A stretch of DNA of 64,000 nucleotides from Candidatus Saccharimonadota bacterium (GTDB taxonomy: Bacteria > Patescibacteriota > Saccharimonadia > Saccharimonadales > Saccharimonadaceae): the NCBI GenBank assembly GCA_016866755.1, contig VGLK01000001.1:1-64000 (forward strand), written 5' to 3'. Under the pieces are notes generated by a model, which saw nothing but the letters and a program-made list of their open reading frames with translations, had not been told where the DNA came from and made no database searches. Positions 1 to 64,000 of the stretch are shown piece after piece. The position numbers were made by a program, and so were the translations under genes. How positions within the stretch are numbered: position 1 is the first letter of the stretch; each line of letters opens with the position of its first letter.

Positions 1-1207
1 GGCAGCCCTTCACGAGCTTCTCCTCGGGAACCTCCGGCTCCTCCGGCTTGTGCGGCTCCTCGGGCTTGGGGCCTTCGGGTCCGCCCTCGCCGGGCTTCTC
101 GGGCTTCGAGGGAACCTCCGGCTTGTGCGGCTGCGTCGGGTTCGGCTTCTCGGGCTTCTCCACGACGGTAACCGTCTCGGGCTTGGTGGGCTTGGGGCCA
201 ACCGGACCGCCAATGGCGGGCTGCTCAGCCTTGGGTTCCTTGACCTCGTACAGGCGGGGGAACGTTGCCGGTGCCGTGGTGGCCACCGGAGCTCCGTCGC
301 CTGCGTTCAGGCACTTGATCCGCAGCACGTTGCCTGCGGAGTCGATGGCGATGACAACACCAGCGGGGTCGACGAAGTCGGTTCCCCAAGTGATGTTACC
401 CCACTCATCGATCGAGGCCATGCCACGACCCTGGTTCCAGACGACATTGCTGTTCGCCTGGTAGAAGCGAACGTTCTCGCCGGTCCATCCCGGGATGGCC
501 TGCAGTACGGCTGGGCTTGCGGCGATGGCCGCTGCCAGCTCCTGCGGGCTCTTGGGGTTGGCGTGCGAGAACACGTTGAGTCCGGACTCGACCGAGTCCG
601 CCCAGATCCAGTTGATGTCGTCCGTCCAGACGTCGGCGGGAAGGCCGGCGCTGGCGGGAGACTGCTGGACTGAACTTGCCGGTGGAGCGTTGCTGTTGTG
701 CGTGGCCGGCTCGGAGTTGGTCTCCGTGTCGGCCTGCTCACCCTCCGTGGTCTCGGACTCGGTGTCGGTCTGAGCGTTGTCGCTCTGCTCGGTCTCCTCG
801 GGGGAGTTGGGCGTGGGCGAGGCGCTCGGGCTGGACTCAGACGTGGTCTGGCCGGCCGTTCCCGACGGTTCGTTGTTGCCGGAAGGGGTGAGCTGCCTGC
901 AGCCAGCGATCACCAGCACTGCTACGACGAGCAGCGCCAATGTGATGAGCAGCGGCTTGAGCCACCCCTTCTTGTCCTGTTCGGAAGGGTGTGAGCCTTC
1001 CGTTGTGGTCGACGTCTTCACGTCGCCACCTCCTTTCGGGTTGGTGGTTGCGGCAGCGGGCGCTGCAGCAGTTGCCGGCACAGGGCGTGTCGGCGGATTG
1101 GGATCGGGCGAACGTCCGGCAGACGCGTGAGCCTGGGTAGGCTCGTCGTGCTTGCCGTTGATCTTGTCGAGCAATCGTCTGACTCGACTTGGTTTCGATG
1201 TAGACAC
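1..1207 (-). CDS. Membrane-anchored protein with Lys/Pro/Glu-rich tail (partial, 3' end off window)
   Basis: An open frame without a stop runs leftward off the window edge. From the GTG at 1207 the product has about 80 cytosolic residues, one hydrophobic segment at roughly residues 83-104 ending in Gly-Cys, a Ser/Thr/Glu-rich linker, a small Trp-containing globular part (about 175-275), then repeated KPE/KPEKP/EEP units. That layout suits a surface or wall-spanning protein. Codons are overwhelmingly G/C-ending, unlike the core genes. The start is supported by AAGGAGGTGG at 1213-1222. A second in-frame GTG at 1021 has an equally strong site, so a shorter form starting 62 codons later is possible. 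I do not recognise a family; secretion or adhesion is inferred from topology only. Confidence 0.8.
   Translation of the reverse strand, partial: MSTSKPSRVRRLLDKINGKHDEPTQAHASAGRSPDPNPPTRPVPATAAAPAAATTNPKGGGDVKTSTTTEGSHPSEQDKKGWLKPLLITLALLVVAVLVIAGCRQLTPSGNNEPSGTAGQTTSESSPSASPTPNSPEETEQSDNAQTDTESETTEGEQADTETNSEPATHNSNAPPASSVQQSPASAGLPADVWTDDINWIWADSVESGLNVFSHANPKSPQELAAAIAASPAVLQAIPGWTGENVRFYQANSNVVWNQGRGMASIDEWGNITWGTDFVDPAGVVIAIDSAGNVLRIKCLNAGDGAPVATTAPATFPRLYEVKEPKAEQPAIGGPVGPKPTKPETVTVVEKPEKPNPTQPHKPEVPSKPEKPGEGGPEGPKPEEPHKPEEPEVPEEKLVKGC
1019..1036 (-). promoter_or_regulatory. Second, in-frame Shine-Dalgarno plus GTG start
   Basis: On the minus strand, AAAGGAGGTGG (1026-1036) sits 4 nt before GTG (1019-1021), in frame with the upstream GTG at 1205-1207, which has its own AAGGAGGTGG (1213-1222). 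The internal site encodes Lys-Gly-Gly-Gly within the longer protein. It could yield a second isoform lacking the Pro/Ala-rich N-terminal 62 residues. Confidence 0.55.
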
Positions 1208-1294
1208 CGAAACCACCTCCTTATGGTGTGTTGTGTGTACGAGAAAACGTTAAAATCACGCTGTGTTGCATCAACGCATACTTGTAGCATGCGG

Positions 1295-1345
1295 ATATGA
1301 CACAGCAGTAAAACGAAGATTTTTCATCTTACTGCTGAGTCATAT
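1295..1345. other. Long hairpin, 17-nt arms
   Basis: The arms at 1295-1311 and 1329-1345 are complementary with one mismatch and enclose a 17-nt loop. It lies in the divergent gap between the leftward GC-rich gene and the rightward gene at 1585. No U-tract follows on either strand, so it is not a standard intrinsic terminator. The rest of 1208-1504 is AT-rich with no convincing ORF. Confidence 0.6.
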
Positions 1346-1504
1346 TAATGCAAATGCAGCGCAACTGTCATCTCAAATAATCCGATTTGTTAAGGCGCGA
1401 ATGAATATAGGTTCATTGCAATCATAAATTTAACATAAAATAGACATAAAGTCAATAAGGTAGTGTTTAATGTAACGAGCAAAGATATAAGATGATTATG
1501 CGAT

Positions 1505-1533
1505 TTGACACCTTAAAAATGTAGCGTTACAAT
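1505..1533 (+). promoter_or_regulatory. Consensus sigma-70-type promoter
   Basis: TTGACA at 1505-1510 and TACAAT at 1528-1533 are separated by exactly 17 bp. Transcription would begin near 1540, leaving about 45 nt of leader before the ATG at 1585. Confidence 0.8.
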
Positions 1534-1584
1534 AAAAACGTATTCCATGCAACGTGCTGGAATTATAAGAGAAGGGTTAAAACT

Positions 1585-2037
1585 ATGCATTCTGTGCAAG
1601 TGTTAGCTTCAAGAGTGCTGCTTCGCACCGCCGAGATGATGCGCCTGCCCGAAGCGCGTCGCTGTCAAGAATCTTTGAGTATTCAGCAGCTGCGTAATCA
1701 GGTAGATGTGTTGCGTCGGCATGCGCTAACGATTCTTCCGTCGCGTCGCATTCAGATGATGACGCGCGCTCACCAGATGGAATTGCTTTCGATCATGAGT
1801 CGCGAGCGGAGCGTATTTATGGAGGGATGGTTGTTCTGTGATGTGGTGCTGCTGCCGAAGCCGGCGATCGTCTACGGGGTAGATTGTTCGCATTCTGCCT
1901 CGCAGCGACTGGGTTTCGAGCATCGACTGTTGCAATCTCAACCGGTGTTGTTGGGGCAGCGGCCTGACGTCATGGTGTGCCACGGCACCCAAACCGAACG
2001 AGATGCGCTGCTGAGTGTGCCACTCCCCGTGCGCTAG
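1585..2037 (+). CDS. Hypothetical protein, 150 aa
   Basis: This is a free-standing gene with a consensus promoter at 1505-1533 and an AGAGAAGGG ribosome site before the ATG. The product is Arg-, Leu- and Gln-rich, probably cytosolic, with no membrane segment. The N-terminal half looks helical and rich in Arg and Met; the C-terminal half carries a KPAIVYGVDCSHS stretch. I do not recognise a family. The promoter and G/C-leaning codon use support it as real. It ends just before a strong hairpin and lies upstream of the tRNA-Glu gene, so it is probably host chromosome rather than part of the adjacent element. Confidence 0.65.
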   Translation: MHSVQVLASRVLLRTAEMMRLPEARRCQESLSIQQLRNQVDVLRRHALTILPSRRIQMMTRAHQMELLSIMSRERSVFMEGWLFCDVVLLPKPAIVYGVDCSHSASQRLGFEHRLLQSQPVLLGQRPDVMVCHGTQTERDALLSVPLPVR

Positions 2038-2060
2038 CCGAATCGAGTGCGTCTCTTTTT

Positions 2061-2118
2061 GGTGGTACGCTACCGTTAGGTATTGAGCGTTTTACGTTCC
2101 CAGCGGTAGCGTACCACC
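2061..2118 (+). terminator. Hairpin with 15-bp perfect stem, terminator-like
   Basis: The arms 2061-2075 and 2104-2118 (GGTGGTACGCTACCG and its complement) enclose a 28-nt loop holding a smaller inner stem. It begins 23 nt after the stop of the 1585 gene. No U-run follows the 3' arm, so termination activity is inferred from position and stability. Confidence 0.5.
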
Positions 2119-2189
2119 AGCGTCTACTCTCTTCAACGCAGTAAGGTCTTGATTATACGGTGTAAATCTGCTAATATTTTTAAAGTTAT

Positions 2190-2264
2190 GGCCTCATCGT
2201 CTAACGGTTAGGACACCAGGTTTTCATCCTGGCAATCGGAGTTCGATTCTCCGTGAGGTCACCA
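2190..2264 (+). tRNA. tRNA-Glu (anticodon UUC), CCA encoded
   Basis: The cloverleaf is complete: acceptor stem GGCCTCA with TGAGGTC (one G-U pair), a five-pair anticodon stem CCAGG/CCTGG around the loop TTTTCAT giving anticodon TTC, T-stem CGGAG/CTCCG with a TTCGATT loop, discriminator A and genomic CCA at 2262-2264. The recombinase gene on the other strand terminates inside it (stop at 2224-2226), which marks it as the target of an integrated element. Confidence 0.97.
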
Positions 2265-3942
2265 TAAGAGAAGATTGCATATTTAGTGCCGAAAAGAGTT
2301 CGTTTACCTCTGGTAATGCGGACTCTTTTTGAGTTCCAGCTTTTATTTCTTCATAGGTCGGCACTTTGTCGAACAGGATACTGAAATACTGAGCTTTCAG
2401 GGTCGGATTACAGAGGTCAGTAAGTAACTCATGCAGGTGTTCCATAAAATATTTGACGTAATCGACGATCTTATGAATATCAATGACTTCAGCTGATTTA
2501 TCAGCCTCATTTTTACTAACTTTAAGTTTAACGATTTCTTCGTCAGTCTTCACTAGATCAGCTTCTAGCATCTTAATAGCAGTCAATGAACTTACAACTT
2601 TAATCTTGTCCAGAATGGCATATTTTTGCTGCGTTAGGCTGTCTATGCGCTTCTGTAGGGCTTTTGTGTCTTCTTTCACGCTCTCACGTTTCTTTTCCCA
2701 AACGGTCATTACTGCGTCTGTCAATGCGTCGAGCTGTTCGGCGCTAATAGATATACTCTTAACGAACTTATTAATCGTAGCCTCAAATTCTTGTTTCGGT
2801 ACGCGGTAATAGTGGCCATGATTGCTGCAATGATACGCAGGGTAGTATTTACCCATCTTGCCGCGCGAGGCGCTTCCTAGGAGTGGATTACGGCATGTAG
2901 GGCAGGTGACAAACCGACGATATGGAAAACTGTCATTGTTAACACCCTTCTTAATCCTCTCGTCTTCTTTTCGCACTTTCTCAAACTCAATGTCACCATC
3001 CGCGCTCTCATGGAGAGCGACACGGCCTCGATTGGCTTGATTGTATAGCTCAAACGATACTAATCCATCAAACGCAGCGTCAATCGGCTTGTCGCTCGTC
3101 CACTTTTCCTTAACAACACCAGCGTAGATAGGGTTTTCCAAATATCGATTAATCTTGGTTATCTCTAATGGATTACCCCCTTTTGTGCCAATAATCTTTG
3201 AACGATCATTTTTATCCCTAATATAGGATTTGCGAGTTCTAAAGCCAAGCTCGTTCATCTTATCGACGATTTGACGATCGTTCATTGTACCGAGTGCTTT
3301 TAGCTCATACATCTTACGTATGAGTGGTGCTTCGGTAGGGTGCGATTTGAGAATGGTGCGCTTACCATATCGCGTTTCAACTTTTTCGCTCATAAAACCA
3401 AATGGTGGTTGTCTCATCCAGTAGCCGACTTGTGTGTAGCGTATTTCTGCACCAATCATACGACTCATGATGTCGCGCAGTTCATCGTTGGCGCGTTCTG
3501 CCTCTAATATCTCAGTTTTCTTACTAGGTGAGTACTCGCTCCATTTATACTTAAAACCAAGGTGGTCAAGGGTATTTACTTTTTCAGAGCTAATAACTCC
3601 GTAAACATCTACGAGAGTAACGCCACAGGTTTCAAGTTGTTCTTTAAGATCTTCATAAATACGTGAACCGCCACGGGTAAAGCGGTCGATTGATTTAATG
3701 ATAAAGTATTTAATCTGATTTCTAGGGTCTTTACAGTAGTCGATAGCTTCCTGCATAGGTTGAGCGACTTTCGAACCTGACTCTAGGAATGCAAAATGTT
3801 TGCATATTGTTAGATTGCGCGATTCGCTAAAGCGTTCAATCTGTCGCTTTTGGTCGTCCGGTGAATCACCATCACGACCTTGCTTCTCAGTTGAAACGCG
3901 TATTGCTCCAACTGCATAGATTTTAGGCAAGTTCTGGTTCAT
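2224..3942 (-). CDS. Large serine recombinase (integrase) ending inside tRNA-Glu
   Basis: The 572-residue product begins with a resolvase domain: RVSTEKQ carries the nucleophile Ser17, and IKSIDRFTRG is the conserved Arg-containing motif. A recombinase domain follows, then a zinc-ribbon region (CPTCRNP ... YHCSNHG), then a coiled coil and helical C-terminus, the order typical of large serine integrases. The ATG at 3942 is preferred over the TTG at 3963 because AGAGG lies 5 nt upstream. The last residues (SRRIELRLPG) are the antisense reading of tRNA-Glu, the classic sign that the element integrated there and supplied the 3' half of the tRNA or its att core. It overlaps the small upstream gene by 20 nt, indicating coupled translation. 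Confidence 0.92.
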   Translation of the reverse strand: MNQNLPKIYAVGAIRVSTEKQGRDGDSPDDQKRQIERFSESRNLTICKHFAFLESGSKVAQPMQEAIDYCKDPRNQIKYFIIKSIDRFTRGGSRIYEDLKEQLETCGVTLVDVYGVISSEKVNTLDHLGFKYKWSEYSPSKKTEILEAERANDELRDIMSRMIGAEIRYTQVGYWMRQPPFGFMSEKVETRYGKRTILKSHPTEAPLIRKMYELKALGTMNDRQIVDKMNELGFRTRKSYIRDKNDRSKIIGTKGGNPLEITKINRYLENPIYAGVVKEKWTSDKPIDAAFDGLVSFELYNQANRGRVALHESADGDIEFEKVRKEDERIKKGVNNDSFPYRRFVTCPTCRNPLLGSASRGKMGKYYPAYHCSNHGHYYRVPKQEFEATINKFVKSISISAEQLDALTDAVMTVWEKKRESVKEDTKALQKRIDSLTQQKYAILDKIKVVSSLTAIKMLEADLVKTDEEIVKLKVSKNEADKSAEVIDIHKIVDYVKYFMEHLHELLTDLCNPTLKAQYFSILFDKVPTYEEIKAGTQKESALPEVNELFSALNMQSSLMVTSRRIELRLPG

Positions 3943-4108
3943 CACAACCTCTGATCTTTTCAAGCAACTTACGGCCGCCTTCTTGATCGTTTTCTATGCG
4001 ATCAACTATCAGGCTGGCAATGAACTCAAGCCGTTCCTCGTTCGTCATTATCGTATGAAGCGGATCGATAGTTGGCCTCTTATTCTTGGAGCCTTTTCTT
4101 CTACCCAT
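3923..4108 (-). CDS. Small basic protein coupled to the recombinase, 61 aa
   Basis: This short gene starts at ATG 4108 behind GGAGGG (4116-4121, 7-nt spacing) and overlaps the recombinase start by 20 nt. The N-terminus MGRRKGSKNKRP resembles an AT-hook-like DNA-contacting arm; the rest is predicted helical and acidic. It could be a recombination accessory or directionality factor, or an autoregulator acting on the palindrome at 4143-4166. That role is inferred from context only. Confidence 0.6.
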   Translation of the reverse strand: MGRRKGSKNKRPTIDPLHTIMTNEERLEFIASLIVDRIENDQEGGRKLLEKIRGCDEPELA

Positions 4109-4142
4109 AACATTGCCCTCCATAAATACGTGTACTATGCTT

Positions 4143-4166
4143 ATATTTATAGTTTACTATAAATAT
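4143..4166. promoter_or_regulatory. Perfect 24-bp palindrome at the recombinase promoter
   Basis: The half sites ATATTTATAGT and ACTATAAATAT flank a TT centre. The site overlaps a plausible minus-strand promoter (TTGAAC, 17 bp, TAAACT) feeding the small basic gene and the recombinase. This suggests a repressor operator or a recombination-related site. Confidence 0.6.
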
Positions 4167-4204
4167 ATTGATAGTTCAATACTTTTTAGGAACTTTTTAT
4201 GCTT

Positions 4205-4966
4205 TTACACTGCAGTAAAAGTGCTATCTTCACCGCTGGATTCTAGCCCGGCAATAGTACACGTATACACGGTAATATCATTAGTGGCAGACTGTAAAAG
4301 TTTCTTGCGTAGCCGTTGTTCGGCAATAGGGCTAGTGCACGCTACAATAACTTCAGGATAGTCGCTACCGGTAGACTCCCATTCGCCAGATTCATAGTGC
4401 TCAGCGTATCTTTTTATCTTTTTAGTCATTACAAAAGCCGGCGTCGAGTCGTCATAGACGTCTACGAAATAGTGCCGCATCGTTTTTCTCTTAATGGAAA
4501 AATAAAGGTCAGGCTGAGGCTGTGGGAAATAGCCATAGTTCAGTAGCTCGGTTCGGGTAAATATCCTGGCCTCCTCACCATAAAGGGAAGAAAGCGCTTG
4601 CGCTACACGACAGACGGACAGGCAAAAATCAACAAACTTATCGGACGCTTTGCGGTCGTTGTATATCATTTTGATTACTTGCAGCTCTGTTCCATCAATC
4701 GATTTCAGATACTGTAAACCCTTTGGTAGCAAATAATATGCCGCAAACTTACCAAGTAGCTTATACGAGCTATCGTATCGTCTGCCGATATATCCCTGCT
4801 TTTCGAGTGTCACCAGCCGTGATCGTGCTACCTGTAGATATCTTTGATCTGTCGCTTTTGCCAACAGCTCGGAAGTCGTAAATCGGTATCTATAGAGTAA
4901 CTTCAATACCTCTACTTGTCCTTTATTTAGCTTTCGCTCTTTCTTCTCTTCTTCTACTTTATTCAT
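4205..4966 (-). CDS. Replication-relaxation-like winged-helix protein
   Basis: The 253-residue protein has a charged N-terminus, then a winged-helix region (LNKGQVEVLKLLYRYRFTT, residues about 15-60, followed by LVTLEKQGYIGRR) and a C-terminal domain resembling the replication-relaxation family of conjugative and mobilizable elements (PQPDLYFSI ... YFVDVYDDSTP). Members are thought to act in plasmid or element replication and transfer. It lies on the same strand as the recombinase module. A palindrome with an embedded -10 box (4984-4998) precedes it, which may serve autoregulation. The family assignment comes from recognised pattern, not a search. Confidence 0.65.
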   Translation of the reverse strand: MNKVEEEKKERKLNKGQVEVLKLLYRYRFTTSELLAKATDQRYLQVARSRLVTLEKQGYIGRRYDSSYKLLGKFAAYYLLPKGLQYLKSIDGTELQVIKMIYNDRKASDKFVDFCLSVCRVAQALSSLYGEEARIFTRTELLNYGYFPQPQPDLYFSIKRKTMRHYFVDVYDDSTPAFVMTKKIKRYAEHYESGEWESTGSDYPEVIVACTSPIAEQRLRKKLLQSATNDITVYTCTIAGLESSGEDSTFTAV

Positions 4967-4983
4967 ACTGTTCTTCTCTCTTC

Positions 4984-4998
4984 TCTATATTATATAGA
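4984..4998 (-). promoter_or_regulatory. 15-bp palindrome containing the -10 of the 4966 gene
   Basis: TCTATAT-T-ATATAGA is a perfect palindrome. Read on the minus strand it includes TATAAT about 20 nt upstream of the ATG at 4966. A DNA-binding protein here would block transcription. Confidence 0.45.
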
Positions 4999-5361
4999 AT
5001 GAGCAAAAAAATTAAATAACAGATGGCGTACATATAAAAATATATTCTTACGCAAACATAAAGAGTAAACCAGTATAAACTGTCAATTTTTGGCAGTATT
5101 AGTAGTCTACGCTAGGCAAATATGATGATTGCAAGTGAGTGACAACGAGCTTGTAATGGTCATGATTTGCCGGTGTTTTCAGGTAGCCTCATTTGGCCAA
5201 AGTACAGCCTAGTTAAGGAAGTTCAAACTCTTATTTCTATCGAAATGATAGCGTCGTTACGATAGGTAAGTTATAACCAAAATTAACGTGATTCACATAT
5301 CAGTAACTTGAGTACGGTTATTATACTGGATATATTCGTATTCTAATGATATTATCGACTT
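4999..5361. other. Intergenic region, no gene seen
   Basis: About 360 bp of AT-rich sequence lies between the divergent replication-relaxation and CmtR-like genes. I see no ORF with a start signal and no repeat array. Its right end holds the cmtR-like promoter: extended -10 TGATATTAT with TATTAT at 5350-5355. Confidence 0.5.
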
Positions 5362-5820
5362 ATGACGATACTATATTCAGAACGCAATAGTCCACCCGTC
5401 CGAGAAAATGTCGGTACTTGTGTCAACACATTAGCCGATTTGGAACCGGCCGTTTCATTATTCCACGGTCTTTCAGACCCAACTCGTTTAGCTATTATTC
5501 GCTTCCTATCAGTACGTGAGTATCGTGTTATCGACCTTACAGAAAAACTCGGCCTGGCTCAGTCAACTATTTCCGCTCATCTATCCTGTCTTAGAGACTG
5601 CGGTCTCGTTACCTCTCGAGCTCAAGGTCGTGCTTCATTATTCACACTTAGCCAAGATGCTGGACCAGTTCTACGTAATCTGTTGACCGCCGCCGAGCAA
5701 CTTCTGATTGTGACAAGTGACACTATAGACCTTTGCCTTACTTATGGAACGGTAAATGAAAGCTCACGCACCTTAACCTCGCCAAAGATACGCAATCATA
5801 TTTCAGAAAGGCTCGTTTAA
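5362..5820 (+). CDS. ArsR/SmtB repressor, CmtR-type Cd/Pb sensor
   Basis: The winged-helix ArsR fold is clear (residues 30-105: LFHGLSDPTRLAIIRFL, then STISAHLSCLRDCGLV). Cys76-x3-Cys80 in the recognition helix (CLRDC) and a third cysteine, Cys125 (DLCLTYG), reproduce the ligand pattern of mycobacterial CmtR, which senses Cd(II)/Pb(II). It overlaps the downstream cadD by one base (TAATG), so the pair is one operon and this protein is its likely repressor. The ATG lies 6 nt after an extended -10 (TATTAT 5350-5355), so the mRNA is probably leaderless. The ligand residues are seen; the metal specificity is inferred. Confidence 0.88.
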   Translation: MTILYSERNSPPVRENVGTCVNTLADLEPAVSLFHGLSDPTRLAIIRFLSVREYRVIDLTEKLGLAQSTISAHLSCLRDCGLVTSRAQGRASLFTLSQDAGPVLRNLLTAAEQLLIVTSDTIDLCLTYGTVNESSRTLTSPKIRNHISERLV

Positions 5821-6419
5821 TGTTCGCTTTTATTCTACAGGCGGTCGGATTGTTTATTGTTACTAATATAGACGACATCATTGTATTAGCTCTGTTCTTC
5901 GCACGAGGTGCCGGTCGTCCCGGTACGACAACCAGGATTATTGCTGGCCAATACCTTGGCTTCGGTGCCATTCTCATTACCTCGATTGTCATAGCTATAG
6001 GAGCAAATAGCTTTCTACCAGAAAGTATAATTCCATACTTCGGACTGATACCATTAGCCCTTGGCTTGCGTGCCGCCTGGAAGATATGGCGGGGGGAAGC
6101 CGAAGACGATGATGATGAGGAACTTATTACTAGTAAACCAATCAGTGTAACTTCCGTGGCTGCGGTTACTTTCGCCAACGGTGGTGACAACGTAGGAGTC
6201 TATGTACCTGTGTTTGTAACCGTTGGAACCTCCGGCATTGTCGCCTACTCTGGTATCTTCCTTCTGCTGATTGCAGCATTAGTCTTAGCTGCTCGATTTG
6301 TAGCTACTCGAAAGTACATTGCAGTCATTCTTGAGCGATGGGAGCACGTACTATTTCCAATAGTTTTGATTGGACTCGGGATATTTATTCTCGTCGAGGG
6401 TGGTGCTTTTGGTATTTGA
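5820..6419 (+). CDS. cadD: CadD-family cadmium resistance transporter
   Basis: The 199-residue integral membrane protein has about five or six hydrophobic segments and the CadD signature TNIDDIIVLALFF near the N-terminus, with ANGGDNVGVYVP in the second half; both Asn-Asp motifs recur in CadD/LysE-like exporters. An acidic loop (EAEDDDDEE, about residues 97-105) between the halves may bind metal. It starts within the stop of the CmtR-like gene, so production is coupled to the sensor. The expected role is Cd(II) export, possibly with other divalent cations. Confidence 0.88.
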   Translation: MFAFILQAVGLFIVTNIDDIIVLALFFARGAGRPGTTTRIIAGQYLGFGAILITSIVIAIGANSFLPESIIPYFGLIPLALGLRAAWKIWRGEAEDDDDEELITSKPISVTSVAAVTFANGGDNVGVYVPVFVTVGTSGIVAYSGIFLLLIAALVLAARFVATRKYIAVILERWEHVLFPIVLIGLGIFILVEGGAFGI

Positions 6420-6464
6420 ATAAAGGAAAGTATCAAGAGTTAAATTACCGGTCAAAACCTATTT

Positions 6465-6665
6465 TTGAAAGATGGAGAACTAGTGTTTGAGCCAATAGAG
6501 TACCTTATACCGCTAGTGAATAAGTATCCAACTCTTGAGAAACAGTTCTTGGAGGTTCAAACCTATCCAGAACAGATGAAAAAAGACGCATTAGCGTCTC
6601 TGATTCAATTATGGTACGGCAGGCGTGTACGTTCTGTTGCGACAAATAAGACAAACAATCAGTAA
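6465..6665 (+). CDS. Possible small protein, up to 66 aa
   Basis: A short open frame follows cadD by 45 nt. Starts available are TTG 6465 or GTG 6483; neither has a clear ribosome site. The product is hydrophilic (EYLIPLVNKYPTLEKQFLEV) with no recognised domain. It may be a minor gene or chance. Confidence 0.3.
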   Translation: MKDGELVFEPIEYLIPLVNKYPTLEKQFLEVQTYPEQMKKDALASLIQLWYGRRVRSVATNKTNNQ

Positions 6666-6695
6666 CCAATGTCGTGCCGCAGGCACGTCTATGAC

Positions 6696-6746
6696 ATGAT
6701 TCGTTCTTGCACCCGAGCTTTACGTGAGGGTGTAAGTATGAATCAT
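6696..6746. other. Imperfect 19-nt-arm hairpin
   Basis: Arms 6696-6714 and 6728-6746 pair with three mismatches or wobbles. It is the first of two neighbouring hairpins in the 400-bp gap between the cadmium and copper modules. No U-tract follows. Confidence 0.5.
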
Positions 6747-6776
6747 CGCCAAGCTATCCATTTTGTGTATCACCGC

Positions 6777-6828
6777 TTACTCTTATTGCATGGTGCTAGT
6801 TTAAGCTAGTACCATGCAATAAGAGTAA
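6777..6828. other. Long hairpin, 23-bp arms
   Basis: Arms 6777-6799 and 6806-6828 are complementary over 23 positions with one G-U, around a 6-nt loop. It is followed by AATGTATG rather than a U-run. The remaining 6829-7050 holds no convincing gene. Confidence 0.65.
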
Positions 6829-7074
6829 ATGTATGACGTTCGTCAACCAAACATACGAACGACCAGAAGCCTAAACAACTTCTAAGCTGCAAACTCTGAT
6901 ACTCGTCTGAGAATAAAACTATCATAAACCGGCGATGGCATGAGGGGCTATTCTTAATAACTGCAATATACTTTCTGCAGCAGTTTATATTTTCAGACTC
7001 TAATAACTACATGGCAACCGTATCAAAGAGAGGGTCAAACGTATGCAGTGCATATGGTAAAATAGGTAGTACGT

Positions 7075-7383
7075 ATGAAAAAGTTTTTGTTAGCGTTTCT
7101 GTCTATAAGCATCCTTGCGACACCGCTAGCTATGTCCTCTATGCATGATACCTCCTTATCGGTAGAGGTAGCATCGGTATGTGTAAACGACTGCAATACA
7201 GATCCGACTTTGACTCAGAATCGTGAACAAAATTTATTGGATCTTGAAATCATTCCATTACTGCCGGCTACGACGTTACTGGCGTTTTACATTAGCCTGG
7301 CCGTAGTCTCACTACTCTACGTTAGTCGGCATTGTTTTTTACATGGCGACTACCAGTCTCTCTTTTGCACATATCTTGAATGA
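7075..7383 (+). CDS. Small exported membrane protein, 102 aa
   Basis: The N-terminus (KKFLLAFLSISILATPLAMS) is a signal peptide or anchor, followed by a Cys-containing stretch (VCVNDCNTD) and a second hydrophobic segment (LLAFYISLAVVSLLYVS, about residues 68-85) with a short His/Cys tail (RHCFLHGD). An extended -10 (TGG-TAAAAT, 7058-7063) lies 11 nt before the ATG. It opens the putative copper-related gene run. The cysteines and histidines could bind metal; I recognise no family. Confidence 0.6.
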   Translation: MKKFLLAFLSISILATPLAMSSMHDTSLSVEVASVCVNDCNTDPTLTQNREQNLLDLEIIPLLPATTLLAFYISLAVVSLLYVSRHCFLHGDYQSLFCTYLE

Positions 7384-7432
7384 TGCCTGCTTCTACGATT
7401 ATTCAATAACGTAAGAACAGAAAGAGGCTTTT

Positions 7433-8343
7433 ATGGCTCAAACTGAAAGAAAATCGCTTTATCTATGGATAGGGCTTGCAATCATCATTATGACCTTCTT
7501 TGGCATTGTAATAATAAAAAATCAAACACTGAACCGCAATATCTAACACCCATAAGCACATTTCAAGATGCTCATGGCATGGCAGTTGATGTAGAAGACC
7601 CGTCAAAACTATACATAGCTACACATCATGGGTTACTTATGACGAAAGATGATAAGAATCTATACCGTGTAGGGAGCGGACGTGATGACTATATGGGCTT
7701 TTCAACCCACCCGACAGACCCAAGTACTTTCTTTACGAGTGGACATCCTACAACTGGTGGTAACATAGGCTTCCAAAAGTCAACAGACGGGGGTCGTACC
7801 TGGCAACACGTTTCCGACGGCATTAATGGACCGGTAGATTTCCATTCAATGGCGGTAAGTCAGGTAAACCCGGAGGTAGTATACGGTACTTACCAAGGTG
7901 AAATCCAAAAGAGTCTAAATGGAGGCAAGGACTGGCAGGTGATTGACGATAGCCCGGCTAATATTATTAGCTTAACTACAGATACTCAAGAAGCAGACAC
8001 TGTTTATGCCTCAACGACAGCAGGGATGTACGTTAGCCGCGACCAAGGAACGACTTGGTCGACACTTAAGGGAATTGACGGAGCAGTAATGGCAGTGGCT
8101 ATTCATCCATCCGACAACCAGGAACTGCTAGCTTATGTGCAAAATCAGGGACTACAGAAAAGCATAGACGGAGGTGCATCGTGGACATCTGCTGGACTTG
8201 AGCTAGCCGACACTACTCCCATAATGTACATAGCCTTTGCGAAAACGCAGCCATCGATACGTTACGTATTACTGCAAGATCTATCTATTTACAAAACAAC
8301 CGACTCAGGGCAAACCTGGCAGAAGATGCGACAAGGAGCATGA
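7433..8343 (+). pseudogene. Membrane-anchored BNR/sortilin-like beta-propeller, frameshifted
   Basis: A proper start (ATG 7433 behind AAGAGG) encodes MAQTERKSLYLWIG plus a transmembrane anchor, but that frame stops near 7545. The propeller body continues in the -1 frame from an A6 run at 7516-7521; re-reading one A joins VIIK to KSNTEPQYL without loss. The body (to 8343) has at least four repeats of the S-x-D-x-G-x-T-W type (STDGGRTW, SLNGGKDW, SRDQGTTW, SIDGGASW, TTDSGQTW). It resembles the F510_1955-type glycosylhydrolase-like propellers of Gram-positive bacteria. The cause may be a sequencing error in the homopolymer, true inactivation or slippage. An internal start at 7465 would lose the anchor. 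Confidence 0.75.
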
Positions 8344-8344
8344 T

Positions 8345-8551
8345 ATGGAACGTACTACACCTCACAACGAAATGATGATGGACGTCATGAATGATCACAT
8401 GTCTGATATTATGAGCGGCATGATGGTTGTGTCAGTACTGTGGATTATACTGACCCTAATTTTGATCATACTCGGCAGCATGATGATCGTCATATTGTAT
8501 CGGCAGCACTTTAAAAACAGCAATCGTAAATTAGTAGGGAATACGAAATAG
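8345..8551 (+). CDS. Met-rich single-pass membrane protein, 68 aa
   Basis: ATG 8345 follows AAGGAGC (spacing about 6) and overlaps the end of the propeller gene region. The N-terminus is unusually rich in Met, Asp and His (NEMMMDVMNDHMSDIMSGMM), followed by one transmembrane helix (about residues 28-52) and a basic tail. Met/His clusters of this kind often bind Cu(I), and the position beside a CsoR/CopB pair fits a copper-binding role, which is inferred. Confidence 0.7.
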   Translation: MERTTPHNEMMMDVMNDHMSDIMSGMMVVSVLWIILTLILIILGSMMIVILYRQHFKNSNRKLVGNTK

Positions 8552-9346
8552 ATGAATAAATTAAAAAACTTTATTAAGAAGCCATTGGGGACAGTCGTCG
8601 CAGTGCTTGTGCTTGCGCTACTAAGCTTGGTGGCGTTCTTAGGGTATGTGTTCGCGGTGTCGCCAATGGCTATATTGAACCCTAAAGTTGAACATGCACA
8701 CGCACGGCTACAACTCGTAGCGAACGGCACGGCAGTCAATTTTAGTGATGACAAATATCAAGAAACGTATGCAAAAGGTAGCTGTAGTGCCGAACTCCCA
8801 AGTTCACCTATACACTTCCATGATAATAAAAATCAGTTTGTCCACCTTCACTGGAAAGGTATGACTGGCGGTCTACTCCTAAAAAACTACGGCTGGAACT
8901 ATATAGGAGGGCAGGACGAACTGCTAGGCTACCGATTAGATGAGTTACCTGCCGTACAGCCAGTACCGATTTACGGAAACGTACTTCCAGACTTGAAAGA
9001 AGATACCAAGCTATGGGTATACACAGGTACGACAAATGACTACGAAGAACGTTCGCAGGAGGATTTTACACAACAGGATTTAGAGACGTTCTTTGGCAAA
9101 AAGAGTACGATAAACCCCGAGTCGGTGTCACTGCTAGACGCTATATTCCCACGCGCTTACGCGCATGATGGCAGTCATGAATCGACGCCATCTGATGACA
9201 ATAAGTCTGAGGAAGAATTAAAGCGTATAAATAATCTACTTGGAAACGTAGTCGTGTTTGCACAAAACGACAAGCCTTCCGACCAGGAAATCACTCGTCA
9301 ATTTAACAATTTAGAACCTCTGACCGACAGTGTCTGTGGAGGGTAG
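8552..9346 (+). CDS. Exported His-rich protein of the copper module, 264 aa
   Basis: The gene begins immediately after the preceding stop. A basic N-terminus and one transmembrane anchor (about residues 12-36) precede a large extracytoplasmic domain with His motifs (KVEHAHARL; IHFHDNKNQFVHLHWKG; RAYAHDGSH) and two cysteines (near residues 76 and 262). The IHFHD...VHLHWKG block is the most distinctive feature and could form a metal site. The gene sits between a Met-rich membrane peptide and csoR-copB. I do not recognise a named family. Its role is probably extracytoplasmic metal binding. Confidence 0.7.
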   Translation: MNKLKNFIKKPLGTVVAVLVLALLSLVAFLGYVFAVSPMAILNPKVEHAHARLQLVANGTAVNFSDDKYQETYAKGSCSAELPSSPIHFHDNKNQFVHLHWKGMTGGLLLKNYGWNYIGGQDELLGYRLDELPAVQPVPIYGNVLPDLKEDTKLWVYTGTTNDYEERSQEDFTQQDLETFFGKKSTINPESVSLLDAIFPRAYAHDGSHESTPSDDNKSEEELKRINNLLGNVVVFAQNDKPSDQEITRQFNNLEPLTDSVCGG

Positions 9347-9373
9347 GAAGAATAAGAAGCGTACTTTACGTAG

Positions 9374-9394
9374 TACCCCCTCGGGGTATATAAT
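9374..9394 (+). promoter_or_regulatory. CsoR-type operator overlapping a leaderless promoter
   Basis: TACCCC-CTC-GGGGTA (9374-9388) is a perfect inverted repeat of the G/C-tract type bound by CsoR/RcnR regulators. It abuts the -10 TATAAT (9389-9394). The regulator's ATG is at 9401, only 6 nt after the -10, so a bound repressor would cover the polymerase site and the mRNA should be leaderless. Confidence 0.8.
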
Positions 9395-9400
9395 AAATGT

Positions 9401-9688
9401 ATGAGTAAAACTACGAAACAGCGAGCTACGCATAGGGTAAAGATTATAGAAGGTCAATTCAAAGGCTTGAACAAGATGATTGAAGAAGATGCTTACTGCA
9501 TGGAAATCTTAACCCAAAGCTTAGCCCTGCAGAAGTCACTAGCATCTTTAAGCAAGCTTGTTGTCGAGCATCATATCCATACTCACATTCAGAACGCACT
9601 AAAGTCAGATGACACGGTACAGCAGGAGAAAGCACTACTGGAGCTGTCGCAACTATATGAACTAAGCAACGTAAGGGGTAAAATATGA
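9401..9688 (+). CDS. CsoR/RcnR-family metal-sensing repressor
   Basis: This is an all-helical DUF156 protein of 95 residues: HRVKIIEGQFKGLNKMIEED, then AYCMEILTQ and the HHIHTHI motif. Aligning by eye, Cys33 matches CsoR Cys36, His58 matches His61, and His62 replaces Cys65. The ligand set is thus Cys-His-His, as in RcnR, rather than the copper-type Cys-His-Cys. It should repress its own operon through the operator at 9374-9388. It overlaps the ATPase gene (ATGA), so both are co-translated. The family is certain; the sensed metal (Cu, Ni/Co or other) is open. Confidence 0.92.
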   Translation: MSKTTKQRATHRVKIIEGQFKGLNKMIEEDAYCMEILTQSLALQKSLASLSKLVVEHHIHTHIQNALKSDDTVQQEKALLELSQLYELSNVRGKI

Positions 9689-11820
9689 TCCATAACTCTC
9701 ATCGTCACCATCACCAAGAAACTGCAGACAATTCGAACGATACTCCAGAGGTTGACGCAAAATACGCCTGTCCAATGCACCCGGAGGTCACATCAGATAA
9801 ACCGGGCAAGTGCCCAAAATGCCACATGGCACTTGAGAAAACGAAGAAAGTTCATGACGGCCACGACAAACACGCCGGCCACTCTCCGAACATGTTCAAG
9901 CAAAAGTTTTGGTTAAGTCTTCTGTTTACTATTCCAACGCTGCTTTTTTCGCATACAATACAGGAATGGCTTGGGTTTGAACTCCGATTTTCCGGTAGCG
10001 AATATATACCTGCCATACTCGGTACGATTATCTTCCTGTATGGTGGTCTTATATTCATAAAAAGTGCGCGCGGAGAATTGGCCGCAAGGCAGCCGGGTAT
10101 GATGACGCTTATATCAATGGCGATTACTGTGGCGTTTGTTTACAGCGCGCTCGTGACATTTAATTTCGTCAGTGGTATGGATTTCTGGTGGGAGCTTGCG
10201 ACCTTAGTTACAATCATGCTACTTGGCCATTGGCTCGAGATGGCGTCGGTTGAAAATGCACAAGGCGCACTCAATGAGCTAGCAAAACTTTTGCCAGATG
10301 TAGCCGAACTAATCGAAAATGGGGAAAGCCGCACTATTAAAGTCAGCGAGCTAAGTGTTGGGGATACAATTCTAGTTCGTCCTGGTGCTCAGGTTCCAGT
10401 GGACGGAAAGGTGATTAAGGGTGAATCTGAAGTCAATGAGTCGATGCTTACTGGCGAATCGAAGCCTGTCAAAAAAATAATCAACAGCGCTGTCATTGGC
10501 GGCACGATTAATAATAGCGGTGCTCTTACTATCGAAGTGACGAAGATCGGTAGTGATACTGCGCTAGCTGGAATTATGAAGCTCGTTGAAGAAGCCCAAA
10601 CTAGTAAATCAAATACACAAATCCTCGCAGACAAGGCAGCGTATTACTTAACGTTTATAGCACTAGGTGCAGCGCTTCTGACTTGGATAGGCTGGTGGGT
10701 TGCTGGAGCAGAAGCGGGCTTTATACTAGAGCGTGTAGTTACTGTACTAATTATTGCCTGTCCGCATGCGCTAGGCTTAGCCATCCCTCTTGTGACGGCC
10801 ATTTCGACTACAAAGGCTGCTAAAAACGGATTGTTAGTGAGGGAGCGAATGGCGCTAGAGTCTGCACGTAATATCGATGTAGTACTGTTTGACAAGACTG
10901 GCACACTCACAAAGGGTGAGCAAGGTGTGGTAGATGTAGTTAGTGAGAACAAGACGAAACTGCTTTCAATTGCAGGCGCTCTCGAGGATGAATCTGAACA
11001 CCCAATCGCAAAAGCTATCGTTCGCCATGTCACAGATAATAACGTCACAAAAGCTCATGCTACGAAATTCTCGGCCATGTCAGGTCGCGGCGTGACAGCA
11101 ATAATTAAAGGAAAGACTGCTTATGCCGGCGGTCCGCGCATGCTCGAGGAGCTGCAAGTTTCACTCGATGAAAAATTGCAAAAAGCTACCTACGCCGCGT
11201 CAAAAGAGGGCAAGACAGTGATCTATATCATCGAAGAAAGCACAGTTATCGGTGCAATCATGCTGGCGGACGTCATACGTGAAGAGTCGAAAGAGGCCGT
11301 GACAAAACTTCACGAATCCGGCAAACGCGTCGCCATGCTGACGGGAGACAGTAAGGGCGTTGCCGCCTGGGTAGCTGGTGAGCTCGGAATTAAAGAATAC
11401 TTCGCTGAAGTTTTACCAGAGAATAAAGCTGAGACCGTAAAGAACCTACAAGCCGATGGTAGCAGAGTAGCCATGATCGGCGACGGCGTTAACGATGCGC
11501 CAGCGCTGGTACAAGCAAATATAGGTATTGCTATCGGTGCAGGCACAGACGTAGCTATTGAATCTGCCGGCATAGTCTTAGCCAGTAGTGATCCGCGCGG
11601 CGTGTCTAAAATAATCATACTCTCAAAAGCTACCTATCGTAAAATGGTTCAGAACCTCGCCTGGGCAACCGGCTATAACGCACTAGCGATTCCGCTAGCT
11701 GCCGGCGTCGCCGCACCACTTGGTTTTGTGCTATCGCCAGCTCTAGGAGCTGTACTAATGTCGCTCTCTACGATTATTGTCGCAATAAACGCACAATTCT
11801 TGAGGCGAATAAACCTGTAA
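9685..11820 (+). CDS. P1B-type heavy-metal ATPase, CPH (CopB) type
   Basis: The 711-residue pump has a His-rich start (SHRHHHQE), a Cys-rich metal-binding domain (ACPMHPEV ... GKCPKCHMAL, residues about 28-52), then membrane helices and the cytosolic P-type core. Key motifs are present: TGES, the transmembrane metal motif CPH (ACPHALGLAIP), the phosphorylated Asp in DKTGTLT, the SEHPIAKAI nucleotide-binding motif, and GDGVNDAPAL. The CPH motif and absence of CxxC HMA domains place it with CopB/P1B-3 pumps (Cu(II), Cu(I) or Ag(I) export) rather than CPC-type CopA. It is co-operonic with the CsoR-like regulator. Confidence 0.93.
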   Translation: MIHNSHRHHHQETADNSNDTPEVDAKYACPMHPEVTSDKPGKCPKCHMALEKTKKVHDGHDKHAGHSPNMFKQKFWLSLLFTIPTLLFSHTIQEWLGFELRFSGSEYIPAILGTIIFLYGGLIFIKSARGELAARQPGMMTLISMAITVAFVYSALVTFNFVSGMDFWWELATLVTIMLLGHWLEMASVENAQGALNELAKLLPDVAELIENGESRTIKVSELSVGDTILVRPGAQVPVDGKVIKGESEVNESMLTGESKPVKKIINSAVIGGTINNSGALTIEVTKIGSDTALAGIMKLVEEAQTSKSNTQILADKAAYYLTFIALGAALLTWIGWWVAGAEAGFILERVVTVLIIACPHALGLAIPLVTAISTTKAAKNGLLVRERMALESARNIDVVLFDKTGTLTKGEQGVVDVVSENKTKLLSIAGALEDESEHPIAKAIVRHVTDNNVTKAHATKFSAMSGRGVTAIIKGKTAYAGGPRMLEELQVSLDEKLQKATYAASKEGKTVIYIIEESTVIGAIMLADVIREESKEAVTKLHESGKRVAMLTGDSKGVAAWVAGELGIKEYFAEVLPENKAETVKNLQADGSRVAMIGDGVNDAPALVQANIGIAIGAGTDVAIESAGIVLASSDPRGVSKIIILSKATYRKMVQNLAWATGYNALAIPLAAGVAAPLGFVLSPALGAVLMSLSTIIVAINAQFLRRINL

Positions 11821-11849
11821 GTACATGCCGCATAGAATCAACTGCTTCA

Positions 11850-11888
11850 GATAATATAACGCACCTATGGTAGGTGCGTTATATTATC
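11850..11888. terminator. Perfect 18-bp hairpin between convergent genes
   Basis: Arms 11850-11867 and 11871-11888 are exactly complementary around a 3-nt loop. It lies between the ends of the ATPase gene and the convergent CHAP gene, so it probably serves both strands. There is no separate U-run; the arm ends are AT-rich. Confidence 0.7.
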
Positions 11889-11905
11889 CAGATGGTAAGT
11901 TGTGT

Positions 11906-13054
11906 CTAAAAGTAGATGTACGTTAGGCCAGCCGCTGGACGTTCATAGTAACGGTACAACCCGTCAAATCCAAGGTTGTAATCACTTACAGTGATAGTAT
12001 TGCCATTAACTGCCTCGACATACATCACGTGGCCATAGGGACCACCATATGAAACGGCTGCTGCACCGACACGCGGAGTTGAGCCAGTAGCGACACCACT
12101 GGCTACAGCACGACTTGGCCAGTTTTTGGCGTCTGCTGGCCCAGTGAAGCCCCACCCAGGCATCTTTGAGCCTAACTTAAAGGCGACGTAGCTGGTACAC
12201 TGGCGAGAGTACATCCCCCAGCTATCCACAAATGCATTGATAGGAGCATTGGCCCATTGCGAAGGGTATCCACCGTTACCGGATGATGCAACCGGTAACG
12301 AACTGACGCCGCCACCAGAAGATTGTTGCATGGCTGCAAGGTTAGCGGCAATCTGAGCCTGGTTTAAACGTTCAGCCTCAGCATTACTTTCGGCAGCTAG
12401 TTTTTTATAGGCCGCTTCATCACTACGAGTCTTAGCGATTAAGTCAGATTGTTCTTTTTGCTTGTCGGCCAGTAATACTTGCTGACCTCTTTGCTCTTCG
12501 AGAACACGCTCTACAGATAACTTATCCTTCTCAAGCTGTTTTTGTAGGCGATCTATATCATCGATCGTGGTTTTCAAAGTATTACGGATTGAATTTCTGT
12601 ATTCCTGTTTATCTAAAAAGTCGCCAATATTCTTACTGCTTGCCAGCATTTCTAAAGGCGTAATTTGATCGTCGATGTAAAGGTCGGCAATAACTACACC
12701 GAGAGCATCTTGATTTTCTTTTAATTTCTCCTCGCCAATGGCAATGTCTGCCACTAGCTTGTCGTGCTCTCGTTGGCTTTTGTTGATTAAGCCTTCTATC
12801 GCGGCTGCTTGCTGACGCAGCACGGCCAACTGGCCTTCGAGAGTCGATGCCATTTTATTTAAGTGACCGGCTTCAGCCCTGTACTTTTCAGCCTCCTCTC
12901 TCTTCGCTTGGATTTCTGCGTCATAGTCGCGCGCTACTGCAACTGAACCAATTTCCACTACCGATGTAGCGGCCATCAAAACTGCTACAGCAACCAAACA
13001 TGATTTGGCGGCGAACTGTTTTGAAATTATAGACGTGGTGGATCGATGTTTCAT
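11906..13054 (-). CDS. Exported coiled-coil CHAP peptidoglycan hydrolase (PcsB-like)
   Basis: From ATG 13054 the 382-residue product has a signal peptide (about residues 1-40), a long coiled coil (about 42-235, CwlO/PcsB style), a short linker and a C-terminal CHAP domain with the catalytic Cys in SRQCTSYVAF and His in YGHVMYVE. Such proteins cleave peptidoglycan cross-bridges, with the coiled coil regulating access, often through FtsEX. The upstream ATG-less extension to 13096 is less likely because it places 14 charged residues before the signal peptide. It is transcribed convergently to the metal ATPase. Confidence 0.88.
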   Translation of the reverse strand: MKHRSTTSIISKQFAAKSCLVAVAVLMAATSVVEIGSVAVARDYDAEIQAKREEAEKYRAEAGHLNKMASTLEGQLAVLRQQAAAIEGLINKSQREHDKLVADIAIGEEKLKENQDALGVVIADLYIDDQITPLEMLASSKNIGDFLDKQEYRNSIRNTLKTTIDDIDRLQKQLEKDKLSVERVLEEQRGQQVLLADKQKEQSDLIAKTRSDEAAYKKLAAESNAEAERLNQAQIAANLAAMQQSSGGGVSSLPVASSGNGGYPSQWANAPINAFVDSWGMYSRQCTSYVAFKLGSKMPGWGFTGPADAKNWPSRAVASGVATGSTPRVGAAAVSYGGPYGHVMYVEAVNGNTITVSDYNLGFDGLYRYYERPAAGLTYIYF

Positions 13055-13279
13055 ACTACTATCGTCACATAAGCGCTTACGCCAGTCAATCCGCATCGAA
13101 TAATAATACGTTGTGATATATGTTACTGAAAAGCTATTAAGGTGTTGAACAGCCTGGTAATCTGCAGGTTGCTATACATAAATAATACAACGATTTGTTT
13201 TATGTACGACGTTAAGGTAACGATGTACACAGCTTGTGGCTCGATTTACTGCACATAGAAGTGGTATAATACAAACATA

Positions 13280-13636
13280 GTGATAAAAAAGTACACCGCC
13301 TATATAACCGTAATTACTGCAGCTCTATCTCTAGTGTTTGCGTACGTTCAACCCGTTATGGCAAGTACATCTTCGCATAGCTCAACACACTCTACGCATA
13401 TAAGTGATAGTACCTGCCAGACAGCCTGCTCTATGACCGTCAATAAGCACAAAGATAAGCTACGAAAAGATGTGAAAAATAAGAAAGCTCCCCAGCCACT
13501 CTATGTACATCTGAATAATGTATCGATTCAAAGTCTGGGTAACGGAATCTACCCGCCTAATCAAGTGTGGATACAAAGTAGCTGGGTGCCGCCTGATATT
13601 GTTCTTTTAAGCGGCTACCATTCCTCGGGTCTGTAG
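13280..13636 (+). CDS. Small secreted Ser/His-rich protein, 118 aa
   Basis: The GTG at 13280 lies 9 nt after an extended -10 (TGG-TATAAT, 13265-13270), so the transcript is nearly leaderless. A signal peptide (about residues 1-28, ending VMA) precedes a Ser/His stretch (SSHSSTHSTHISDSTC) with two cysteines (CQTAC). The rest is basic, then Trp/Pro-containing. The His/Cys cluster and its place before a DUF305 gene suggest metal binding outside the membrane. Family not recognised. Confidence 0.6.
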   Translation: MIKKYTAYITVITAALSLVFAYVQPVMASTSSHSSTHSTHISDSTCQTACSMTVNKHKDKLRKDVKNKKAPQPLYVHLNNVSIQSLGNGIYPPNQVWIQSSWVPPDIVLLSGYHSSGL

Positions 13637-13680
13637 ATAAACCTATCATACTGATCGATAAGTTAATAAGAAAGGAAATT

Positions 13681-14376
13681 ATGAAGCGAAATCAAGTTAT
13701 TATTATAATTGTTGGATTTATTATTATTGCTGGAGTGGCATGGATATTAGTTGCCAACAGTCAAACAAACGATAGTGTGGAGCAGCAGTCGTCATCAGCT
13801 ACGCCAGACGAACAGGAAGCAAAACCAGTAGATGATAATAAGTTTGCGACTCTAACAGGATCGGCGTTTGACGAGGCCTACATTGCAGACATGATGGCGC
13901 ATCATGAAGGGGCTGTTAACATGGGTGAACAGGCCTTGAGTGCATCTGAACGTCCAGAAGTTAAAGCACTAGCAAACGAAATCGTGTTTACTCAGTCACG
14001 AGAGATGGCAAAAATGAGTGAATGGCAACAAGAGTGGGGCTTTGATGCGACAATGGGCGCACACGGTAGTCATGGGGGCGGCGCAAACGATATGGCTGGC
14101 GAAATGATGGATATGGGCGCTTCTCTCAACGGTCTTAAGGGCGACGATTTTGACAAAGTATTTCTCGAACAGATGATCATTCACCATCAGCAAGCCGTAG
14201 ATATGTCAAAGTATGCTGACACGAACGCAGAGAGGCAAGAGATCAAAGATCTTGCACGTGCGGTCATAGAAGCTCAAGAGAAAGAAATCTCCCAAATGAA
14301 GCAATGGCAAAAAGACTGGGGTTTTCAGGCAGCAGATATGGACGCAAATTCATCTATGCCTGGTATGAATCACTAA
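13681..14376 (+). CDS. Membrane-anchored DUF305 (CopM-like) protein
   Basis: ATG 13681 follows AAAGGAAA. After one N-terminal transmembrane helix and an acidic linker come two DUF305 four-helix units. Each has the hallmark Met/His motif: DMMAHHEGAVNMG (about residues 70-82) and QMIIHHQQAVDMS (about 165-177). A His/Gly/Met-rich connector lies between them (GAHGSHGGG). Proteins of this type, such as cyanobacterial CopM, bind copper outside the cytoplasm. It follows the secreted His-rich gene by 44 nt and precedes the electron-transfer operon. Confidence 0.88.
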   Translation: MKRNQVIIIIVGFIIIAGVAWILVANSQTNDSVEQQSSSATPDEQEAKPVDDNKFATLTGSAFDEAYIADMMAHHEGAVNMGEQALSASERPEVKALANEIVFTQSREMAKMSEWQQEWGFDATMGAHGSHGGGANDMAGEMMDMGASLNGLKGDDFDKVFLEQMIIHHQQAVDMSKYADTNAERQEIKDLARAVIEAQEKEISQMKQWQKDWGFQAADMDANSSMPGMNH

Positions 14377-14404
14377 AATCAATTAAGGCCGTGAGTAAAT
14401 GAGA

Positions 14405-14444
14405 TATACCTCGGCACACTCGCTACTAGTTGTGCCGAGGTATA
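14405..14444 (+). terminator. 14-bp perfect hairpin after DUF305 gene
   Basis: Arms 14405-14418 and 14431-14444 (TATACCTCGGCACA and complement) enclose a 12-nt loop, 29 nt past the DUF305 stop and 38 nt before the FMN operon start. No U-run follows. It may terminate, attenuate or protect mRNA ends. Confidence 0.55.
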
Positions 14445-14482
14445 CAAAGTCTAAAGTGATATAGTTGAAGCAGGAGAATAGC

Positions 14483-14938
14483 ATGCAGTCAAAAAATAAG
14501 GTTAATCCAACGGTCGCTGTAATTATCGCAATCGCTTTAATTGCTTCGATAGCCGTAGCGATAGCGCTCTTTTCGAATTCGAGTGAGAGGCAGCAAACAT
14601 CGCCGACCACATCGACTCAAGGGGCTGAGCCACAGACGGCCACCTATGCGAATGGTACCTACGAAGCCACAGGAGAATACGTATCGCCTGGCGGCAGGGA
14701 GTCGATTGACGTTTCGGTGACGGTAATGAACGGCAAAATTACCGACACGACAATCACGCCGAATGCTGATTCTGGCGAGGCAGAAGAATACCAACAACGA
14801 TTCGCCGCTAGCTACAAAGACATGGTGGTCGGTAAATCTATCGACGAAGTATCTTTGACGCGTGTTGCTGGGTCGTCATTGACTGGAATTGGTTTTAACG
14901 ACGCGCTCGAGCAAATAAAAGAAGATGCTGCCGCATAG
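14483..14938 (+). CDS. Membrane-anchored FMN-binding domain protein
   Basis: ATG 14483 (CAGGAG, 7-nt spacing) is preferred over the TTG at 14465. The 151-residue product has an N-terminal anchor (about residues 9-30), a Ser/Thr linker and an FMN_bind domain (about 55-148) with the typical YEATGEYVSPGG opening and GKITDTTITP strand. The C-terminal motif AGSSLTGIGFNDAL (129-142) matches the flavinylation site SGA[S/T]; Ser132 is the likely covalent FMN-phosphate acceptor. ApbE is encoded next with a 14-nt overlap. It would carry electrons on the outer face. Fold and motif are seen; flavinylation is inferred. Confidence 0.85.
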   Translation: MQSKNKVNPTVAVIIAIALIASIAVAIALFSNSSERQQTSPTTSTQGAEPQTATYANGTYEATGEYVSPGGRESIDVSVTVMNGKITDTTITPNADSGEAEEYQQRFAASYKDMVVGKSIDEVSLTRVAGSSLTGIGFNDALEQIKEDAAA

Positions 14939-15782
14939 CATTGATTTTGAGGCAATTGGTACAAAATGGCGAATAGAATCCCTCGTGCCGCTGCCTCGAA
15001 GTATCATACGGCAAATATATCGACGAATCGAAACATTCGATGCAACGTATTCGCGTTTTCGAGCCGATTCGCTGGTGAGCGAAATTTCTCAAAAAGCTGG
15101 TAACTACACCTTTTCTGACGATATACTTCCGCTTATGCGTTTGTACCAAAAGTTATACGAATGTACCGACGGTAAGGTGACGCCATTGATCGGCAATGCG
15201 CTTGAGCGAGCCGGCTACGACGCTGAGTATTCTTTCGTCGAGCGAGAACAGAAGGTGCTGCCATCACTAGGTAACGTCCTAAAGTTGGACGGCCCAACAA
15301 TACGAACGAGCCAGCCAGTGATCCTAGACTTCGGTGCCGCGGGCAAAGGATACTTGATTGACATAATAGCGACTATCCTTGACGAAGAAGATGTCACTGA
15401 ATACGTGATCGATGGAAGCGGTGATATGCGTCACCGCGGGACGGCAATAAATAAAGTAGGGCTGGAACATCCGCTACGAAATGATATCGTCATAGGCGCT
15501 ATTGATGTACAGAACACTAGTTTGTGTGCGTCGGCGTCGAATAAACGAACTTGGGGTAGGGGTGTGCACCATATTTTCGATCCAACCACGCTTCGTCCAA
15601 CGAACGATATTCTTGCTACGTGGGTCATAGCACAAGAAGCGCTACATGCCGACGGGCTCGCTACTGCATTGTTTTTCGTTGATCCTAAAAAGCTCGAGAA
15701 TGATTTTTCGTTTCAGCACGTGCGCATGTTCAAAGATGCATCGCTCGAGTATTCGCATAATTTCACAGGAGAAATATTTTAA
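14925..15782 (+). CDS. apbE: ApbE-type FAD:protein FMN transferase
   Basis: The 285-residue protein has the ApbE landmarks: TYSRFRADS near residue 40, the FAD/Mg-binding LDFGAAGKGYLID (about 143-155), VIDGSGDM, the conserved HHIFDPTT, and a C-terminal ADGLATALF with the metal-binding Asp. It attaches FMN from FAD to Ser/Thr of target proteins. No signal peptide or lipobox is visible, whereas many ApbEs are exported; either it acts inside or the target is modified before export. It overlaps both neighbours, forming one translationally coupled three-gene unit. Confidence 0.9.
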   Translation: MLPHSIDFEAIGTKWRIESLVPLPRSIIRQIYRRIETFDATYSRFRADSLVSEISQKAGNYTFSDDILPLMRLYQKLYECTDGKVTPLIGNALERAGYDAEYSFVEREQKVLPSLGNVLKLDGPTIRTSQPVILDFGAAGKGYLIDIIATILDEEDVTEYVIDGSGDMRHRGTAINKVGLEHPLRNDIVIGAIDVQNTSLCASASNKRTWGRGVHHIFDPTTLRPTNDILATWVIAQEALHADGLATALFFVDPKKLENDFSFQHVRMFKDASLEYSHNFTGEIF

Positions 15783-17290
15783 TGTTTTTGCAGAATTTAG
15801 TCGATCGGCATCTACGTGCTATTTCAATGTATAGAATCGTTTCGATTGCATTGTTGCTGCTACTCGCGAACGCCTTCGTGTTATCATTATTCGGGCAAAT
15901 CGCTTTTTCACCTTGGCAAATTACTGCTAGCGCGATCGTTCTGATTCTTGCGACTACAGTATCAAGCCGCTTGTTCGCGAGTATCATGCGCACACACGCA
16001 CATTCTGAATCCGCGTTCATAACGGCGCTTATACTTTTCTTTATTGTTTCGCCGACAAGCAGTCCAGAAGGGCTCTTTACATTAGTATTCATCGGCGTAA
16101 TTGCTTCGGCCTCAAAATATCTTTTAGCGTACAAGGGCCGGCATATCTTTAATCCAGCTGCCATTGCCGCCGTGCTCGTGGGCATAAGTGGGCTGGCGTC
16201 GATTAGCTGGTGGGTGGCAACGCCGTCGCTCATTATCCTGACGGCAGTCTTGAGCTTACTTATTCTTTATAAAACGCACCGATTCCACCTTGGCCTTCTT
16301 TTTATTGCACTTACCGCGCTGCCTATTCTTCTTGTTTTGCTAGCAGAAGGCTTGCCGGCCTCTCAGGCGATTCTTGCCCTGGCGGCTTGGCCGATTCTGT
16401 TTTTCATTGGCTTTATGCTCACCGAGCCACTGACATTGCCTGCCAAAAAGTGGCAATTGTACGTAGAAGTGGCTTTAGTCGCACTGCTTTTCGCGCAACC
16501 TATTCTGATGAATGGCTTCAGCGTACCGCCAGCATTGGCGTTGGTGATAGGTAATTTGTTTGCCTTCATAGTACATCCTCGACGATCCATCGAACTACGA
16601 TTAGTCAAAAAGAATACGCTCACTCCTACGACTGATGAATTTGTCTTTGCGCCAAAAACTCCTGTCAATTTTGAGCCAGGCCAGTACATGGAAATCATGC
16701 TGCCGCACAAGGCTACCGACAGCCGTGGGTTGCGGCGTACGTTTAGTATATCGTCTGCACCTATGGATGATACTATTACGTTTGGCGTAAAGTTTTATGA
16801 ACCGTCCAGCAGTTTCAAGAAAGCGCTTCGTGCGCTGCCGGTAGGCTCAGTCGTAAAAGGCTCGAACATTGCCGGTGATTTCACATTGCCCGACAACACG
16901 GATGAGCGATTACTATTCGTAGCTGGCGGTATCGGCATTACGCCGTTTATGAGTCACCTACAATCCTTGCGCGCTAAAGGTGAAACCCGTGATATCATAC
17001 TACTCTATGCAGTAAACGACGCATCGGAAATAGCCTATGCGGACACTTTGAAAGAAAGCCAAGCAAAGATTTTTATACTGACGAAGTCGGGGTTGCCTAA
17101 AGAGTGCCATGTAGGCGAACATATCAGCGGATCGCTGGTCACAAAAGAAATTCTGGCTCAATTAGCGCCAGACATATCGTCTCGCTGGGTGTACATATCC
17201 GGCCCGCCCGTCATGGTAGCAAGCGCCAAGAAAGACGCCACACGTTTGGGTGCAAAGAAAATCAAGACGGATTATTTTACGGGATACTGA
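15782..17290 (+). CDS. NqrB/RnfD-like membrane domain fused to FAD/NAD(P)H reductase (FNR)
   Basis: This 502-residue fusion starts in the ApbE stop. Residues 1-262 contain about ten membrane helices with NqrB/RnfD signatures: SESAFITALILFF, ASKYLLAYKGRHIFNPAA and FMLTEPLTLP. Residues about 265-502 form a ferredoxin-reductase module: FAD motif RRTFSISS, pyridine-nucleotide motif GGIGITPF, VYISGPP and C-terminal FTGY. I do not see the covalent-FMN SGAT loop of true NqrB/RnfD in the membrane part. The design would pass electrons from cytosolic NAD(P)H through FAD across the membrane to the flavinylated partner. The final acceptor is unknown. Confidence 0.88.
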   Translation: MFLQNLVDRHLRAISMYRIVSIALLLLLANAFVLSLFGQIAFSPWQITASAIVLILATTVSSRLFASIMRTHAHSESAFITALILFFIVSPTSSPEGLFTLVFIGVIASASKYLLAYKGRHIFNPAAIAAVLVGISGLASISWWVATPSLIILTAVLSLLILYKTHRFHLGLLFIALTALPILLVLLAEGLPASQAILALAAWPILFFIGFMLTEPLTLPAKKWQLYVEVALVALLFAQPILMNGFSVPPALALVIGNLFAFIVHPRRSIELRLVKKNTLTPTTDEFVFAPKTPVNFEPGQYMEIMLPHKATDSRGLRRTFSISSAPMDDTITFGVKFYEPSSSFKKALRALPVGSVVKGSNIAGDFTLPDNTDERLLFVAGGIGITPFMSHLQSLRAKGETRDIILLYAVNDASEIAYADTLKESQAKIFILTKSGLPKECHVGEHISGSLVTKEILAQLAPDISSRWVYISGPPVMVASAKKDATRLGAKKIKTDYFTGY

Positions 17291-17299
17291 TGAAACAGC

Positions 17300-17493
17300 G
17301 TGCGTGACGAACGCAAAACTTGAATGTCTCGTTTGTTAAAATGTGAATTGTAAACAAAGTATAGTTCATAGTAGGTTGGGGTTTATTTAGTAAATAGCAA
17401 AAACACGCCTATACTTGTTTTTAACCACTACTGTTGCTAATGATGCAATAGTCAGTGTATTGTTAAGACGGCGTTCCTCTGAGGAATATCCGT
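17300..17493. other. Gap with 13-bp palindrome, no gene
   Basis: The sequence is AT-rich and holds no supported ORF. TTCCTC-T-GAGGAA at 17474-17486 is a perfect palindrome just beyond the truncated T4SS gene end; it may be a junction or terminator remnant. Confidence 0.4.
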
Positions 17494-18183
17494 TCATTTA
17501 CGTCGTTTGGGCTTTAATAACTGGGTGGAGTGGTTCATCAGTAAAAACACGACAATCAATTGAGGCACTAGCTGCTTGAGCTCGATTTCCTCAAGTCCAA
17601 TTGACGAGAAACTCATGACATGAAAACCAAGAAGTATAATGACCACAATAAACACCACATTGGCAATTGCTAAAATTGACAGCCATAGGTTAAAGACGCT
17701 TGAGTTTTCAGCCATAAGAGGAGTGGTTGTAGTGAAAAATTGTAATGCGTCAATGAAGGGCTTACCGATTGTTTCGACAATGTTCTTAAGCAATCCCACA
17801 ACCGCATCAATAAGTACATCGACCAATCCATCGTTACTTTCGCTTGGCTTCACCTCCGTGAGTGCAGGCATTTCACTTAATGATCTGTCCGTACTGTTTT
17901 GATAGGTATGGTTTAATATTGCCGTTACCGAGACTGCCGACAATACAATAATAAGACCGAGTATGGTGTTGCGGATTATTGTTTTTGCATTATCAAGACG
18001 ATCAGGCCGACCTGAACTACTAATCATTTGGTAACCGCCATGCACTAAAAAACCCGCAGCCATTAAACCGGCGATGACGCACAGTGTCGTAACTGTCGGC
18101 GCAATGAAAGTCCTCATAGCATTTCCGGCAGCTGAGGCTTCTGCAAAAATTGTTAGATAAGATATCACGACGGACGAGAGCAC
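17494..18183 (-). CDS. VirB2/VirB6-like T4SS membrane protein, apparently truncated
   Basis: From GTG 18183 the 229-residue protein opens with a VirB2-like two-helix unit (IAGLMAAGFLVHGGYQMIS, SSGRPDRLDNAK, LGLIIVLSAVSV) that closely parallels the next gene upstream. It continues with further membrane helices (about 160-215) as in CPR VirB2-VirB6-type fusions. The C-terminus ends abruptly in a basic tail (LLKPKRRK) just inside a hydrophobic stretch, and no continuation is visible in any downstream frame, so the gene appears truncated. It follows the pilin gene by 6 nt. It is probably a remnant of a conjugation system of the element. Confidence 0.65.
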   Translation of the reverse strand: MLSSVVISYLTIFAEASAAGNAMRTFIAPTVTTLCVIAGLMAAGFLVHGGYQMISSSGRPDRLDNAKTIIRNTILGLIIVLSAVSVTAILNHTYQNSTDRSLSEMPALTEVKPSESNDGLVDVLIDAVVGLLKNIVETIGKPFIDALQFFTTTTPLMAENSSVFNLWLSILAIANVVFIVVIILLGFHVMSFSSIGLEEIELKQLVPQLIVVFLLMNHSTQLLKPKRRK

Positions 18184-18189
18184 GATGAT

Positions 18190-18531
18190 TTATCCCCCGA
18201 ATGCTCCAGTAGCAATATCTGTAATTATATTACTTAGGACGAACGCCGCAATAGTGATACCCAGTCCAATCGCCGCCCATATTAATGTTTTCTTAGCCCT
18301 GTCAAGATGCTCAGGATTGCCAGAACTGGTAATATATGTGAAACCTCCAAAAACAAAAAAACCGGTCGCAACAAGTCCGGCAAAGCCAGCAACTACTCGA
18401 ATGATACTACGTATAAAGTTCTCAATTTGCTGCACGTCACTCTCTGCGGCAAATGCCGGATCGGCCAAAATAATAGATAGCCCGACAGCTACAAATATAG
18501 CCACTAAATAATACACCTTCTTTGACCCCAT
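18190..18531 (-). CDS. VirB2/TrbC-like pilin
   Basis: A 113-residue protein with a signal peptide (cleavage near PAFA-AES, about residue 28) and two hydrophobic helices separated by a short basic loop (YITSSGNPEHLDRAKK), the standard layout of T4SS major pilins. ATG 18531 has GAGGAA upstream. The unit GFFVFGGFTYITSSGNP recurs as VHGGYQMISSSGRP in the next gene, indicating duplication. The cluster of inverted repeats at 18585-18751 forms its upstream region. Confidence 0.8.
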   Translation of the reverse strand: MGSKKVYYLVAIFVAVGLSIILADPAFAAESDVQQIENFIRSIIRVVAGFAGLVATGFFVFGGFTYITSSGNPEHLDRAKKTLIWAAIGLGITIAAFVLSNIITDIATGAFGG

Positions 18532-18584
18532 CGTAATTCCTCATATTAATCAGTAAAGTTTTAGTGTCTATTGAGAAGGTAGGG

Positions 18585-18751
18585 CTCTTACTCTACAACC
18601 CTTACGCTCCCATTGTTTTAAAGTTACCAAGAGACGGTAAGAGGGACAAGACGGCACTTTCAGGTTAGTTAGCTACCAAAAAGTGCCCAACTTACCTCAA
18701 AGTAAGTTGATTTTACGGAGATGTCTTTCTTGAACTGCGTAACAGACATCT
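18585..18751. promoter_or_regulatory. Cluster of four inverted repeats (leader or oriT-like)
   Basis: Within 170 bp lie CTCTTAC/GTAAGAG (18585-18591, 18637-18643), GGCACTTT/AAAGTGCC (18653-18660, 18680-18687), CAACTTAC/GTAAGTTG (18688-18695, 18702-18709) and AGATGTCT/AGACATCT (18719-18726, 18744-18751). The second and third abut exactly. The region separates the pilin gene from the divergent XRE gene and codes for nothing. It could be a structured pilin-mRNA leader, a regulator array or a transfer origin. Confidence 0.5.
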
Positions 18752-18830
18752 GCCAATATTTAGTACTAATACAAGGTTAGCGATACGGGAGGGTAAGACT
18801 TTAGCCGCTGAATGTTATAATGAAACAAGA

Positions 18831-19040
18831 ATGAGTGAAACACTAGAGATAATAGGCCAAAAACTGCAAGAAGCTCGCAAAAAACAGCACCTTACACAAG
18901 CAGAGGTTGCAGAAATTGCTCGCGTTAGCGCTAACTATTATGCAATGGTGGAGAGGGGTGAGACAAACCCGTCGATTGAAACTTTTGAAAGTATACTCAA
19001 AGCTCTTAAAATAAAATCATCCAAAATCCTACCGTTTTAA
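18831..19040 (+). CDS. XRE-family HTH regulator, 69 aa
   Basis: The whole protein is one Cro/cI-type helix-turn-helix: IGQKLQEARKKQHLTQAEVAE, ARVSANYYAMVERGETNPS, then TFESILKALKI. An extended -10 (TGT-TATAAT, 18816-18821) ends 9 nt before the ATG and no ribosome site is present, so the mRNA is probably leaderless. It lies beside the inverted-repeat cluster and divergent from the pilin gene, so it may control the transfer genes. It could also be linked to the convergent nuclease. Confidence 0.88.
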   Translation: MSETLEIIGQKLQEARKKQHLTQAEVAEIARVSANYYAMVERGETNPSIETFESILKALKIKSSKILPF

Positions 19041-19042
19041 CT

Positions 19043-19606
19043 CTATAGCTTTGAGCTGTCAATCAATACACAATCCTGACTCTTGGCTAGTTCAATTGCT
19101 GGACGAGAAAAGGTGCTGTTTGTTACGACCATTGCGCGATCACATTTGTATCTTTTGAGGGCAACAACCACTTGACGCACCGCTTCAATGCCGACCAGTC
19201 CATTGTAGTGTTTTACCTGTACGCCCCATGTGAGTCCATCTTTTTTAGCTACAATATCTATACCTAAATCATAGTGTTCGGTGGTACGAACGTTTGTGTA
19301 GCCTTTATTCCTTAGCCAGTTAGCTACGAAATATTCAAACTCTGCCCATGTCATTACCTCAAGAGGCTTGTTTGTGCGAGCGATACGTCTAAGTCTTCTT
19401 TTTTGCAGTAATTGTCCGACCATACAGAAGATACCAGCAATAGGATTATAGAGCAAAGATATGAGTATTATAAGCAATACACTGCCCATAATAGTATTGA
19501 ATATAGAGACTCCTGACCAGCCTTGTGAATGCATAACCCCAGTAGCGAAAAGTATGATTATGGTGATTGCACTACCGAGTCCGTTGTTTCGTGAGCGACG
19601 CAACAT
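19043..19606 (-). CDS. Membrane-anchored Mrr-like restriction endonuclease
   Basis: Two N-terminal membrane helices (about residues 11-28 and 36-60) and a basic stretch lead into an Mrr_cat domain (about 82-187). Candidate catalytic residues are Asp117 in DLGIDIVA and Gln130-Val-Lys132 in WGVQVKHY, the D...(E/Q)xK pattern of PD-(D/E)xK nucleases; TWAEFEYFVANWL is the usual preceding helix. GAGG upstream supports ATG 19606. It is the last of three same-strand genes. Membrane tethering suggests action on DNA entering the cell, but that is inference. Confidence 0.85.
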   Translation of the reverse strand: MLRRSRNNGLGSAITIIILFATGVMHSQGWSGVSIFNTIMGSVLLIILISLLYNPIAGIFCMVGQLLQKRRLRRIARTNKPLEVMTWAEFEYFVANWLRNKGYTNVRTTEHYDLGIDIVAKKDGLTWGVQVKHYNGLVGIEAVRQVVVALKRYKCDRAMVVTNSTFSRPAIELAKSQDCVLIDSSKL

Positions 19607-19617
19607 AGTAGTCGCCT

Positions 19618-19872
19618 CTAATCTTGTTCTAAGTCGTTCCTGATGAATTCCTTATAGAACTTATCAAGATCGGCTTCGAGAGGGCTGTTGATGTCGCGTT
19701 TTCGCAAGGTCTTTTTCCAAGTCGCGAGAAAGCGAACCGCTCGCTCAGGCGTTGCGTTTTCGGGATCATTCAGTTGCATATAACGCAATACAGCGTCAAT
19801 ATCTGCTTCGTTCAGGTCGTAACCAACTTGGTCATTAGCATTCTTCATTAAGTTTATTATATCACTTAACAT
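19618..19872 (-). CDS. Hypothetical acidic protein, 84 aa
   Basis: A strong AGGAGG site stands 5 nt before the ATG at 19872. The product is hydrophilic and helical (NEADIDAVLRYMQLNDPENATPE broken by turns), with no membrane segment and no recognised family. It lies 11 nt upstream of the Mrr-like gene and overlaps the preceding small gene, so it is part of the same operon and may be a partner or regulator of the nuclease. Confidence 0.7.
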   Translation of the reverse strand: MLSDIINLMKNANDQVGYDLNEADIDAVLRYMQLNDPENATPERAVRFLATWKKTLRKRDINSPLEADLDKFYKEFIRNDLEQD

Positions 19873-19996
19873 CTTTTTCCTCCTTTGGTACTATCACTTC
19901 ATTATCGACATATCGAAACCCAAGAGCTTCTAATTTGTCGGCGAAACTAACTAAATACGGTAAAAAAGAGTTCCAGGTAATATCCACGTGGCTCAC
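19862..19996 (-). CDS. Very small protein, 44 aa
   Basis: An open frame from GTG 19996 to TGA 19862-19864 encodes a 44-residue peptide (SHVDITWNSFLPYLVSF ... EVIVPKEEKDVK). Its last codons contain the ribosome site and ATG of the next gene, the usual arrangement for coupled genes. No good ribosome site is seen for its own start. The codon pattern and overlap favour a real gene. Confidence 0.5.
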   Translation of the reverse strand: MSHVDITWNSFLPYLVSFADKLEALGFRYVDNEVIVPKEEKDVK

Positions 19997-20211
19997 CAAG
20001 GAAAGAACGTCACGTATAGCGGTGGCGTTTTTTCTTTGGCTGAAATTATTGTTGGATACTGCAAAGCGCTAGTGGTATAGCGACTTAGGTATCGTACAAT
20101 TTCGAATGTTGTATCTAACTTAGGGGTAGGGTATCCTGTTTGCCAACGGTTGAATGCACCGCTATTTAGCCTAATTTTTGCTTTTATACCAAATGGATTG
20201 AGCGCGGTCAA
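19993..20211 (-). pseudogene. Possible XRE-type HTH remnant
   Basis: The frame contains NSGAFNRWQTGYPTPKLDT followed by TFEIVRYLSRYT, which resembles the second half of a Cro/cI helix-turn-helix (recognition helix, W-x-x-G-x-x-x-P, then a closing helix). The C-terminal part (LQYPTIISAKEKTPP) looks non-domain. It has no convincing start signal. It may be a decayed regulator or chance. Confidence 0.3.
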
Positions 20212-20430
20212 AAACCAATAGAAAAGTTCAGTGGCTTTGGGTTTGGTGCCCAGTCAGGCAGCTACGTGGAATCACCAAATGTTGATATAATACGGTTCCC
20301 ACAAGCTGAAGAATGCAACTGCACACCGCTAGAAGCTGAAATGGCGGGTTTGTCTGCCAGCTCAGAAGAACTTTACTTTCCAAATATAGAAACCAAAAAT
20401 AAACAAAAAACAACCCTAGGGGCTGAGTGA
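20170..20430 (+). pseudogene. Possible 3' gene fragment
   Basis: Eighty-six open codons follow a TAG at 20167-20169 and end at TGA 20428. The peptide (KFSGFGFGAQSGSYVESP ... NVDIIRFPQAEECNCTP ... ELYFPNIETKNK) has a coding-like composition but no ATG except one deep inside and no ribosome site. It looks like the C-terminal end of a gene cut off at an element boundary. The family is unknown. It overlaps the opposite-strand HTH-like frame at 20170-20211. Confidence 0.3.
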
Positions 20431-20451
20431 GGATTTCGCTGGGGGCGTGCT

Positions 20452-20516
20452 CATGGGCAGACCCGCACAGCTACGAGAACAAATGCTCTTCAAGTAGTGT
20501 GCAGGTCTGCCACATG
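20452..20516 (-). terminator. Long GC-rich hairpin after the 20536 gene
   Basis: Arms 20452-20469 and 20498-20516 pair over three blocks (CATG, GGCAGACC, GCACA with their complements) interrupted by single mismatches. It lies 20 nt beyond the stop of the leftward GC-rich gene, so it is probably its transcript end. No U-run is present. Confidence 0.6.
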
Positions 20517-20535
20517 AGGTTGGAGGGCATCAGCT

Positions 20536-21018
20536 TCAGCGCTTGGCCACCAGCGGAACGTCGTCGTTGTCGCAGGCGTCGAAGGTGGTCTTGCCGGTGC
20601 CGTTGACGATGGTCAGACAGCCGGGGCCGCCGTGGTTGTGCCACACGCGGATCTCGTCGTTGACCACGAGGACCTGCTCCACCGTCTTGTTGATGGTGCT
20701 GTTCTCGCCGCGTTCGACGAAGGTGGTGTAGTCCGCGCCGGCGTTGAAGTTGCCGGTGATGGTGACCACCTTGCTGTCGCAGATGAGCGTGAGGACCGAA
20801 CGGTCGACGTTGGGCTCGAGCGAGCAGTACGACGGGTTGATCATGGTGGCGCCCTCGGCGTAGGTGGCGTTGCTGCTCGTCTCCGGCGACGGCGCGCCCT
20901 TGAAGAGGTAGCCACCGATGAAGGCGAGGATGCAGGCCGCCACGACGATGGCCAGCAACTTGAGGTTGGCGGCGCGGTCGTTCGACTGGACGTTGTTTTT
21001 GGTGATGGTGGTGCTCAT
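20536..21018 (-). CDS. Membrane-anchored protein with extreme GC3, 160 aa
   Basis: A cytosolic N-terminus (about 20 residues) precedes one membrane helix (KLLAIVVAACILAFIGGYLF, about 21-40), then an external domain of short beta-like strands with four cysteines (PSYCSLEP, LICDSK, GPGCLTI, FDACDND) that could form two disulfides. Nearly every codon ends in G or C, in sharp contrast to the adjacent GH5 gene. A consensus promoter, a 5'-leader hairpin (GCTATC/GATAGC) and AGGAGG before ATG 21018 point to high expression. The family is not recognised; the role is likely at the cell surface. Confidence 0.85.
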   Translation of the reverse strand: MSTTITKNNVQSNDRAANLKLLAIVVAACILAFIGGYLFKGAPSPETSSNATYAEGATMINPSYCSLEPNVDRSVLTLICDSKVVTITGNFNAGADYTTFVERGENSTINKTVEQVLVVNDEIRVWHNHGGPGCLTIVNGTGKTTFDACDNDDVPLVAKR

Positions 21019-21070
21019 GGCTTCCTCCTAGGGAAGGTTCGGGCTATCCGAGCGATAGCGTTGTGAAAAT

Positions 21071-21099
21071 ATTATACAACAGCTACGTAATAAAGTCAA
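21071..21099 (-). promoter_or_regulatory. Strong promoter of the GC-rich anchored protein
   Basis: Read on the minus strand, TTGACT (21094-21099) and TATAAT (21071-21076) are separated by 17 bp. The leader of about 45 nt contains a GCTATC...GATAGC hairpin. The divergent GH5 promoter is immediately adjacent (-10 at 21107-21112). Confidence 0.8.
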
Positions 21100-21118
21100 T
21101 GCAATGTATACTAATGAT

Positions 21119-22153
21119 ATGAACACGGTAGACTTTATTAAAGGAGTGAATCTTGGCGGCTGGCTTGTGCTAGAAAGATGGATGACGCCCTCAGTGTTTA
21201 AGGGGACGGGCGCGAATGATGAATGGGCATTTATGAGTGATGTGGCCGACGCCGAGGCGAAAATTTACACACACCGGCAAACATTTATACAAGAAAGCGA
21301 CTTTGCATGGTTGCAGCAACAAGGCATAAATGCTGTACGTTTACCTTTGGGTTACTGGTGGAATAGCGACGATGGCCCGTATAAAAATTGCCTAGAGCAG
21401 GTAGATTGGGCAGTTGAAATGTGCGAAAAATACAAACTTAAGCTGTTATTAGATATGCACGGCGCGCCGGGTTCGCAAAACGGGCGCGACCATAGCGGTC
21501 GAATAGGCAAAGCCCATTGGCAGCGTGAGCAATATCTGCAAGACAAGACCATTACTTCGCTCGAAGCGCTGGCGCAGCGTTATCGTAGCAGCCCAGCCGT
21601 ATGGGGAATTCAGCTACTCAACGAGCCGCCCGTTGGAGTATTTAATTTAAAGTTGCGAGCGTTTTATAAAAAGGCCGAGCGGGTGCTGCGTGAAGTGGCT
21701 CCGCCTCACTGGCGAATTGTCTTTCACGATAGTTTTACCCCGCGGCTTTTAAATGGCGTACTGCCGCGTCAAGCTAAGCACAAAATTGCCATGGATATTC
21801 ACTGGTATCACCAAACGTTTGCTTTGGGTTCGTTGGTGCCAATTTCGTGGTACGAGGCCATAGTGCGTTACCGGGCAAAATTGCTACCGGCACTTCAAAA
21901 ACGCCAAGAAGTTTATATTGGCGAATTTAGTGGCGCCCTTAACTGGAAATTACTGCAAAAGCTCTCGGCTAAAGAACGTATGCCGCATATGCAGCAACAT
22001 ATAAAATTGCAATTAGAAGTGTACGAGCAGGCGAATGGTTGGTTTTACTGGAGTTACAAAACCGAAAAAACTAATGATATTTGGAATTTTAGGGCACAGG
22101 TTGAGGCTGGTGTCTTTTCAGATGCGCTCTCGGGGCGTACACTAGAGCCATGA
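21119..22153 (+). CDS. GH5 family glucan 1,3-beta-glucosidase
   Basis: The enzyme matches exo-beta-1,3-glucanase-type GH5 proteins: GVNLGGWLVLERWMTPSVF at the start, RLPLGYWW, LLDMHGAPGSQNG, the acid/base Glu in QLLNEPP and the nucleophile Glu in YIGEFSGAL. No signal peptide is present, so it acts in the cytosol on imported oligosaccharides. ATG 21119 is chosen over ATG 21104 because the -10 TATACT (21107-21112) lies between them, giving a leaderless start. It overlaps pyk by ATGA, so sugar release is co-transcribed with glycolysis. Confidence 0.88.
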   Translation: MNTVDFIKGVNLGGWLVLERWMTPSVFKGTGANDEWAFMSDVADAEAKIYTHRQTFIQESDFAWLQQQGINAVRLPLGYWWNSDDGPYKNCLEQVDWAVEMCEKYKLKLLLDMHGAPGSQNGRDHSGRIGKAHWQREQYLQDKTITSLEALAQRYRSSPAVWGIQLLNEPPVGVFNLKLRAFYKKAERVLREVAPPHWRIVFHDSFTPRLLNGVLPRQAKHKIAMDIHWYHQTFALGSLVPISWYEAIVRYRAKLLPALQKRQEVYIGEFSGALNWKLLQKLSAKERMPHMQQHIKLQLEVYEQANGWFYWSYKTEKTNDIWNFRAQVEAGVFSDALSGRTLEP

Positions 22154-23574
22154 GTGTATTATTTAAACGAACAAAAATTCTTGCAACTGTTGGTCCTGCG
22201 GTAAACAGTTACGAACAACTTTTAGCGATGTCTCAGGCTGGCGTAAACGGTTTTAGACTTAATTTTAGCCACGGCGATTACGCTGAGCGCGAGCAGCAAA
22301 TTGCCTGGATTCGTGAGACTACAGCAGAAACTGGCAAGCCGGTTGCGGTACTACAAGATCTACAAGGCCCTAAAATTCGTCTTGGTAAATTAAAAGACGA
22401 CATGCGCGTAGATGTAATGGCTGGCGATGAAATTGTTTTAGATAGCGCTGTAGAGCACGACGGCGGCACCACGCTGCCCGTGCAGTATAATCTTGCTGAA
22501 AAAGTTCAAATTGGTCAGCCGGTTTATATTTTTGATGGCAAAATTAAAACAACTATGATTGAAAAAGTGTCGGAGACGGCCATTAAATTGCGCGTAGAAA
22601 ACAGTGGCACGCTAATGAGTAAAAAAGGTATTAATTTACCTGATACCGATTTTGGTGGCGATATTTTAACGCCAAAAGATATTAAAGATTTGGAATTTGG
22701 CGCTACCCAAGATATAGATTTTGTTGCGCTTAGTTTTGTGCAAAATGCGAGTGATATTCATAATCTTCGCCAAATGCTGGTGGCAAACGGTTCTTCGGCA
22801 CAAATTATTGCCAAAATTGAAACTAAAGCGGCAATCCTTGATAGCGCGTTAGAAGAAATTGTACGAGCGAGCGACGGCGTGATGGTGGCGCGTGGTGATT
22901 TGGCGGTAGAAGCTGGGGCAGAAGTAGTACCAATTGTGCAACGACGAATTATTGCGCTGTGTCGACGTTACAATAAGCTTTCAATTGTGGCTACGCAGAT
23001 GATGGCAAGTATGGTTGATAGCCCCGAGCCAACGCGCGCCGAGGTGAGCGATGTGGCAAACGCCGTTATTTTAGGCGCCGATACAGTTATGTTATCGGAC
23101 GAAACTGCCAATGGTAGTTATCCAATTGAAACAGTTAAGGCTATGAAAAAGGTAATTCTTTACACTCAAGATCATGCCGAAGTAGCGCATATTAATGAGG
23201 CGGTAGAAGGTAAAAACCGACAGCGTGACGCAATTTCGCACGCTATTGTAGATTTAGCGCGCGATCTTCATGTAACGGCAATTATTGCTGAAACTAAAAC
23301 TGGTGCCACGGCGGCGGCAGTTGCTGGAAATCGTCCGAATCTACCAATTGTCGCGGTAACTAGCGAGCCACGAGCGGCTCAGCAACTAGCTCTTAGTTAC
23401 GCAACAAAAAGTTTTATTCGCCCAGATGGTGAAAATATTGGTGAATCGTTAGCAAGTGAGCTAAAAGAATCTGGCTACTTTGGTGATACGAGTGAAGTAA
23501 CTGTTGCGGTTATGAGCGGACGCGAACCAGGAGTAAGCGGCGGCACCGATACAATACGTATACGAAAATATTAA
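22150..23574 (+). CDS. pyk: Pyruvate kinase
   Basis: The 474-residue enzyme converts phosphoenolpyruvate and ADP to pyruvate and ATP. It shows KILATVGPAV, LNFSHGDY, the B-domain boundary DLQGPKIRLG, the catalytic Lys region AQIIAKIETK, MVARGDLAVE and LSDETANGSYP. Length is normal. It starts inside the GH5 stop (ATGA) and precedes pgk and tpiA on the same strand, giving a compact lower-glycolysis unit. No GAPDH gene is in the window. Confidence 0.96.
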   Translation: MSVLFKRTKILATVGPAVNSYEQLLAMSQAGVNGFRLNFSHGDYAEREQQIAWIRETTAETGKPVAVLQDLQGPKIRLGKLKDDMRVDVMAGDEIVLDSAVEHDGGTTLPVQYNLAEKVQIGQPVYIFDGKIKTTMIEKVSETAIKLRVENSGTLMSKKGINLPDTDFGGDILTPKDIKDLEFGATQDIDFVALSFVQNASDIHNLRQMLVANGSSAQIIAKIETKAAILDSALEEIVRASDGVMVARGDLAVEAGAEVVPIVQRRIIALCRRYNKLSIVATQMMASMVDSPEPTRAEVSDVANAVILGADTVMLSDETANGSYPIETVKAMKKVILYTQDHAEVAHINEAVEGKNRQRDAISHAIVDLARDLHVTAIIAETKTGATAAAVAGNRPNLPIVAVTSEPRAAQQLALSYATKSFIRPDGENIGESLASELKESGYFGDTSEVTVAVMSGREPGVSGGTDTIRIRKY

Positions 23575-23591
23575 AAAATTTGGGTGGGCTT

Positions 23592-24848
23592 ATGAAATTT
23601 TTAAAACAAACTATACGCGATATTCACCTTGAGGGGCGTACAGTGTTACTGCGTGCCGACTATAATGTGCCTCTACAAAAAGATGGCACCATTAGCGACG
23701 ACTTACGGATTCGTGCTAGCCTACCGACCATCGAATATTTGTTAAAAAAACGCTGTAAAGTGGCGATTATAAGTCATCTTGGGCGACCAGATGGAAAGCG
23801 CGATGAACGCTACACGTTGGAGCCAGCGGCTGCTCGCTTGGCGCAGTTACTTGAACGCGATGTGCGATTTGTAGACGATTGTTGGGGTGATAAGGTTTCG
23901 CAAGTGATGCGACTTGCAAAGCCGGGTAGTATAACGGTGTTAGAAAATTTGCGATTTTATAACGAAGAAGAGGCTAATGACGAGACGTTTGCCCGCAATG
24001 TAGCTAAAAGTTCTCGTGCTGATTATTTTGTACAAGATGGTTTTGGCGTGGTACACAGGGCGCACGCCAGTACGAGTGCCATTACGCATTATTTACCGAG
24101 CGTTGCTGGTTTGCTACTGGAAAGAGAAGTGCAGACAATAGCGGGTGCCGTACAAGCGCCCGATCGACCGCTTGTAGCTATTATGGGCGGGGCTAAGGTG
24201 AGTGATAAAATTAAGGTTATTGAGCAGCTGGTTAAAAAAGCAGACAAAATAATTATTGGTGGCGCAATGGCAAACACGTTTTTACAGTACAAAGGTGTTT
24301 CAGTTGGAAAAAGCAAGGTCGAGGGTGACGTAGCTGATATTCTTGATGCCGTATATGCCTCGGTAGAAAAAAAGCTCGCTAGTACAAAAAACATTTTAAA
24401 AGCCCCGCAAACGGTTGATGAGTTTATACTATTGCCACAAGACGTTGCGATTGCACACGATACCGATGATAGCACCCGTCGTTGTGTGTCGATTGACCAG
24501 ATTCCTAGCGATGCAATGGCGTTAGATATAGGTGACGCGACAATTGAGCGTTACTGTGATGAATTGGCGAATGCGAAAACTGTTATATGGAATGGCCCGC
24601 TTGGTTTTTCGGAAAATCCAACTTTCGCCCATGGTTCAGCACGGGTGGCACTTACGCTAGCGCAGAATACAAATATTACCTCGGTGGTTGGCGGAGGCGA
24701 TACAGCCGACTTTGTATTAAAATGGGATGCAAACGATGGCGCAAGTTTTACGCATGTTTCAACTGGTGGTGGCGCGGGCTTAGATTTAATGGCTGGCGCA
24801 CCTTTGCCGGGTCTAGAAAGTTTGCTAGACGCCACACGAGCAAAATGA
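23592..24848 (+). CDS. pgk: Phosphoglycerate kinase
   Basis: The motifs LLRADYNVPL, SHLGRPDG, the Arg-containing LENLRFYNEEE, GGAKVSDKIKV, WNGPLGFSE and GGGDTADF identify a full-length PGK (418 residues) that makes ATP from 1,3-bisphosphoglycerate. ATG 23592 is preferred over the TTG at 23580. GGGTGGG precedes it as a possible ribosome site, and the same motif stands before the gene at 25661. Confidence 0.96.
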   Translation: MKFLKQTIRDIHLEGRTVLLRADYNVPLQKDGTISDDLRIRASLPTIEYLLKKRCKVAIISHLGRPDGKRDERYTLEPAAARLAQLLERDVRFVDDCWGDKVSQVMRLAKPGSITVLENLRFYNEEEANDETFARNVAKSSRADYFVQDGFGVVHRAHASTSAITHYLPSVAGLLLEREVQTIAGAVQAPDRPLVAIMGGAKVSDKIKVIEQLVKKADKIIIGGAMANTFLQYKGVSVGKSKVEGDVADILDAVYASVEKKLASTKNILKAPQTVDEFILLPQDVAIAHDTDDSTRRCVSIDQIPSDAMALDIGDATIERYCDELANAKTVIWNGPLGFSENPTFAHGSARVALTLAQNTNITSVVGGGDTADFVLKWDANDGASFTHVSTGGGAGLDLMAGAPLPGLESLLDATRAK

Positions 24849-24870
24849 TACACTAAAAAGCATAAACGCT

Positions 24871-25644
24871 ATGAAAACCACAACGAATAAAACGCTGATT
24901 GTTGCCAACTGGAAAATGAACTTCACTATGCATGAGGCTAGTTTATATATGCACAGTCTTATGAAGCAAGTTCATGTACCACGATCGGCCGAAGTGGTGA
25001 TTGCCCCAACAATGTTTACGTTACAATCTATGAGTTTGCAGCTTCATTCACATAGGCAATTTAAGCTAGCAGCTCAAAATTTTTATTGGCGCGATAGTGG
25101 CGCGTACACTGGTGAAGTTTCTGCCTCGCAGCTGCGTGGAATTGTACAGTATGGCATAGTCGGGCACTCGGAGCGCCGGCATATTTTTCATGAGCATGAT
25201 AAAGATGTGCGCGCAAAAGTTCAGGCGGCTTTACGTAATGAAATAACACCGATACTTTGTGTAGGAGAGACGGCGAGCGAGCGGACTCATGGTGAAACTG
25301 AAGCTGTCTTGCATGACCAGCTTATTGGCGGCCTTGCAAACGTAACAAGTGATGAAATTTCACGCGTAGTTATTGCTTATGAGCCGGTGTGGGCGATTGG
25401 AACGGGTGATAATGCCAAACCTCACGATGTGCAACGTGCAATTCGTACTATCCGGCAGCAAATTGCCCATTTGTATGGCGAAAAGGCGGGTAGTGAAGTG
25501 CGAGTATTGTACGGCGGTAGTGTTAAAGGGGCTTCGGCGTCTGAGTATCTTAAGATATCTGGGGTAAATGGGCTTTTAGTGGGTGGCGCCAGCCTTGATT
25601 TGCACGAATTTGAAGAAATTATAAGCGCAGCGCGCACTATATAA
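24871..25644 (+). CDS. tpiA: Triosephosphate isomerase
   Basis: The 257-residue TIM barrel has the N-terminal VANWKMN (catalytic Lys), GHSERR (catalytic His), AYEPVWAIGTG (catalytic Glu) and the phosphate-binding LYGGSV and GGASL loops. It interconverts dihydroxyacetone phosphate and glyceraldehyde 3-phosphate. It is third in the pyk-pgk-tpiA row. A weak extended -10 (TACACT at 24849-24854) may add a local promoter. Confidence 0.96.
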   Translation: MKTTTNKTLIVANWKMNFTMHEASLYMHSLMKQVHVPRSAEVVIAPTMFTLQSMSLQLHSHRQFKLAAQNFYWRDSGAYTGEVSASQLRGIVQYGIVGHSERRHIFHEHDKDVRAKVQAALRNEITPILCVGETASERTHGETEAVLHDQLIGGLANVTSDEISRVVIAYEPVWAIGTGDNAKPHDVQRAIRTIRQQIAHLYGEKAGSEVRVLYGGSVKGASASEYLKISGVNGLLVGGASLDLHEFEEIISAARTI

Positions 25645-25660
25645 AAAGTTAGGGTGGGAA

Positions 25661-26839
25661 ATGTCTGATATTGATTTTGATGAATTGGACAAAGCGGTTC
25701 AGTCGCTGATGGAAAAGCACGATACAATCCGTGACGCGTCGCCGAGTACGCAGCAAGACTCAGTTTCAGGCGCAGTATCGGACGAAGAGTCGAACAGTGT
25801 CGTTACACCAGCCCCAGCGCCCTCTCTGCAGCGACATGCTTCGCCGCGAATTATGGACGTTGTTCGGCCAAAAACTCAATCTGTGTCGAGTAGAATTAAC
25901 GTAACTTCGCCGGTAAGTCGCTCGTCTCGCACGCTTAATCCCGTTGGCGCTGATACTACGGCTCAAAATACTGAACGCGATCAATCGGCTGCAACTAAGT
26001 CGATGGATATCGTACGACCACGATCGTCATTCTCGTATTCACGTACGCCAGTGCAGACTAACGATGCCATAGAGCCTCAGACGGAACTTATCTCAACTCG
26101 CCGCTCAACTGCTGTTACGGTCGATTCTTTTGCTGATACAGCTGCTGCTGAAATGTTACTAGATAATCTTTCGATAGCTAGTTTTGATGAGCCCGACTAT
26201 GAAGACACTGTGACTACGCAATCCAAAAATTCAGCTAAAGACTACAGCGGTGACGATGTTACTGTGCCTAAAAGCGATACAAGCGCTACACAGCTTACGA
26301 CTGCGAGTAATGAGTCTGAAGAACAAGATAGGGTTGAAAAAGATTCTACTCCAGAGCCGCAAGCACAATCTCAGTCGCAAACTTTAAACGCTGAAGACGA
26401 GCTTGATTCATATTCGCCATTTTTACCTGATGCTACAAGTAAGGTAGAAAAACGTCCACTTGGCATGCGTGACGAGCTAGATGATGATATGGTAGCCGAA
26501 GAATTACAATTCGCTGGTCCGCAAGTTGCAAAACCACAACCAGAAATTGCGACTAACGATGTCGCCGAGGTTGAATCGGAGTCAGGAATGGTTAACCCTA
26601 ATGAACCTACACCGGTTGCCGGCCAAGTGGCAAACCCTACTGTTTTATCGCTACAGTCAGGTTTAAGTAAAGAAGATGACAATGAAGATAGTGGCTCAAT
26701 TTATGATCCGCACACCTATCATCAACCGTTAGCGCATCCAGAGCGCGTTCGATCGGGGTGGTGGAGTGTTTTATGGATTGTGGCATTATTACTTATTGGT
26801 GCAGCAAGCGGCGCAGCGTACTTTCTTTTGGTACAATAG
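25661..26839 (+). CDS. Tail-anchored, mostly disordered protein
   Basis: The 392-residue product is acidic, Ser/Thr/Gln-rich and low in complexity until a single C-terminal membrane helix (WWSVLWIVALLLIGAASG) leaving a few residues outside. A short motif recurs: PRIMDVVRPKTQSVSSR (about residue 65) and SMDIVRPRSSFSYSR (about 112). This suggests a cytosolic scaffold held at the membrane, with the MD[VI]VRP motifs as binding sites. It follows tpiA by 16 nt and ends inside the promoter of the helicase gene. No named family recognised. Confidence 0.7.
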   Translation: MSDIDFDELDKAVQSLMEKHDTIRDASPSTQQDSVSGAVSDEESNSVVTPAPAPSLQRHASPRIMDVVRPKTQSVSSRINVTSPVSRSSRTLNPVGADTTAQNTERDQSAATKSMDIVRPRSSFSYSRTPVQTNDAIEPQTELISTRRSTAVTVDSFADTAAAEMLLDNLSIASFDEPDYEDTVTTQSKNSAKDYSGDDVTVPKSDTSATQLTTASNESEEQDRVEKDSTPEPQAQSQSQTLNAEDELDSYSPFLPDATSKVEKRPLGMRDELDDDMVAEELQFAGPQVAKPQPEIATNDVAEVESESGMVNPNEPTPVAGQVANPTVLSLQSGLSKEDDNEDSGSIYDPHTYHQPLAHPERVRSGWWSVLWIVALLLIGAASGAAYFLLVQ

Positions 26840-26845
26840 ATAGAG

Positions 26846-28966
26846 ATGAATTTGAGCGAAGGGTTAAATGAAGCACAAGCGGGTGCAGTTGAGTGTGTCA
26901 GTGGGCCGCTGCTTATTTTAGCGGGTGCTGGTAGCGGTAAAACAAAAACCTTAACGCACCGAATCGCTCATTTAATAACTAATCAAAATATTTACCCAAG
27001 CCGTATTTTAGCGGTAACATTTACTAATAAAGCTGCCAAAGAAATGCGACATAGGTTGGCAGAATTAATAGGCGAGCATAGCGATGACCGCTCATTTATG
27101 CCGTGGATGGGTACGTTTCATGGTATTTGTGTTCGATTACTTAGAATGGACGGAGCCGCGATTGGCATTGCCAAAAATTTTGTTATTTACGATGAAGATG
27201 ATCGGCAGGCGCTTATAAAACAAGCCATGAAACTACACGGCGTGAGCGATAAAGACCTAAAAGCTCGCTCAGTGTCGGCGGCCATTTCTCAGGCTAAAAA
27301 TGAATTACGTACCGCCGATGATTTAGCGCAGGCCGCCTACGGACCGCGCCAAGAAATGATTGCGAAACTTTATAAAGAATACGAAACCATGCGACGTACG
27401 GCTCAGGCGCTTGATTTTGATGATTTGCTGATTGAAGTAGTGCGGTTACTAAAAGAAGCACCGCAAGTGCGAAAAGCCTGGCAAGAACATTTTCGCCATA
27501 TTTTAATTGATGAGTACCAGGATACGAATGCAGCGCAATATGAAATTGTGCGACTATTAGTAAACGACGAACGCAATATATGCGTGGTGGGTGACGATTG
27601 GCAAAGTATTTATAGCTGGCGCGGAGCCGATTTTAAAAATATTTTAAATTTTGAACGTGATTTTTCTGGTGCCAAAGTTATTAAGCTTGAACAAAACTAT
27701 CGCAGTACCACTGCCATTTTAACGGCGGCACAAGCGGTAATCGAAAAAAACACCGAACGCACCGATAAAGTATTGTGGACCGATGTAGGTGAAGGCGCTC
27801 CGGTTCAGGTGCTTGCCGTGTACGATGAAACTGAGGAAGCGGCGATAATTGCCGATAAAATAAGTGCACAAATTTCGATTGGCGCACGCGGCTATAACGA
27901 TTTTGCCGTGCTGTATCGTACCAACGCCCAAAGTTACAATATCGAGCGGGCGCTACGGCAGCGATTTATCCCTTACCAAATTTTCGGTAGTATTCGCTTT
28001 TTGGATCGAGCGGTTATTAAAGATATTATGGCATATTTAAAAGTTCTGCATCAACCAAACGACACGGTAAGTTTTAGCCGAATTGTGAATACGCCGGCGC
28101 GTGGCATTGGTGCCGCTAGTTTAGAGAAATTTTATGCTTGGCAACGATCGACTGGTGAAGATATTGTGACGTCGCTGCAGTTGGTGCGTGAAGCCAGTAG
28201 CGTAACAGCTCGAGCCAGAAATGCACTGGCGCAACTTGGTATGACGCTACGTGAACTGCAATTAGGCATGGAAGACGGTGACCCGAGCGAAATAATTGAG
28301 CGAGTTGTGAAGCGAACAGGCTACTATGACGTACTAAATGATGGGTCGCCTCAGGCAGATGATAATCTTGAGCATTATTCAACATTACTAAGTGAGTCTA
28401 AAGTTTACGGCGATATGGCGACGTTTTTAGAGGAAATGGCGCTGATGTCGAGTAGTGATAAAAATTCAGATGGCGAAAGTGTAACGCTAATGACGCTACA
28501 TGCGGCTAAAGGTTTAGAATTTCCGGTGGTATTTATGGCCGGTATGGAAGAAGGGATTTTTCCTCACTCGCGCGTTCACGACAGCGGCAAATTAGAAGAT
28601 ATCGAAGAGGAGCGCCGGCTTTGTTATGTGGGAATGACGCGAGCGCGACAAGAGTTGTATCTTACGCACACTCGCTCGCGTATGCAGTTTGGTCAGCGTT
28701 CTTACAACATGCCGTCGCGTTTTCTTAAAGATATGAGTGAGGCGGCTAATGATGAAATGTCATATGATGAGCCGCAGTATATTAGAGACGAAGATGCTTT
28801 TTATGATGAGAGCGTAGGCATTGAAGTGGGTGATAAGGTAAAGGCGGCAGCTTTTGGCGTAGGTGTTGTAACCGATGTAGACGGCATGGCGGTAACTATT
28901 CATTTTGATTCTGGTCAAGAAAAAAAGCTTAATATAGAATACGCTCGGCTAGAAAAAATCGGCTAA
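26846..28966 (+). CDS. UvrD/PcrA-type superfamily 1 helicase
   Basis: All SF1A motifs are present: Walker A GAGSGKTKTL, VTFTNKAAKEM, Walker B LIDEYQDTN, LEQNYRST, TLHAAKGLEF and YVGMTRARQ. A C-terminal Tudor-like segment (GDKVKAAAFGVGVV) matches PcrA/UvrD. Length 706 is typical. It unwinds DNA 3'-5' in repair and replication. The -10 TACAAT (26832-26837, extended TGG) overlaps the end of the preceding gene and ends 8 nt before the ATG, indicating a leaderless start. Confidence 0.95.
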   Translation: MNLSEGLNEAQAGAVECVSGPLLILAGAGSGKTKTLTHRIAHLITNQNIYPSRILAVTFTNKAAKEMRHRLAELIGEHSDDRSFMPWMGTFHGICVRLLRMDGAAIGIAKNFVIYDEDDRQALIKQAMKLHGVSDKDLKARSVSAAISQAKNELRTADDLAQAAYGPRQEMIAKLYKEYETMRRTAQALDFDDLLIEVVRLLKEAPQVRKAWQEHFRHILIDEYQDTNAAQYEIVRLLVNDERNICVVGDDWQSIYSWRGADFKNILNFERDFSGAKVIKLEQNYRSTTAILTAAQAVIEKNTERTDKVLWTDVGEGAPVQVLAVYDETEEAAIIADKISAQISIGARGYNDFAVLYRTNAQSYNIERALRQRFIPYQIFGSIRFLDRAVIKDIMAYLKVLHQPNDTVSFSRIVNTPARGIGAASLEKFYAWQRSTGEDIVTSLQLVREASSVTARARNALAQLGMTLRELQLGMEDGDPSEIIERVVKRTGYYDVLNDGSPQADDNLEHYSTLLSESKVYGDMATFLEEMALMSSSDKNSDGESVTLMTLHAAKGLEFPVVFMAGMEEGIFPHSRVHDSGKLEDIEEERRLCYVGMTRARQELYLTHTRSRMQFGQRSYNMPSRFLKDMSEAANDEMSYDEPQYIRDEDAFYDESVGIEVGDKVKAAAFGVGVVTDVDGMAVTIHFDSGQEKKLNIEYARLEKIG

Positions 28967-29024
28967 TTGGCGTATTTATGGTATACTTATTTAGAGTCGA
29001 ATCTATAATTTTGACACAACTTAT

Positions 29025-30236
29025 ATGATGTATATAGCTCGTTTTGGAACGAACAATAGATTGTTTACTTACCTATCGCGCCACTTGTGGTTGCTTTTTG
29101 CTATAGCAGGTATGGTAACGGCGCTTAGTTTGCTTGCATGGTCTCAAATTTCATCGGCTCAAGCCGAAACTGACGCAACTAGTGCCAGTCGCGATCATTT
29201 ATTAACAATTTACGACCGCGGCATTGAGCGCACCGTTATGACAAATGCCGATACTATTGGTGAGGCGCTTCATTCGGCAGGGGTGACACTCGAGGCAGTT
29301 GATATTGTAGAGCCTTCGCAGGACGAAAAGCTCGTTGCATCTAAATATCACGTTAATATCTATCGTGCGCACCCTGTTACTGTTGTGGAAGGCGCTTCGC
29401 GAACCAAAGTAATCACAGCACACCAAACGCCGCGACAAATTGCTGAAGCAGCTAATATTACGCTCTACGATGAAGACACTGCTACTGTTGAACCAGTAAG
29501 TGACAACATTTTAATTGATGGCGCTAGTATGACAGTGTCGATTGAACGAGCAACACCTCTTACGCTAGTTTTATATGGCCAGAAAAGTGAGATTCGTACC
29601 CAAGCGGCGACGGTTGAAGAGTTGCTGCGCGATAAAGATATAACACTTGGCGCTGAAGATACGTTGTCGGTAGATAAAGCAGCGGCAATTACTGAAGGTA
29701 TGACGATTGAAATTTGGCGCAATGGCACGCAAACAATCACTGAAGAGCAGGAGGTTGAGTTTACGATTGAGCAAATTAAAGACGCTAATCGAGAAGTTGG
29801 TTTTAAAGAGGTAAAAACAGCTGGTGAAAAAGGTAAAAAGACTGTTACTTACGAAATTGAAATGAAAAATGGCCAAGAAGTGGCGCGTAAAGAAATTCAA
29901 AGCGTGGTAACAAAAGAGCCGAAAAAGCAAACTGAAATTGTAGGTAGTAAGAGTAACGTTGCTGGTGTGACTGGTGATAACGCCGCTCTACTTGCTGCGC
30001 TGCGACAGTGTGAGACGGGTGGTAATTATTCAACAAACACCGGAAATGGCTATTATGGCGCTTACCAATTCTCGCAGCCGACATGGAATGCTATGCGAAC
30101 AGGCTACTCTTCTGCTCACACTGCGCCGCCAGAGGTACAAGATGATGCCGCACTTCGACTAGCGCAGCGCAGCGGTTTTCATTCACAGTTTCCTGGCTGT
30201 TCGCGTAAACTAGGGCTGCCGGCCTATCCAAATTAG
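29025..30236 (+). CDS. RpfB-like cell wall lytic transglycosylase (DUF348-G5-Rpf)
   Basis: A membrane anchor (about residues 21-40) is followed by repeated DUF348 domains (LLTIYDRGIERTVMT; YHVNIYRAHPVTVVE; TPLTLVLYGQKSE), a G5 domain (about 225-300) and a C-terminal Rpf domain (about 318-403). The Rpf domain carries the catalytic Glu in QCETGGNY plus YYGAYQFSQPTW. This is the architecture of actinobacterial RpfB, which cleaves peptidoglycan and promotes resuscitation from dormancy. Its neighbour is ksgA, as in mycobacteria. Confidence 0.9.
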   Translation: MMYIARFGTNNRLFTYLSRHLWLLFAIAGMVTALSLLAWSQISSAQAETDATSASRDHLLTIYDRGIERTVMTNADTIGEALHSAGVTLEAVDIVEPSQDEKLVASKYHVNIYRAHPVTVVEGASRTKVITAHQTPRQIAEAANITLYDEDTATVEPVSDNILIDGASMTVSIERATPLTLVLYGQKSEIRTQAATVEELLRDKDITLGAEDTLSVDKAAAITEGMTIEIWRNGTQTITEEQEVEFTIEQIKDANREVGFKEVKTAGEKGKKTVTYEIEMKNGQEVARKEIQSVVTKEPKKQTEIVGSKSNVAGVTGDNAALLAALRQCETGGNYSTNTGNGYYGAYQFSQPTWNAMRTGYSSAHTAPPEVQDDAALRLAQRSGFHSQFPGCSRKLGLPAYPN

Positions 30237-30239
30237 TTT

Positions 30240-31022
30240 ATGGCAGGACCTAAAAAACACCTTGGTCAACATTGGCTAAAGGATCGCAGTATATTGCAGG
30301 CAATAGCCGACGCGGCAGAGCTTACAAAGTCTGACACTGTGCTAGAAATTGGGCCAGGACTCGGTACTCTAACCAGTGTGCTATTAAAACAGGCGGGTAA
30401 TGTGTGCGCGGTTGAGTTTGATGCGGAGTTGGCCGCAAAGCTACCGGCTCAGTTTCCGGGAACAAATTTAGAAGTTATTCACGAAGATATTCTTCTCTAT
30501 AATCTTGAGCAACTACCTGCCGGTTATAAAGTTGTAGCAAATGTTCCATATTATATAACTAGTAAAATTGTACAAAAACTAATGACTGCATCGAACAAAC
30601 CGTCGCTTGTAGTGCTGCTGGTGCAGAAAGAAGTCGCTGAACGGATAGCCGCCAAGCCGGGTAATATGAGTATTTTAGGCGTTTCGGCGCAAATATATGC
30701 TAGTGCCGAACTTGCTATGGAGGTGCCAGCGCACTATTTTACTCCTCCGCCAAAAGTAGATTCGCAGGTAGTAGTACTAAAGACGCACCAAATTAGTCGC
30801 ATACCTGAAGGTGAAAGAGATTTCTTTAATGTAGTAAAGGCAGGCTTTTCGGCTAAACGAAAAAAACTTCGCTCCAGCCTTAGTGGCGGACTAGCAATTA
30901 GCAAGCCTATGGCTGAAAAACTTTTGCTATCGAGCAACATAAACCCAGATAGTCGTGCGGAAGACTTAGCGGTTGAAGACTGGCTGCGATTACATGAACA
31001 GGTTGCGGCTTCTAAAAAGTAA
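30240..31022 (+). CDS. ksgA: 16S rRNA dimethyladenosine methyltransferase KsgA
   Basis: KsgA dimethylates the two adjacent adenines in helix 45 of 16S rRNA. The protein has the LGQHWLKD start, SAM motif LEIGPGLGTLT, acidic VEFDAEL, the catalytic NVPY motif (ANVPYYITS) and FTPPPKVDS. Length 260 is typical. It starts 3 nt after the Rpf gene stop with no ribosome site of its own, and its last codon overlaps the next gene start. Confidence 0.94.
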   Translation: MAGPKKHLGQHWLKDRSILQAIADAAELTKSDTVLEIGPGLGTLTSVLLKQAGNVCAVEFDAELAAKLPAQFPGTNLEVIHEDILLYNLEQLPAGYKVVANVPYYITSKIVQKLMTASNKPSLVVLLVQKEVAERIAAKPGNMSILGVSAQIYASAELAMEVPAHYFTPPPKVDSQVVVLKTHQISRIPEGERDFFNVVKAGFSAKRKKLRSSLSGGLAISKPMAEKLLLSSNINPDSRAEDLAVEDWLRLHEQVAASKK

Positions 31023-31780
31023 TGATTTCTCGTGATCAGCCGACAATTTTTAACAATACAACGCTTAGCGTAGCAATATCTTCACGGGTAGATCGGTCTA
31101 TGCTTAATCGACTGCAACCGGGTGACGAAAGAGTTAAGCAGGCGCGGCGAGATTTTCTGTATGGTATAAATATTTCGCCCAAAAATATTCTGAGTCAATG
31201 GATTACCTACGGCGAAGCGGAAACCTATGACGATATTTATTTGCTTGATGCTACAGCCCGACAGCAGGCAATAAGAGTAGGCGGCATTCGAGCTGACGGT
31301 ATAATTGTGCAGGGCTCTGGAGTTGGAATTTTTTTGCCAGTAGCCGATTGTATTGCGACAGTATTGTACGATCCTGTTCGCCGCATATTCGGCTTGCTAC
31401 ACATGGGCCGACATTCCACGCTTACATCAATACTGCCAAATGCCATTAAACAGTTTATAAATTTAGGAACTAAGCCAGACGATATTAAGGTATGGATGAG
31501 CCCACATGCCCAGCGTAATTCGTATGTTTTACGTTATTTTACCGCACGTAGTCAGCCGGCGTGGCAAGGGTTTTATGATGAAAAGGTTGATAGTAATAGC
31601 GGTGAAACACTGTTTTATATTGATATGGCTGGGTACAACCGTCAGCAATTGTTAAACGCGGGCGTAAACGCAAATAATATTCAAATTTCTACAGTAGATA
31701 CCGTTACGAGCGAAAATTATTTCTCCCATTCCGCTGGTGATATTTTAGGTCGCAACGGTGTTGTTGCCTATTTAGCGTAA
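31022..31780 (+). CDS. PgeF/YfiH-like (laccase-domain) protein, atypical
   Basis: The fold signature of the DUF152 multicopper-oxidase-like family is visible: RADGIIVQGSG, PVADCIATVLYD with the conserved Cys, and a C-terminal TSENYFSHSAGD...GR. Family members are purine nucleoside phosphorylases or help process wall peptides using a Zn site of two His and one Cys. Here the usual first His (QxHG) reads SQWITYG, so that ligand appears missing; LLHMGRHS keeps the second His. It may be catalytically altered. It is coupled to ksgA by overlap. Confidence 0.75.
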   Translation: MISRDQPTIFNNTTLSVAISSRVDRSMLNRLQPGDERVKQARRDFLYGINISPKNILSQWITYGEAETYDDIYLLDATARQQAIRVGGIRADGIIVQGSGVGIFLPVADCIATVLYDPVRRIFGLLHMGRHSTLTSILPNAIKQFINLGTKPDDIKVWMSPHAQRNSYVLRYFTARSQPAWQGFYDEKVDSNSGETLFYIDMAGYNRQQLLNAGVNANNIQISTVDTVTSENYFSHSAGDILGRNGVVAYLA

Positions 31781-31808
31781 CTGTAGCGTTCTGGTATACT
31801 AAAGGGTA

Positions 31809-33296
31809 ATGGGAAAAAATCTATATATAACTACTGCAATTCCGTATGTTAACGGTAAGCCGCATATCGGAAATGCGCTCGATTACCTTTTGGCTGATAT
31901 TTGGGCTCGTTATCAACGCATGAACGGAAAAACGGTTCGTTTCCAGGTTGGTACCGACGAACATGGCAATAAAATCGCGCAAAAAGCGCTTGATGCTGGC
32001 ATGGATCCAAAAGCCTACACCGATAGTATGTATGGCAATTTTGAAGAATTAATGAAAAAGGTCAACGCCACTTACACCGATTTTGTACGCACAACCGACC
32101 CGCACCATATTGGCGCCGTGCAGTATATTTGGCAGCAATTGCAGCCGTATATTTATAAGGGAACGTACGAGGGGTGGTACTGTCAGGGGTGTGAATCGTT
32201 CGTGACTGATAAAGAGGCGACTGCTAATAACGGCGTTTGCGCCGACCATCAAACGCCATACGAACGACTAGGCGAAGATAACTATTATTTGCGGATTAGT
32301 GATTTTACAGAGCAAATTCGTGAGGCGATTGAAAAAAATCGTATGCGCATTGTGCCAGAATATCGTAAGCGAGAATTTTTAGAACTTATTAAAGATGGCC
32401 TGCAAGATGTGTCAATCTCTCGACCGCGCAAGCATCTAAGCTGGGGGGTGTCGGTACCTGGCGATCCCGATCAGGTGATGTATGTGTGGTTAGACGCCCT
32501 CTCGAATTACCTTACAGTTCTAGGATACCCCGATAAAAGTGACTGGCGTGATTTTTGGCCAGCTGAAGTGCAGGTAATTGGAAAAGATATTCTACGCTTT
32601 CATGCTGGAATTTGGCCGGCAATGCTATTAGGCCTTGGTATTGATTTACCGCGGACGCTATTAGTGCACGGCCACGTAAATGTTTCGGGAAGCAAAATGA
32701 GTAAATCGGTTGGCAACGTCATCGATCCAAATGAGGTGATTGATAATTACGGTGCCGATGCCTTTCGCTATTACTTCGCGCGTCATATTCCAACCCAAGA
32801 TGACGGAGATTTTACTTGGGAAAAATTTGAAAACGCCTATAACAACGAGCTGGGAAATGACCTTGGTAACGTAGTGCAGCGCGTAGCCAGCATGATTACA
32901 CGCTATCAATCCGGTGTAATTGGCGAGATGGTAGCTGGTGAGCATGATATGCAACCGTACCGACTAGCCATGGATGAACTAGCGTTTGACAGAGCGCTCA
33001 ACGAAGCGTGGGTAACCGTACGTTCACTCAATAAGTATATTGAAGATGTGAAGCCGTGGGAAATTGCCAAGCGGCGCGAGACCGAGACCGATGCCGAAGA
33101 GCATCTAGCTGATGTGTTGAGTCATTCCGTAGGGACAATTATGCAAATTAGCGATTTACTCAGCCCGTTTATGCCAGATACTTCGGAGAAGATTAATAAA
33201 CTATTTGGCAGCGGAATTGTACAGTCAGCTGGCGTATTGTTTCCTAAAATTTATCTTCATACACCCGACCCGCGCACGCCTAGGGTAGCAAAGTAG
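31809..33296 (+). CDS. metG: Methionyl-tRNA synthetase
   Basis: A class I synthetase of 495 residues with the HIGH-like HIGN (PHIGNALDY), a zinc knuckle (YCQGCESFVTDKEA), WLDALSNY and KMSKS (SKMSKSVGN), then an anticodon-binding helical domain. It lacks the C-terminal dimerisation/EMAP domain found in some bacteria. The -10 TATACT (31795-31800, extended TGG) ends 8 nt before the ATG, so it is probably leaderless. tatD follows 3 nt later. Confidence 0.96.
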   Translation: MGKNLYITTAIPYVNGKPHIGNALDYLLADIWARYQRMNGKTVRFQVGTDEHGNKIAQKALDAGMDPKAYTDSMYGNFEELMKKVNATYTDFVRTTDPHHIGAVQYIWQQLQPYIYKGTYEGWYCQGCESFVTDKEATANNGVCADHQTPYERLGEDNYYLRISDFTEQIREAIEKNRMRIVPEYRKREFLELIKDGLQDVSISRPRKHLSWGVSVPGDPDQVMYVWLDALSNYLTVLGYPDKSDWRDFWPAEVQVIGKDILRFHAGIWPAMLLGLGIDLPRTLLVHGHVNVSGSKMSKSVGNVIDPNEVIDNYGADAFRYYFARHIPTQDDGDFTWEKFENAYNNELGNDLGNVVQRVASMITRYQSGVIGEMVAGEHDMQPYRLAMDELAFDRALNEAWVTVRSLNKYIEDVKPWEIAKRRETETDAEEHLADVLSHSVGTIMQISDLLSPFMPDTSEKINKLFGSGIVQSAGVLFPKIYLHTPDPRTPRVAK

Positions 33297-33298
33297 CA

Positions 33299-34072
33299 AT
33301 GTTCGATACGCACTGTCATATTCAAGATAGTGAGTTTTACACGCCGCATCAGGGAGAAGCAGTATATGTAGCAGCAAAAGAGGCTGCCGTAAAACAAATG
33401 ATTGTGGTAGGTTGTGACTTACGAAGTTCGGAGGAGGCAGTGAAATTTGCAGCTACTCATGAATCGGTGTACGCTGCGGTTGGTGTGCATCCGCATGAAA
33501 CCTCTAAAGGGATTGATGGCATAGCAGGGTTAATCGATTCATCGCGTGAGCATGTTACCTCCCGACCGCTAATCGTAGCGATAGGTGAAATTGGTTTGGA
33601 TTATTTTTATACACATAGCCCGCGCGAAATACAAATAGCAGCACTTGAAAAGCAACTACAACTAGCCACCGACTTAAACTTAGCTGTAAGTTTTCATGTG
33701 CGAGAAGCTTTTAGCGATTTTTGGCCAATATTAAACAATTTTAGCGGAGTTCGCGGCGTACTTCATAGTTTTACAGATACTAAAGAAACGCTCGATAAGG
33801 CACTTGCTCGAGGTTTGTATATTGGAGTTAATGGTATAAGTACTTTTACTAAAGACGCTAGGCAGCGGGAGATGTTTGATGCCGTTCCTCTCGAAAGATT
33901 GCTACTAGAGACTGATGCGCCATTTTTAGCTCCGCACCCCTACAGAGGCAAGCCGAATCAACCGGCCTATGTAGGCGAAGTGGCGCGTTATCATGCCGCT
34001 AGGCGATTGGTTGATCGAGAACAATTTATTGCTCGTACCACAGCTAACGCCGAAGCCTTATTTTTAACGTAA
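33299..34072 (+). CDS. tatD: TatD-family metal-dependent deoxyribonuclease
   Basis: The 257-residue TIM-barrel hydrolase shows metal ligands in FDTHCHIQD, the Glu in GEIGLDYFY, FHVREAF and the Asp in LLETDAPFLAP. Such enzymes act as 3'-5' exonucleases in DNA repair and RNA quality control. It begins 3 nt after metG, a pairing conserved widely in bacteria. Confidence 0.94.
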   Translation: MFDTHCHIQDSEFYTPHQGEAVYVAAKEAAVKQMIVVGCDLRSSEEAVKFAATHESVYAAVGVHPHETSKGIDGIAGLIDSSREHVTSRPLIVAIGEIGLDYFYTHSPREIQIAALEKQLQLATDLNLAVSFHVREAFSDFWPILNNFSGVRGVLHSFTDTKETLDKALARGLYIGVNGISTFTKDARQREMFDAVPLERLLLETDAPFLAPHPYRGKPNQPAYVGEVARYHAARRLVDREQFIARTTANAEALFLT

Positions 34073-34088
34073 AAGCCTACACAAAGCA

Positions 34089-34117
34089 TTGACCTTAACA
34101 ACATAAAGTGGTAAAAT
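34089..34117 (+). promoter_or_regulatory. Promoter with 17-bp spacing
   Basis: TTGACC (34089-34094), 17 bp, then TAAAAT (34112-34117) with an extended TGG. The leader to ATG 34228 is about 105 nt and ends in AAAGGAG, so unlike most first genes here this one is not leaderless. Confidence 0.7.
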
Positions 34118-34227
34118 TAGCTTTGTTAGCAAATGGTGTAAAAGCGCACCTTTGCATTTATATTGGGTGGAAAAAACAAACACTTCTTTAAATTAATGTC
34201 AGAGTTGGCAGTAAAGGAGTTATCTAA

Positions 34228-34521
34228 ATGAGCGAAAAAGAACTTGGCGCAGTATCTTTGCATCCATGTACGAGCCCTCATCTTATGGGTTACGAGCAGC
34301 TTAGAGAAGAGCAGGTGAGTAGAGAACTTGTAAGTGACGCAATGAATGTTGAGAAAGGTAATGAGACTATTGTTTCGCCCGAACAGCAAATTCGCGAACT
34401 TGGCGTACGAATTGCAAGTCTTCGCGACGGAAAGTTGCACCGAGAAGCTCAGGCGCGAGAAGTGGGCGTAGCTGCGGTTGCTTCTGCCGATGCCTACGAA
34501 CCATTACCAATTAGGCTGTAG
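34228..34521 (+). CDS. Hypothetical protein, 97 aa
   Basis: AAAGGAG stands 9 nt before the ATG. The product is hydrophilic and mostly helical (SPEQQIRELGVRIASLRDGK), with no membrane segment or known motif. It is the first gene of a two-gene unit with 34528. Confidence 0.65.
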   Translation: MSEKELGAVSLHPCTSPHLMGYEQLREEQVSRELVSDAMNVEKGNETIVSPEQQIRELGVRIASLRDGKLHREAQAREVGVAAVASADAYEPLPIRL

Positions 34522-34527
34522 GTTGTT

Positions 34528-35037
34528 ATGTCATCGTTAATGAAAAAAGCACTCGAACTTGTTGTTGGTCCTAGCGACGAGATTGCACAAAGTGCTAACG
34601 AACCAAAGGTGCAGCATTCAAAACCACGTGCGCACAAACCGCGTCAAATTGATATTGCTAAAGCCTCGCGGCAACTATTTTCGCGTCCGCTTAAACAGCT
34701 ATCGGAGCGACAACTGATTCAGCTAGAGAGTGAAATTGGCTCGCAGCTATTTGGTGAATGGCCAGAGACTGTTATTCGACGTGAATTTTTTAATCTCGAT
34801 CCGTCTACGTGGGTGTGGCACGAAGAATCGTACGATGAGCAAAAGCAAATTCATACTTCAACAATTCGCTACGAAGTGCAGCCGCAAGGTATCTTGAAGG
34901 CTCAGGGCGGTGCACGGTATAGTTACTTAGAAGGTCAAGAATTAGACAATTTTTTAGTTGCAGTTCAGCTATATTATGAACGTATCTCGCGCGAAATTTA
35001 TAAACGCCACCCAGAGACCGGTTCGCCACTGCTATAG
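34528..35037 (+). CDS. Hypothetical protein, 169 aa
   Basis: A basic, Pro/Lys-containing N-terminus (about 45 residues) precedes a helical region (PLKQLSERQLIQLESEIGSQLFGEWP) and a compact domain rich in Tyr and Trp (FFNLDPSTWVWHEES ... TIRYEVQPQGIL ... YSYLEGQELDNF). It follows the previous gene by 6 nt. I do not recognise a family. The aromatic strand-rich part could be a nucleic-acid or protein binding domain, which is only a guess. Confidence 0.65.
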   Translation: MSSLMKKALELVVGPSDEIAQSANEPKVQHSKPRAHKPRQIDIAKASRQLFSRPLKQLSERQLIQLESEIGSQLFGEWPETVIRREFFNLDPSTWVWHEESYDEQKQIHTSTIRYEVQPQGILKAQGGARYSYLEGQELDNFLVAVQLYYERISREIYKRHPETGSPLL

Positions 35038-35058
35038 CTAAGTGTTATAATAGTAAGT

Positions 35059-36225
35059 GTGAATAAAGCTCCCTTGTACTATTTTGATCATGCCGCTGCT
35101 ACACCGTTAGACGAGCGGGTGCTAGCTGCGATGCAGCCTTATTTTACTGAACTTTTTTTTAATCCTTCAAGCCCTTATGCGCCAGCTGTGGCGGTGCGTA
35201 GAGAATATGAGGCAGCGAAAGATACATTAGCCCGGACAATCGGGGCGCGTGGCAGCGAGTTAGTAATTACTGCAGGAGCAACCGAATCTATAAATTTAGC
35301 TTTTAAAAGTATTGGCGGCCATGTAGTGGTTGGTGCCACAGAACATCAGGCGGTGCTTTCGGCGGCTAAATTTTGCAAAAGTGCTAGCTACGTGCAGCCC
35401 GATAACACAGGGTTATTTTCGGCCGAATTGATAGCCCGAACTATTCGTGCAGATACAGAGCTTGTGTCGATTGCGCTAGCAAACAATGAGCTGGGCACAG
35501 TTCAACCGCTAGCAGCAATTGCAGCTGTGGTTGAGCGTGAGCGTCAGCGTCGCCGCGAACACAGTGAAGTAACACCGTTATATTTCCATTCCGACGCTTC
35601 GCAAGGTTTAGGGCAGTTAGACGTACATGTGGCGCGATTAGGCGTAGATATGCTTACAATTAACGCTGCCAAAGTGTATGGTCCAAAGCAAGTTGGTTTA
35701 CTATGGGCTGCGCCGCACGTGCAACTTTCGCCAGTAATTGTTGGCGGCGGTCAGGAGCGTGGTGTACGCAGTGGCACGGAAAATGTTGCTGGCGTTATAG
35801 GGTTTAGTCGTGCTATGGTGCTTGCTAGCGAGCATCGACACGGCGAAGCGAAGCGACTTAGTACTCTTCGCAATACGGCGCAATCGATGCTTGAGGCTGC
35901 TTTGCCGGATATTGAAATCTACGGTAATCAAAAAAAGCGATTATCGAGTCATCTAAGTCTTTCGCTACCAGGGGTTGATGCCGAGCGACTGGTATTTAAG
36001 CTAGAGCGCCAAGGTGTGTATGTGGCTACTGGTAGCGCTTGTGCTGCAAATAAGGGTACACGTTCGCACGTACTAGAAGCTATCGGATTAAACGATAGGC
36101 AAATTAACGGTAGCTTGCGACTAAGTTTTGGGCGACTTACAGACGAAAAAGCTGTGCGTGAAGGTATTAAGTTTATTATTGCAGCATTTAAACAAGAGCA
36201 GGATCGCGTAGGAAAGAAAGCGTGA
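35059..36225 (+). CDS. Cysteine desulfurase (NifS/IscS-like)
   Basis: This PLP enzyme (388 residues) mobilises sulfur from cysteine for tRNA thiolation and Fe-S clusters. It has YFDHAAATPLD, the TAGATES-like motif, the Asp in FHSDASQGLGQL, the PLP-binding Lys in NAAKVYGPKQ (the usual His before Lys is Ala), and the active Cys in GSACAANKGTRSHVL. The GTG at 35059 lies 7 nt after an extended -10 (TGT-TATAAT, 35046-35051), so it is probably leaderless. Its likely client is MnmA encoded just downstream. Confidence 0.93.
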   Translation: MNKAPLYYFDHAAATPLDERVLAAMQPYFTELFFNPSSPYAPAVAVRREYEAAKDTLARTIGARGSELVITAGATESINLAFKSIGGHVVVGATEHQAVLSAAKFCKSASYVQPDNTGLFSAELIARTIRADTELVSIALANNELGTVQPLAAIAAVVERERQRRREHSEVTPLYFHSDASQGLGQLDVHVARLGVDMLTINAAKVYGPKQVGLLWAAPHVQLSPVIVGGGQERGVRSGTENVAGVIGFSRAMVLASEHRHGEAKRLSTLRNTAQSMLEAALPDIEIYGNQKKRLSSHLSLSLPGVDAERLVFKLERQGVYVATGSACAANKGTRSHVLEAIGLNDRQINGSLRLSFGRLTDEKAVREGIKFIIAAFKQEQDRVGKKA

Positions 36226-36827
36226 GAATGATTTTAGGGCTGCTAATAGGTTTTTTTGTAATGGTCGCAGGAATTGATATTTACTTATCACCTGATGATT
36301 TAAGCGCGTGTAGAGCGGCTGATGGACCTACGAGTGAAATGAACTGCATACAGGCCGACGCAATTATTGCGGTAAGTGGTGGTGATACCGACGCGCGTAC
36401 AGATGAAGCCATTGGCTTGTACCGAGCTGGCTGGGCGGAGACTTTAATATTTTCTGGTGCGGCACGCGACACAACAGGGCCAAGCAACGCCGAGGTTATG
36501 CGTAGTCGTGCGATTGCGGCTGGGGTTCCAGCTGGAAGTATTGAGGTAGAGGAATTTAGTCGAACTACGCGTGAAAATGCGCAAAATACTACCTCTATCC
36601 TTACTCGGCGAAATATTCAATCGGTAATTGTGGTCACAAGTGAATACCATCAGCGACGGACGAGCTTAGAGATGCAGCGCTGGTTTGGCGAGGCAATTAA
36701 CGTACGAAGTCATCCGGTGGCTCAAGATAATCAATGGGACGGACTGTGGTGGACAAGATTTAGCGGCTGGCAACTAGCGGTGGCGGAATTAATTAAGATT
36801 GGTGAAATATATGCACAACAGCGATAA
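36222..36827 (+). CDS. DUF218 (ElyC/SanA/YdcF-like) membrane-anchored protein
   Basis: An N-terminal hydrophobic anchor (LGLLIGFFVMVAGIDIYL) precedes a DUF218 domain: ADAIIAVSGGDTDARTDEAIGLY, ETLIFSGAA, the helix-strand SRTTRENAQNT and VIVVTSEYHQRRT. Relatives such as ElyC influence peptidoglycan precursor or envelope metabolism, but the chemistry is unclear. It overlaps both the cysteine desulfurase (4 nt) and mnmA. Confidence 0.82.
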   Translation: MRMILGLLIGFFVMVAGIDIYLSPDDLSACRAADGPTSEMNCIQADAIIAVSGGDTDARTDEAIGLYRAGWAETLIFSGAARDTTGPSNAEVMRSRAIAAGVPAGSIEVEEFSRTTRENAQNTTSILTRRNIQSVIVVTSEYHQRRTSLEMQRWFGEAINVRSHPVAQDNQWDGLWWTRFSGWQLAVAELIKIGEIYAQQR

Positions 36828-37875
36828 AGAAAATTCTAAAACACATGTATATGTTGGAATGAGTGGCGGTGTAGATAGTAGCTTAACGGCAGCGCTGTTA
36901 TGCGAGCAAGGCTACAGGGTTACCGGCGTGTATATGAAAAACTGGACCCAAGATCTTCCAGGAATGAAATGTCCATGGGCCGATGACCTTGCTGATGCAA
37001 AGCGGGTAGCGGTGCAGCTTGATATTGATCTTAAAGTATTTGATTTTGAGACAGAATACCGCGATATGGTCGTGCAGTATATGATTGATGAGTATAAACT
37101 TGGTCGCACGCCAAATCCAGATATTATGTGTAATCAAGAAGTAAAGTTTAAACTGTTTTTAGACGCAGCTCTTGCTGATGGCGCCGACATGATAGCCACT
37201 GGTCACTATGCCCAAACAAAAGCTGGCAAGCTTTTGAGAGCTGTCGATGACAATAAGGATCAAACGTACTTTTTGTATCGTGTTTCATCAGCAGCACTCT
37301 CTAAGGCGTTGTTTCCGCTTGGTGGCTACACTAAGCCGCAGGTTCGTCAAATGGCTGAGGCTCGCGGATTGTATACTGCAGGCAAAAAAGATTCTCAGGG
37401 CATTTGTTTTGTAGGTAAAATTGGTATTAAAGATTTTCTTAGCCAGTATGTAACTATAACACCTGGAGATATAAAAGATATCACGTCGATGCAAAGTGTT
37501 GGTCGTCACGATGGCGCGATATTTTATACGCTTGGGCAGCGACATGGCCTTGATATTGGTGGTGGTTTGCCGTATTACGTAGTTGGAAAAAATATGGATA
37601 AAAATGAAGTGTACGTTACCACAAACCTTAACGACCCTTCGCTTTGGCCAAAACAAATTTCGCTCACGCATATGCACTGGATTGGAGAACCGTACACGGG
37701 CAATAGGGTTGAGGTGCGGGTTCGTCATCGGGCGCCGTTAGCTCCGGCTACACTTTCTATACAAGGGTTAGATGCCAAGATAGAGCTTGACGAGGCGATA
37801 CGAGCCGTAACTCCAGGTCAGTCGGTGGTATTGTATGCAGATGATGAATGTTTAGGTGGCGGAATTGTTGCTTAG
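36811..37875 (+). CDS. mnmA: tRNA 2-thiouridylase MnmA
   Basis: MnmA adds sulfur at U34 of Lys, Glu and Gln tRNAs. Seen here: the PP-loop GMSGGVDSSLTAALL, PNPDIMCNQEVKF with the first catalytic Cys, TGHYA, and GICFVG with the second. ATG 36811 is preferred over the TTG at 36799. The gene overlaps the DUF218 gene and is two genes from the cysteine desulfurase that would supply its sulfur. It meets the GH16 gene tail-to-tail, with overlapping stops. Confidence 0.95.
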   Translation: MHNSDKENSKTHVYVGMSGGVDSSLTAALLCEQGYRVTGVYMKNWTQDLPGMKCPWADDLADAKRVAVQLDIDLKVFDFETEYRDMVVQYMIDEYKLGRTPNPDIMCNQEVKFKLFLDAALADGADMIATGHYAQTKAGKLLRAVDDNKDQTYFLYRVSSAALSKALFPLGGYTKPQVRQMAEARGLYTAGKKDSQGICFVGKIGIKDFLSQYVTITPGDIKDITSMQSVGRHDGAIFYTLGQRHGLDIGGGLPYYVVGKNMDKNEVYVTTNLNDPSLWPKQISLTHMHWIGEPYTGNRVEVRVRHRAPLAPATLSIQGLDAKIELDEAIRAVTPGQSVVLYADDECLGGGIVA

Positions 37876-39218
37876 AATTGTCGATGCTGTAGGCTGCGCA
37901 CCCAAGCACTAAAGGCACCAATAAGCGCTAAAACTTGCGCACCTATTACTACTGACATAATTGAAAATCCAGTTTGCGGTAACTCTTCTGGTGTCGATTG
38001 TGAGTGGCTAGATGAATCTTTAGTGTCAGCCTTTGCGGTTTGGTCATTGCTAGATTGTATTGGGTTGGTGTCGGTAGCGTCTCTTTCAGAATTAGTAGGC
38101 GTTGATTCGGTATTTACTACAGTTGTAGTAGTAATGGTATCTCGGCTAACCGGCGTAGAAGGTTCTGGCTGAGTTGAGGTTGAGCGAGAAGGCGTCGACT
38201 GGGTGGTAGATGGCTGAGGTGAAGATGCGGCTGGCGGCGCAGAAGATGTGGCACTTGTAGTAGCATCTTGCTTTTTGTAAACCCGAACGTAGTCAACTAG
38301 GAAGGTTTGCGGGGCGAAATCGCGACTATTATTTGGCGCTTCATGCCACTGATCGTTCTCTGGATACACCTGTGTGTTAATACGTAGCTGCCACGGTTCA
38401 TTCATAATGCGAGTAAATTGCTCTTTTGTGACACCGTCATAATCACTGTAGGTGTCAGAATTTTGGTCAGAATCATTTGGTCGGTGTGAAGTAATCGAAC
38501 CCACAATCTCACCATCAAGATAATAGGTAACTTTTTCTGCGTTCCATTCTACACCCCATGTGTGCCACGTGTCAGCGAGTGAACCGTTCACTTTTTTTAC
38601 GTGCTGACGGGATTTTAGTTTATCATTTTGACACACCACATGAGTTGTAGCGGTGCTAGCGTTGGTGCTTTTAGGATCGCTGTACCACTCTAAAATGTCG
38701 ATTTCGCCATAGGTTGGCGTGCACCAAGGGGATTGATTGCGCAACCAGTAGCCAGACCACAGTCCGCTAACGTCGGTTTTTGGTAGTTTTGCACGAATCT
38801 CCATTTTGCCTGATTGCCAGTTATAATCAGTTTTAATTTGCCCGCTCGAATAGCGTGTAGTTGTTCCGTTCGGGCATGGCGCGGTAGATTGATTACTAGC
38901 ACTTGGCAGTTCGCTTCCGGTAACGCAGTGGCGTTTAGTAATAATTTGCGCGTTACCATCACGAACAGTTACGTTAGCTGTTTGGTAGCGACCCTGATGG
39001 TGACTTTCGGTACTTCTTGTTTGGTTAACAACTGTCCATTTGCTGGAATCAACCGAAGAGCCGTTAAATTCATCACTCCAGACAAGTGAATATTGCGAAG
39101 CAGACTGGCTAACGGTTGGGTGTAGCGTTATAAAAGAAACGCTGGCAATAATACTGCCTAGCAAAAACAAACAAATAAGGGCTAATGGAGTTGATAGATA
39201 AGAGAGATAGTTTCGCAT
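37872..39218 (-). CDS. Sortase-anchored (LPQTG) GH16 beta-glucanase
   Basis: The 448-residue protein has a signal peptide, a GH16 catalytic domain (about residues 43-310) with the active motif GEIDILEW (ExDxxE), a Ser/Thr/Pro stalk of about 90 residues and a C-terminal LPQTG followed by a hydrophobic helix and a basic tail (RSLQHRQF). That is a complete cell-wall sorting signal. The catalytic type fits an endo-beta-1,3- or 1,3-1,4-glucanase. Products could be taken up and cleaved by the cytosolic GH5 enzyme at 21119. No sortase gene is in the window. Confidence 0.92.
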   Translation of the reverse strand: MRNYLSYLSTPLALICLFLLGSIIASVSFITLHPTVSQSASQYSLVWSDEFNGSSVDSSKWTVVNQTRSTESHHQGRYQTANVTVRDGNAQIITKRHCVTGSELPSASNQSTAPCPNGTTTRYSSGQIKTDYNWQSGKMEIRAKLPKTDVSGLWSGYWLRNQSPWCTPTYGEIDILEWYSDPKSTNASTATTHVVCQNDKLKSRQHVKKVNGSLADTWHTWGVEWNAEKVTYYLDGEIVGSITSHRPNDSDQNSDTYSDYDGVTKEQFTRIMNEPWQLRINTQVYPENDQWHEAPNNSRDFAPQTFLVDYVRVYKKQDATTSATSSAPPAASSPQPSTTQSTPSRSTSTQPEPSTPVSRDTITTTTVVNTESTPTNSERDATDTNPIQSSNDQTAKADTKDSSSHSQSTPEELPQTGFSIMSVVIGAQVLALIGAFSAWVRSLQHRQF

Positions 39219-39338
39219 ATTTTAAATACCTGATTAGTGCTGCACCACCGTCGCAGCTAATAATAGAACAGTTATACCATAATACAACTATACAATCAAG
39301 TAAAATTATGTCGAGGCGTAATCTGCTACAATAAAGGT

Positions 39339-41225
39339 ATGAACGCACAAGAAATTCGAAACGCCTATCTACAGTACTTCAAGCAGCGACAGCACGAAAT
39401 TATTGCCCGTGCGCCGCTTGTTTTAAAAAACGACCCAACAACTTTGTTTACAGGGTCGGGTATGCAGCCGCTGTTGCCATATCTTCTGGGCAAAACGCAC
39501 CCTGCAGGCGTTCGTCTTACCGACAGCCAAACGTGTTTGCGTGCCCAAGATATTGAAGATGTGGGCGATAATCGGCACACAACATTTTTTGAAATGCTTG
39601 GCAACTGGAGCCTAGGTGACTATTTTAAAGAGCAGCAAATTCGCTGGTTTTTTGAATTTTTAGTTGATGTAGTTGGACTTAATCCGCATAAAATTTATGT
39701 GACGGCTTTTATAGGTGATGCCGCTAACGGTATTCCTCGTGATGACACGGCAGCCACTATATGGCAGCAAGTATTTAACGAGCGCGGCATTGAGGCGAAA
39801 ATTGCTGAAATCGGTTCGCAAGCTGATGGCGACGCCCGTGGTATTTTTTCTGGCGAGCGTATTTTCTTTTACGACGACGGCGAAAACTGGTGGAGCCGCG
39901 GCGGCGGACTAGATAAAACGCCAATTGGCGATCCATGCGGGCCAGACAGCGAGGTGTTTTACGATTTTGGCCCTGAAAACCACGATGAAAGTTTTGGTAA
40001 AGCTCATCCAGCCAGCGATAGCGGTCAGTTTATGGAAATTGGTAACCAAGTCTTTATGCAGTATCGCCGCCTAGAAGACGGCAGTTTCGAACCGCTTGAA
40101 AAAATGAATGTAGATTTTGGCGGCGGACTAGAGCGAATTGCAGCAGCTCGCATTAACAGTCCCGATGTTTTTAAAATTAGCTTGCTGTGGCCAATTATTG
40201 AAAAACTACAGGATATTAGCGGTAAGCAATATAATGAGTACACCGAAAGTATGCGCGTGATTGCTGATCATTTGCGAGCAGCAGTATTCTTAGCGGTTGA
40301 CGGTGTGGTTCCGGCCAATAAAGAGCAGGGCTATGTAATGCGCCGATTGCTGCGCCGAGCAATTCGGTTTGCCTTTGATTTAGGCGTAGAGCAAAACTTT
40401 TTTGAAGAAATTGTACCAGTCATTGCCGATTTGTACGCCGACGATTACCCTGAAGTCGCCCAAAAGCGCGATGAAGTGATTGCCGTGCTAGTTAAAGAAG
40501 AAAAAGTATTCCGCCAAACGCTCAAAAAAGGCTTAAAGCAGCTTGAAAAATATACTACAACTGGTGTAAGCGGCGATGAACTATTTACTTTGTATGACAC
40601 ATTTGGTTTTCCTGTAGAGCTTTCTACCGAAGAGGTGCGTAAACAAAATATTGCAATTTCGAGCGACTGGCAAGCCGAGTTTGATGCAAAAATGGCCGAA
40701 CAGCGCCAACGCTCACAAACTGCCGCCAAAGGAACTTTTAAAGGTGGGTTAGAAGGCGGTACTATGGCGCACCGTAAACTGCATACCGCTAATCATTTAA
40801 TGTACGCCGCACTTAAGCAAGTTGTGGGTGAGCACGTTACCCAGCACGGCAGCAACATTACGGCCGAACGACTGCGCTTTGATTTTAATAATGATGGTAA
40901 AGTTACGCGCGAACAGCTAGATGAGGTTGAGCGCCGCGTTAATGAGTGGATTAAATGGGACTTGCCGGTTTCGTATAAAGAATATCCTACGGCGCAAGCG
41001 TTTGAAATGGGCGCAATTGGCGCTTTTGGTGACCGCTACGGTGATACTGTAAAGGTTTATCAAATGGGCGAAGGTGAACGGCGAGTAAGTTTTGAAATTT
41101 GCGGTGGACCGCATGCCGATAGTACTGGGCAGCTTGCAGAAGAGGGTGCTCGATTTAAGATTACGAAAGAAGAATCTAGCTCCTCTGGCATACGCCGCGT
41201 AAAAGCTGTCCTTGTTCGCGAATAG
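39339..41225 (+). CDS. alaS: Alanyl-tRNA synthetase, short form lacking C-Ala domain
   Basis: The class II catalytic domain (GSGMQPLLPYLLG, FFEMLGNWSLGDYF), the tRNA-recognition helices and the editing domain (HTANHLMYAAL; CGGPHADSTG) are all present. The protein stops at 628 residues after the SAD-like FKITKEESSSSGIRRV, whereas typical bacterial AlaRS runs to about 870 with the oligomerising C-Ala domain. The -10 TACAAT (39327-39332, extended TGC) ends 6 nt before the ATG, so it is leaderless. Confidence 0.95.
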   Translation: MNAQEIRNAYLQYFKQRQHEIIARAPLVLKNDPTTLFTGSGMQPLLPYLLGKTHPAGVRLTDSQTCLRAQDIEDVGDNRHTTFFEMLGNWSLGDYFKEQQIRWFFEFLVDVVGLNPHKIYVTAFIGDAANGIPRDDTAATIWQQVFNERGIEAKIAEIGSQADGDARGIFSGERIFFYDDGENWWSRGGGLDKTPIGDPCGPDSEVFYDFGPENHDESFGKAHPASDSGQFMEIGNQVFMQYRRLEDGSFEPLEKMNVDFGGGLERIAAARINSPDVFKISLLWPIIEKLQDISGKQYNEYTESMRVIADHLRAAVFLAVDGVVPANKEQGYVMRRLLRRAIRFAFDLGVEQNFFEEIVPVIADLYADDYPEVAQKRDEVIAVLVKEEKVFRQTLKKGLKQLEKYTTTGVSGDELFTLYDTFGFPVELSTEEVRKQNIAISSDWQAEFDAKMAEQRQRSQTAAKGTFKGGLEGGTMAHRKLHTANHLMYAALKQVVGEHVTQHGSNITAERLRFDFNNDGKVTREQLDEVERRVNEWIKWDLPVSYKEYPTAQAFEMGAIGAFGDRYGDTVKVYQMGEGERRVSFEICGGPHADSTGQLAEEGARFKITKEESSSSGIRRVKAVLVRE

Positions 41226-41315
41226 GGCGATAGAATCGTCACGCGTACCGTACTACTGCGGGCCGTGTGGTTTAGCTTTGTTTACAAGGCACTATCGTAT
41301 ATACTAGTAGTACTT

Positions 41316-42581
41316 ATGGTTTTCGAAAAAATTCGTGATTTTAGAAACAAACAAGCCGAATCTGACGATTTTATTGTGGGACTCGATATAGGAACAGAAT
41401 TTGTTAAAGCGCTCATTGCCAAAGTCGACGATGATGTACTGTCAGTGGTAGGTGTTGGTAGGCAACGGCAGTCGCTCGCTGATATGCACTCTGGGGCCAT
41501 TGCCGATATTGCAGCCGTGGTGCAAAACTGTGAAGCGGCGCTTTCACAGGCTGAAGACCAAGCTGGTTTACAGGCTAAGCGAGTAGTAATTGGCATTGCT
41601 GGTGAGTTAGTAAAAGGTGTTACGCATACCATTCGCTACAAGCGGCCACAACCAGATCGTCCGCTTGACACAGCCGAAATGGAATTTATCATTGAAAAAG
41701 TGCAGGAGCGAGCCCAGAAAAAAGCCCAAGCGCAAATTGCCCTAGAGACAGGTAATGATGAGGTGGAGGTAAAACTGGTTAACTCGGCACTAGTTAGTAT
41801 CCATATCGACGGTTATAAAATATCAAACCCAATTGGTTTTCAGGGTAAAGATATTTCGGTGCAAATTTACACCGCCTTTGCGCCAATGGTACATATTGGA
41901 GCGCTTGAGCGCGTAGCCGATGAGCTGGCGCTGGAGCTAATTGCCGTAGCAGCTGAGCCATTTGCGGTAAGCCGAAGCGTGCTCGGGGCAGATTCTGGAA
42001 GTACATTTACGGCCATTTTGGCCGACGTTGGTGGCGGCACTACCGATATTGCAGTAGTAAACGATGGTGGTGTTGAAGGTACTAAAATGTTTGGTATTGG
42101 GGGGCGCAGTTTTACGCGTACTATCGCACAGCAAATGGATCTTAGTTATAACGACGCTGAAAAACTAAAAGTAAACTTAGCCCACGAAAATTTGCGTAGC
42201 AACATTAAGCGCGACGTAGAAGCGGCAGTTGACCAAACGGTTGATGTATGGCTATCTGGCGTAGAGCTGGCCTTAGCGGAATTCGACTCCGTTGATCACC
42301 TACCTAATCGCATTTTACTTTGTGGAGGTGGCGCCAGTTTAGAGCAGGTTTCACAAAGGCTATCTACGAGCGACTGGTACAAAGAGCTGCCTTTTACTAA
42401 GCGACCGAGTGTGCAGCATATTAAGCCTAGCGATGTGGTGGGAATTAAAGATACTACCTCAACCATCAATGACCATACGTTTATTACGGCCATGGGTTTG
42501 CTGCGAGTAGGCTATGATACAATAGGCATTAGCGAAACAGGTAGCGTAAAAGAAAAAATTAATCGGATTTTGAAAATTTAA
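41316..42581 (+). CDS. Actin-fold ATPase, PilM/FtsA-like
   Basis: The product (421 residues) has the FtsA/PilM actin fold: FIVGLDIGTEFVKALIAK phosphate-1 loop, an SHS2-like insertion, DVGGGTTDIAVV phosphate-2 and ILLCGGGASLEQV adenosine motifs. It resembles cytosolic type IV pilus PilM or an FtsA relative. ATG 41316 is chosen because the -10 TATACT (41300-41305) lies inside the longer frame that begins at 41265. The neighbour is a bitopic membrane protein 4 nt downstream, as PilM is paired with PilN/PilO, although that neighbour does not obviously look like PilN. Confidence 0.85.
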   Translation: MVFEKIRDFRNKQAESDDFIVGLDIGTEFVKALIAKVDDDVLSVVGVGRQRQSLADMHSGAIADIAAVVQNCEAALSQAEDQAGLQAKRVVIGIAGELVKGVTHTIRYKRPQPDRPLDTAEMEFIIEKVQERAQKKAQAQIALETGNDEVEVKLVNSALVSIHIDGYKISNPIGFQGKDISVQIYTAFAPMVHIGALERVADELALELIAVAAEPFAVSRSVLGADSGSTFTAILADVGGGTTDIAVVNDGGVEGTKMFGIGGRSFTRTIAQQMDLSYNDAEKLKVNLAHENLRSNIKRDVEAAVDQTVDVWLSGVELALAEFDSVDHLPNRILLCGGGASLEQVSQRLSTSDWYKELPFTKRPSVQHIKPSDVVGIKDTTSTINDHTFITAMGLLRVGYDTIGISETGSVKEKINRILKI

Positions 42582-42584
42582 TCT

Positions 42585-44237
42585 ATGGCAAAAGACGTTT
42601 TATACATTGATGTCGAAGACGATATAACGGCAATTATTTCAAAAGTACAAGCTTCCAAAGAGTCGATAGTTGCCTTAGTGCCGCCAAAGCGAGTTGGTAT
42701 GCTGCAAAGTGCAGTTAATATGCGACTTTTGGCTCATGCGGCCAAAAAATCTTCTAAGCAACTGGTACTAATTTCAAGTAATTCTTCTCTTGTAGGGTTG
42801 GCGGCTGCGGCACAAATTCCTACCGCAAAAAATTTACAAACAAAGCCCGAGCTTGCAGATAGCCCTGAGCTAAAAGATGATGAAGAAGATATTATTGACG
42901 GCAGTGAATTGCCGATTGGTGAGCATGCCGCTACGGCGCCAGCTGCAATGGCGTCATCTGGTGAGGCTAAAAAAGAAGCGGCGGCCGTGGCAGCGGTGGC
43001 GCGTGAATCTGGCACTCGAGCAACACCACCCGAGCCGGGCAAGCCACTTCCTAAACCTAAGACTAAGCGAGGCGTCGCCAGTAAAGTACCAGATTTTAAC
43101 CGCTTTAGAAAGCGTGCAATTATTATTATCGTAGGCGCCTTATTGTTGATAGGGTTTTTGGTCTGGGCAATATTTTTTGCGCCACGAGCTACCGTAACTA
43201 TAACGGCGCGTACCACACCAGTTCGTGCAGAATCGGTTGTAAGTCTTGCGGCGGCAGATACTGCCGGTGAATCCGGTGATTCAATTGCTGCGGTACGTAA
43301 AGAGCAGACTGGTGAGCAGGCAGTAACATTTGAGGCTACGGGCACTAAAGATGTTGGTGAAAAAGCTCGCGGTACAATGACGCTGCGTCGTACGGCGGTG
43401 TCTAATCGACCAATAAGCATTCCGGCGGGCACGGCTTTTTCTGCAGGCGACTATACCTTTACAAGTACTGAAGCGGCAACACTTGAGGCAACGTCTATTG
43501 GCGGTGACGGAATTGTACAGGATAGCGCAACTGTTGATGTGGTGGCGACCGAAAATGGCGCAGAATATAATTTATCAGCTCGCGCTTACGAGTCGACGGT
43601 AGACGGCTTTAATGCTCGTGGTAGTGCGATGAGCGGCGGATCGAGCAGGACGGTAAAGGTAGTCAGTCAAGAAGATGTGACGGCTGCAGCTGCAAAACTT
43701 GACGAGCAGACAGATCGAAATGCTAGAAATACATTGCGCGATTCATTTGAGCCGGGCGTACGGGTAATCGACGAAAGCTATAGTGAGTCGCGTTCAAACC
43801 CTCAGTCATCTCCGTCTGTAGGTGAAGAGGCGAATAGCGCTACGCTAACGGCAACCGCCACTTATAGAATGTATGGTATTGAAGACGAAACGTTAGATAA
43901 CTTTTTGGCGGCAAGGTTTAGCGAGCAAATAGAAAATGCTGATGAGCAAAAAATATACGAAAATGGCAAAGACGAAGTTGTATTTAGTGAATTTGCCGCT
44001 GGCGACACCCCTACTGTTCGGGTAGCGGCGGAAGGAGAGCTTGGACCTCAAATTCGTGATAATGATATTAAACAGCTTGCGGCCGGTAAGCGACTCGGTG
44101 AAATTCAATCGACGATAGAAAGCATTGATGGCGTCGAAAACGTAGATGTTGACTTTTGGCCGTTTTGGGTGCGGGTAGTGCCCGATAACCCAGAGCGCGT
44201 ATCGGTAGAGTTTAATGTGCAGCGTGCCAATGAGTAA
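42585..44237 (+). CDS. Bitopic membrane partner of the PilM/FtsA-like ATPase
   Basis: The 550-residue protein has a cytosolic N-terminal domain (about 1-85) shaped like an alpha/beta unit (DVLYIDVEDDITAIISKV, ALVPPKRVGML, KQLVLISSN), an Ala/Glu/Pro-rich linker, one membrane helix (about 184-203) and a large external region (about 205-550) of beta-rich modules ending FWPFWVRVVP. The N-terminal part would meet the actin-like ATPase; the external part would span toward the wall. It is a type seen in CPR genomes without known function. Coupling to ruvX is by 8-nt overlap. Confidence 0.75.
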   Translation: MAKDVLYIDVEDDITAIISKVQASKESIVALVPPKRVGMLQSAVNMRLLAHAAKKSSKQLVLISSNSSLVGLAAAAQIPTAKNLQTKPELADSPELKDDEEDIIDGSELPIGEHAATAPAAMASSGEAKKEAAAVAAVARESGTRATPPEPGKPLPKPKTKRGVASKVPDFNRFRKRAIIIIVGALLLIGFLVWAIFFAPRATVTITARTTPVRAESVVSLAAADTAGESGDSIAAVRKEQTGEQAVTFEATGTKDVGEKARGTMTLRRTAVSNRPISIPAGTAFSAGDYTFTSTEAATLEATSIGGDGIVQDSATVDVVATENGAEYNLSARAYESTVDGFNARGSAMSGGSSRTVKVVSQEDVTAAAAKLDEQTDRNARNTLRDSFEPGVRVIDESYSESRSNPQSSPSVGEEANSATLTATATYRMYGIEDETLDNFLAARFSEQIENADEQKIYENGKDEVVFSEFAAGDTPTVRVAAEGELGPQIRDNDIKQLAAGKRLGEIQSTIESIDGVENVDVDFWPFWVRVVPDNPERVSVEFNVQRANE

Positions 44238-44634
44238 AACTTTTCTTGCACTTGATATTGGCGAAAAACGAATTGGTGTAGCGCGCGGCGACAGTAACGT
44301 TAAGATTGCTGTTCCACTTTCAGCAATTCATGTTGATGGTGGAGAGAAAAACTTGCTACATAAACTGTTACAGCAAGAAATGCCGGCAGCGGTAGTGGTT
44401 GGTTGGCCGCGTAATTCTCGTGGCGAGCCCACTGCGCAAACTGCATATGTTCAACATGTTATTGAAGAGCTTGCCATTGAAGTTCCAATTATTTATCAAG
44501 ATGAATCACTCACGAGTGTTATTGCAAAAGAACGCCGTGGCGATTCAAAACAAACGCGAAAGAGTGGCCAAATAGATTCTGAGGCTGCCAGCATAATTTT
44601 ACAGGATTACCTAGAGGAGACTTATGGATATTAA
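44230..44634 (+). CDS. ruvX: RuvX/YqgF Holliday junction resolvase-like protein
   Basis: The small RNase H-like protein has the family motifs LALDIGEKRIGVARGD, VVGWPRN and YQDESLTSV, then a C-terminal acidic SEAASIILQDYL. YqgF proteins act in 16S rRNA 5' processing or recombination. ATG 44230 overlaps the preceding stop and is preferred over the earlier in-frame codon at 44215. Confidence 0.92.
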   Translation: MSKTFLALDIGEKRIGVARGDSNVKIAVPLSAIHVDGGEKNLLHKLLQQEMPAAVVVGWPRNSRGEPTAQTAYVQHVIEELAIEVPIIYQDESLTSVIAKERRGDSKQTRKSGQIDSEAASIILQDYLEETYGY

Positions 44635-45907
44635 ACCGCCACGACGACCACAACAAATAGCGCGTAATCAATCGCTTCCGCCAGTTAATGCAGGTTCGCA
44701 GCGACCGCCACAAACTACATATGCTACAAATTCTGCATATACATCACCGCAGTATAATTCAGCAGGGCAACAGCAATCGTCGGCTAATCAGCCTTCGGAT
44801 TCTGCGCCGCAAAATACCATTTTACCGCCTGCGCAAACTCCATCAAGCTCGCCGCGTCGCCCAAGAAAAAAACGCATATTGTTAGCTGTTATTGCTGGTG
44901 TAGTGCTACTTATTATTACAGCCATGACAGTATGGGCGCTAAACCAACTGCAACCCGTAGATAGTACTTCGAGCGAAAAAACCCGTGTAACGATTGCAAG
45001 TGGTACGTCACCGCGACAAATTGCTGCCACATTAGAGGACGAAGGCGTGATACGTAATCAGACTGTATTTTATTGGTTTACCCGATTAAGTGGCGTACAA
45101 AATTCTTTACAGGCAGGTACCTATCAGCTGGCTCAAAATGAATCTGTGCAAGAGATAGTTGATCACCTACAGGCCGGTAAATCTGATATGATGACGATTC
45201 TCTTTTATCCAGGAGCAACGTTGTATCCAACCGATCGCACGCCAGATGACAGACGGACTGATGTTAAAACTATGCTTTTACGAGCGGGCTATACCGAAGA
45301 AGAGATTGCGGCTGGACTTACTGCAAGCTATAGTCATCCGCTTCTAGCCTCTAGGCCAAATCAAGCCGATTTAGAAGGTTACGTATATGGTGAGACATAT
45401 TCATTCGGAGGCGGCGCCAGTGTAGGTGACGTACTAAAATATACGTTTGACGAATTTTATAAACAAATTGAGGCAGAGGGTATTGAAGATAAATTAGCAC
45501 AGCGCAATATGACACTGCATGAAGGTATTATTTTGGCCTCAATTGTGCAAAAAGAGGTTTCAGGTTACGAGGATATGCGTAAAGTCGCTCAGGTATTTTA
45601 CAGTCGACTCGATATAGATATGCCGCTTGGTGCCGATTCGACGTATCAGTATATTGCCGATAAGACCGGTGTTGAACGGCACACCAGTCTCGACTCCCCG
45701 TATAATACACGCATTGTAAAGGGTTTAACGCCTGGACCAATTGCTAGTCCTTCAATTAACGCCTTAAAGGCGGTGGCAAATCCTGCATCGACCGATTATC
45801 TGTACTTTGTAAGTGGAGACGATGATATTAACTATTTTTCGCATACGAACGAAGAGCACGAGCGGCTGGTTGCGGAGCACTGCATTAAAAAGTGTGCAGT
45901 CTACTAA
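44624..45907 (+). CDS. mltG: Endolytic transglycosylase MltG
   Basis: A disordered Pro/Gln-rich cytosolic segment of about 80 residues precedes one membrane helix (about 84-106) and the YceG-like domain. Seen are a LysM-like part (VTIASGTSPRQIAATLEDEG), LEGYVYGETY, the catalytic Glu in ILASIVQKEV, and the conserved TSLDSPYNTRIVKGLTPGPI. MltG cuts nascent glycan strands and sets their length. It overlaps ruvX by 11 nt; the mltG-ruvX pairing is common. Confidence 0.94.
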   Translation: MDIKPPRRPQQIARNQSLPPVNAGSQRPPQTTYATNSAYTSPQYNSAGQQQSSANQPSDSAPQNTILPPAQTPSSSPRRPRKKRILLAVIAGVVLLIITAMTVWALNQLQPVDSTSSEKTRVTIASGTSPRQIAATLEDEGVIRNQTVFYWFTRLSGVQNSLQAGTYQLAQNESVQEIVDHLQAGKSDMMTILFYPGATLYPTDRTPDDRRTDVKTMLLRAGYTEEEIAAGLTASYSHPLLASRPNQADLEGYVYGETYSFGGGASVGDVLKYTFDEFYKQIEAEGIEDKLAQRNMTLHEGIILASIVQKEVSGYEDMRKVAQVFYSRLDIDMPLGADSTYQYIADKTGVERHTSLDSPYNTRIVKGLTPGPIASPSINALKAVANPASTDYLYFVSGDDDINYFSHTNEEHERLVAEHCIKKCAVY

Positions 45908-45941
45908 ACCCCTTGACAAAAAGCTAGTTTTATAAAATATA

Positions 45942-45970
45942 TTGACATTTTAGTCAATGGGCGGTACAAT
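45942..45970 (+). promoter_or_regulatory. Consensus promoter with about 200-nt leader
   Basis: TTGACA (45942-45947), 17 bp, TACAAT (45965-45970). The leader to the LysM-CHAP gene is about 205 nt with no long ORF, ending in a 7-bp hairpin (GTCTCTA/TAGAGGC, 46147-46168), an ATG-TAG minimal ORF at 46159-46164 and AGGAGA. I could not match it to a known riboswitch by eye. Confidence 0.75.
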
Positions 45971-46180
45971 ATTATTTAGCACATATGGAGAGGCTGTGAA
46001 ATATATCACTACTTTACCAGTATGCGCCTACCGACAAATGTCGCACGGGTACAGAAATTAACATTTCTACAAAACGCCTAATATCAACTAATCTTGGTCG
46101 ACGGTACCCCGTTCTTTTGCGAGAAGTAAGACAAAGTAAGGTAGACGTCTCTATAGCGATGTAGAGGCAGGAGAAGAGTC

Positions 46181-47380
46181 ATTCGTAATCAACAGCAATT
46201 GCCTGAGGTGAACGCCACGTTTGCACAGACAAAAGATGAGATGTTGGCCCGTAAGAAGGCTGATACACGAAAATCTGCGTTTATTGCCTATGGAGGTGTG
46301 GCTATTTTAGTCCTTTCATTGGTAGCGACAGGTTACAACGATTTAACTGCCTCTCGTACCGAGGGAAATGTTGCCTACGTGCAGCAATCTAATCCATTAG
46401 ATCAACAGGTTGCTTCTGTTGATACACTAGCAGCGGCTACTATCGCTTCTAATATTGCCGAATCTGTACAGTTGCCGGTAGCTGGTGACTTACGTGAAGA
46501 ATCAAGTTCAATACAAATAAAGACTGAACTAGCACAAAATGATGCTGAAATGATTACTAAGCCACAAATCATGCAGCCAACATCTGATAATCGTACACTC
46601 ATTACGTACACTACAGTTGAAGGTGATAGCGTTCAGTCGGTGGCTAGCAAGCACGGTATTTCTGCCGATACGGTAAAATGGGCGAATAACCTTGCGACCG
46701 ATGGCCTCGATGCAAATAAAGTACTTACCTTGCCGCCTGTTGACGGAGTTATTTATGAGGTAAAGAGCGGTGATTCAATTGAATCGATTACCGAGAAATA
46801 CAAAGCCGACCGCGAGCGTGCCATTCTATTTAACGACCTCGAAACACAGGAACTTGCTGACGGTATGAAAATTGTCTTACCTGGTGGCGTACTACCCGAG
46901 AATGAACGTCCAGGTTATCAGGCACCTAATTCGCGAAACCGTACTACAGCTCCATCAGTAACTTCTGTGCCGTCTACATCATTCCGCTACGGTGCTAGTG
47001 GTTCATCTGGTGGCAACACAATAACTGGCTATGGTACGCCTATGCTTTCGGGAAATCGCTATGCATTTGGTAACTGTACGGCATACGTGTACGACAAGCG
47101 TCAACAAGCAGGGCGTCCGGTTGGCGGATTATGGGGTAATGGTAACCAGTGGCATATTTCAGCTGTATCTAATGGCTTTACCGTAAACGGTACGCCTGCA
47201 GTTGGTTCTATTTTGCAATCAATTGCCGGTGGTGGTGGCTATGGTCACGTGGCTTACGTAGAGCGCGTTAACAGTGATGGCTCGGTATTAATTAGCGAAA
47301 TGAATTTTGCCGGATTTAATACCGTATCAACTCGCACCCTATCTGCATCAGAAGCAAGTATGTACAACTACATTCACTAA
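46181..47380 (+). CDS. LysM-CHAP cell wall hydrolase
   Basis: After a membrane anchor (about residues 33-51) come two LysM glycan-binding units (TYTTVEGDSVQSVASKHG; IYEVKSGDSIESITEKY), a Ser/Thr linker and a CHAP domain with the catalytic Cys in FGNCTAYVY and His in YGHVAYVE. It cleaves peptidoglycan at the cell surface. The start is unusual: no ATG, GTG or TTG lies within reach of AGGAGA (46169-46174) except ATT at 46181; the TTG at 46199 is 24 nt away. Either a rare ATT start or a weakly primed TTG is used. Confidence 0.88.
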   Translation: MRNQQQLPEVNATFAQTKDEMLARKKADTRKSAFIAYGGVAILVLSLVATGYNDLTASRTEGNVAYVQQSNPLDQQVASVDTLAAATIASNIAESVQLPVAGDLREESSSIQIKTELAQNDAEMITKPQIMQPTSDNRTLITYTTVEGDSVQSVASKHGISADTVKWANNLATDGLDANKVLTLPPVDGVIYEVKSGDSIESITEKYKADRERAILFNDLETQELADGMKIVLPGGVLPENERPGYQAPNSRNRTTAPSVTSVPSTSFRYGASGSSGGNTITGYGTPMLSGNRYAFGNCTAYVYDKRQQAGRPVGGLWGNGNQWHISAVSNGFTVNGTPAVGSILQSIAGGGGYGHVAYVERVNSDGSVLISEMNFAGFNTVSTRTLSASEASMYNYIH

Positions 47381-47403
47381 ATTGTAGCAATAAAATAAAA
47401 TAC

Positions 47404-47431
47404 CTAGTCTAGTCAAGACTAGGTATTTTTG
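47404..47431 (+). terminator. Intrinsic terminator after LysM-CHAP gene
   Basis: TACCTAGTCT/AGACTAGGTA form a 10-bp stem with a short loop, followed by TTTTT. Unlike the hairpins of the accessory region, this has a proper U-tract. The obgE -10 box starts only a few bases later. Confidence 0.88.
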
Positions 47432-47446
47432 ATATAATTATAAAAT

Positions 47447-48754
47447 ATGTTTGTTGATACCGCTAAAGTTTTAATTCAGGCCGGAAAGGGTGGTGATGGC
47501 GCCGTTAGTTTTCGGCATGAAATTTATGTAGATAAGGGTGGCCCAGATGGCGGTGACGGCGGTCGTGGTGGTGACGTTATATTTGTGGGCGATGAAAGTG
47601 TTAATACGCTATTAAACTTTCGTTATAAGCCTGAACTTAAGGCTGAGAATGGCCAAAATGGCTCTAAGGCTAAGCGTAGGGGTAAATCGGGTGAACACGC
47701 TCGAATTCATGTTCCCGTTGGCACAATTGTTACAGGGAAAGACGGTACATTATTAGCAGATATCCTTGCGCATAATCAAGAGGTTGTGGTTGCAAAAGGT
47801 GGTGACGGTGGATTTGGAAATGCGCACTTTAAGTCATCGGTTCGGCAAACGCCTCGTATTGCCGAACTCGGTGAGCCGGGTGATTGTTATGAGGCTGAGC
47901 TGGAACTTAAACTACTTGCCGACGTAGGATTGATTGGCTTTCCGAATGCCGGTAAGTCGACATTTCTTTCAGTAGTAACAAACGCGCGCCCTGAAATTGC
48001 TAATTATGCGTTTACCACGCTTACTCCAAACCTTGGTGTGGCCGATATTGACGACGGTAGCCTATTAATTGCCGATATTCCCGGACTTATTGAAGGGGCG
48101 AGCGAAGGTAAAGGTTTGGGTGATGATTTTTTACGGCACGTAGAACGTACGGCAGTACTATTACACCTTATTGATGCCTACACTGACGATATTGCTAAAG
48201 CGTACGCAGCCATACGCAGTGAGCTTGAAAAGTATAATCCAGAACTTGTTAATAGGCCTGAAATTGTGGCCTTAACAAAAAGCGAAGGCCTTGATGATGA
48301 AATTATTGCCATGCAGCGCGAACAGTTAGCGGTAGCCGTAGGAGATAAAAGCGAAATATATGTAGTATCTGCACATGCACACCACGGACTAAAAGAGGTA
48401 CTTCGCGCACTCCGCCGTAAGGTAGCCGAAGTTCGCAAAGCCGAGGATTCGCAGACGGACGATATTGTGAATGATAGTGATGTGATTCGTTTGTCTGATA
48501 AAGTGCAAGCTGAAGGTTGGACGATTACAACTCAATATAGCGAAGAACTCGATGCTTTAGTGTATGTAGTTGAAGGCGAAAAGATTGAAAAATTTGCGCG
48601 TCGTACTAATTTTGACGGTTTTGAAAACGTAAATCGTTTGCGTGACATTATGAAAAAGATGGGTATTATGCACGATCTTCAGCGAGCTGGGGCATCGGGT
48701 GAGAGCGTTATTCAGATTAATGATACTCAATTTACCTTTTTTGATCAGCAGTAA
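47447..48754 (+). CDS. obgE: GTPase ObgE
   Basis: The Gly-rich Obg domain (VLIQAGKGGDGAVSF, GGPDGGDGGRGGD), the G domain (GFPNAGKSTFL, DIPGLIEGASEGKGLG, LTKSE) and a C-terminal OCT-like domain (about 355-430) are all present. Obg binds the large ribosomal subunit and couples growth with (p)ppGpp. The -10 TATAAT (47433-47438) ends 8 nt before the ATG, so it is leaderless. Confidence 0.96.
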   Translation: MFVDTAKVLIQAGKGGDGAVSFRHEIYVDKGGPDGGDGGRGGDVIFVGDESVNTLLNFRYKPELKAENGQNGSKAKRRGKSGEHARIHVPVGTIVTGKDGTLLADILAHNQEVVVAKGGDGGFGNAHFKSSVRQTPRIAELGEPGDCYEAELELKLLADVGLIGFPNAGKSTFLSVVTNARPEIANYAFTTLTPNLGVADIDDGSLLIADIPGLIEGASEGKGLGDDFLRHVERTAVLLHLIDAYTDDIAKAYAAIRSELEKYNPELVNRPEIVALTKSEGLDDEIIAMQREQLAVAVGDKSEIYVVSAHAHHGLKEVLRALRRKVAEVRKAEDSQTDDIVNDSDVIRLSDKVQAEGWTITTQYSEELDALVYVVEGEKIEKFARRTNFDGFENVNRLRDIMKKMGIMHDLQRAGASGESVIQINDTQFTFFDQQ

Positions 48755-48811
48755 TATACTTTTCGCGCCGCTAATGTTCATGTGTGCCAAGGTTTGCTAT
48801 GATAGGGGTAC

Positions 48812-50239
48812 ATGGCAAAGACTTTTTTCTTTTACGACCTAGAAACAAGCGGGCTTAACCCGCGCGAAGATCGAATTATGCAGTTCGCTGGTCAGCGCAC
48901 TGATATGGAATTAAATCCGATTGGTGAGCCTTATGATGTATTGGTGGCGCTTAACGACGACACATTGCCGTCTCCAGAGGCAATTACTGTTACCGGCATA
49001 ACACCGCAACAGACCATTCAAGATGGCTACACCGAGGCGCAATTTAGTACGCTTTTACTGGACGAAGTTTTTACACCCGATACAATTACAGTTGGCTTTA
49101 ATAGTATTCGATTTGATGATGAGTTTATTCGGGCGCTTTTTTGGCGTAATTTTAGAGATCCGTACGAATGGGCATATCGTGATGGTCGTTCTCGTTGGGA
49201 TTTGCTCGATGTTGTTCGTTTAACGAGAGCGCTACGGCCGGACGGCATTAACTGGCCTGTAAAAGAAGACGGCACGCCGACTAATCGCTTAGAGCTTATT
49301 ACGGCGCTAAATGGGATGACGCACGAGAAAGCTCACGATGCGTTAAGTGATGTTGTGGCGTTAATTCAAGTTGCTAAGCTTGTTCGCGAGAGGCAGCCCG
49401 AGCTATTTAACTATCTATTAAAACTGCGCGATAAAAAAGCAATTATGGAGATAGTTGATCTTGATGATCCAAGGCCGTTTGTATATGCTAGCGGTCGCTA
49501 CGAAAATGAGTATCAGAAAACTACAGTAGCGTATCCAGTTGGACATGGCCAAAATGGAGCAGTATTAGTGTGGGATTTGCGCTATAATCCATCGCCGTTT
49601 ATTTCGCTGTCCTCTGATGAGTTAGCCAAACGATTATTTATTAGCCGAGTCGAGCGAGAGGCCGCGGGCTTAGAGCATGTGCCGGTAAAGCCACTTCAAT
49701 ATAATAAGGCGCCGGCGGTTGCGCCACTTGGTGTGCTGGGTCAGCATGATGGATGGCAACGCGTGCAGCTTCAGCCGGATACAATAACATTGCACCGCGA
49801 TATATTGCGTAAAAACCCTAACTTTGTGCGCGTAATTGAAGAGGCTTTTAAAAAGCGTCCAGCTTTTGCCGAGGCAAGCGATGCTGAAGCAAAGCTATAT
49901 GATGGCTTTATTCCAAGCGGAGATAAGGTGCATGTTCAGGCGGTGGCCCACGCCTCTGAAGGCGAGCTAACTAATTTTGCACCACCGTTTCAAGATGAAC
50001 GATTAAAAGAACTTTTGGTGCGTTACAAAGCGCGTAATTTTCCGCGTACACTTTCGCAAACTGAACGAGGTGAGTGGGAGTCGTGGCGCGCCGCTAGGAT
50101 TGCCACTAAGCTTCCAGACTATTTGAAGAGTCTTTCGAAACTAGCGACTAGCGGTGCAGATGAGTACCTACTTGGTGAACTTACCTTATGGGCAGAGAGT
50201 ATCGCTCCGGCTTATGATGAAGATCAATCTGGCGAATAA
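48812..50239 (+). CDS. sbcB: Exonuclease I (SbcB)-like 3'-5' exonuclease
   Basis: The DEDD exonuclease motifs are FFYDLETSGLN, FNSIRFDDEF and the final HEKAHDALSDVVAL. SH3-like and C-terminal helical regions follow, at 475 residues, matching E. coli ExoI. It degrades single-stranded DNA during repair. The -10 TATGAT (48798-48803, extended TGC) ends 8 nt before the ATG. Confidence 0.9.
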   Translation: MAKTFFFYDLETSGLNPREDRIMQFAGQRTDMELNPIGEPYDVLVALNDDTLPSPEAITVTGITPQQTIQDGYTEAQFSTLLLDEVFTPDTITVGFNSIRFDDEFIRALFWRNFRDPYEWAYRDGRSRWDLLDVVRLTRALRPDGINWPVKEDGTPTNRLELITALNGMTHEKAHDALSDVVALIQVAKLVRERQPELFNYLLKLRDKKAIMEIVDLDDPRPFVYASGRYENEYQKTTVAYPVGHGQNGAVLVWDLRYNPSPFISLSSDELAKRLFISRVEREAAGLEHVPVKPLQYNKAPAVAPLGVLGQHDGWQRVQLQPDTITLHRDILRKNPNFVRVIEEAFKKRPAFAEASDAEAKLYDGFIPSGDKVHVQAVAHASEGELTNFAPPFQDERLKELLVRYKARNFPRTLSQTERGEWESWRAARIATKLPDYLKSLSKLATSGADEYLLGELTLWAESIAPAYDEDQSGE

Positions 50240-50243
50240 GCTA

Positions 50244-50678
50244 TTAACTGGCAAAAGCTTTTTGAAAACGTTTTACTGGTTTTGAGCTGTGCGACGAAGG
50301 TTTTTGTGAGGTTGTCTCTAGATTGTTAGCATTACGTTCAAGTGAGAAGAGCAGATACGACACCACGCTATGCTGAAGAGATACATATTTAAAGCGTAGT
50401 GCGCGACGGGTATTTTTAGCTCGCACCGTGCGTAATCTCTCTATAGTACGAGTTACATCATCTATCCAAATGGTACCGTACTCACTAAGTATAAGATAGG
50501 TAATGTAGCTGACGATAGGTGTAATAACCCATATAAGCAACATACTAAGGGGCGAAAGAGTGATGGATGTAAATGGTACGGCACCAACAAACACAAACAA
50601 TAGTAGCGCGTCGGCTAGGCTAGGTTGAAATAATAGAACGGCTAGTAGTAATGCCGCCAGCCACCACAAATGCTTCAT
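50244..50678 (-). CDS. Small membrane protein, 144 aa
   Basis: Two or three hydrophobic segments (HLWWLAALLLAVLLF; ALLLFVFVGAVPF; PLSMLLIWVITPIVSYITYLIL) are followed by a basic cytosolic tail with a Ser/Lys-rich end. ATG 50678 has GAGGTG just upstream. No family recognised. It is convergent with sbcB, the stops 5 nt apart. Confidence 0.65.
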   Translation of the reverse strand: MKHLWWLAALLLAVLLFQPSLADALLLFVFVGAVPFTSITLSPLSMLLIWVITPIVSYITYLILSEYGTIWIDDVTRTIERLRTVRAKNTRRALRFKYVSLQHSVVSYLLFSLERNANNLETTSQKPSSHSSKPVKRFQKAFAS

Positions 50679-50834
50679 GCTCACCTCGAAAAATAATTAA
50701 TGTTGTTACAAATCTTTAGCTGTAGTGTAGCAATCGCGAGTAGATATTGCAACTATAAGCACAATGTGTTTTAGTAGGTTTATTTACAACTTATCGCTCA
50801 TTAGACTGCATAAATATGGTATACTATATTAGAT

Positions 50835-53666
50835 ATGCCAGAGGTGATACGAGTACAGGGTGCCAGAGAGCACAACTTGAAAAATATCAGCGTCGAAATT
50901 CCGCGCGATAAATTAGTGATTATTACCGGTCTCTCTGGAAGTGGAAAATCTAGTCTAGCGTTTGATACCATTTACGCCGAAGGCCAGCGTCGTTATGTTG
51001 AAAGCCTAAGTAGTTACGCCCGACAATTTTTGGGAATTATGGACAAGCCGGACGTTGACAGTATTGACGGTCTAAGTCCGGCAATTTCAATCGACCAAAA
51101 ATCTACAAGTCGCAATCCGCGCTCAACCGTTGCGACGGTTACCGAAATTTACGATTACCTTCGCCTTTTATTTGCTCGAATTGGCGTGCCGCATTGTCCA
51201 ATTTGTGGCCAAGAAGTAGCCAGGCGAACGCCGCAAGCCATTATTGATGAAGTAATGAAAATAGAGCCAGGCACTCGATTGCAATTATTGGCACCTATCG
51301 TGAAAGATAAAAAAGGTGAATTTGCCCACATCCCCGAGCAGTATACCAGAATGGGATTTGCTCGTGCGCGAGTAGATGGCGTCGTGTATGCGTTAGATGA
51401 ATTTCCTGAGTTACAAAAAAACTTTAAGCACTCTATTGAAATTGTAGTTGATCGTATTGTTATGGCGTCAGATATGATGAGTCGAGTTTCACAAAGTGTG
51501 GAGCAGGCGCTTGAGTTATCGAAAGGTATGCTTGAATTACTGTATGCCGACACCGATGAAGTGGTTGCTTTTTCGCAGCGCTACGCCTGTCACGATCACC
51601 CGAACGAAGATATCCCTGAGCTAGAGCCACGCTTGTTTAGCTTTAACGCCCCGCAGGGTGCATGTCCGGTGTGTACGGGGCTTGGTAGTCGTCTTGAGGT
51701 TGATCCAGAGCTGGTTTTTAATCCTAGCCTTACAATAGCAGAGGGTTCAATTCGTCCGTATAACCGTGTTAATAGCGACGCATGGTACATGAAGCGGCTT
51801 GATGCGGTAGGTAACGCGCACGGCTTTTCGACACGAACTAAGGTGAGTGATCTATCGCCCGAGGCGATGGCGAAAATATTGTATGGAACAGGTAGTCAAA
51901 AGTATACAATTTCACTTGGCGCTGGGCGTACCTACCAAACTACGTACGAAGGGGTAATTCCTAATCTTGAGCGTCGGCACAAAGAGACCGATAGTGAGTT
52001 TATTCGTAAAGATATTGAGCGCTTTATGCGCGAGCGAAAGTGTACCGCCTGTAAAGGCGCTCGCCTTAAGCCAGTGGTGCTAGCAGTAACTGTGCACGGC
52101 TTTAGCATTGTTGATATCTGCAATCTTGGTGTCGACGACGCTCTAGATATGTTTACTAATAATTTACAATTAAGCGAACAAGAACAATTTATTGCCGCGC
52201 AGATTATGAAAGAGATTGTGGCTCGACTTGGTTTTATGAGCAATGTTGGTCTGAACTACCTAGAACTTGGTCGTGCCGCAAACACATTAAGTGGCGGTGA
52301 GGCGCAACGAATTCGCTTGGCAACGCAGATTGGCTCGGGGCTTCAGGGTGTGTTGTATGTGTTAGACGAACCATCAATTGGCTTGCACCAACGCGACAAC
52401 GACCGGCTGATCGCCACACTCAAACGCTTACGCGACCTTGGTAATACGGTTTTGGTAGTCGAGCACGATGAGGATACGATTCGAGCAGCTGATTATTTGC
52501 TTGACATTGGACCGGGTGCTGGCGTGCATGGTGGCCAAGTGATTGCCGCTGGAACTCCAAGTGAAGTTTCTCGTGTTGAAAATAGTATTACTGGTCGTTA
52601 TCTCTCTGGTGCTGAAAGTATTGCTGTTCCAAAAAAACGACGCACACTTGCACGCGATAGGCGACTCGTTATTAAAGGCGCGCGCGAAAATAATCTTAAA
52701 AAAATTGACGTAGCAATTCCCTTAGGTGTGATTACGGTAGTGAGCGGCGTAAGTGGTTCGGGTAAATCAACGCTTGTTAATGATATTTTAGCTAAAGAGC
52801 TATCTGCTCGTTTACACCGTGCGCAAACCGTGGCTGGTCTGCACGATGCAATTGAGGGCATTGAGCAGCTGGATAAAGCAATTGTAATTGACCAATCGCC
52901 TATTGGTCGTACGCCGCGTTCAAATCCAGCTACCTACACGGGTGTATTTACGCCAATTCGTGAATTATTTGCTGGTACTCCAGAAGCAAACATTCGTGGC
53001 TATAAAGCAGGGCGGTTTAGTTTTAACGTGAAGGGCGGACGCTGCGAAAATTGTCAGGGTGATGGGGTAATTAAAATTGAAATGCACTTTTTGCCAGACG
53101 TGTATGTAACCTGCGATGAGTGTAATGGCAAGCGTTATAACCGCGAAGCACTTGAAATTACGTACAAAGATAAGACAATTAGCGATGTACTTGAAATGAC
53201 GGTGGAGCAAGCAGCAAGTTTTTTTGAAAACGTACCGGCAATTTCACGAAAAATGAATACGCTTGTAGAAGTTGGACTTGGTTATATTCGCCTTGGACAA
53301 CCGGCGACTACGTTTTCGGGAGGAGAGGCGCAGCGAATTAAACTTGCCACCGAGCTTTCGCGTCGCTCAACTGGAAAAACTATGTATATTCTCGATGAAC
53401 CTACTACTGGTTTGCACAGTGCCGACGTTAAGCGACTACTTGCCATTTTGCAAAAGCTAGTAGAGGGTGGCAACAGTATGGTAATAATTGAGCATAATCT
53501 AGATGTAATTAAGACTGCCGACCATGTTATTGACATGGGACCAGAGGGTGGTCTTGGTGGAGGCGTAGTGGTAGGCGAAGGTACTCCAGAAGACATTGCG
53601 GCAAACGAAAAATCTCATACCGGAAAATATCTTAAACCGCTTTTAAAGTCTCGACGGAGTAAATAG
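50835..53666 (+). CDS. uvrA: Excinuclease ABC subunit A
   Basis: The 943-residue protein has two ABC ATPase halves (Walker [13 protein letters not shown] and [13 protein letters not shown]; signatures [12 protein letters not shown] and [12 protein letters not shown]) and Zn modules ([22 protein letters not shown] ... CDECNGK). It detects DNA lesions for nucleotide excision repair. The -10 TATACT (50820-50825, extended TGG) ends 9 nt before the ATG. No uvrB or uvrC is in the window. Confidence 0.97.
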
Positions 53667-53707
53667 TAAGAATCCGCCGACAAATTGTGGTAATTAAAAC
53701 TCGGCTG

Positions 53708-54364
53708 TTAGCGTCGCTTAAGTAATACACGCAGCTGATGTTTGGTGCCGGTTATAATTCGTTCGCGACGCGTTTTATCTTGTAGAATGTGAATAATCAT
53801 TGGTAAAACAGACAGTAAAACAATAATAATGGCAACAACCTCAATGTTTATGCCCCAATTGGTAAGTTGTTGGCCAATAAAATAGCCAAGATAGGTGAAT
53901 AGAGTTACCCACAAAAAGCCGCCTACTACATTGTAAATAAAGAAAGTGCGGTAATTCATCTTGCTAGTGCCGGCAATGATTGGTGTAAAAGTGCGGACAA
54001 TCGGTACGAAGCGAGCTAGTACAATAGCTTTAGGGCCATGTTTATCAAAAAATTTTTCAGTTTCGATAAGGTATTCTTTTTTGAAAAAACGCGAGTTTGG
54101 TTTTTGAAAAAGTTTTCGTCCCACTCGATAGCCAAAGGCGTAGCCGACATTATCGCCCAGTACCGCTGCTAGCCACAGGAGCGCAACAAAAGCGTGAATG
54201 TTTATGTTAAAGGCGCCATTGCCGAGGTAAACAAGGTAGCCAGCAGCAAAAAGTAAGCTATCGCCCGGCAAGAAGAAGCCGATTAATAATCCAGATTCTG
54301 CAAAAATAACGAGTAGCACCGCAATAAAACCAATACTGGTAATAAAGTCTATTAAAGGTTCCAT
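53708..54364 (-). CDS. DedA/SNARE-associated family membrane protein
   Basis: The 218-residue protein has the DedA signature: FAESGLLIGFFLPGDSLLFAAG, LGDNVGYAFGYRVGR, FFDKHGPKAIVLARFVPIVRTFTPIIAG and later helices. Family members transport or flip lipid carriers such as undecaprenyl phosphate. The minus-strand -10 TATAGT (54372-54377, extended TGC) ends 7 nt before the ATG, so it is leaderless. Its promoter faces that of bL25. Confidence 0.9.
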   Translation of the reverse strand: MEPLIDFITSIGFIAVLLVIFAESGLLIGFFLPGDSLLFAAGYLVYLGNGAFNINIHAFVALLWLAAVLGDNVGYAFGYRVGRKLFQKPNSRFFKKEYLIETEKFFDKHGPKAIVLARFVPIVRTFTPIIAGTSKMNYRTFFIYNVVGGFLWVTLFTYLGYFIGQQLTNWGINIEVVAIIIVLLSVLPMIIHILQDKTRRERIITGTKHQLRVLLKRR

Positions 54365-54387
54365 TTTTTAAACTATAGCAAAAAACT

Positions 54388-54400
54388 GCTATAATAGTAA
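54388..54400 (+). promoter_or_regulatory. Extended -10 promoter of the bL25 gene
   Basis: TGC-TATAAT stands about 55 nt before the bL25 start, leaving a leader with an imperfect hairpin and AAGGAGGAG. The oppositely directed dedA -10 is only about 15 bp away. Confidence 0.7.
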
Positions 54401-54453
54401 CACCACTAAAGGTAATATTTCCGGACAAATATCCGAATATAAGGAGGAGAAGT

Positions 54454-55218
54454 ATGGGAAATAAGATTACACTAGCAGTAGAAAAGCGTGAAATATATGG
54501 CAAAAAAGTTGCCAAACTACGCAAGGAAGCACTTGTGCCAGGAGTAATGTACGGGGCATCAATTGAGCCTACTAACATTCAGGCGCCATTAAATATGGTA
54601 GAAAAAGTTGTGAAAGAGGCTGGCCTTCATAGTCCGGTGCATATAACACTTGGCAAAAAGAAAAATATTGCAATGATTAAAGATGTCGATGTTGATCCGG
54701 TAAAAGGGAGCGTACGTCACGTGGCGTTTCATGCGGTAAAACAAAACGAAGCTGTAATTGCCGAAGTGCCAATTAAGCTTGTAGGCGAAGGTGAAAGCGC
54801 GGCCGAAAAGGCTGGGCTTGTAGTGCTTCAGGCGCTTGAACATGTAGAGATTAAGGCGCTTCCAATGGATTTGCCAGAATCGCTCGAGGCCGACATCACC
54901 GGTCTTGTGTCTCCTGGTGATCGCGTATTAGTTGGCGATATTACTATTCCTAAGGGAGTAGAACTGGTTGATAATGACGATGGTCGTGAAGGTACCGACG
55001 ATGATGAGCAATCAATTAAAGATCTTGTAGTTGCTAATGTGTACGAACCGGGCGCTTTGGCGGCTGCAAACGAAGCTGCAGGTGGCGACGCTGAAGACGA
55101 ATCTGAAGTAGATTCAGAAAATGGAAGCGACACACCACAAGATACTCAAGACAGTGAGAATCGACCGGGCGGAAAAGGTCAGGACGAACCTAAGCAGTCT
55201 AACGTAGACGCTAAGTAA
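54454..55218 (+). CDS. rplY: Ribosomal protein bL25 (CTC form) with acidic tail
   Basis: The L25 domain (KRIYGKK-like KREIYGKKVAKLRKEALVPGVMYG) binds 5S rRNA; the following beta domain (VKGSVRHVAFHAV ... PGDRVLVGDI) matches the longer CTC/TL5 form. Beyond residue 200 an acidic, Asn/Gly/Gln-rich tail extends to 254, longer than usual. A strong AAGGAGGAG precedes the ATG. Confidence 0.94.
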   Translation: MGNKITLAVEKREIYGKKVAKLRKEALVPGVMYGASIEPTNIQAPLNMVEKVVKEAGLHSPVHITLGKKKNIAMIKDVDVDPVKGSVRHVAFHAVKQNEAVIAEVPIKLVGEGESAAEKAGLVVLQALEHVEIKALPMDLPESLEADITGLVSPGDRVLVGDITIPKGVELVDNDDGREGTDDDEQSIKDLVVANVYEPGALAAANEAAGGDAEDESEVDSENGSDTPQDTQDSENRPGGKGQDEPKQSNVDAK

Positions 55219-55231
55219 GCAGTAATTTCTT

Positions 55232-55273
55232 AAATACGCGCGCTGATTTGCACTCGGCGCGTGTATTTTATTT
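55232..55273 (+). terminator. Intrinsic terminator of the bL25 gene
   Basis: Arms 55232-55243 and 55257-55268 (AAATACGCGCGC and complement, one G-U) are followed by TATTTTG. It lies 14 nt past the rplY stop. Confidence 0.85.
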
Positions 55274-55301
55274 TGACATAACTACACTTTTAGTGTAAAG
55301 T
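55273..55301 (+). promoter_or_regulatory. Promoter with central palindromic operator
   Basis: TTGACA (55273-55278), 17 bp, TAAAGT (55296-55301). Between them TACACT-TTT-AGTGTA (55283-55297) is a perfect palindrome, placed to be an operator blocking polymerase. It drives the gene at 55315. Confidence 0.65.
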
Positions 55302-55314
55302 TGCGGTAAGATTT

Positions 55315-56364
55315 ATGGCGAAAAAAATAACAAAAAACTTTTCAGAGTCTTGTCGAAAGCGTGAGGCTTGTACGTTAGCGGACTTAACATGTCCTACTCG
55401 TGAACGCGAGATGACGCTCGCTACATCTCACCCTCTGCTTCCGGCAGAATCGCTCTGTATTGATGCACTTATGTCTCGCGCACCTAGTCGGCGAAAAAAT
55501 CCGTATAATGATTTAATTGCAGACGCCGAGGATAGTTTAGAACTTGCGCTTGCGCACCCTGAAATGCGAGATAGACAAAACTTTTTTTCTCGTTATCTTA
55601 ATATTACCGATGAGCTGGGTGTTATGAGAGACGAGAATCAACCGCCAACTTCGCAGCAGCTACGCGTTGATATTATGAGCGCATTTAAGCCAGCATTTGA
55701 GGCGCGAATTGCACGACGCGCGCCAACTTACAAAGAAATAATGATGACGCATGTAGCGTTGGGCGAGTGGGCTGAATATTTTTCCACCAAGGTAATGGCG
55801 AATAATTTTGAGGCGTCTCTCTCTGCGAAATCGAATCTATTTAAGCACAAAAAACAACTGGCACATTTGGCGACAGAGGTGGATATCATGCAGCTTTTAA
55901 CCCGCGTTGGATCGAGTGATGTGTTTCCGTGGCCAACTACTTCAAGAGAAGAGTCGAGTCATAAGCGCCCATGGAATAATCACGATTTTTATATATTAGA
56001 AGATTATGGCGACGCCCCTCGCAAAGTACCGCCAGTGCAGGTTAAAACCTCTAAGGGTTCATCTGGCTATAAAGACGTAGCAATTATAAAGCACTACTCA
56101 GTTCTTACTCCGTACCGCGAAAAAAATGCCAGCGAGGCAGCGAACTTGCGTTATTATGTTGCAGCAGCAACAGATGAATATGAATGGCAAGCGCAGAGCG
56201 GTATTGATAAGTTACCTCCTCAGCCCTCGTTAAGAGATTTATTACGCGAAGAACAGCAGCAAGGTACGCGTGCTATGGACGATGGTCGACGTAATTTACT
56301 TGAACTCGCTTCGAGCAATGTAATTAGTATGATATTTTCTCAAGTAGATACTACTCCTCAATAA
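55315..56364 (+). CDS. Putative PD-(D/E)xK-type nuclease, unknown family
   Basis: The 349-residue soluble protein has a Cys-containing N-terminus (SCRKREACTLADLTC), a helical middle and a C-terminal part with EVDIMQLLTRVGSSD, NNHDFYILEDYGD and PPVQVKTSKGSSG. The order Glu, Asp, Gln-x-Lys in helix-strand-strand context resembles the PD-(D/E)xK nuclease core (E about 196, D about 225, QVK about 242). A palindromic operator lies in its promoter. It overlaps the convergent ABC gene by 14 nt. The fold call is tentative; no close family recognised. Confidence 0.55.
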   Translation: MAKKITKNFSESCRKREACTLADLTCPTREREMTLATSHPLLPAESLCIDALMSRAPSRRKNPYNDLIADAEDSLELALAHPEMRDRQNFFSRYLNITDELGVMRDENQPPTSQQLRVDIMSAFKPAFEARIARRAPTYKEIMMTHVALGEWAEYFSTKVMANNFEASLSAKSNLFKHKKQLAHLATEVDIMQLLTRVGSSDVFPWPTTSREESSHKRPWNNHDFYILEDYGDAPRKVPPVQVKTSKGSSGYKDVAIIKHYSVLTPYREKNASEAANLRYYVAAATDEYEWQAQSGIDKLPPQPSLRDLLREEQQQGTRAMDDGRRNLLELASSNVISMIFSQVDTTPQ

Positions 56365-58102
56365 ACCCGCCGCTTTGGTGACTCCATAGGTGTGCATATG
56401 TACCGTTTGGCAGTCTTAGTAACTCTTGATGTGTGCCATCTTCAATAACTTTGCCGTGACTGAGTACAATTATGCGATCAAGCTTGGCGATAGTTGAGAG
56501 CCGATGAGCGATGACAATTGAGGTGCGACCTTTCATAAGTTTTTCAAGCGCATCTTGAATTAGCCGTTCGCTTTCACTATCGAGCGCCGAGGTTGCTTCA
56601 TCGAGCAAAAGAATTGGCGCGTCTTTTAAAATAGCGCGAGCAATGGCAATTCGCTGTCGCTGACCACCTGATAGTTTTACTCCGCGTTCGCCAACTAGCG
56701 TGTCGAGCCCTTCAGGAAGTTGATTAATAAATTCCATTGCGTGCGCCTTGTGTGCGGCATTAACTATTTCTTCATCGCTTGCATTTGGTTTACCGTACGC
56801 TATATTTTCGCGTAAACTACGGTGAAACATTAGCGGCTCTTGAGGTACATATGCTATTGATTGTCGTAAACTCTTTTGCGTAACACTGCGAAGTGAATGG
56901 TTGCCAATTTTTATATCTCCTTGGCTAGGGTCGCTAAAGCGAAGAAGCAGCTGAGTGATTGTTGATTTTCCGGCACCAGAATGACCTACTAGCCCTACTT
57001 TTTGACCTTTCTTGATAGTGAGCGAAATGTGGTGTAAAACATCTGCTTTACTATCGCTGTAGCGAAAAGAGACGTCATCGAGAACGATATCGGCATTAGT
57101 AGGCGGCAACTCTGTGGCATTTTTGGCGTCGTGAATTGTATTTTTAGTATCGAGAATATCTGTCATTGGAGCAGCTTCAAGGAATGCCTGGTCGAATCCA
57201 TTTATAATGTCGCCCAGCGCAAATATTTGCGACGCAATTCGTTGCAGATATGTGAGCGTAAAGATGGCTGAAGCTATATCCATCTGCCCGTTTGAAACCA
57301 GATAGATAGACAGACTTATTGCAATAATTTGTATTATTACCATAAGACCGAGACGGGCAGAACCTTCGATAGATATAAATCCTATATCTTTAATAAACGA
57401 CTTCTCAAATCGTGTGTTTAGCGTTTTTAAATCTTGCATTTCGGTTTGTTCACCGGCGAACGTCTTAACAATCAAGTTGTTGGTCACAGCATCCGCCACA
57501 TGTCCATTAATGTCGCCCGATAACGTTTTTCGTTCATGTCGCCACGGCGCACGCTTTTTTATACTCCAGCGTATTTCAATAATTAAGCCTATAATGAGCA
57601 CTAAAATCGCACCTGCCACCAGCAGAGACTCTGTAGCGAGGATACTAAGACCAACGACAAGTGATAAAATAAACCCGATGGTTCGAATAGCGAGCAAATC
57701 TTGCAAAATTACCTCTGCGCGAATAAAGTCGCTGTAACGAGTAGTAAGTGCACCAACTTTTTGCGAGGTAAAGAAATCGACATCTTTGTTTATAAGCTTG
57801 CCAAACACACTATTCGAAAGTTTTGTGCGAATTTTAGCCTCATGCCGAGTAAGGGTTAAAAAACCTGACAAGTTAAGAATAATACCAAGCGCACCAGCGG
57901 CAATTGCCCAAAAGAGTGCTTGCTGTGCTGCTGAACTGTTGTTCTCGGTAAGCGAGCCGATAGATTGCGCAAAAAAGTAAGGCACAAGGGTGTCGATAAG
58001 TAGAGAGGCGACGGGTATAGCGCTCAGCATAAAAAAGAAACTGAGTTTGTGTTGCTTAACTTGTTGCCAGTAATAATGAAGGGTGCGCTTGTTGGTGCTC
58101 AT
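56351..58102 (-). CDS. ABC exporter (fused permease-ATPase, MsbA-like)
   Basis: A six-helix type IV ABC transmembrane domain (about residues 18-310) is followed by a nucleotide-binding domain with Walker A GHSGAGKSTITQ, Q-loop, signature LSGGQRQRIAIARAIL, Walker B ILLLDEATSALD and the switch His in IAHRLST. Length 583 fits a homodimeric lipid, peptide or drug exporter; the substrate is unknown. AGGAG stands about 10 nt before the ATG. Confidence 0.93.
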   Translation of the reverse strand: MSTNKRTLHYYWQQVKQHKLSFFFMLSAIPVASLLIDTLVPYFFAQSIGSLTENNSSAAQQALFWAIAAGALGIILNLSGFLTLTRHEAKIRTKLSNSVFGKLINKDVDFFTSQKVGALTTRYSDFIRAEVILQDLLAIRTIGFILSLVVGLSILATESLLVAGAILVLIIGLIIEIRWSIKKRAPWRHERKTLSGDINGHVADAVTNNLIVKTFAGEQTEMQDLKTLNTRFEKSFIKDIGFISIEGSARLGLMVIIQIIAISLSIYLVSNGQMDIASAIFTLTYLQRIASQIFALGDIINGFDQAFLEAAPMTDILDTKNTIHDAKNATELPPTNADIVLDDVSFRYSDSKADVLHHISLTIKKGQKVGLVGHSGAGKSTITQLLLRFSDPSQGDIKIGNHSLRSVTQKSLRQSIAYVPQEPLMFHRSLRENIAYGKPNASDEEIVNAAHKAHAMEFINQLPEGLDTLVGERGVKLSGGQRQRIAIARAILKDAPILLLDEATSALDSESERLIQDALEKLMKGRTSIVIAHRLSTIAKLDRIIVLSHGKVIEDGTHQELLRLPNGTYAHLWSHQSGGFIEE

Positions 58103-58278
58103 AAAATATAACTCCTATCGGTTAGGTATTTCTCGCTGTACGGAAGCTGCAAAGTGACTGGTTGCACCCTGTAGTCGTCAGGAGAAAATATTAAATAAAG
58201 AGATAGAGGATTTTTAATAAAAAATCATAGCTGTAGCCCCAGTATACCACGGCTTTAATCTGCGGTATAATAATAAAT

Positions 58279-59193
58279 ATGCAAAAAATCCTTTTATACT
58301 ATAAATTCTTTCCGCTGTCTGATCCGGAAGCGGTTAAACTGTGGCAAAAAACTCTGTGCGACTCGCTGGGCTTAAAGGGGCGGATTCTTATTTCTAAACA
58401 TGGCATAAATGGTACGGTTGGCGGCGATATTGACGCGTTAAAGGCGTATATTAAAGTGACTAAAAGCTATCAAGGTTTTCATGATACTGTTTTTAAATGG
58501 AGCGACGGAGGGGCAGACGATTTTCCACGTATGAGCGTGAAGGCACGTAAGGAAATTGTAGGTTTTCAAGCGCCCGATGAAGTAGAAGTAGACGAGCGTG
58601 GGATAAAAAATGGCGGCATTCACCTAAAGCCGCATCAGGTGCATGAGTTGGTTGAAAAACATGGTAATGATGTAGTTTTTTTTGATGGCCGCAATGCGCA
58701 CGAGGCGAGTATTGGTAAATTCAAAAATGCTATTGTGCCCGACACAAACACCAGCCGGGATTTTATTCCAGAGCTTGAAAGTGGTAAGTACGATAATTTA
58801 AAAAACAAAAAAGTTATTACGTACTGCACGGGAGGAATACGCTGCGAAATTCTCTCTAGCCTTATGAAAAATCGCGGCTTTAGCGAGGTGTATCAAATTG
58901 ACGGTGGCATTGTAAAGTATGGCGAAGCCTATGGTGATGATGGATTGTGGGAAGGTAGTTTGCGAGTATTTGATGATCGTATGACGATTGATTTTTCGGA
59001 TTCTACAAAAACAATTGGCAGCTGTACACACTGTAGCGGACCGACTAACAATTTTGAAAATTGCAAAGAAGTTAGTTGTAATGATCTTGTGCTGATTTGC
59101 CTTAATTGTAAAAACGATGAATCTAGACTCTTTCATAGCCAAGCTTGTAACGAGCGTCACACGGCTAAAATTGGTGCTGCGCCAAGTGCATAG
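58279..59193 (+). CDS. trhO: Rhodanese-like tRNA uridine hydroxylase TrhO
   Basis: TrhO uses oxygen to make 5-hydroxyuridine at position 34 of tRNAs. The protein has the UPF0176 N-terminal domain ([29 protein letters not shown]), a rhodanese domain with the active Cys in [11 protein letters not shown], and a C-terminal Cys cluster ([25 protein letters not shown]). The -10 TATAAT (58266-58271) ends 7 nt before the ATG. Confidence 0.93.
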
Positions 59194-59236
59194 TAATTCG
59201 CCTAAGCAATCAATCGCGTTAATTGATTAGGTAAAT

Positions 59237-59255
59237 GCTGGGGTACGGCCCCAGC
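59237..59255 (-). terminator. GC-rich hairpin after the T4SS operon
   Basis: GCTGGGG/CCCCAGC around a 5-nt loop, with a second AATCAAT/ATTGATT stem just to its left. It lies between the converging trhO gene and the leftward secretion operon. No U-run is present. Confidence 0.5.
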
Positions 59256-59324
59256 GACCGGCTCTAGAATTCCATCACGAGTCGAGAGCTTGCTCGGTAT
59301 TTGCGAAACTAACTGCGTAGGCCT

Positions 59325-60503
59325 CTAGTCGAGAGAGACGCCGCGTTCTTTTAGAAACGCAACAGGATCGATGAACGCATTCTCGTCGTTCGGATCCTTC
59401 GTTATCATGAAGTGCAGGTGCGGGCCACTTGATCCACCAGTGCTACCAACGTAGCCAATCACGTCTCCGGCTTTAACCTCGCCGCCTTCAACGATGCCGT
59501 CAGCTCGGCTTTGCTGGTGGGCGTAGCCGGACAAAATGTCGCCGCCGTGATCGATGTAGGTGACGTAACCACCCCACGCTGGATTGAACTCGTCGCGCAG
59601 GAGTGCCACAACGCCATCGGCAATGGCGTAAATTGGTTCGCCGCCAGCTGTTGGGTAGGCGAAATCGGCACCGTTATGTAGCATGTTGCCCCGACCAAGG
59701 GGGTCGTTGCGCCAACCAAACTCTGAAAGGTACTGATAACCTTCATCGAGCGGTGACTGCCATTCGTCGGCAATTTGGCGCTGAACCTTGCTGTCTCGCT
59801 CGCAGCGATCAAGCATTGATTCAACCTTTTCCATGGCGGTTGTCGATCCACTAGGCTCTTCCTCTTGCGAGGAATTGGCCAAAATATCACGAGCAACTGC
59901 CTCACGCTGAGCTGGCTCCCAGTGGGCGCCGTACGCAGCCGGATCAGGTTTTTGCACTTGTAGGGCAGTTTCAAGTAGTGGTAAACCTTCACGACCAGGA
60001 ACGATGTCGAGCTCGTCGTAAAACCGGTTAATTGAATACACCGGATTCATAATTTGCTCGGCCGTACCCCAATGTGGTTGACCGTCACCGCCCATAACGC
60101 CGGGGCGTTGCTGGTAGATACCAAGACTGTCACGATCGCCATAGCTGAGGTTTAGCAGGTTAGATTCCTGCATCGCCACTGCGAGAGCAAGCGTGATGTC
60201 GTAGTCGCTGTGACCACGTTCGTACCCAATGCCGATAATGAGTTCGGCATTTTTGCGTTGCTCGTTGTCGTCTCGTCCGAACTGCTGATCGTAGGCGGCG
60301 AAATAGCTTTCGGCTGTATCGCCGTCACCGAGATTGACACCAATTGGATTTGAAATCGAACCCAGCGCTTCGCAGTTGCCAGCGTTTTCGATGCTTTGCT
60401 GTGTAAGGGCAATGAATCCCAAAACTACAGCTACCACACCAACAAAGACGAATACAAGGAGGCCGACGAGGCAGCCTCCGGTTTTTCTAACCATACTGCT
60501 CAT
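59325..60503 (-). CDS. T4SS-associated lytic transglycosylase with M23 peptidase domain
   Basis: From ATG 60503 (AGGGGG upstream) the protein has a membrane anchor (about residues 8-34), a transglycosylase-like helical domain (about 85-210, AVAMQESNLLNL with the likely catalytic Glu, then SLGIYQQRPG) and a C-terminal LytM/M23 peptidase (about 265-385) with HNGADF and HLHF zinc motifs. It would open the wall for the secretion channel, combining glycosidic and peptide cleavage. It is the last gene of the leftward operon. Confidence 0.87.
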   Translation of the reverse strand: MSSMVRKTGGCLVGLLVFVFVGVVAVVLGFIALTQQSIENAGNCEALGSISNPIGVNLGDGDTAESYFAAYDQQFGRDDNEQRKNAELIIGIGYERGHSDYDITLALAVAMQESNLLNLSYGDRDSLGIYQQRPGVMGGDGQPHWGTAEQIMNPVYSINRFYDELDIVPGREGLPLLETALQVQKPDPAAYGAHWEPAQREAVARDILANSSQEEEPSGSTTAMEKVESMLDRCERDSKVQRQIADEWQSPLDEGYQYLSEFGWRNDPLGRGNMLHNGADFAYPTAGGEPIYAIADGVVALLRDEFNPAWGGYVTYIDHGGDILSGYAHQQSRADGIVEGGEVKAGDVIGYVGSTGGSSGPHLHFMITKDPNDENAFIDPVAFLKERGVSLD

Positions 60504-60527
60504 CGTGTGCACCCCCTCTAGGTGTCA

Positions 60528-61121
60528 TTAGTCAAACGGATAGGTTTGGCTATCAATGCGCCATTGGCCGTCTGCTTGAACCCACACGGTTGAAAGTGTT
60601 GGTGCAGTGAAACCGCTGACGAAAGTGTCACCATCGTATTTCTCGATGATGACGCCTGCGATCGATACGAAACGTACCGAATCGTCTCTGTTGGCCGGTT
60701 CCGATAGAATCATCGGGCGCGGTTCTTCGTGACGATTGAGAACTTTTGCGTACAGGGTTGAATCCGTAGGGATCGATGGATTGGCCTCGCGGAAGGTTGG
60801 CGTACTGATGTTGCCGATTAGCTGCTCGCGCAGCTGCGGGTCTTCAGTGTGCCACGCCTCCATAAAGTCAAGAATCCGCAGCTCAAACTCGCTGATCGGC
60901 TGACGCGTTGGACTCTCGCGAGGCGTGGGTGCAGGTGATGAGGTGGCTGGTGATGGTGCGCTAGATACGTCGCTGACAATCGGAGGAGCCTCGAGTGCCA
61001 GAGAAGACGAATCCTCCCGGCGCTCGAGCACTCCCCAGATAGCTGCAACAATCAGCCCCACGATCACCACACCCAGCACTACCTGCGAAAATTTTACTTC
61101 TCGTAGTAGTTGCTTGAGCAT
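60528..61121 (-). CDS. Membrane-anchored T4SS operon protein, VirB8-like position
   Basis: The protein has a short cytosolic start, one membrane helix (about residues 14-34), a Ser/Pro-rich linker and a compact external domain of about 120 residues (FELRILDFMEAWHTEDPQL ... TVWVQADGQWRIDSQTY) reminiscent of NTF2-like/VirB8 periplasmic folds. GAGAGGAG precedes ATG 61121, which overlaps the upstream stop (TGATG). The VirB8-like role is inferred from topology and operon position. Confidence 0.7.
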   Translation of the reverse strand: MLKQLLREVKFSQVVLGVVIVGLIVAAIWGVLERREDSSSLALEAPPIVSDVSSAPSPATSSPAPTPRESPTRQPISEFELRILDFMEAWHTEDPQLREQLIGNISTPTFREANPSIPTDSTLYAKVLNRHEEPRPMILSEPANRDDSVRFVSIAGVIIEKYDGDTFVSGFTAPTLSTVWVQADGQWRIDSQTYPFD

Positions 61122-62620
61122 CAAAAACTCCTCTCGGGATTATAATCGAGCCCGTTCGTCTGGGCGTAGCGCTGCAAATCCTCGGTATTGAATACATCGG
61201 GACGGTTGAGTATGCGCTCGGTTGCCGCATTGCTCTTGATGACCTCGAAATCCATTGGCGTCGCCATGATTTTAACGAAACTCACCGGCTCGCTCTCGCC
61301 AAGCTTAATGGCGAAAACGTGCGGCGGGAGCTTTGCGATCATGCTCAACTCCGTTTCCGAAAAGTCGTAGCGCGCCTTCAGGTCGCTCAATACCTCGGGG
61401 TCGTTACCCTGACTGCCAATAAAGACAAAGCCAAGGTTGTTGATGATGGTGTTACCAAGGTTATAGAGATGACTACCCACCGCGCCCGGCCGAATACTTG
61501 CCAGACGGTGGGTGGCCGAGAGGTTCATGGTGTGAACCCCACGGGCAATCTCGCTGAAGTAGGAGTGGCTCTCGGCGTAGACACGGTTGGTCATGGCCTT
61601 GTGCTTCTCGTCGTCCAGCTCGATGTGCGGCAACAAATCAACGCGGTTCGTCTCGATGGCCGACATTTTGACGCGGGTGTCGATGATCCGCATCAGTGTC
61701 TCAGCCTCGGGAAGAATTCCACGCCAATCTTTGGTAATAACTCGCTGCGTCAACATCTCATAGAGCGAGTGCCGATCGCCGAACATGCCACCGTAGGCTC
61801 CATACAGAACGCGACCAAGCATGGCCGCAACCTGATCGCCAGCCGCCTGGATATCCTGCACGTTGTAATTGTCAGGAGTTTCCACGAGGTTAGTGATCTG
61901 ATTCTTCAGGCCGGATGAACGCCCCTCAAGCACCTTAGCGCGCGAACTGAGCTGGCGGCCCAGATCGTTGTCAAGGCGATTGTGGTATCCGCGAATGAGG
62001 TCATCGGGCAGACTGCGAAGTAACTTGTGGAACGTGTGCGGTGTCCAGAAGACTTCTTCCAGTTGCAGCATCATGTACATTGCGATGCGTAGCGCTGTGC
62101 CGTGGTGACCACGCAGCGACTCGGAGTCGTTGCCGAATTCACACAGCGTTTGCGCCATTTCTACCATGCCGATGGCATGTACACGGTCATCGTCACCTAT
62201 GAACAACCGCTTCTCGAGCGGATTGACCTGCATGCGTGCCATCTCGAAAACGGTACTGTGCATGACTCGCGACAGCGCGCCATATTCGCTTTCCGCCCCT
62301 TCGGGCTTGTAGTCATTAGTGGCAACTCGTGCAGACTCGTAGCCTGCCGACAACAGCATCAGTCGCAGAGCTACCATTTTCATGGTAGCCGACTTGCCGG
62401 CGTCTTTGTGGCCGAGCACCAAACCGAAGGTGGAATGAATAATCCCCATCTCCTTAAGGAGCCACGGATCGAAGAAGAACGGCCGCCGCGAAAAGATATC
62501 CACGCCGAGTGGTATACCGCCAAAACGAGTTCGCGCCGGTACATGGAACGGGTGTCCCATAACCATGTCACGGGTAGTGTTGGCGAACACCGAAGCATTG
62601 ATGGGGGTAGTGATACCCAT
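61121..62620 (-). CDS. VirB4-family T4SS ATPase, C-terminal half
   Basis: The 499-residue ATPase carries Walker A GHKDAGKS (residues 70-77) and RecA-like features (ELDDEKHKAM as a candidate Walker B region, FIGSQGNDPEVL toward the C-terminus), preceded by the VirB4-like GIPLGVDIFSRRPFFFDP. VirB4 powers pilus assembly and substrate transfer. The usual N-terminal domain is encoded separately just upstream. ATG 62620 with AAGGTG is preferred over GTG 62629. Confidence 0.85.
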   Translation of the reverse strand: MGITTPINASVFANTTRDMVMGHPFHVPARTRFGGIPLGVDIFSRRPFFFDPWLLKEMGIIHSTFGLVLGHKDAGKSATMKMVALRLMLLSAGYESARVATNDYKPEGAESEYGALSRVMHSTVFEMARMQVNPLEKRLFIGDDDRVHAIGMVEMAQTLCEFGNDSESLRGHHGTALRIAMYMMLQLEEVFWTPHTFHKLLRSLPDDLIRGYHNRLDNDLGRQLSSRAKVLEGRSSGLKNQITNLVETPDNYNVQDIQAAGDQVAAMLGRVLYGAYGGMFGDRHSLYEMLTQRVITKDWRGILPEAETLMRIIDTRVKMSAIETNRVDLLPHIELDDEKHKAMTNRVYAESHSYFSEIARGVHTMNLSATHRLASIRPGAVGSHLYNLGNTIINNLGFVFIGSQGNDPEVLSDLKARYDFSETELSMIAKLPPHVFAIKLGESEPVSFVKIMATPMDFEVIKSNAATERILNRPDVFNTEDLQRYAQTNGLDYNPERSF

Positions 62621-62629
62621 GGTTCTCAC

Positions 62630-62828
62630 CTTGCTTTCATTTATGATAACGGATGTTAAATTGCAGGGTGCGGATACGCCGCATAGTAGGGCGTTTATCT
62701 ACGACACCCCAGATAAAACTACAGGTATAATAGGTTTAGCTGGAATGTAGTGTGCTTTTCTCTCTGGGTGCGTAGCCGTACGGCCTTGCACCCAGAGAGA
62801 GTTAGCATCACCTCCTATCTCAACAATT
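62630..62828 (-). promoter_or_regulatory. Hairpin-containing gap inside the split virB4 region
   Basis: A 12-bp stem CTCTCTGGGTGC (62760-62771) with its complement (62788-62799) lies between the two VirB4 half genes, followed on the minus strand by an AT-rich stretch with a possible -10 (TATTAT) before the C-terminal gene. It may partially terminate and restart transcription, setting different levels of the two halves. Confidence 0.5.
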
Positions 62829-64000
62829 CTAGAGACGATTGATACCGAGACAACCCGAAATTGCTGCAGCAATTTGACGGCTCCCTCCCGTGATGACTTC
62901 GGCATGAAAGCCGGCGCCAATAAGGGAGGCTCGAAGCTGCTTGCGCTGCCGGAGCAGGATACTCTCAGCTTCGGTGATATCGCCCCGTAGCGGGACGACG
63001 ACCGTGTGCAGTTGATTGTAGTGCTGGCCGATCGTTTGTCGTGAGACGAGATCGGTTCGCTCTGCAAGGTCTCGTTCGCGTCGCTGGCGCTTCGGGTTGT
63101 GAACGCGAGCACTGCCGTAAAACGCATCGTTGAAGTTCGCCATCATTCCTTGGGCAAACAGCAACTGGTGTGTTTCGGCGTTGCCAGACACCGCTTGACC
63201 AACCATGGCTTGACGTGTCCATACGCCGGGCTTAGGAAGATCGTGCAGTAGCCGGTAGTGCTCTGCGCTAACTGTCTCCGGTAGCTGGACAATTCGCATC
63301 ACGGAGATCAGGTTGTTGTCGAGCTGCACGTAGTGGTGCTCGGTGTTAACCTTGATGATTCGCTCTGGCCACGTTTTGAGCGCGGCGTCTAATCCATCGG
63401 CACCTGTTTCCTTCCAGATGGCATCAAGTTCCTCGTTGGAGCGAGGAATGATACCTTCGGCCTGTCTGGTGTAGTAATCTTGAATGCCAGCGACATCCCA
63501 GCCAGTGCGACACACTGTTGAATGCTCTGCCAGGCTGAGACTGCGAACGTTGCGCATGTCGAGCGTGCCACTGGAAGAAAGTTCTTCTACCAGCGTGCGT
63601 CCCAGTTCGGCAATCGGCAGCTCATGTAGCTGCTTGTCGCTGAGTTGACCATTTATCGCCCGCCGCCAGGCGGAGGAGCGTTTGATGGTGAGGATGATGA
63701 GGTACCACGGTGAAGCGGCACCAGCATTGTCCAGCATGGGTTGCAATTGCTCGGCGTATCTAGCCAACCACTTGGCCCGTTCGTAGCTTTCCGCCGATCC
63801 AACGAAAAGATCGGGGTGAAGCACGATTGGGTCGATATTTTTCCGCAAGTAGCCGTTCAGTTCCGCCAGATTGTTTGGTCCGGTGACACGAATAAGCGAC
63901 AGGCCTACGGAAAGGTTGGTCGTCTGAGCGATGATCCGGTCAAGGATTTCACCCAGCGTGTTAACGACGTCGTGCTGGCTTGCTCCCTTGTTGAAGAACG
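62829..64000 (-). CDS. VirB4 N-terminal-domain-like protein (partial, 5' end off window)
   Basis: The frame is open to the right edge, beyond the TTG at 63848. Visible residues include ILDRIIAQTTNLSVGLSL, RKNIDPIVLHPDLFVGSAE, VNTEHHYVQLDNNLISV and a C-terminal THQLLFAQGMMANF...GDITEAESILLRQRK. This resembles the CagE/TrbE/VirB N-terminal domain that precedes the ATPase core. It ends at 62829 without a Walker A motif, so VirB4 is split into two polypeptides here. Codons are more GC-rich than in the core. Confidence 0.75.
   Translation of the reverse strand, partial: FFNKGASQHDVVNTLGEILDRIIAQTTNLSVGLSLIRVTGPNNLAELNGYLRKNIDPIVLHPDLFVGSAESYERAKWLARYAEQLQPMLDNAGAASPWYLIILTIKRSSAWRRAINGQLSDKQLHELPIAELGRTLVEELSSSGTLDMRNVRSLSLAEHSTVCRTGWDVAGIQDYYTRQAEGIIPRSNEELDAIWKETGADGLDAALKTWPERIIKVNTEHHYVQLDNNLISVMRIVQLPETVSAEHYRLLHDLPKPGVWTRQAMVGQAVSGNAETHQLLFAQGMMANFNDAFYGSARVHNPKRQRRERDLAERTDLVSRQTIGQHYNQLHTVVVPLRGDITEAESILLRQRKQLRASLIGAGFHAEVITGGSRQIAAAISGCLGINRL

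Follow-up and report, generated by a model that had tools for sequence, protein, structure and literature searches.

Does a compact set of three overlapping genes in a Saccharibacterial genome represent a new kind of electron export system and, if not, what is it and which acceptor does it serve? The genes lie in the window, a stretch of 64,000 nucleotides of contig VGLK01000001.1 that was analysed as a whole. They are called F, T and M here, in the order of transcription. An earlier note, made from the sequence of this DNA, had seen in them the best candidate for an undescribed system. This claim has to be dropped, since that architecture had been published in 2021, with a model following in 2024 (PMC8238504, PMC11334425). 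The published description agrees with the operon feature by feature, ruling out an undescribed system, and the operon belongs to the published NQR/RNF-like systems. The reading favoured here, given a probability of roughly 0.8, is that F, T and M form an NQR/RNF-like flavin electron exporter, with a metal ion as its most likely acceptor and with FMN attached to the carrier before export.

The operon and its genome

The three open reading frames are all on the + strand and together occupy positions 14483–17290, as seen in the list of open reading frames and the sequence itself. F and T overlap by 14 nt and T and M by 1 nt, and the ATG start of F is preceded by GGAG. The genes that follow downstream in the window are T4SS pilin-like and on the opposite strand. 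The genome comprises 848 kb in 7 contigs, is scored as 99.8% complete and 0.01% contaminated, and carries the operon on a contig of 308 kb. The GC content of the operon is that of its surroundings. The two ends of the window, 1–2000 and 60001–64000, have a GC content of 54–58%, compared to approximately 45% elsewhere in the window.

The gene identities proposed in the earlier note, an FMN_bind protein, an ApbE and an RnfD/NqrB-reductase fusion, are confirmed by Pfam, orthologue, profile and fold matches. Flavin and nucleotide motifs, the absence of which had been named as evidence against the proposal, are conserved in the alignments. No match to PF02508 (NqrD/E, RnfA/E), PF13375 (RnfC_N), PF03116 or PF04205 was found anywhere in the genome. 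The statement that the rest of Rnf and Nqr is missing therefore stands for PF02508 and RnfC_N and extends no further than these families.

F, a predicted flavin carrier

F (14483–14938, + strand, 151 aa) is a membrane-anchored FMN_bind protein, predicted to carry flavin on the outer face of the membrane. It has an N-terminal hydrophobic anchor, a Ser/Thr-rich linker and an FMN_bind domain. The sequence from the window is below the threshold of the Pfam FMN_bind model (PF04205), which is matched by 17 of 27 F orthologues (best 5.7e-13), and the F profile matches the FMN-binding-domain structure 8p2a at 1.3e-9. Predicted topology places an N-terminal hydrophobic membrane segment in all CPR-side F proteins (72/72).

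The flavinylation motif that had been reported is present as AGSS-LT at 14867–14884 (+ strand), with Ser132 (codon 14876–14878) as the predicted acceptor. The acceptor place is Ser or Thr in 109 of the 111 F proteins. AGSS is the commonest form of the motif, in 40/111, while SGAT is found in 28/111. Two Microbacteriaceae loci (L037 and L044) have two tandem FMN_bind genes ahead of the ApbE and reductase genes.

T, an ApbE without a signal peptide

T (14925–15782, + strand, 285 aa) is an FAD:protein FMN transferase of the ApbE family (PF02424, 1.8e-39), the profile of which matches solved FMN transferases, and is the sole ApbE found in the genome. The protein has no signal peptide; its N-terminus is the ApbE domain itself (MLPHSIDFEAIGTKW), in place of the signal of a secreted lipoprotein. 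When a simple N-terminal hydrophobicity criterion was applied across the family, none of 39 Actinomycete ApbEs and only 5 of 65 from the CPR side passed. By eye, four of these five appear to be domain strands or over-extended starts. Periplasmic ApbEs are normally lipoproteins, although cytosolic ones are known (PMC12052999). A cytosolic ApbE with a substrate outside the cell is therefore in need of explanation. Since the ApbEs are signal-less and F is outside, the simplest reading suggests that FMN is attached to F in the cytosol, before export.

M, a membrane reductase fusion

M (15782–17290, + strand, 502 aa) is a fusion of two domains, and the structure prediction that had been proposed for it has now been made, giving an AlphaFold model with a pLDDT of 93.8. 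Residues 268–502 (16583–17287, + strand) form an FAD- and NAD(P)H-binding reductase domain of the ferredoxin-NADP-reductase type, as identified by both Pfam and fold searches. It matches NAD_binding_1 (PF00175) at 9e-10, above the gathering score, with fold Z scores of 27.1 to 4eh1 and approximately 25 to NqrF.

Residues 1–265 (15782–16576, + strand) are an RnfD/NqrB-type membrane domain. The M of the window is below the threshold of the Pfam NQR2_RnfD_RnfE model (PF03116), which 23 of 30 M orthologues match (best 4.6e-16), and the membrane-domain profile matches solved RnfD at 1.7e-6 and NqrB at approximately 4e-4. Because the fold search with the whole of M returned reductase-type matches, the membrane domain was modelled separately, with a pLDDT of 95.4. 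The 15 best fold matches of this model are all RnfD or NqrB (Z 19–23), with RnfD at Z 22.8 and NqrB at Z 19–21, followed by urea transporters at Z 12. NqrB residues 210–271, which include the flavinylated Thr236, align to only about 14 residues of the M profile, and the membrane domain is therefore without the flavinylation loop and covalent flavin site of NqrB.

Some 17 CPR genomes have a protein of approximately 254–323 aa with a weak match to this membrane domain (e.g. G202:C8:33139-33849 and G401:C2:42139-42882). Most of these have no room for a reductase domain, and they are possibly a separate RnfD-like protein.

Relation to known systems

In 2021 NQR/RNF-like systems were described, with Actinobacteria and the candidate phyla radiation named as carriers (Meheust et al., eLife, PMC8238504), and a Ktedonobacter example has since been modelled, with its missing flavinylation site noted (Huang et al. 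2024, mSystems, PMC11334425). They are thus known from Actinobacteria, CPR and Ktedonobacter. As in the window, one protein combines an N-terminal NqrB/RnfD membrane domain with a C-terminal PF00175 reductase, a membrane-anchored FMN-binding partner and an ApbE are in the cluster (F adjoins, upstream), and the membrane subunit has no flavinylation site. The architecture is identical. The differences are that the window proteins escape PF03116 and PF04205, that the motif is AGSS rather than [S/T]GA[S/T], and that copper genes adjoin the operon. The literature searched yielded no bench work on complexes of this type.

Rnf and Na+-Nqr share with the operon an RnfD/NqrB-type membrane domain, an NqrF-type FAD/NAD domain, an RnfG/NqrC-like FMN carrier and maturation by ApbE. 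The window has one fused reductase and one carrier where these complexes have a full set of subunits, and the covalent flavin loop of NqrB is missing in M, which would presumably make this a one-way path and not a redox pump. In the Listeria-type extracellular electron transfer system (PplA/FmnB), a surface-anchored flavoprotein, likewise flavinylated by an ApbE-family enzyme, sends electrons outward. The transferase of Listeria is secreted, whereas T has no export signal. The electron donor in Listeria is a separate NADH dehydrogenase working with quinone, whereas in the window M itself would connect NAD(P)H to the outside. The MsrQ-like flavinylation clusters of Actinobacteria (Meheust et al. 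2021) also combine an FMN-binding protein, an ApbE and a membrane electron carrier; however, the membrane carrier there is a haem protein from the ferric-reductase-like family and their ApbEs branch far from those of the window type.

The survey of 2021 defined NQR/RNF-like systems by PF03116 and PF00175 and retained only flavinylation genes bearing a signal (PMC8238504). Members like that of the window are likely to have been missed for this reason and, because F and M escape the Pfam models of their families, the published counts are probably too low. Pfam-based surveys overlook divergent members: this genome scores zero for PF03116 and PF04205 despite an intact operon. Two results go beyond the published work that was found, namely that the Actinomycete copies form one clade among Saccharimonad copies and that signal-less ApbEs accompany an outside substrate. 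Specialists could find interest in how far the prevalence is under-counted, in flavinylation that apparently precedes export, and in the exchange with Actinomycetes.

Electron path, direction and acceptor

The minimal chain from NAD(P)H to an outside flavin that the earlier note had proposed is supported by the features of the three proteins. Homology and the published models point to the following probable cofactors, electron path and direction. In the cytosol, the reductase domain of M would take hydride from NAD(P)H onto FAD, from which electrons would pass to a flavin bound non-covalently in the RnfD-like membrane domain. They would then move to the covalent FMN on Ser132 of F, attached by T, at the outer face, where F would reduce an acceptor outside the cell. 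Electron flow would be outward only, since the second half-circuit of Rnf and Nqr is missing.

An alternative is that the operon is a miniature energy-conserving pump, in which M, like Rnf and Nqr, uses electron flow to drive Na+ or H+ out of the cell. The membrane domain of M is clearly of the RnfD/NqrB type, as such a pump would have. Against this, the genome search found no member of the other Rnf/Nqr membrane subunit family (PF02508), M has no covalent flavin loop, and the published reading of NQR/RNF-like systems is of one-way electron transfer, making a pump very improbable.

The exporter would most likely deliver its electrons to a metal ion, Fe, Mn or Cu, which is reduced so that it can be transported. 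NRAMP and VIT proteins transport reduced metal ions. The gene directly downstream of the operon is NRAMP at five loci, spread over three lineages, and VIT1 at two others, and a VIT gene lies within the cluster on a Mesorhizobium plasmid. Six of the NQR/RNF-like clusters in the 2021 survey contain VIT1 (PMC8238504). Extracytosolic metal reduction is favoured as the role because NRAMP or VIT1 is sometimes directly downstream elsewhere, which is evidence from gene neighbours only.

The same electron path could instead serve redox balance, with surplus NADH discharged onto extracellular oxygen, minerals, quinones or a host surface and independently of metal transport. Such an outlet could benefit a fermenting cell, since neither COX1 nor any other of the searched Rnf/Nqr families was found in the genome, and at most F-T-M loci there is no metal transporter directly downstream. 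That NRAMP or VIT1 repeatedly adjoins the operon in separate lineages speaks against it. Redox balance as the purpose is a serious possibility, but less probable than not.

Copper genes beside the operon

The earlier note had placed the operon in a metal-resistance region, and this setting is real: genes for a Cad transporter, an ArsR-type regulator, a CsoR-type repressor, a copper-type P-type ATPase and DUF305/CopM are found at 5.3–14.4 kb. The CsoR-type metal repressor and the copper-type P-type ATPase, identified by family models, are at 9401–11820 (+ strand). The DUF305/CopM-type protein is at 13681–14376 (+ strand; PF03713, 1.2e-52, with the CopM model above cut-off). Between DUF305 and F there is a hairpin with 13-bp arms (14405–14444). 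In the relative L150 the arm sequences differ and are still largely complementary, and the hairpin probably separates two transcription units, one with DUF305 and one with F.

The position of DUF305 just upstream of F raises the alternative that the operon is part of the copper island, where F would reduce outside Cu(II) or keep copper-binding proteins reduced, together with DUF305/CopM and the copper ATPase. In the relative G054 the genes for CHAP, a small Cys protein, DUF305, F and T are in the same order, with 86–96% protein identity, on a contig that ends inside T. G054 is close kin, however, and does not give strong independent support. A reductase in such a place would not be odd, since three other relatives have a YHS-FNR-type reductase fusion beside a copper ATPase. 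Among the other loci surveyed, DUF305 is near none and CsoR near one, and the hairpin stands between DUF305 and F, so that a copper island function is unlikely. As a general rule the copper link is ruled out by these neighbour counts, and in the window it is unproven. Of the association with metal genes that had been noted, the adjacency in the window stands; the functional tie to copper is weak, the arrangement recurring in one close relative only. Raw neighbour counts also place P-type ATPases of mixed types near 16 loci and two-component genes near about 22.

Two further components of Saccharimonad copper islands were seen. A small protein that looks secreted and has a conserved CxxxC stretch, but matches no Pfam family above cut-off, adjoins DUF305 in several islands (window 13280–13636; L151:9429-9806, L152:8775-9152 and L154:10299-10673). 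In three islands a fusion of a His-rich YHS domain with an FAD/NAD(P)H reductase lies between the copper ATPase and a small Cys-containing protein (L151:9846-10778, L152:9192-10139 and L153:8195-9109, all on the - strand), and is a candidate copper reductase.

Distribution and exchange with Actinomycetes

The survey of CPR genomes that the earlier note had proposed shows the F-T-M order to be common, with loci beyond the Saccharibacteria. Full-length M is present in approximately 36 of 151 genomes of the order, including that of the window, and approximately 61 of 380 genomes sampled from the phylum, about one sixth, match its membrane domain strongly. The F-T-M order is kept at 96 of 116 loci from CPR, Actinomycetes and Ktedonobacteria. 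A scan of named genomes found M in Arthrobacter, Agreia, Microbacterium, Nakamurella and others, in many CPR lineages and in Ktedonobacteria. F-T-M is thus a common redox part in bacteria that are usually called purely fermentative.

Trees were made for M, for ApbE with outgroups, and for M and ApbE joined. The Actinomycete copies form one clade (SH-aLRT 98–100), setting aside one unrelated Actinomycetota MAG copy and the plasmid copies. In all three trees this clade is inside a Saccharimonad set that includes the window (SH-aLRT 97–99). Since most of the Actinomycete records are from named strains, contamination is no explanation for the clade. Grouping all 26 Saccharimonad copies of the window type together without the Actinomycetes is rejected by the AU test (p = 2.7e-8), while keeping the nearest 13 Saccharimonad rows together is not rejected (p = 0.146); neither test settles where the root lies. 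The outgroup-rooted ApbE tree, in which the outgroups are long-branched and not one group, favours transfer into Actinomycetes.

Several Actinomycete copies match the M of the window, at approximately 40–43%, as well as most Saccharibacterial ones do, as might be expected if the operon were assembly contamination from an Actinobacterium. This is extremely improbable given the 308-kb contig, the completeness and contamination scores, and an operon GC like that of its surroundings. It is in practice ruled out by the gene block shared with G054 and by the trees, in which the closest M and T are both from the Saccharimonad relative G064. Candidatus Saccharibacteria bacterium L065 is also among the closest kin of the window in the M tree. 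The CPR origin is supported by the same shared block and by homologues across the order.

Oral Saccharibacteria live on Actinobacteria hosts (PMC7507113), making exchange between Saccharibacteria and Actinomycetes plausible, and the trees provide a concrete case of it. A tentative scenario, with chances somewhat short of even, is that the module diversified in Saccharibacteria and other CPR and was passed to Actinomycetes, among which there are known hosts of Saccharibacteria, with FMN being loaded in the cytosol by the signal-less ApbE before export, so that no export of FAD would be needed. If true, an epibiont lineage would have supplied a respiratory-type component to the group of its hosts, which would be unusual. 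Cultured Actinomycete genera carry the module (e.g. Arthrobacter, Agreia and Microbacterium), and its function is therefore testable without a culture of Saccharibacteria.

Carriage of M on plasmids looks rare, with only two records in PLSDB that cover at least 80% of the protein. The M on the Mesorhizobium plasmid is named 'RnfABCDGE type electron transport complex subunit D' by NCBI. The 19-kb plasmid pDR48-1 of Pseudomonas sp. DR48 (L159) has Arthrobacter-like T and M, although the record may be misassigned or a contaminant. An Agrobacterium plasmid (L158:3983-4885) carries an Actinomycete-type ApbE of the family of T, with no M beside it.

Follow-up and report, generated by a model that had tools for sequence, protein, structure and literature searches.

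A conserved Patescibacteria gene pair encoding an FtsA-family ATPase and a membrane partner with a predicted outer beta-barrel

The window (the whole stretch of DNA analysed, 64,000 nucleotides) harbors a gene for an actin-like ATPase of 421 amino acids, followed after 3 bp on the same (plus) strand by a gene for a bitopic membrane protein of 550 amino acids, here called the partner. The alaS gene lies 90 bp upstream of the ATPase gene, the partner gene overlaps ruvX by 23 bp, and ruvX overlaps mltG by 11 bp. Co-transcription with ruvX and mltG, as proposed in the initial annotation, would agree with the operon-like gap and the two overlaps. The features of the locus and the evidence for each are:

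39339-41225, plus strand: alaS, conserved upstream neighbour (gene order in relatives)
41316-42581, plus strand: FtsA-family actin-like ATPase, 421 aa (Pfam and NCBIfam profiles, tree, profile comparison)
41385-41408, plus strand: phosphate-1 motif of the ATPase, residues 24-31, DIGTEFVK (invariant residues, 23 sequences)
42024-42047, plus strand: phosphate-2 motif of the ATPase, residues 237-244, DVGGGTTD (invariant residues, 23 sequences)
42537-42578, plus strand: C-terminal ATPase segment, possible FtsA-like amphipathic membrane helix (suggested by hydrophobic moment)
42585-44237, plus strand: bitopic partner protein, 550 aa (ORF, profile, hydropathy, model)
42585-42854, plus strand: N-terminal cytosolic alpha/beta domain of the partner, residues 1-90 (pLDDT about 90; weak fold matches only, Z about 5)
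42867-43085, plus strand: disordered linker of the partner, residues 95-167 (pLDDT below 50)
43095-43178, plus strand: transmembrane helix of the partner, residues 171-198 (structure model, hydropathy)
43356-43640, plus strand: outside beta-barrel domain of the partner, baseplate J/GlxA type, residues 258-352 (fold matches; Pfam in relatives)
43641-44234, plus strand: outside C-terminal alpha/beta domain of the partner, residues 353-550 (pLDDT 93 folded alone)
44215-44634, plus strand: ruvX, conserved downstream neighbour, overlaps the partner gene (gene order in relatives)
44624-45907, plus strand: mltG, conserved downstream neighbour (gene order in relatives)

The AlaS protein encoded upstream is short (628 amino acids) and consists of the catalytic and SAD domains with little more; complete alaS reading frames at related Patescibacteria loci are mostly 550-690 amino acids long as well. 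Elsewhere in the window, positions 37872-39218 (minus strand) encode a family 16 glycosyl hydrolase that bears a sortase-type LPQTG motif close to its C-terminus, and a lysM-TM7 RNA (Rfam RF03005, 46026-46173) precedes a gene for a LysM-CHAP wall hydrolase (46199-47380). The segment 59325-64000 has a higher G+C content (about 54%), a composition which suggests a different origin, and carries minus-strand genes that look as if they encode a secretion system and wall peptidases.

The genome is that of a Saccharibacterium. The closest relatives of the pair, among the best 80 matches, are mostly named Saccharibacteria, and nearly all of the ultrasmall Patescibacteria carry the partner, many of them with the ATPase gene beside it. 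A single-sequence search detected the partner in 164 of the 192 Patescibacteria genomes, and a partner profile matched 185 of the 192, including 161 of the 163 good ones. Counting strong matches only, among the 96 genomes in which the partner was listed together with a strongly matching ATPase, 92 have the ATPase gene upstream of the partner gene, on the same strand and within 2.5 kb; in two of the remaining four the genes are split between contigs, and the other two, which belong to one genus, show a rearrangement. In the Saccharibacteria loci the ATPase gene is directly upstream of the partner gene in all cases (80/80), ruvX is directly downstream in 77 of the 80, and mltG occurs within four genes in 79. 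Since relatives occur in most of the phylum and the gene order is conserved, the pairing is not due to chance. At one locus (L173, 4362-6026, minus strand) the partner is split into three ORF pieces beside an intact ATPase gene, which may reflect an assembly error or decay.

The ATPase reading frame extends from the ATG at 41316, a start that fits the N-termini of relatives, to the stop at 42581. A TATACT box ends 10 bases 5' of the start codon (41300-41316), and because of this short distance the mRNA may be leaderless. Profile searches agreed with the initial description as a PilM/FtsA-like ATPase, with FtsA the nearer of the two: the protein matches Pfam FtsA (E 3e-13, 50.6 bits, above the gathering score of 31.8) and PilM_2 (E 2e-9), as well as NCBIfam ftsA (E 1e-35, 123.4 bits, below the equivalog cut-off of 175.85) and pilM (E 7e-13, 48 bits, below the cut-off of 133). 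Pfam FtsA matches 23 of the 23 sequences of the window ATPase family. In hhalign comparisons the family scored 99.9% with FtsA over 364 columns and 99.0% with PilM over 296 columns; judged by profile, FtsA is the closer of the two. A quick maximum-likelihood tree of 44 proteins resolves three separate groups, namely the window ATPase family, FtsA and PilM (SH-aLRT 98-99), the placement of a few rows being unsure because of very long branches. The residues D24, G26, T27 and K31 of the phosphate-1 motif and D237, G239, G240, G241, T242 and D244 of the phosphate-2 motif are invariant in all 23 separate ATPases. The C-terminal segment of the window ATPase has a hydrophobic moment of 0.53, as compared to 0.44-0.76 in the main clade and 0.31-0.41 in PilM, a value that is unexceptional against that protein's own background.

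The partner possesses a single hydrophobic span in the middle of the protein (residues 174-206 in the hydropathy profile, a helix at 171-198 in the structure model). Because the N-terminal side of the span carries 8 K/R versus 1 D/E, the protein is probably oriented with the N-terminus inside and the C-terminus, ca. 352 residues, outside; the single span claimed initially was confirmed, and the initial estimate was about 340 external residues. The window partner has no Pfam or NCBIfam match above cut-off, including Baseplate_J. It had further been described as not resembling PilN or PilO, and no profile likeness was detected by hhalign (2.4% and 0.7%, respectively), in a weak test where the positive control of PilN against PilO likewise failed (2.9%).

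In the predicted structure, the barrel formed by residues 258-352 matches GlxA (5lqi_A, Z 12.7, rmsd 2.0, 91 aligned) and a phage Mu baseplate chain (9ki1_H, Z 10.9, rmsd 1.9, 85 aligned), and many of the top matches to the partner in a viral structure library are baseplate J proteins. Related sequences point to the same fold: Pfam GlxA matches 14 of the 26 partner-family members. Baseplate_J matches five of the 26 (E up to 0.1) and, at E up to 0.01, 10 of the 12 fused proteins described below. An extension of the baseplate J likeness to the whole outer part was rejected, as alignments over residues 258-548 give an rmsd of ca. 25-39 Å. Residues 353-550, folded alone, gave no solved-structure match above Z 2.9 and none that was convincing, baseplate proteins included, and for these two reasons we limit the baseplate J claim to the barrel. 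The barrel is not phage-specific either, since it is also carried by GlxA, a galactose-oxidase homolog. The partner shares this domain with GlxA (PF21110), but no oxidase domain match was found in the partner. Bitopic proteins named as baseplate J/gp47 family occur in Chloroflexota and may be a lead to forms of the partner outside the phylum.

In another lineage, the pair is replaced by single proteins of 691-794 amino acids, 12 of which were aligned. Over the first 245 residues they match the window ATPase family specifically (hhalign 99.1%, E 6e-19; FtsA 74%, PilM 1%), and the rest corresponds to the partner without the part before its membrane span (hhalign 100%, E 9e-59). Since genes that adjoin elsewhere are fused here, ATPase and partner would act together; at the level of sequence, we regard the fusion as strong evidence of joint action and the strongest computational sign of it in this work. 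The fused N-terminal halves have lost the residues of both phosphate motifs, so that ATP turnover is dispensable in this lineage. In the two fused-lineage loci tested, a sortase gene is located between the fusion gene and ruvX. Sortase is reported to be near ubiquitous in Microgenomates (PMC6744442), and our guess, given the sortase, is that the fused lineage belongs there.

Other genomes show further arrangements. Many encode the outer part with no adjoining ATPase gene, usually directly after alaS or one gene further; some of these proteins keep the N-terminal domain of the partner and others do not. Those with the N-terminal domain and no adjoining ATPase are found at L119, L129, L134, L142, L150, L157, L160 and L166, which implies that the ATPase is not required everywhere. 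At four loci (L131, L151, L164 and L165) the outer module is adjoined by a PilB-type ATPase (T2SSE, E 6e-118). At the same four, a membrane-protein-like gene of ca. 320-360 amino acids precedes the PilB-type gene, and what looks like thrS lies nearby. Because the ATPase is adjoining, missing or of the PilB type depending on the genome, the outer module is the conserved core of the system and the cytosolic side varies. A function of the partner's N-terminal domain as ATPase docking site was also considered and is unsupported by co-occurrence.

A division role, one of those suggested initially, would make the ATPase a second, FtsA-like paralog that acts together with FtsZ or the machinery of the septal wall, with the partner as its FtsN-like outer arm. 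Like FtsA (TIGR01174/PF14450), the window ATPase is actin-like, has intact ATP motifs and possibly ends in an amphipathic helix, and FtsA, rather than PilM, is the nearer of the two to its family; FtsZ, moreover, was detected in 185 of the 192 genomes. Such near-universality makes co-occurrence with ftsZ uninformative, and the suggestion is weakened by the location of the canonical genes: ftsA and ftsZ adjoin each other on another contig (C2, L117), and in this genome and ten others examined the ftsA gene beside ftsZ is a different one from the window ATPase gene. The window family furthermore differs from FtsA in forming a separate clade, in scoring below the NCBIfam ftsA cut-off (123 versus 176 bits) and in having its own bitopic partner, and the fused form is retained in G065, a 99% complete genome where FtsZ was not detected. 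Identity with canonical FtsA was rejected on account of the separate ftsA-ftsZ locus and the tree, and we consider a division module unlikely. The chances are lower still for a type IV pilus or related secretion machine, in which the ATPase would be an extra PilM and the partner would replace PilN and PilO. PilM is of the same superfamily as the ATPase, PilM-PilN-PilO likewise combines an actin-like ATPase with a bitopic protein encoded beside it, and the PilB-type ATPase next to the outer domain in a few genomes fits a pilus-like machine. However, the genome encodes pilB-pilC-pilM-pilN-pilO on contig C4 (L116) and a second pilM on C2 (L118; E 2e-32 against the first copy). The two genes behind this second copy occupy the pilN and pilO positions but have no sequence match to the first pilN and pilO. 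The window ATPase belongs to a clade separate from PilM and scores below the pilM cut-off, and the partner differs by its large barrel-bearing outer part and by the lack of PilN/PilO similarity in the weak test given above. Co-occurrence with pilC, proposed initially as a check, speaks against the pilus as well: PilC (PF00482) had no match in 20 of the 192 genomes, and nine of these 20 still have the two genes side by side, among them two single-contig assemblies of 99% (G024) and 97% (G060) completeness. The pair is therefore independent of type IV pili, and with pilM loci elsewhere in the genome a pilus role was discarded.

We give least credence, and very little, to a device for host contact or injection that would descend from the baseplate of a phage tail. 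The barrel does match the baseplate J proteins of contractile phages (baseplate J/gp47/gp6, PF04865), but it is the one domain matched, the final 200 residues, taken alone, have no convincing counterpart among baseplate proteins, and GlxA has the same barrel. Unlike baseplate J, the partner is membrane-anchored and chromosomal, and the locus has no further tail gene, the neighbors being alaS, the ATPase gene, ruvX and mltG. A tblastn search against phage and plasmid records gave no match. A common barrel is no demonstration of phage origin or of a tail-like function.

The best explanation overall, which we favor by a modest degree of confidence, is a transmembrane scaffold of the cell envelope that the ATPase organises. 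Its parts differ in strength. That ATPase and partner form one transmembrane complex, apart from pili and from canonical FtsA-FtsZ, is very likely, and the role of this complex as an envelope scaffold is plausible, with doubt slightly outweighing belief. In the proposed mechanism, the C-terminal helix of the FtsA-like ATPase probably holds it at the inner face of the membrane, membrane binding being suggested by the amphipathic C-terminus, and by analogy with FtsA the ATPase would assemble in an ATP-dependent manner. The ATPase would then gather and position the partner by binding its cytosolic part directly, and the partner would set the baseplate-J-type barrel and the alpha/beta domain on the outer face of the membrane, where the outer domains probably assemble into a scaffold that builds or holds the cell envelope. 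We infer the envelope role from the topology, mltG, the sortase in the fused lineage and the near-universal retention. Of the envelope complex initially proposed, a dedicated ATPase with a bitopic partner that is widespread in CPR bacteria stands firm, and membership of an envelope complex is probable. The suggested link to cell-wall growth remains a hint, its basis being the gene order with mltG, which neighbors most loci with a separate ATPase, and the sortase gene in one lineage; the adjacency of mltG and ruvX may be unrelated to function. A functional parallel only is offered by FcmB-FcmC of filamentous cyanobacteria, where cell shape can be set by an actin-like protein together with a dedicated, interacting partner at the membrane, FcmB originating from plasmid-partition actins (PMC12645912).

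No description of the pair turned up in the literature that was searched. Actin-like ATPases with a bitopic partner are already known as a kind; what is new is the barrel on the partner, the spread across the phylum and the fused form with its inactive ATPase half. A broader proposal, held tentatively and with more doubt than belief, is that Patescibacteria share a phylum-wide, undescribed envelope machine in which an FtsA/PilM-type ATPase drives a barrel-bearing membrane scaffold, the ATPase being intact, fused and inactive, missing or replaced by a PilB-type ATPase according to lineage. The Saccharibacteria gene TM7x_02800, which was named ftsA and is higher in recovery (PMC10768705), may be the orthologue of the window ATPase, a guess from the locus numbers since ftsZ there is TM7x_00785. 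Two Saccharibacteria species are now genetically manipulable (PMC10633639, PMC12206443). With the partner in 161 of 163 good genomes and a cytoskeletal ATPase adjoining it in many, the pair offers a concrete and testable entry point.
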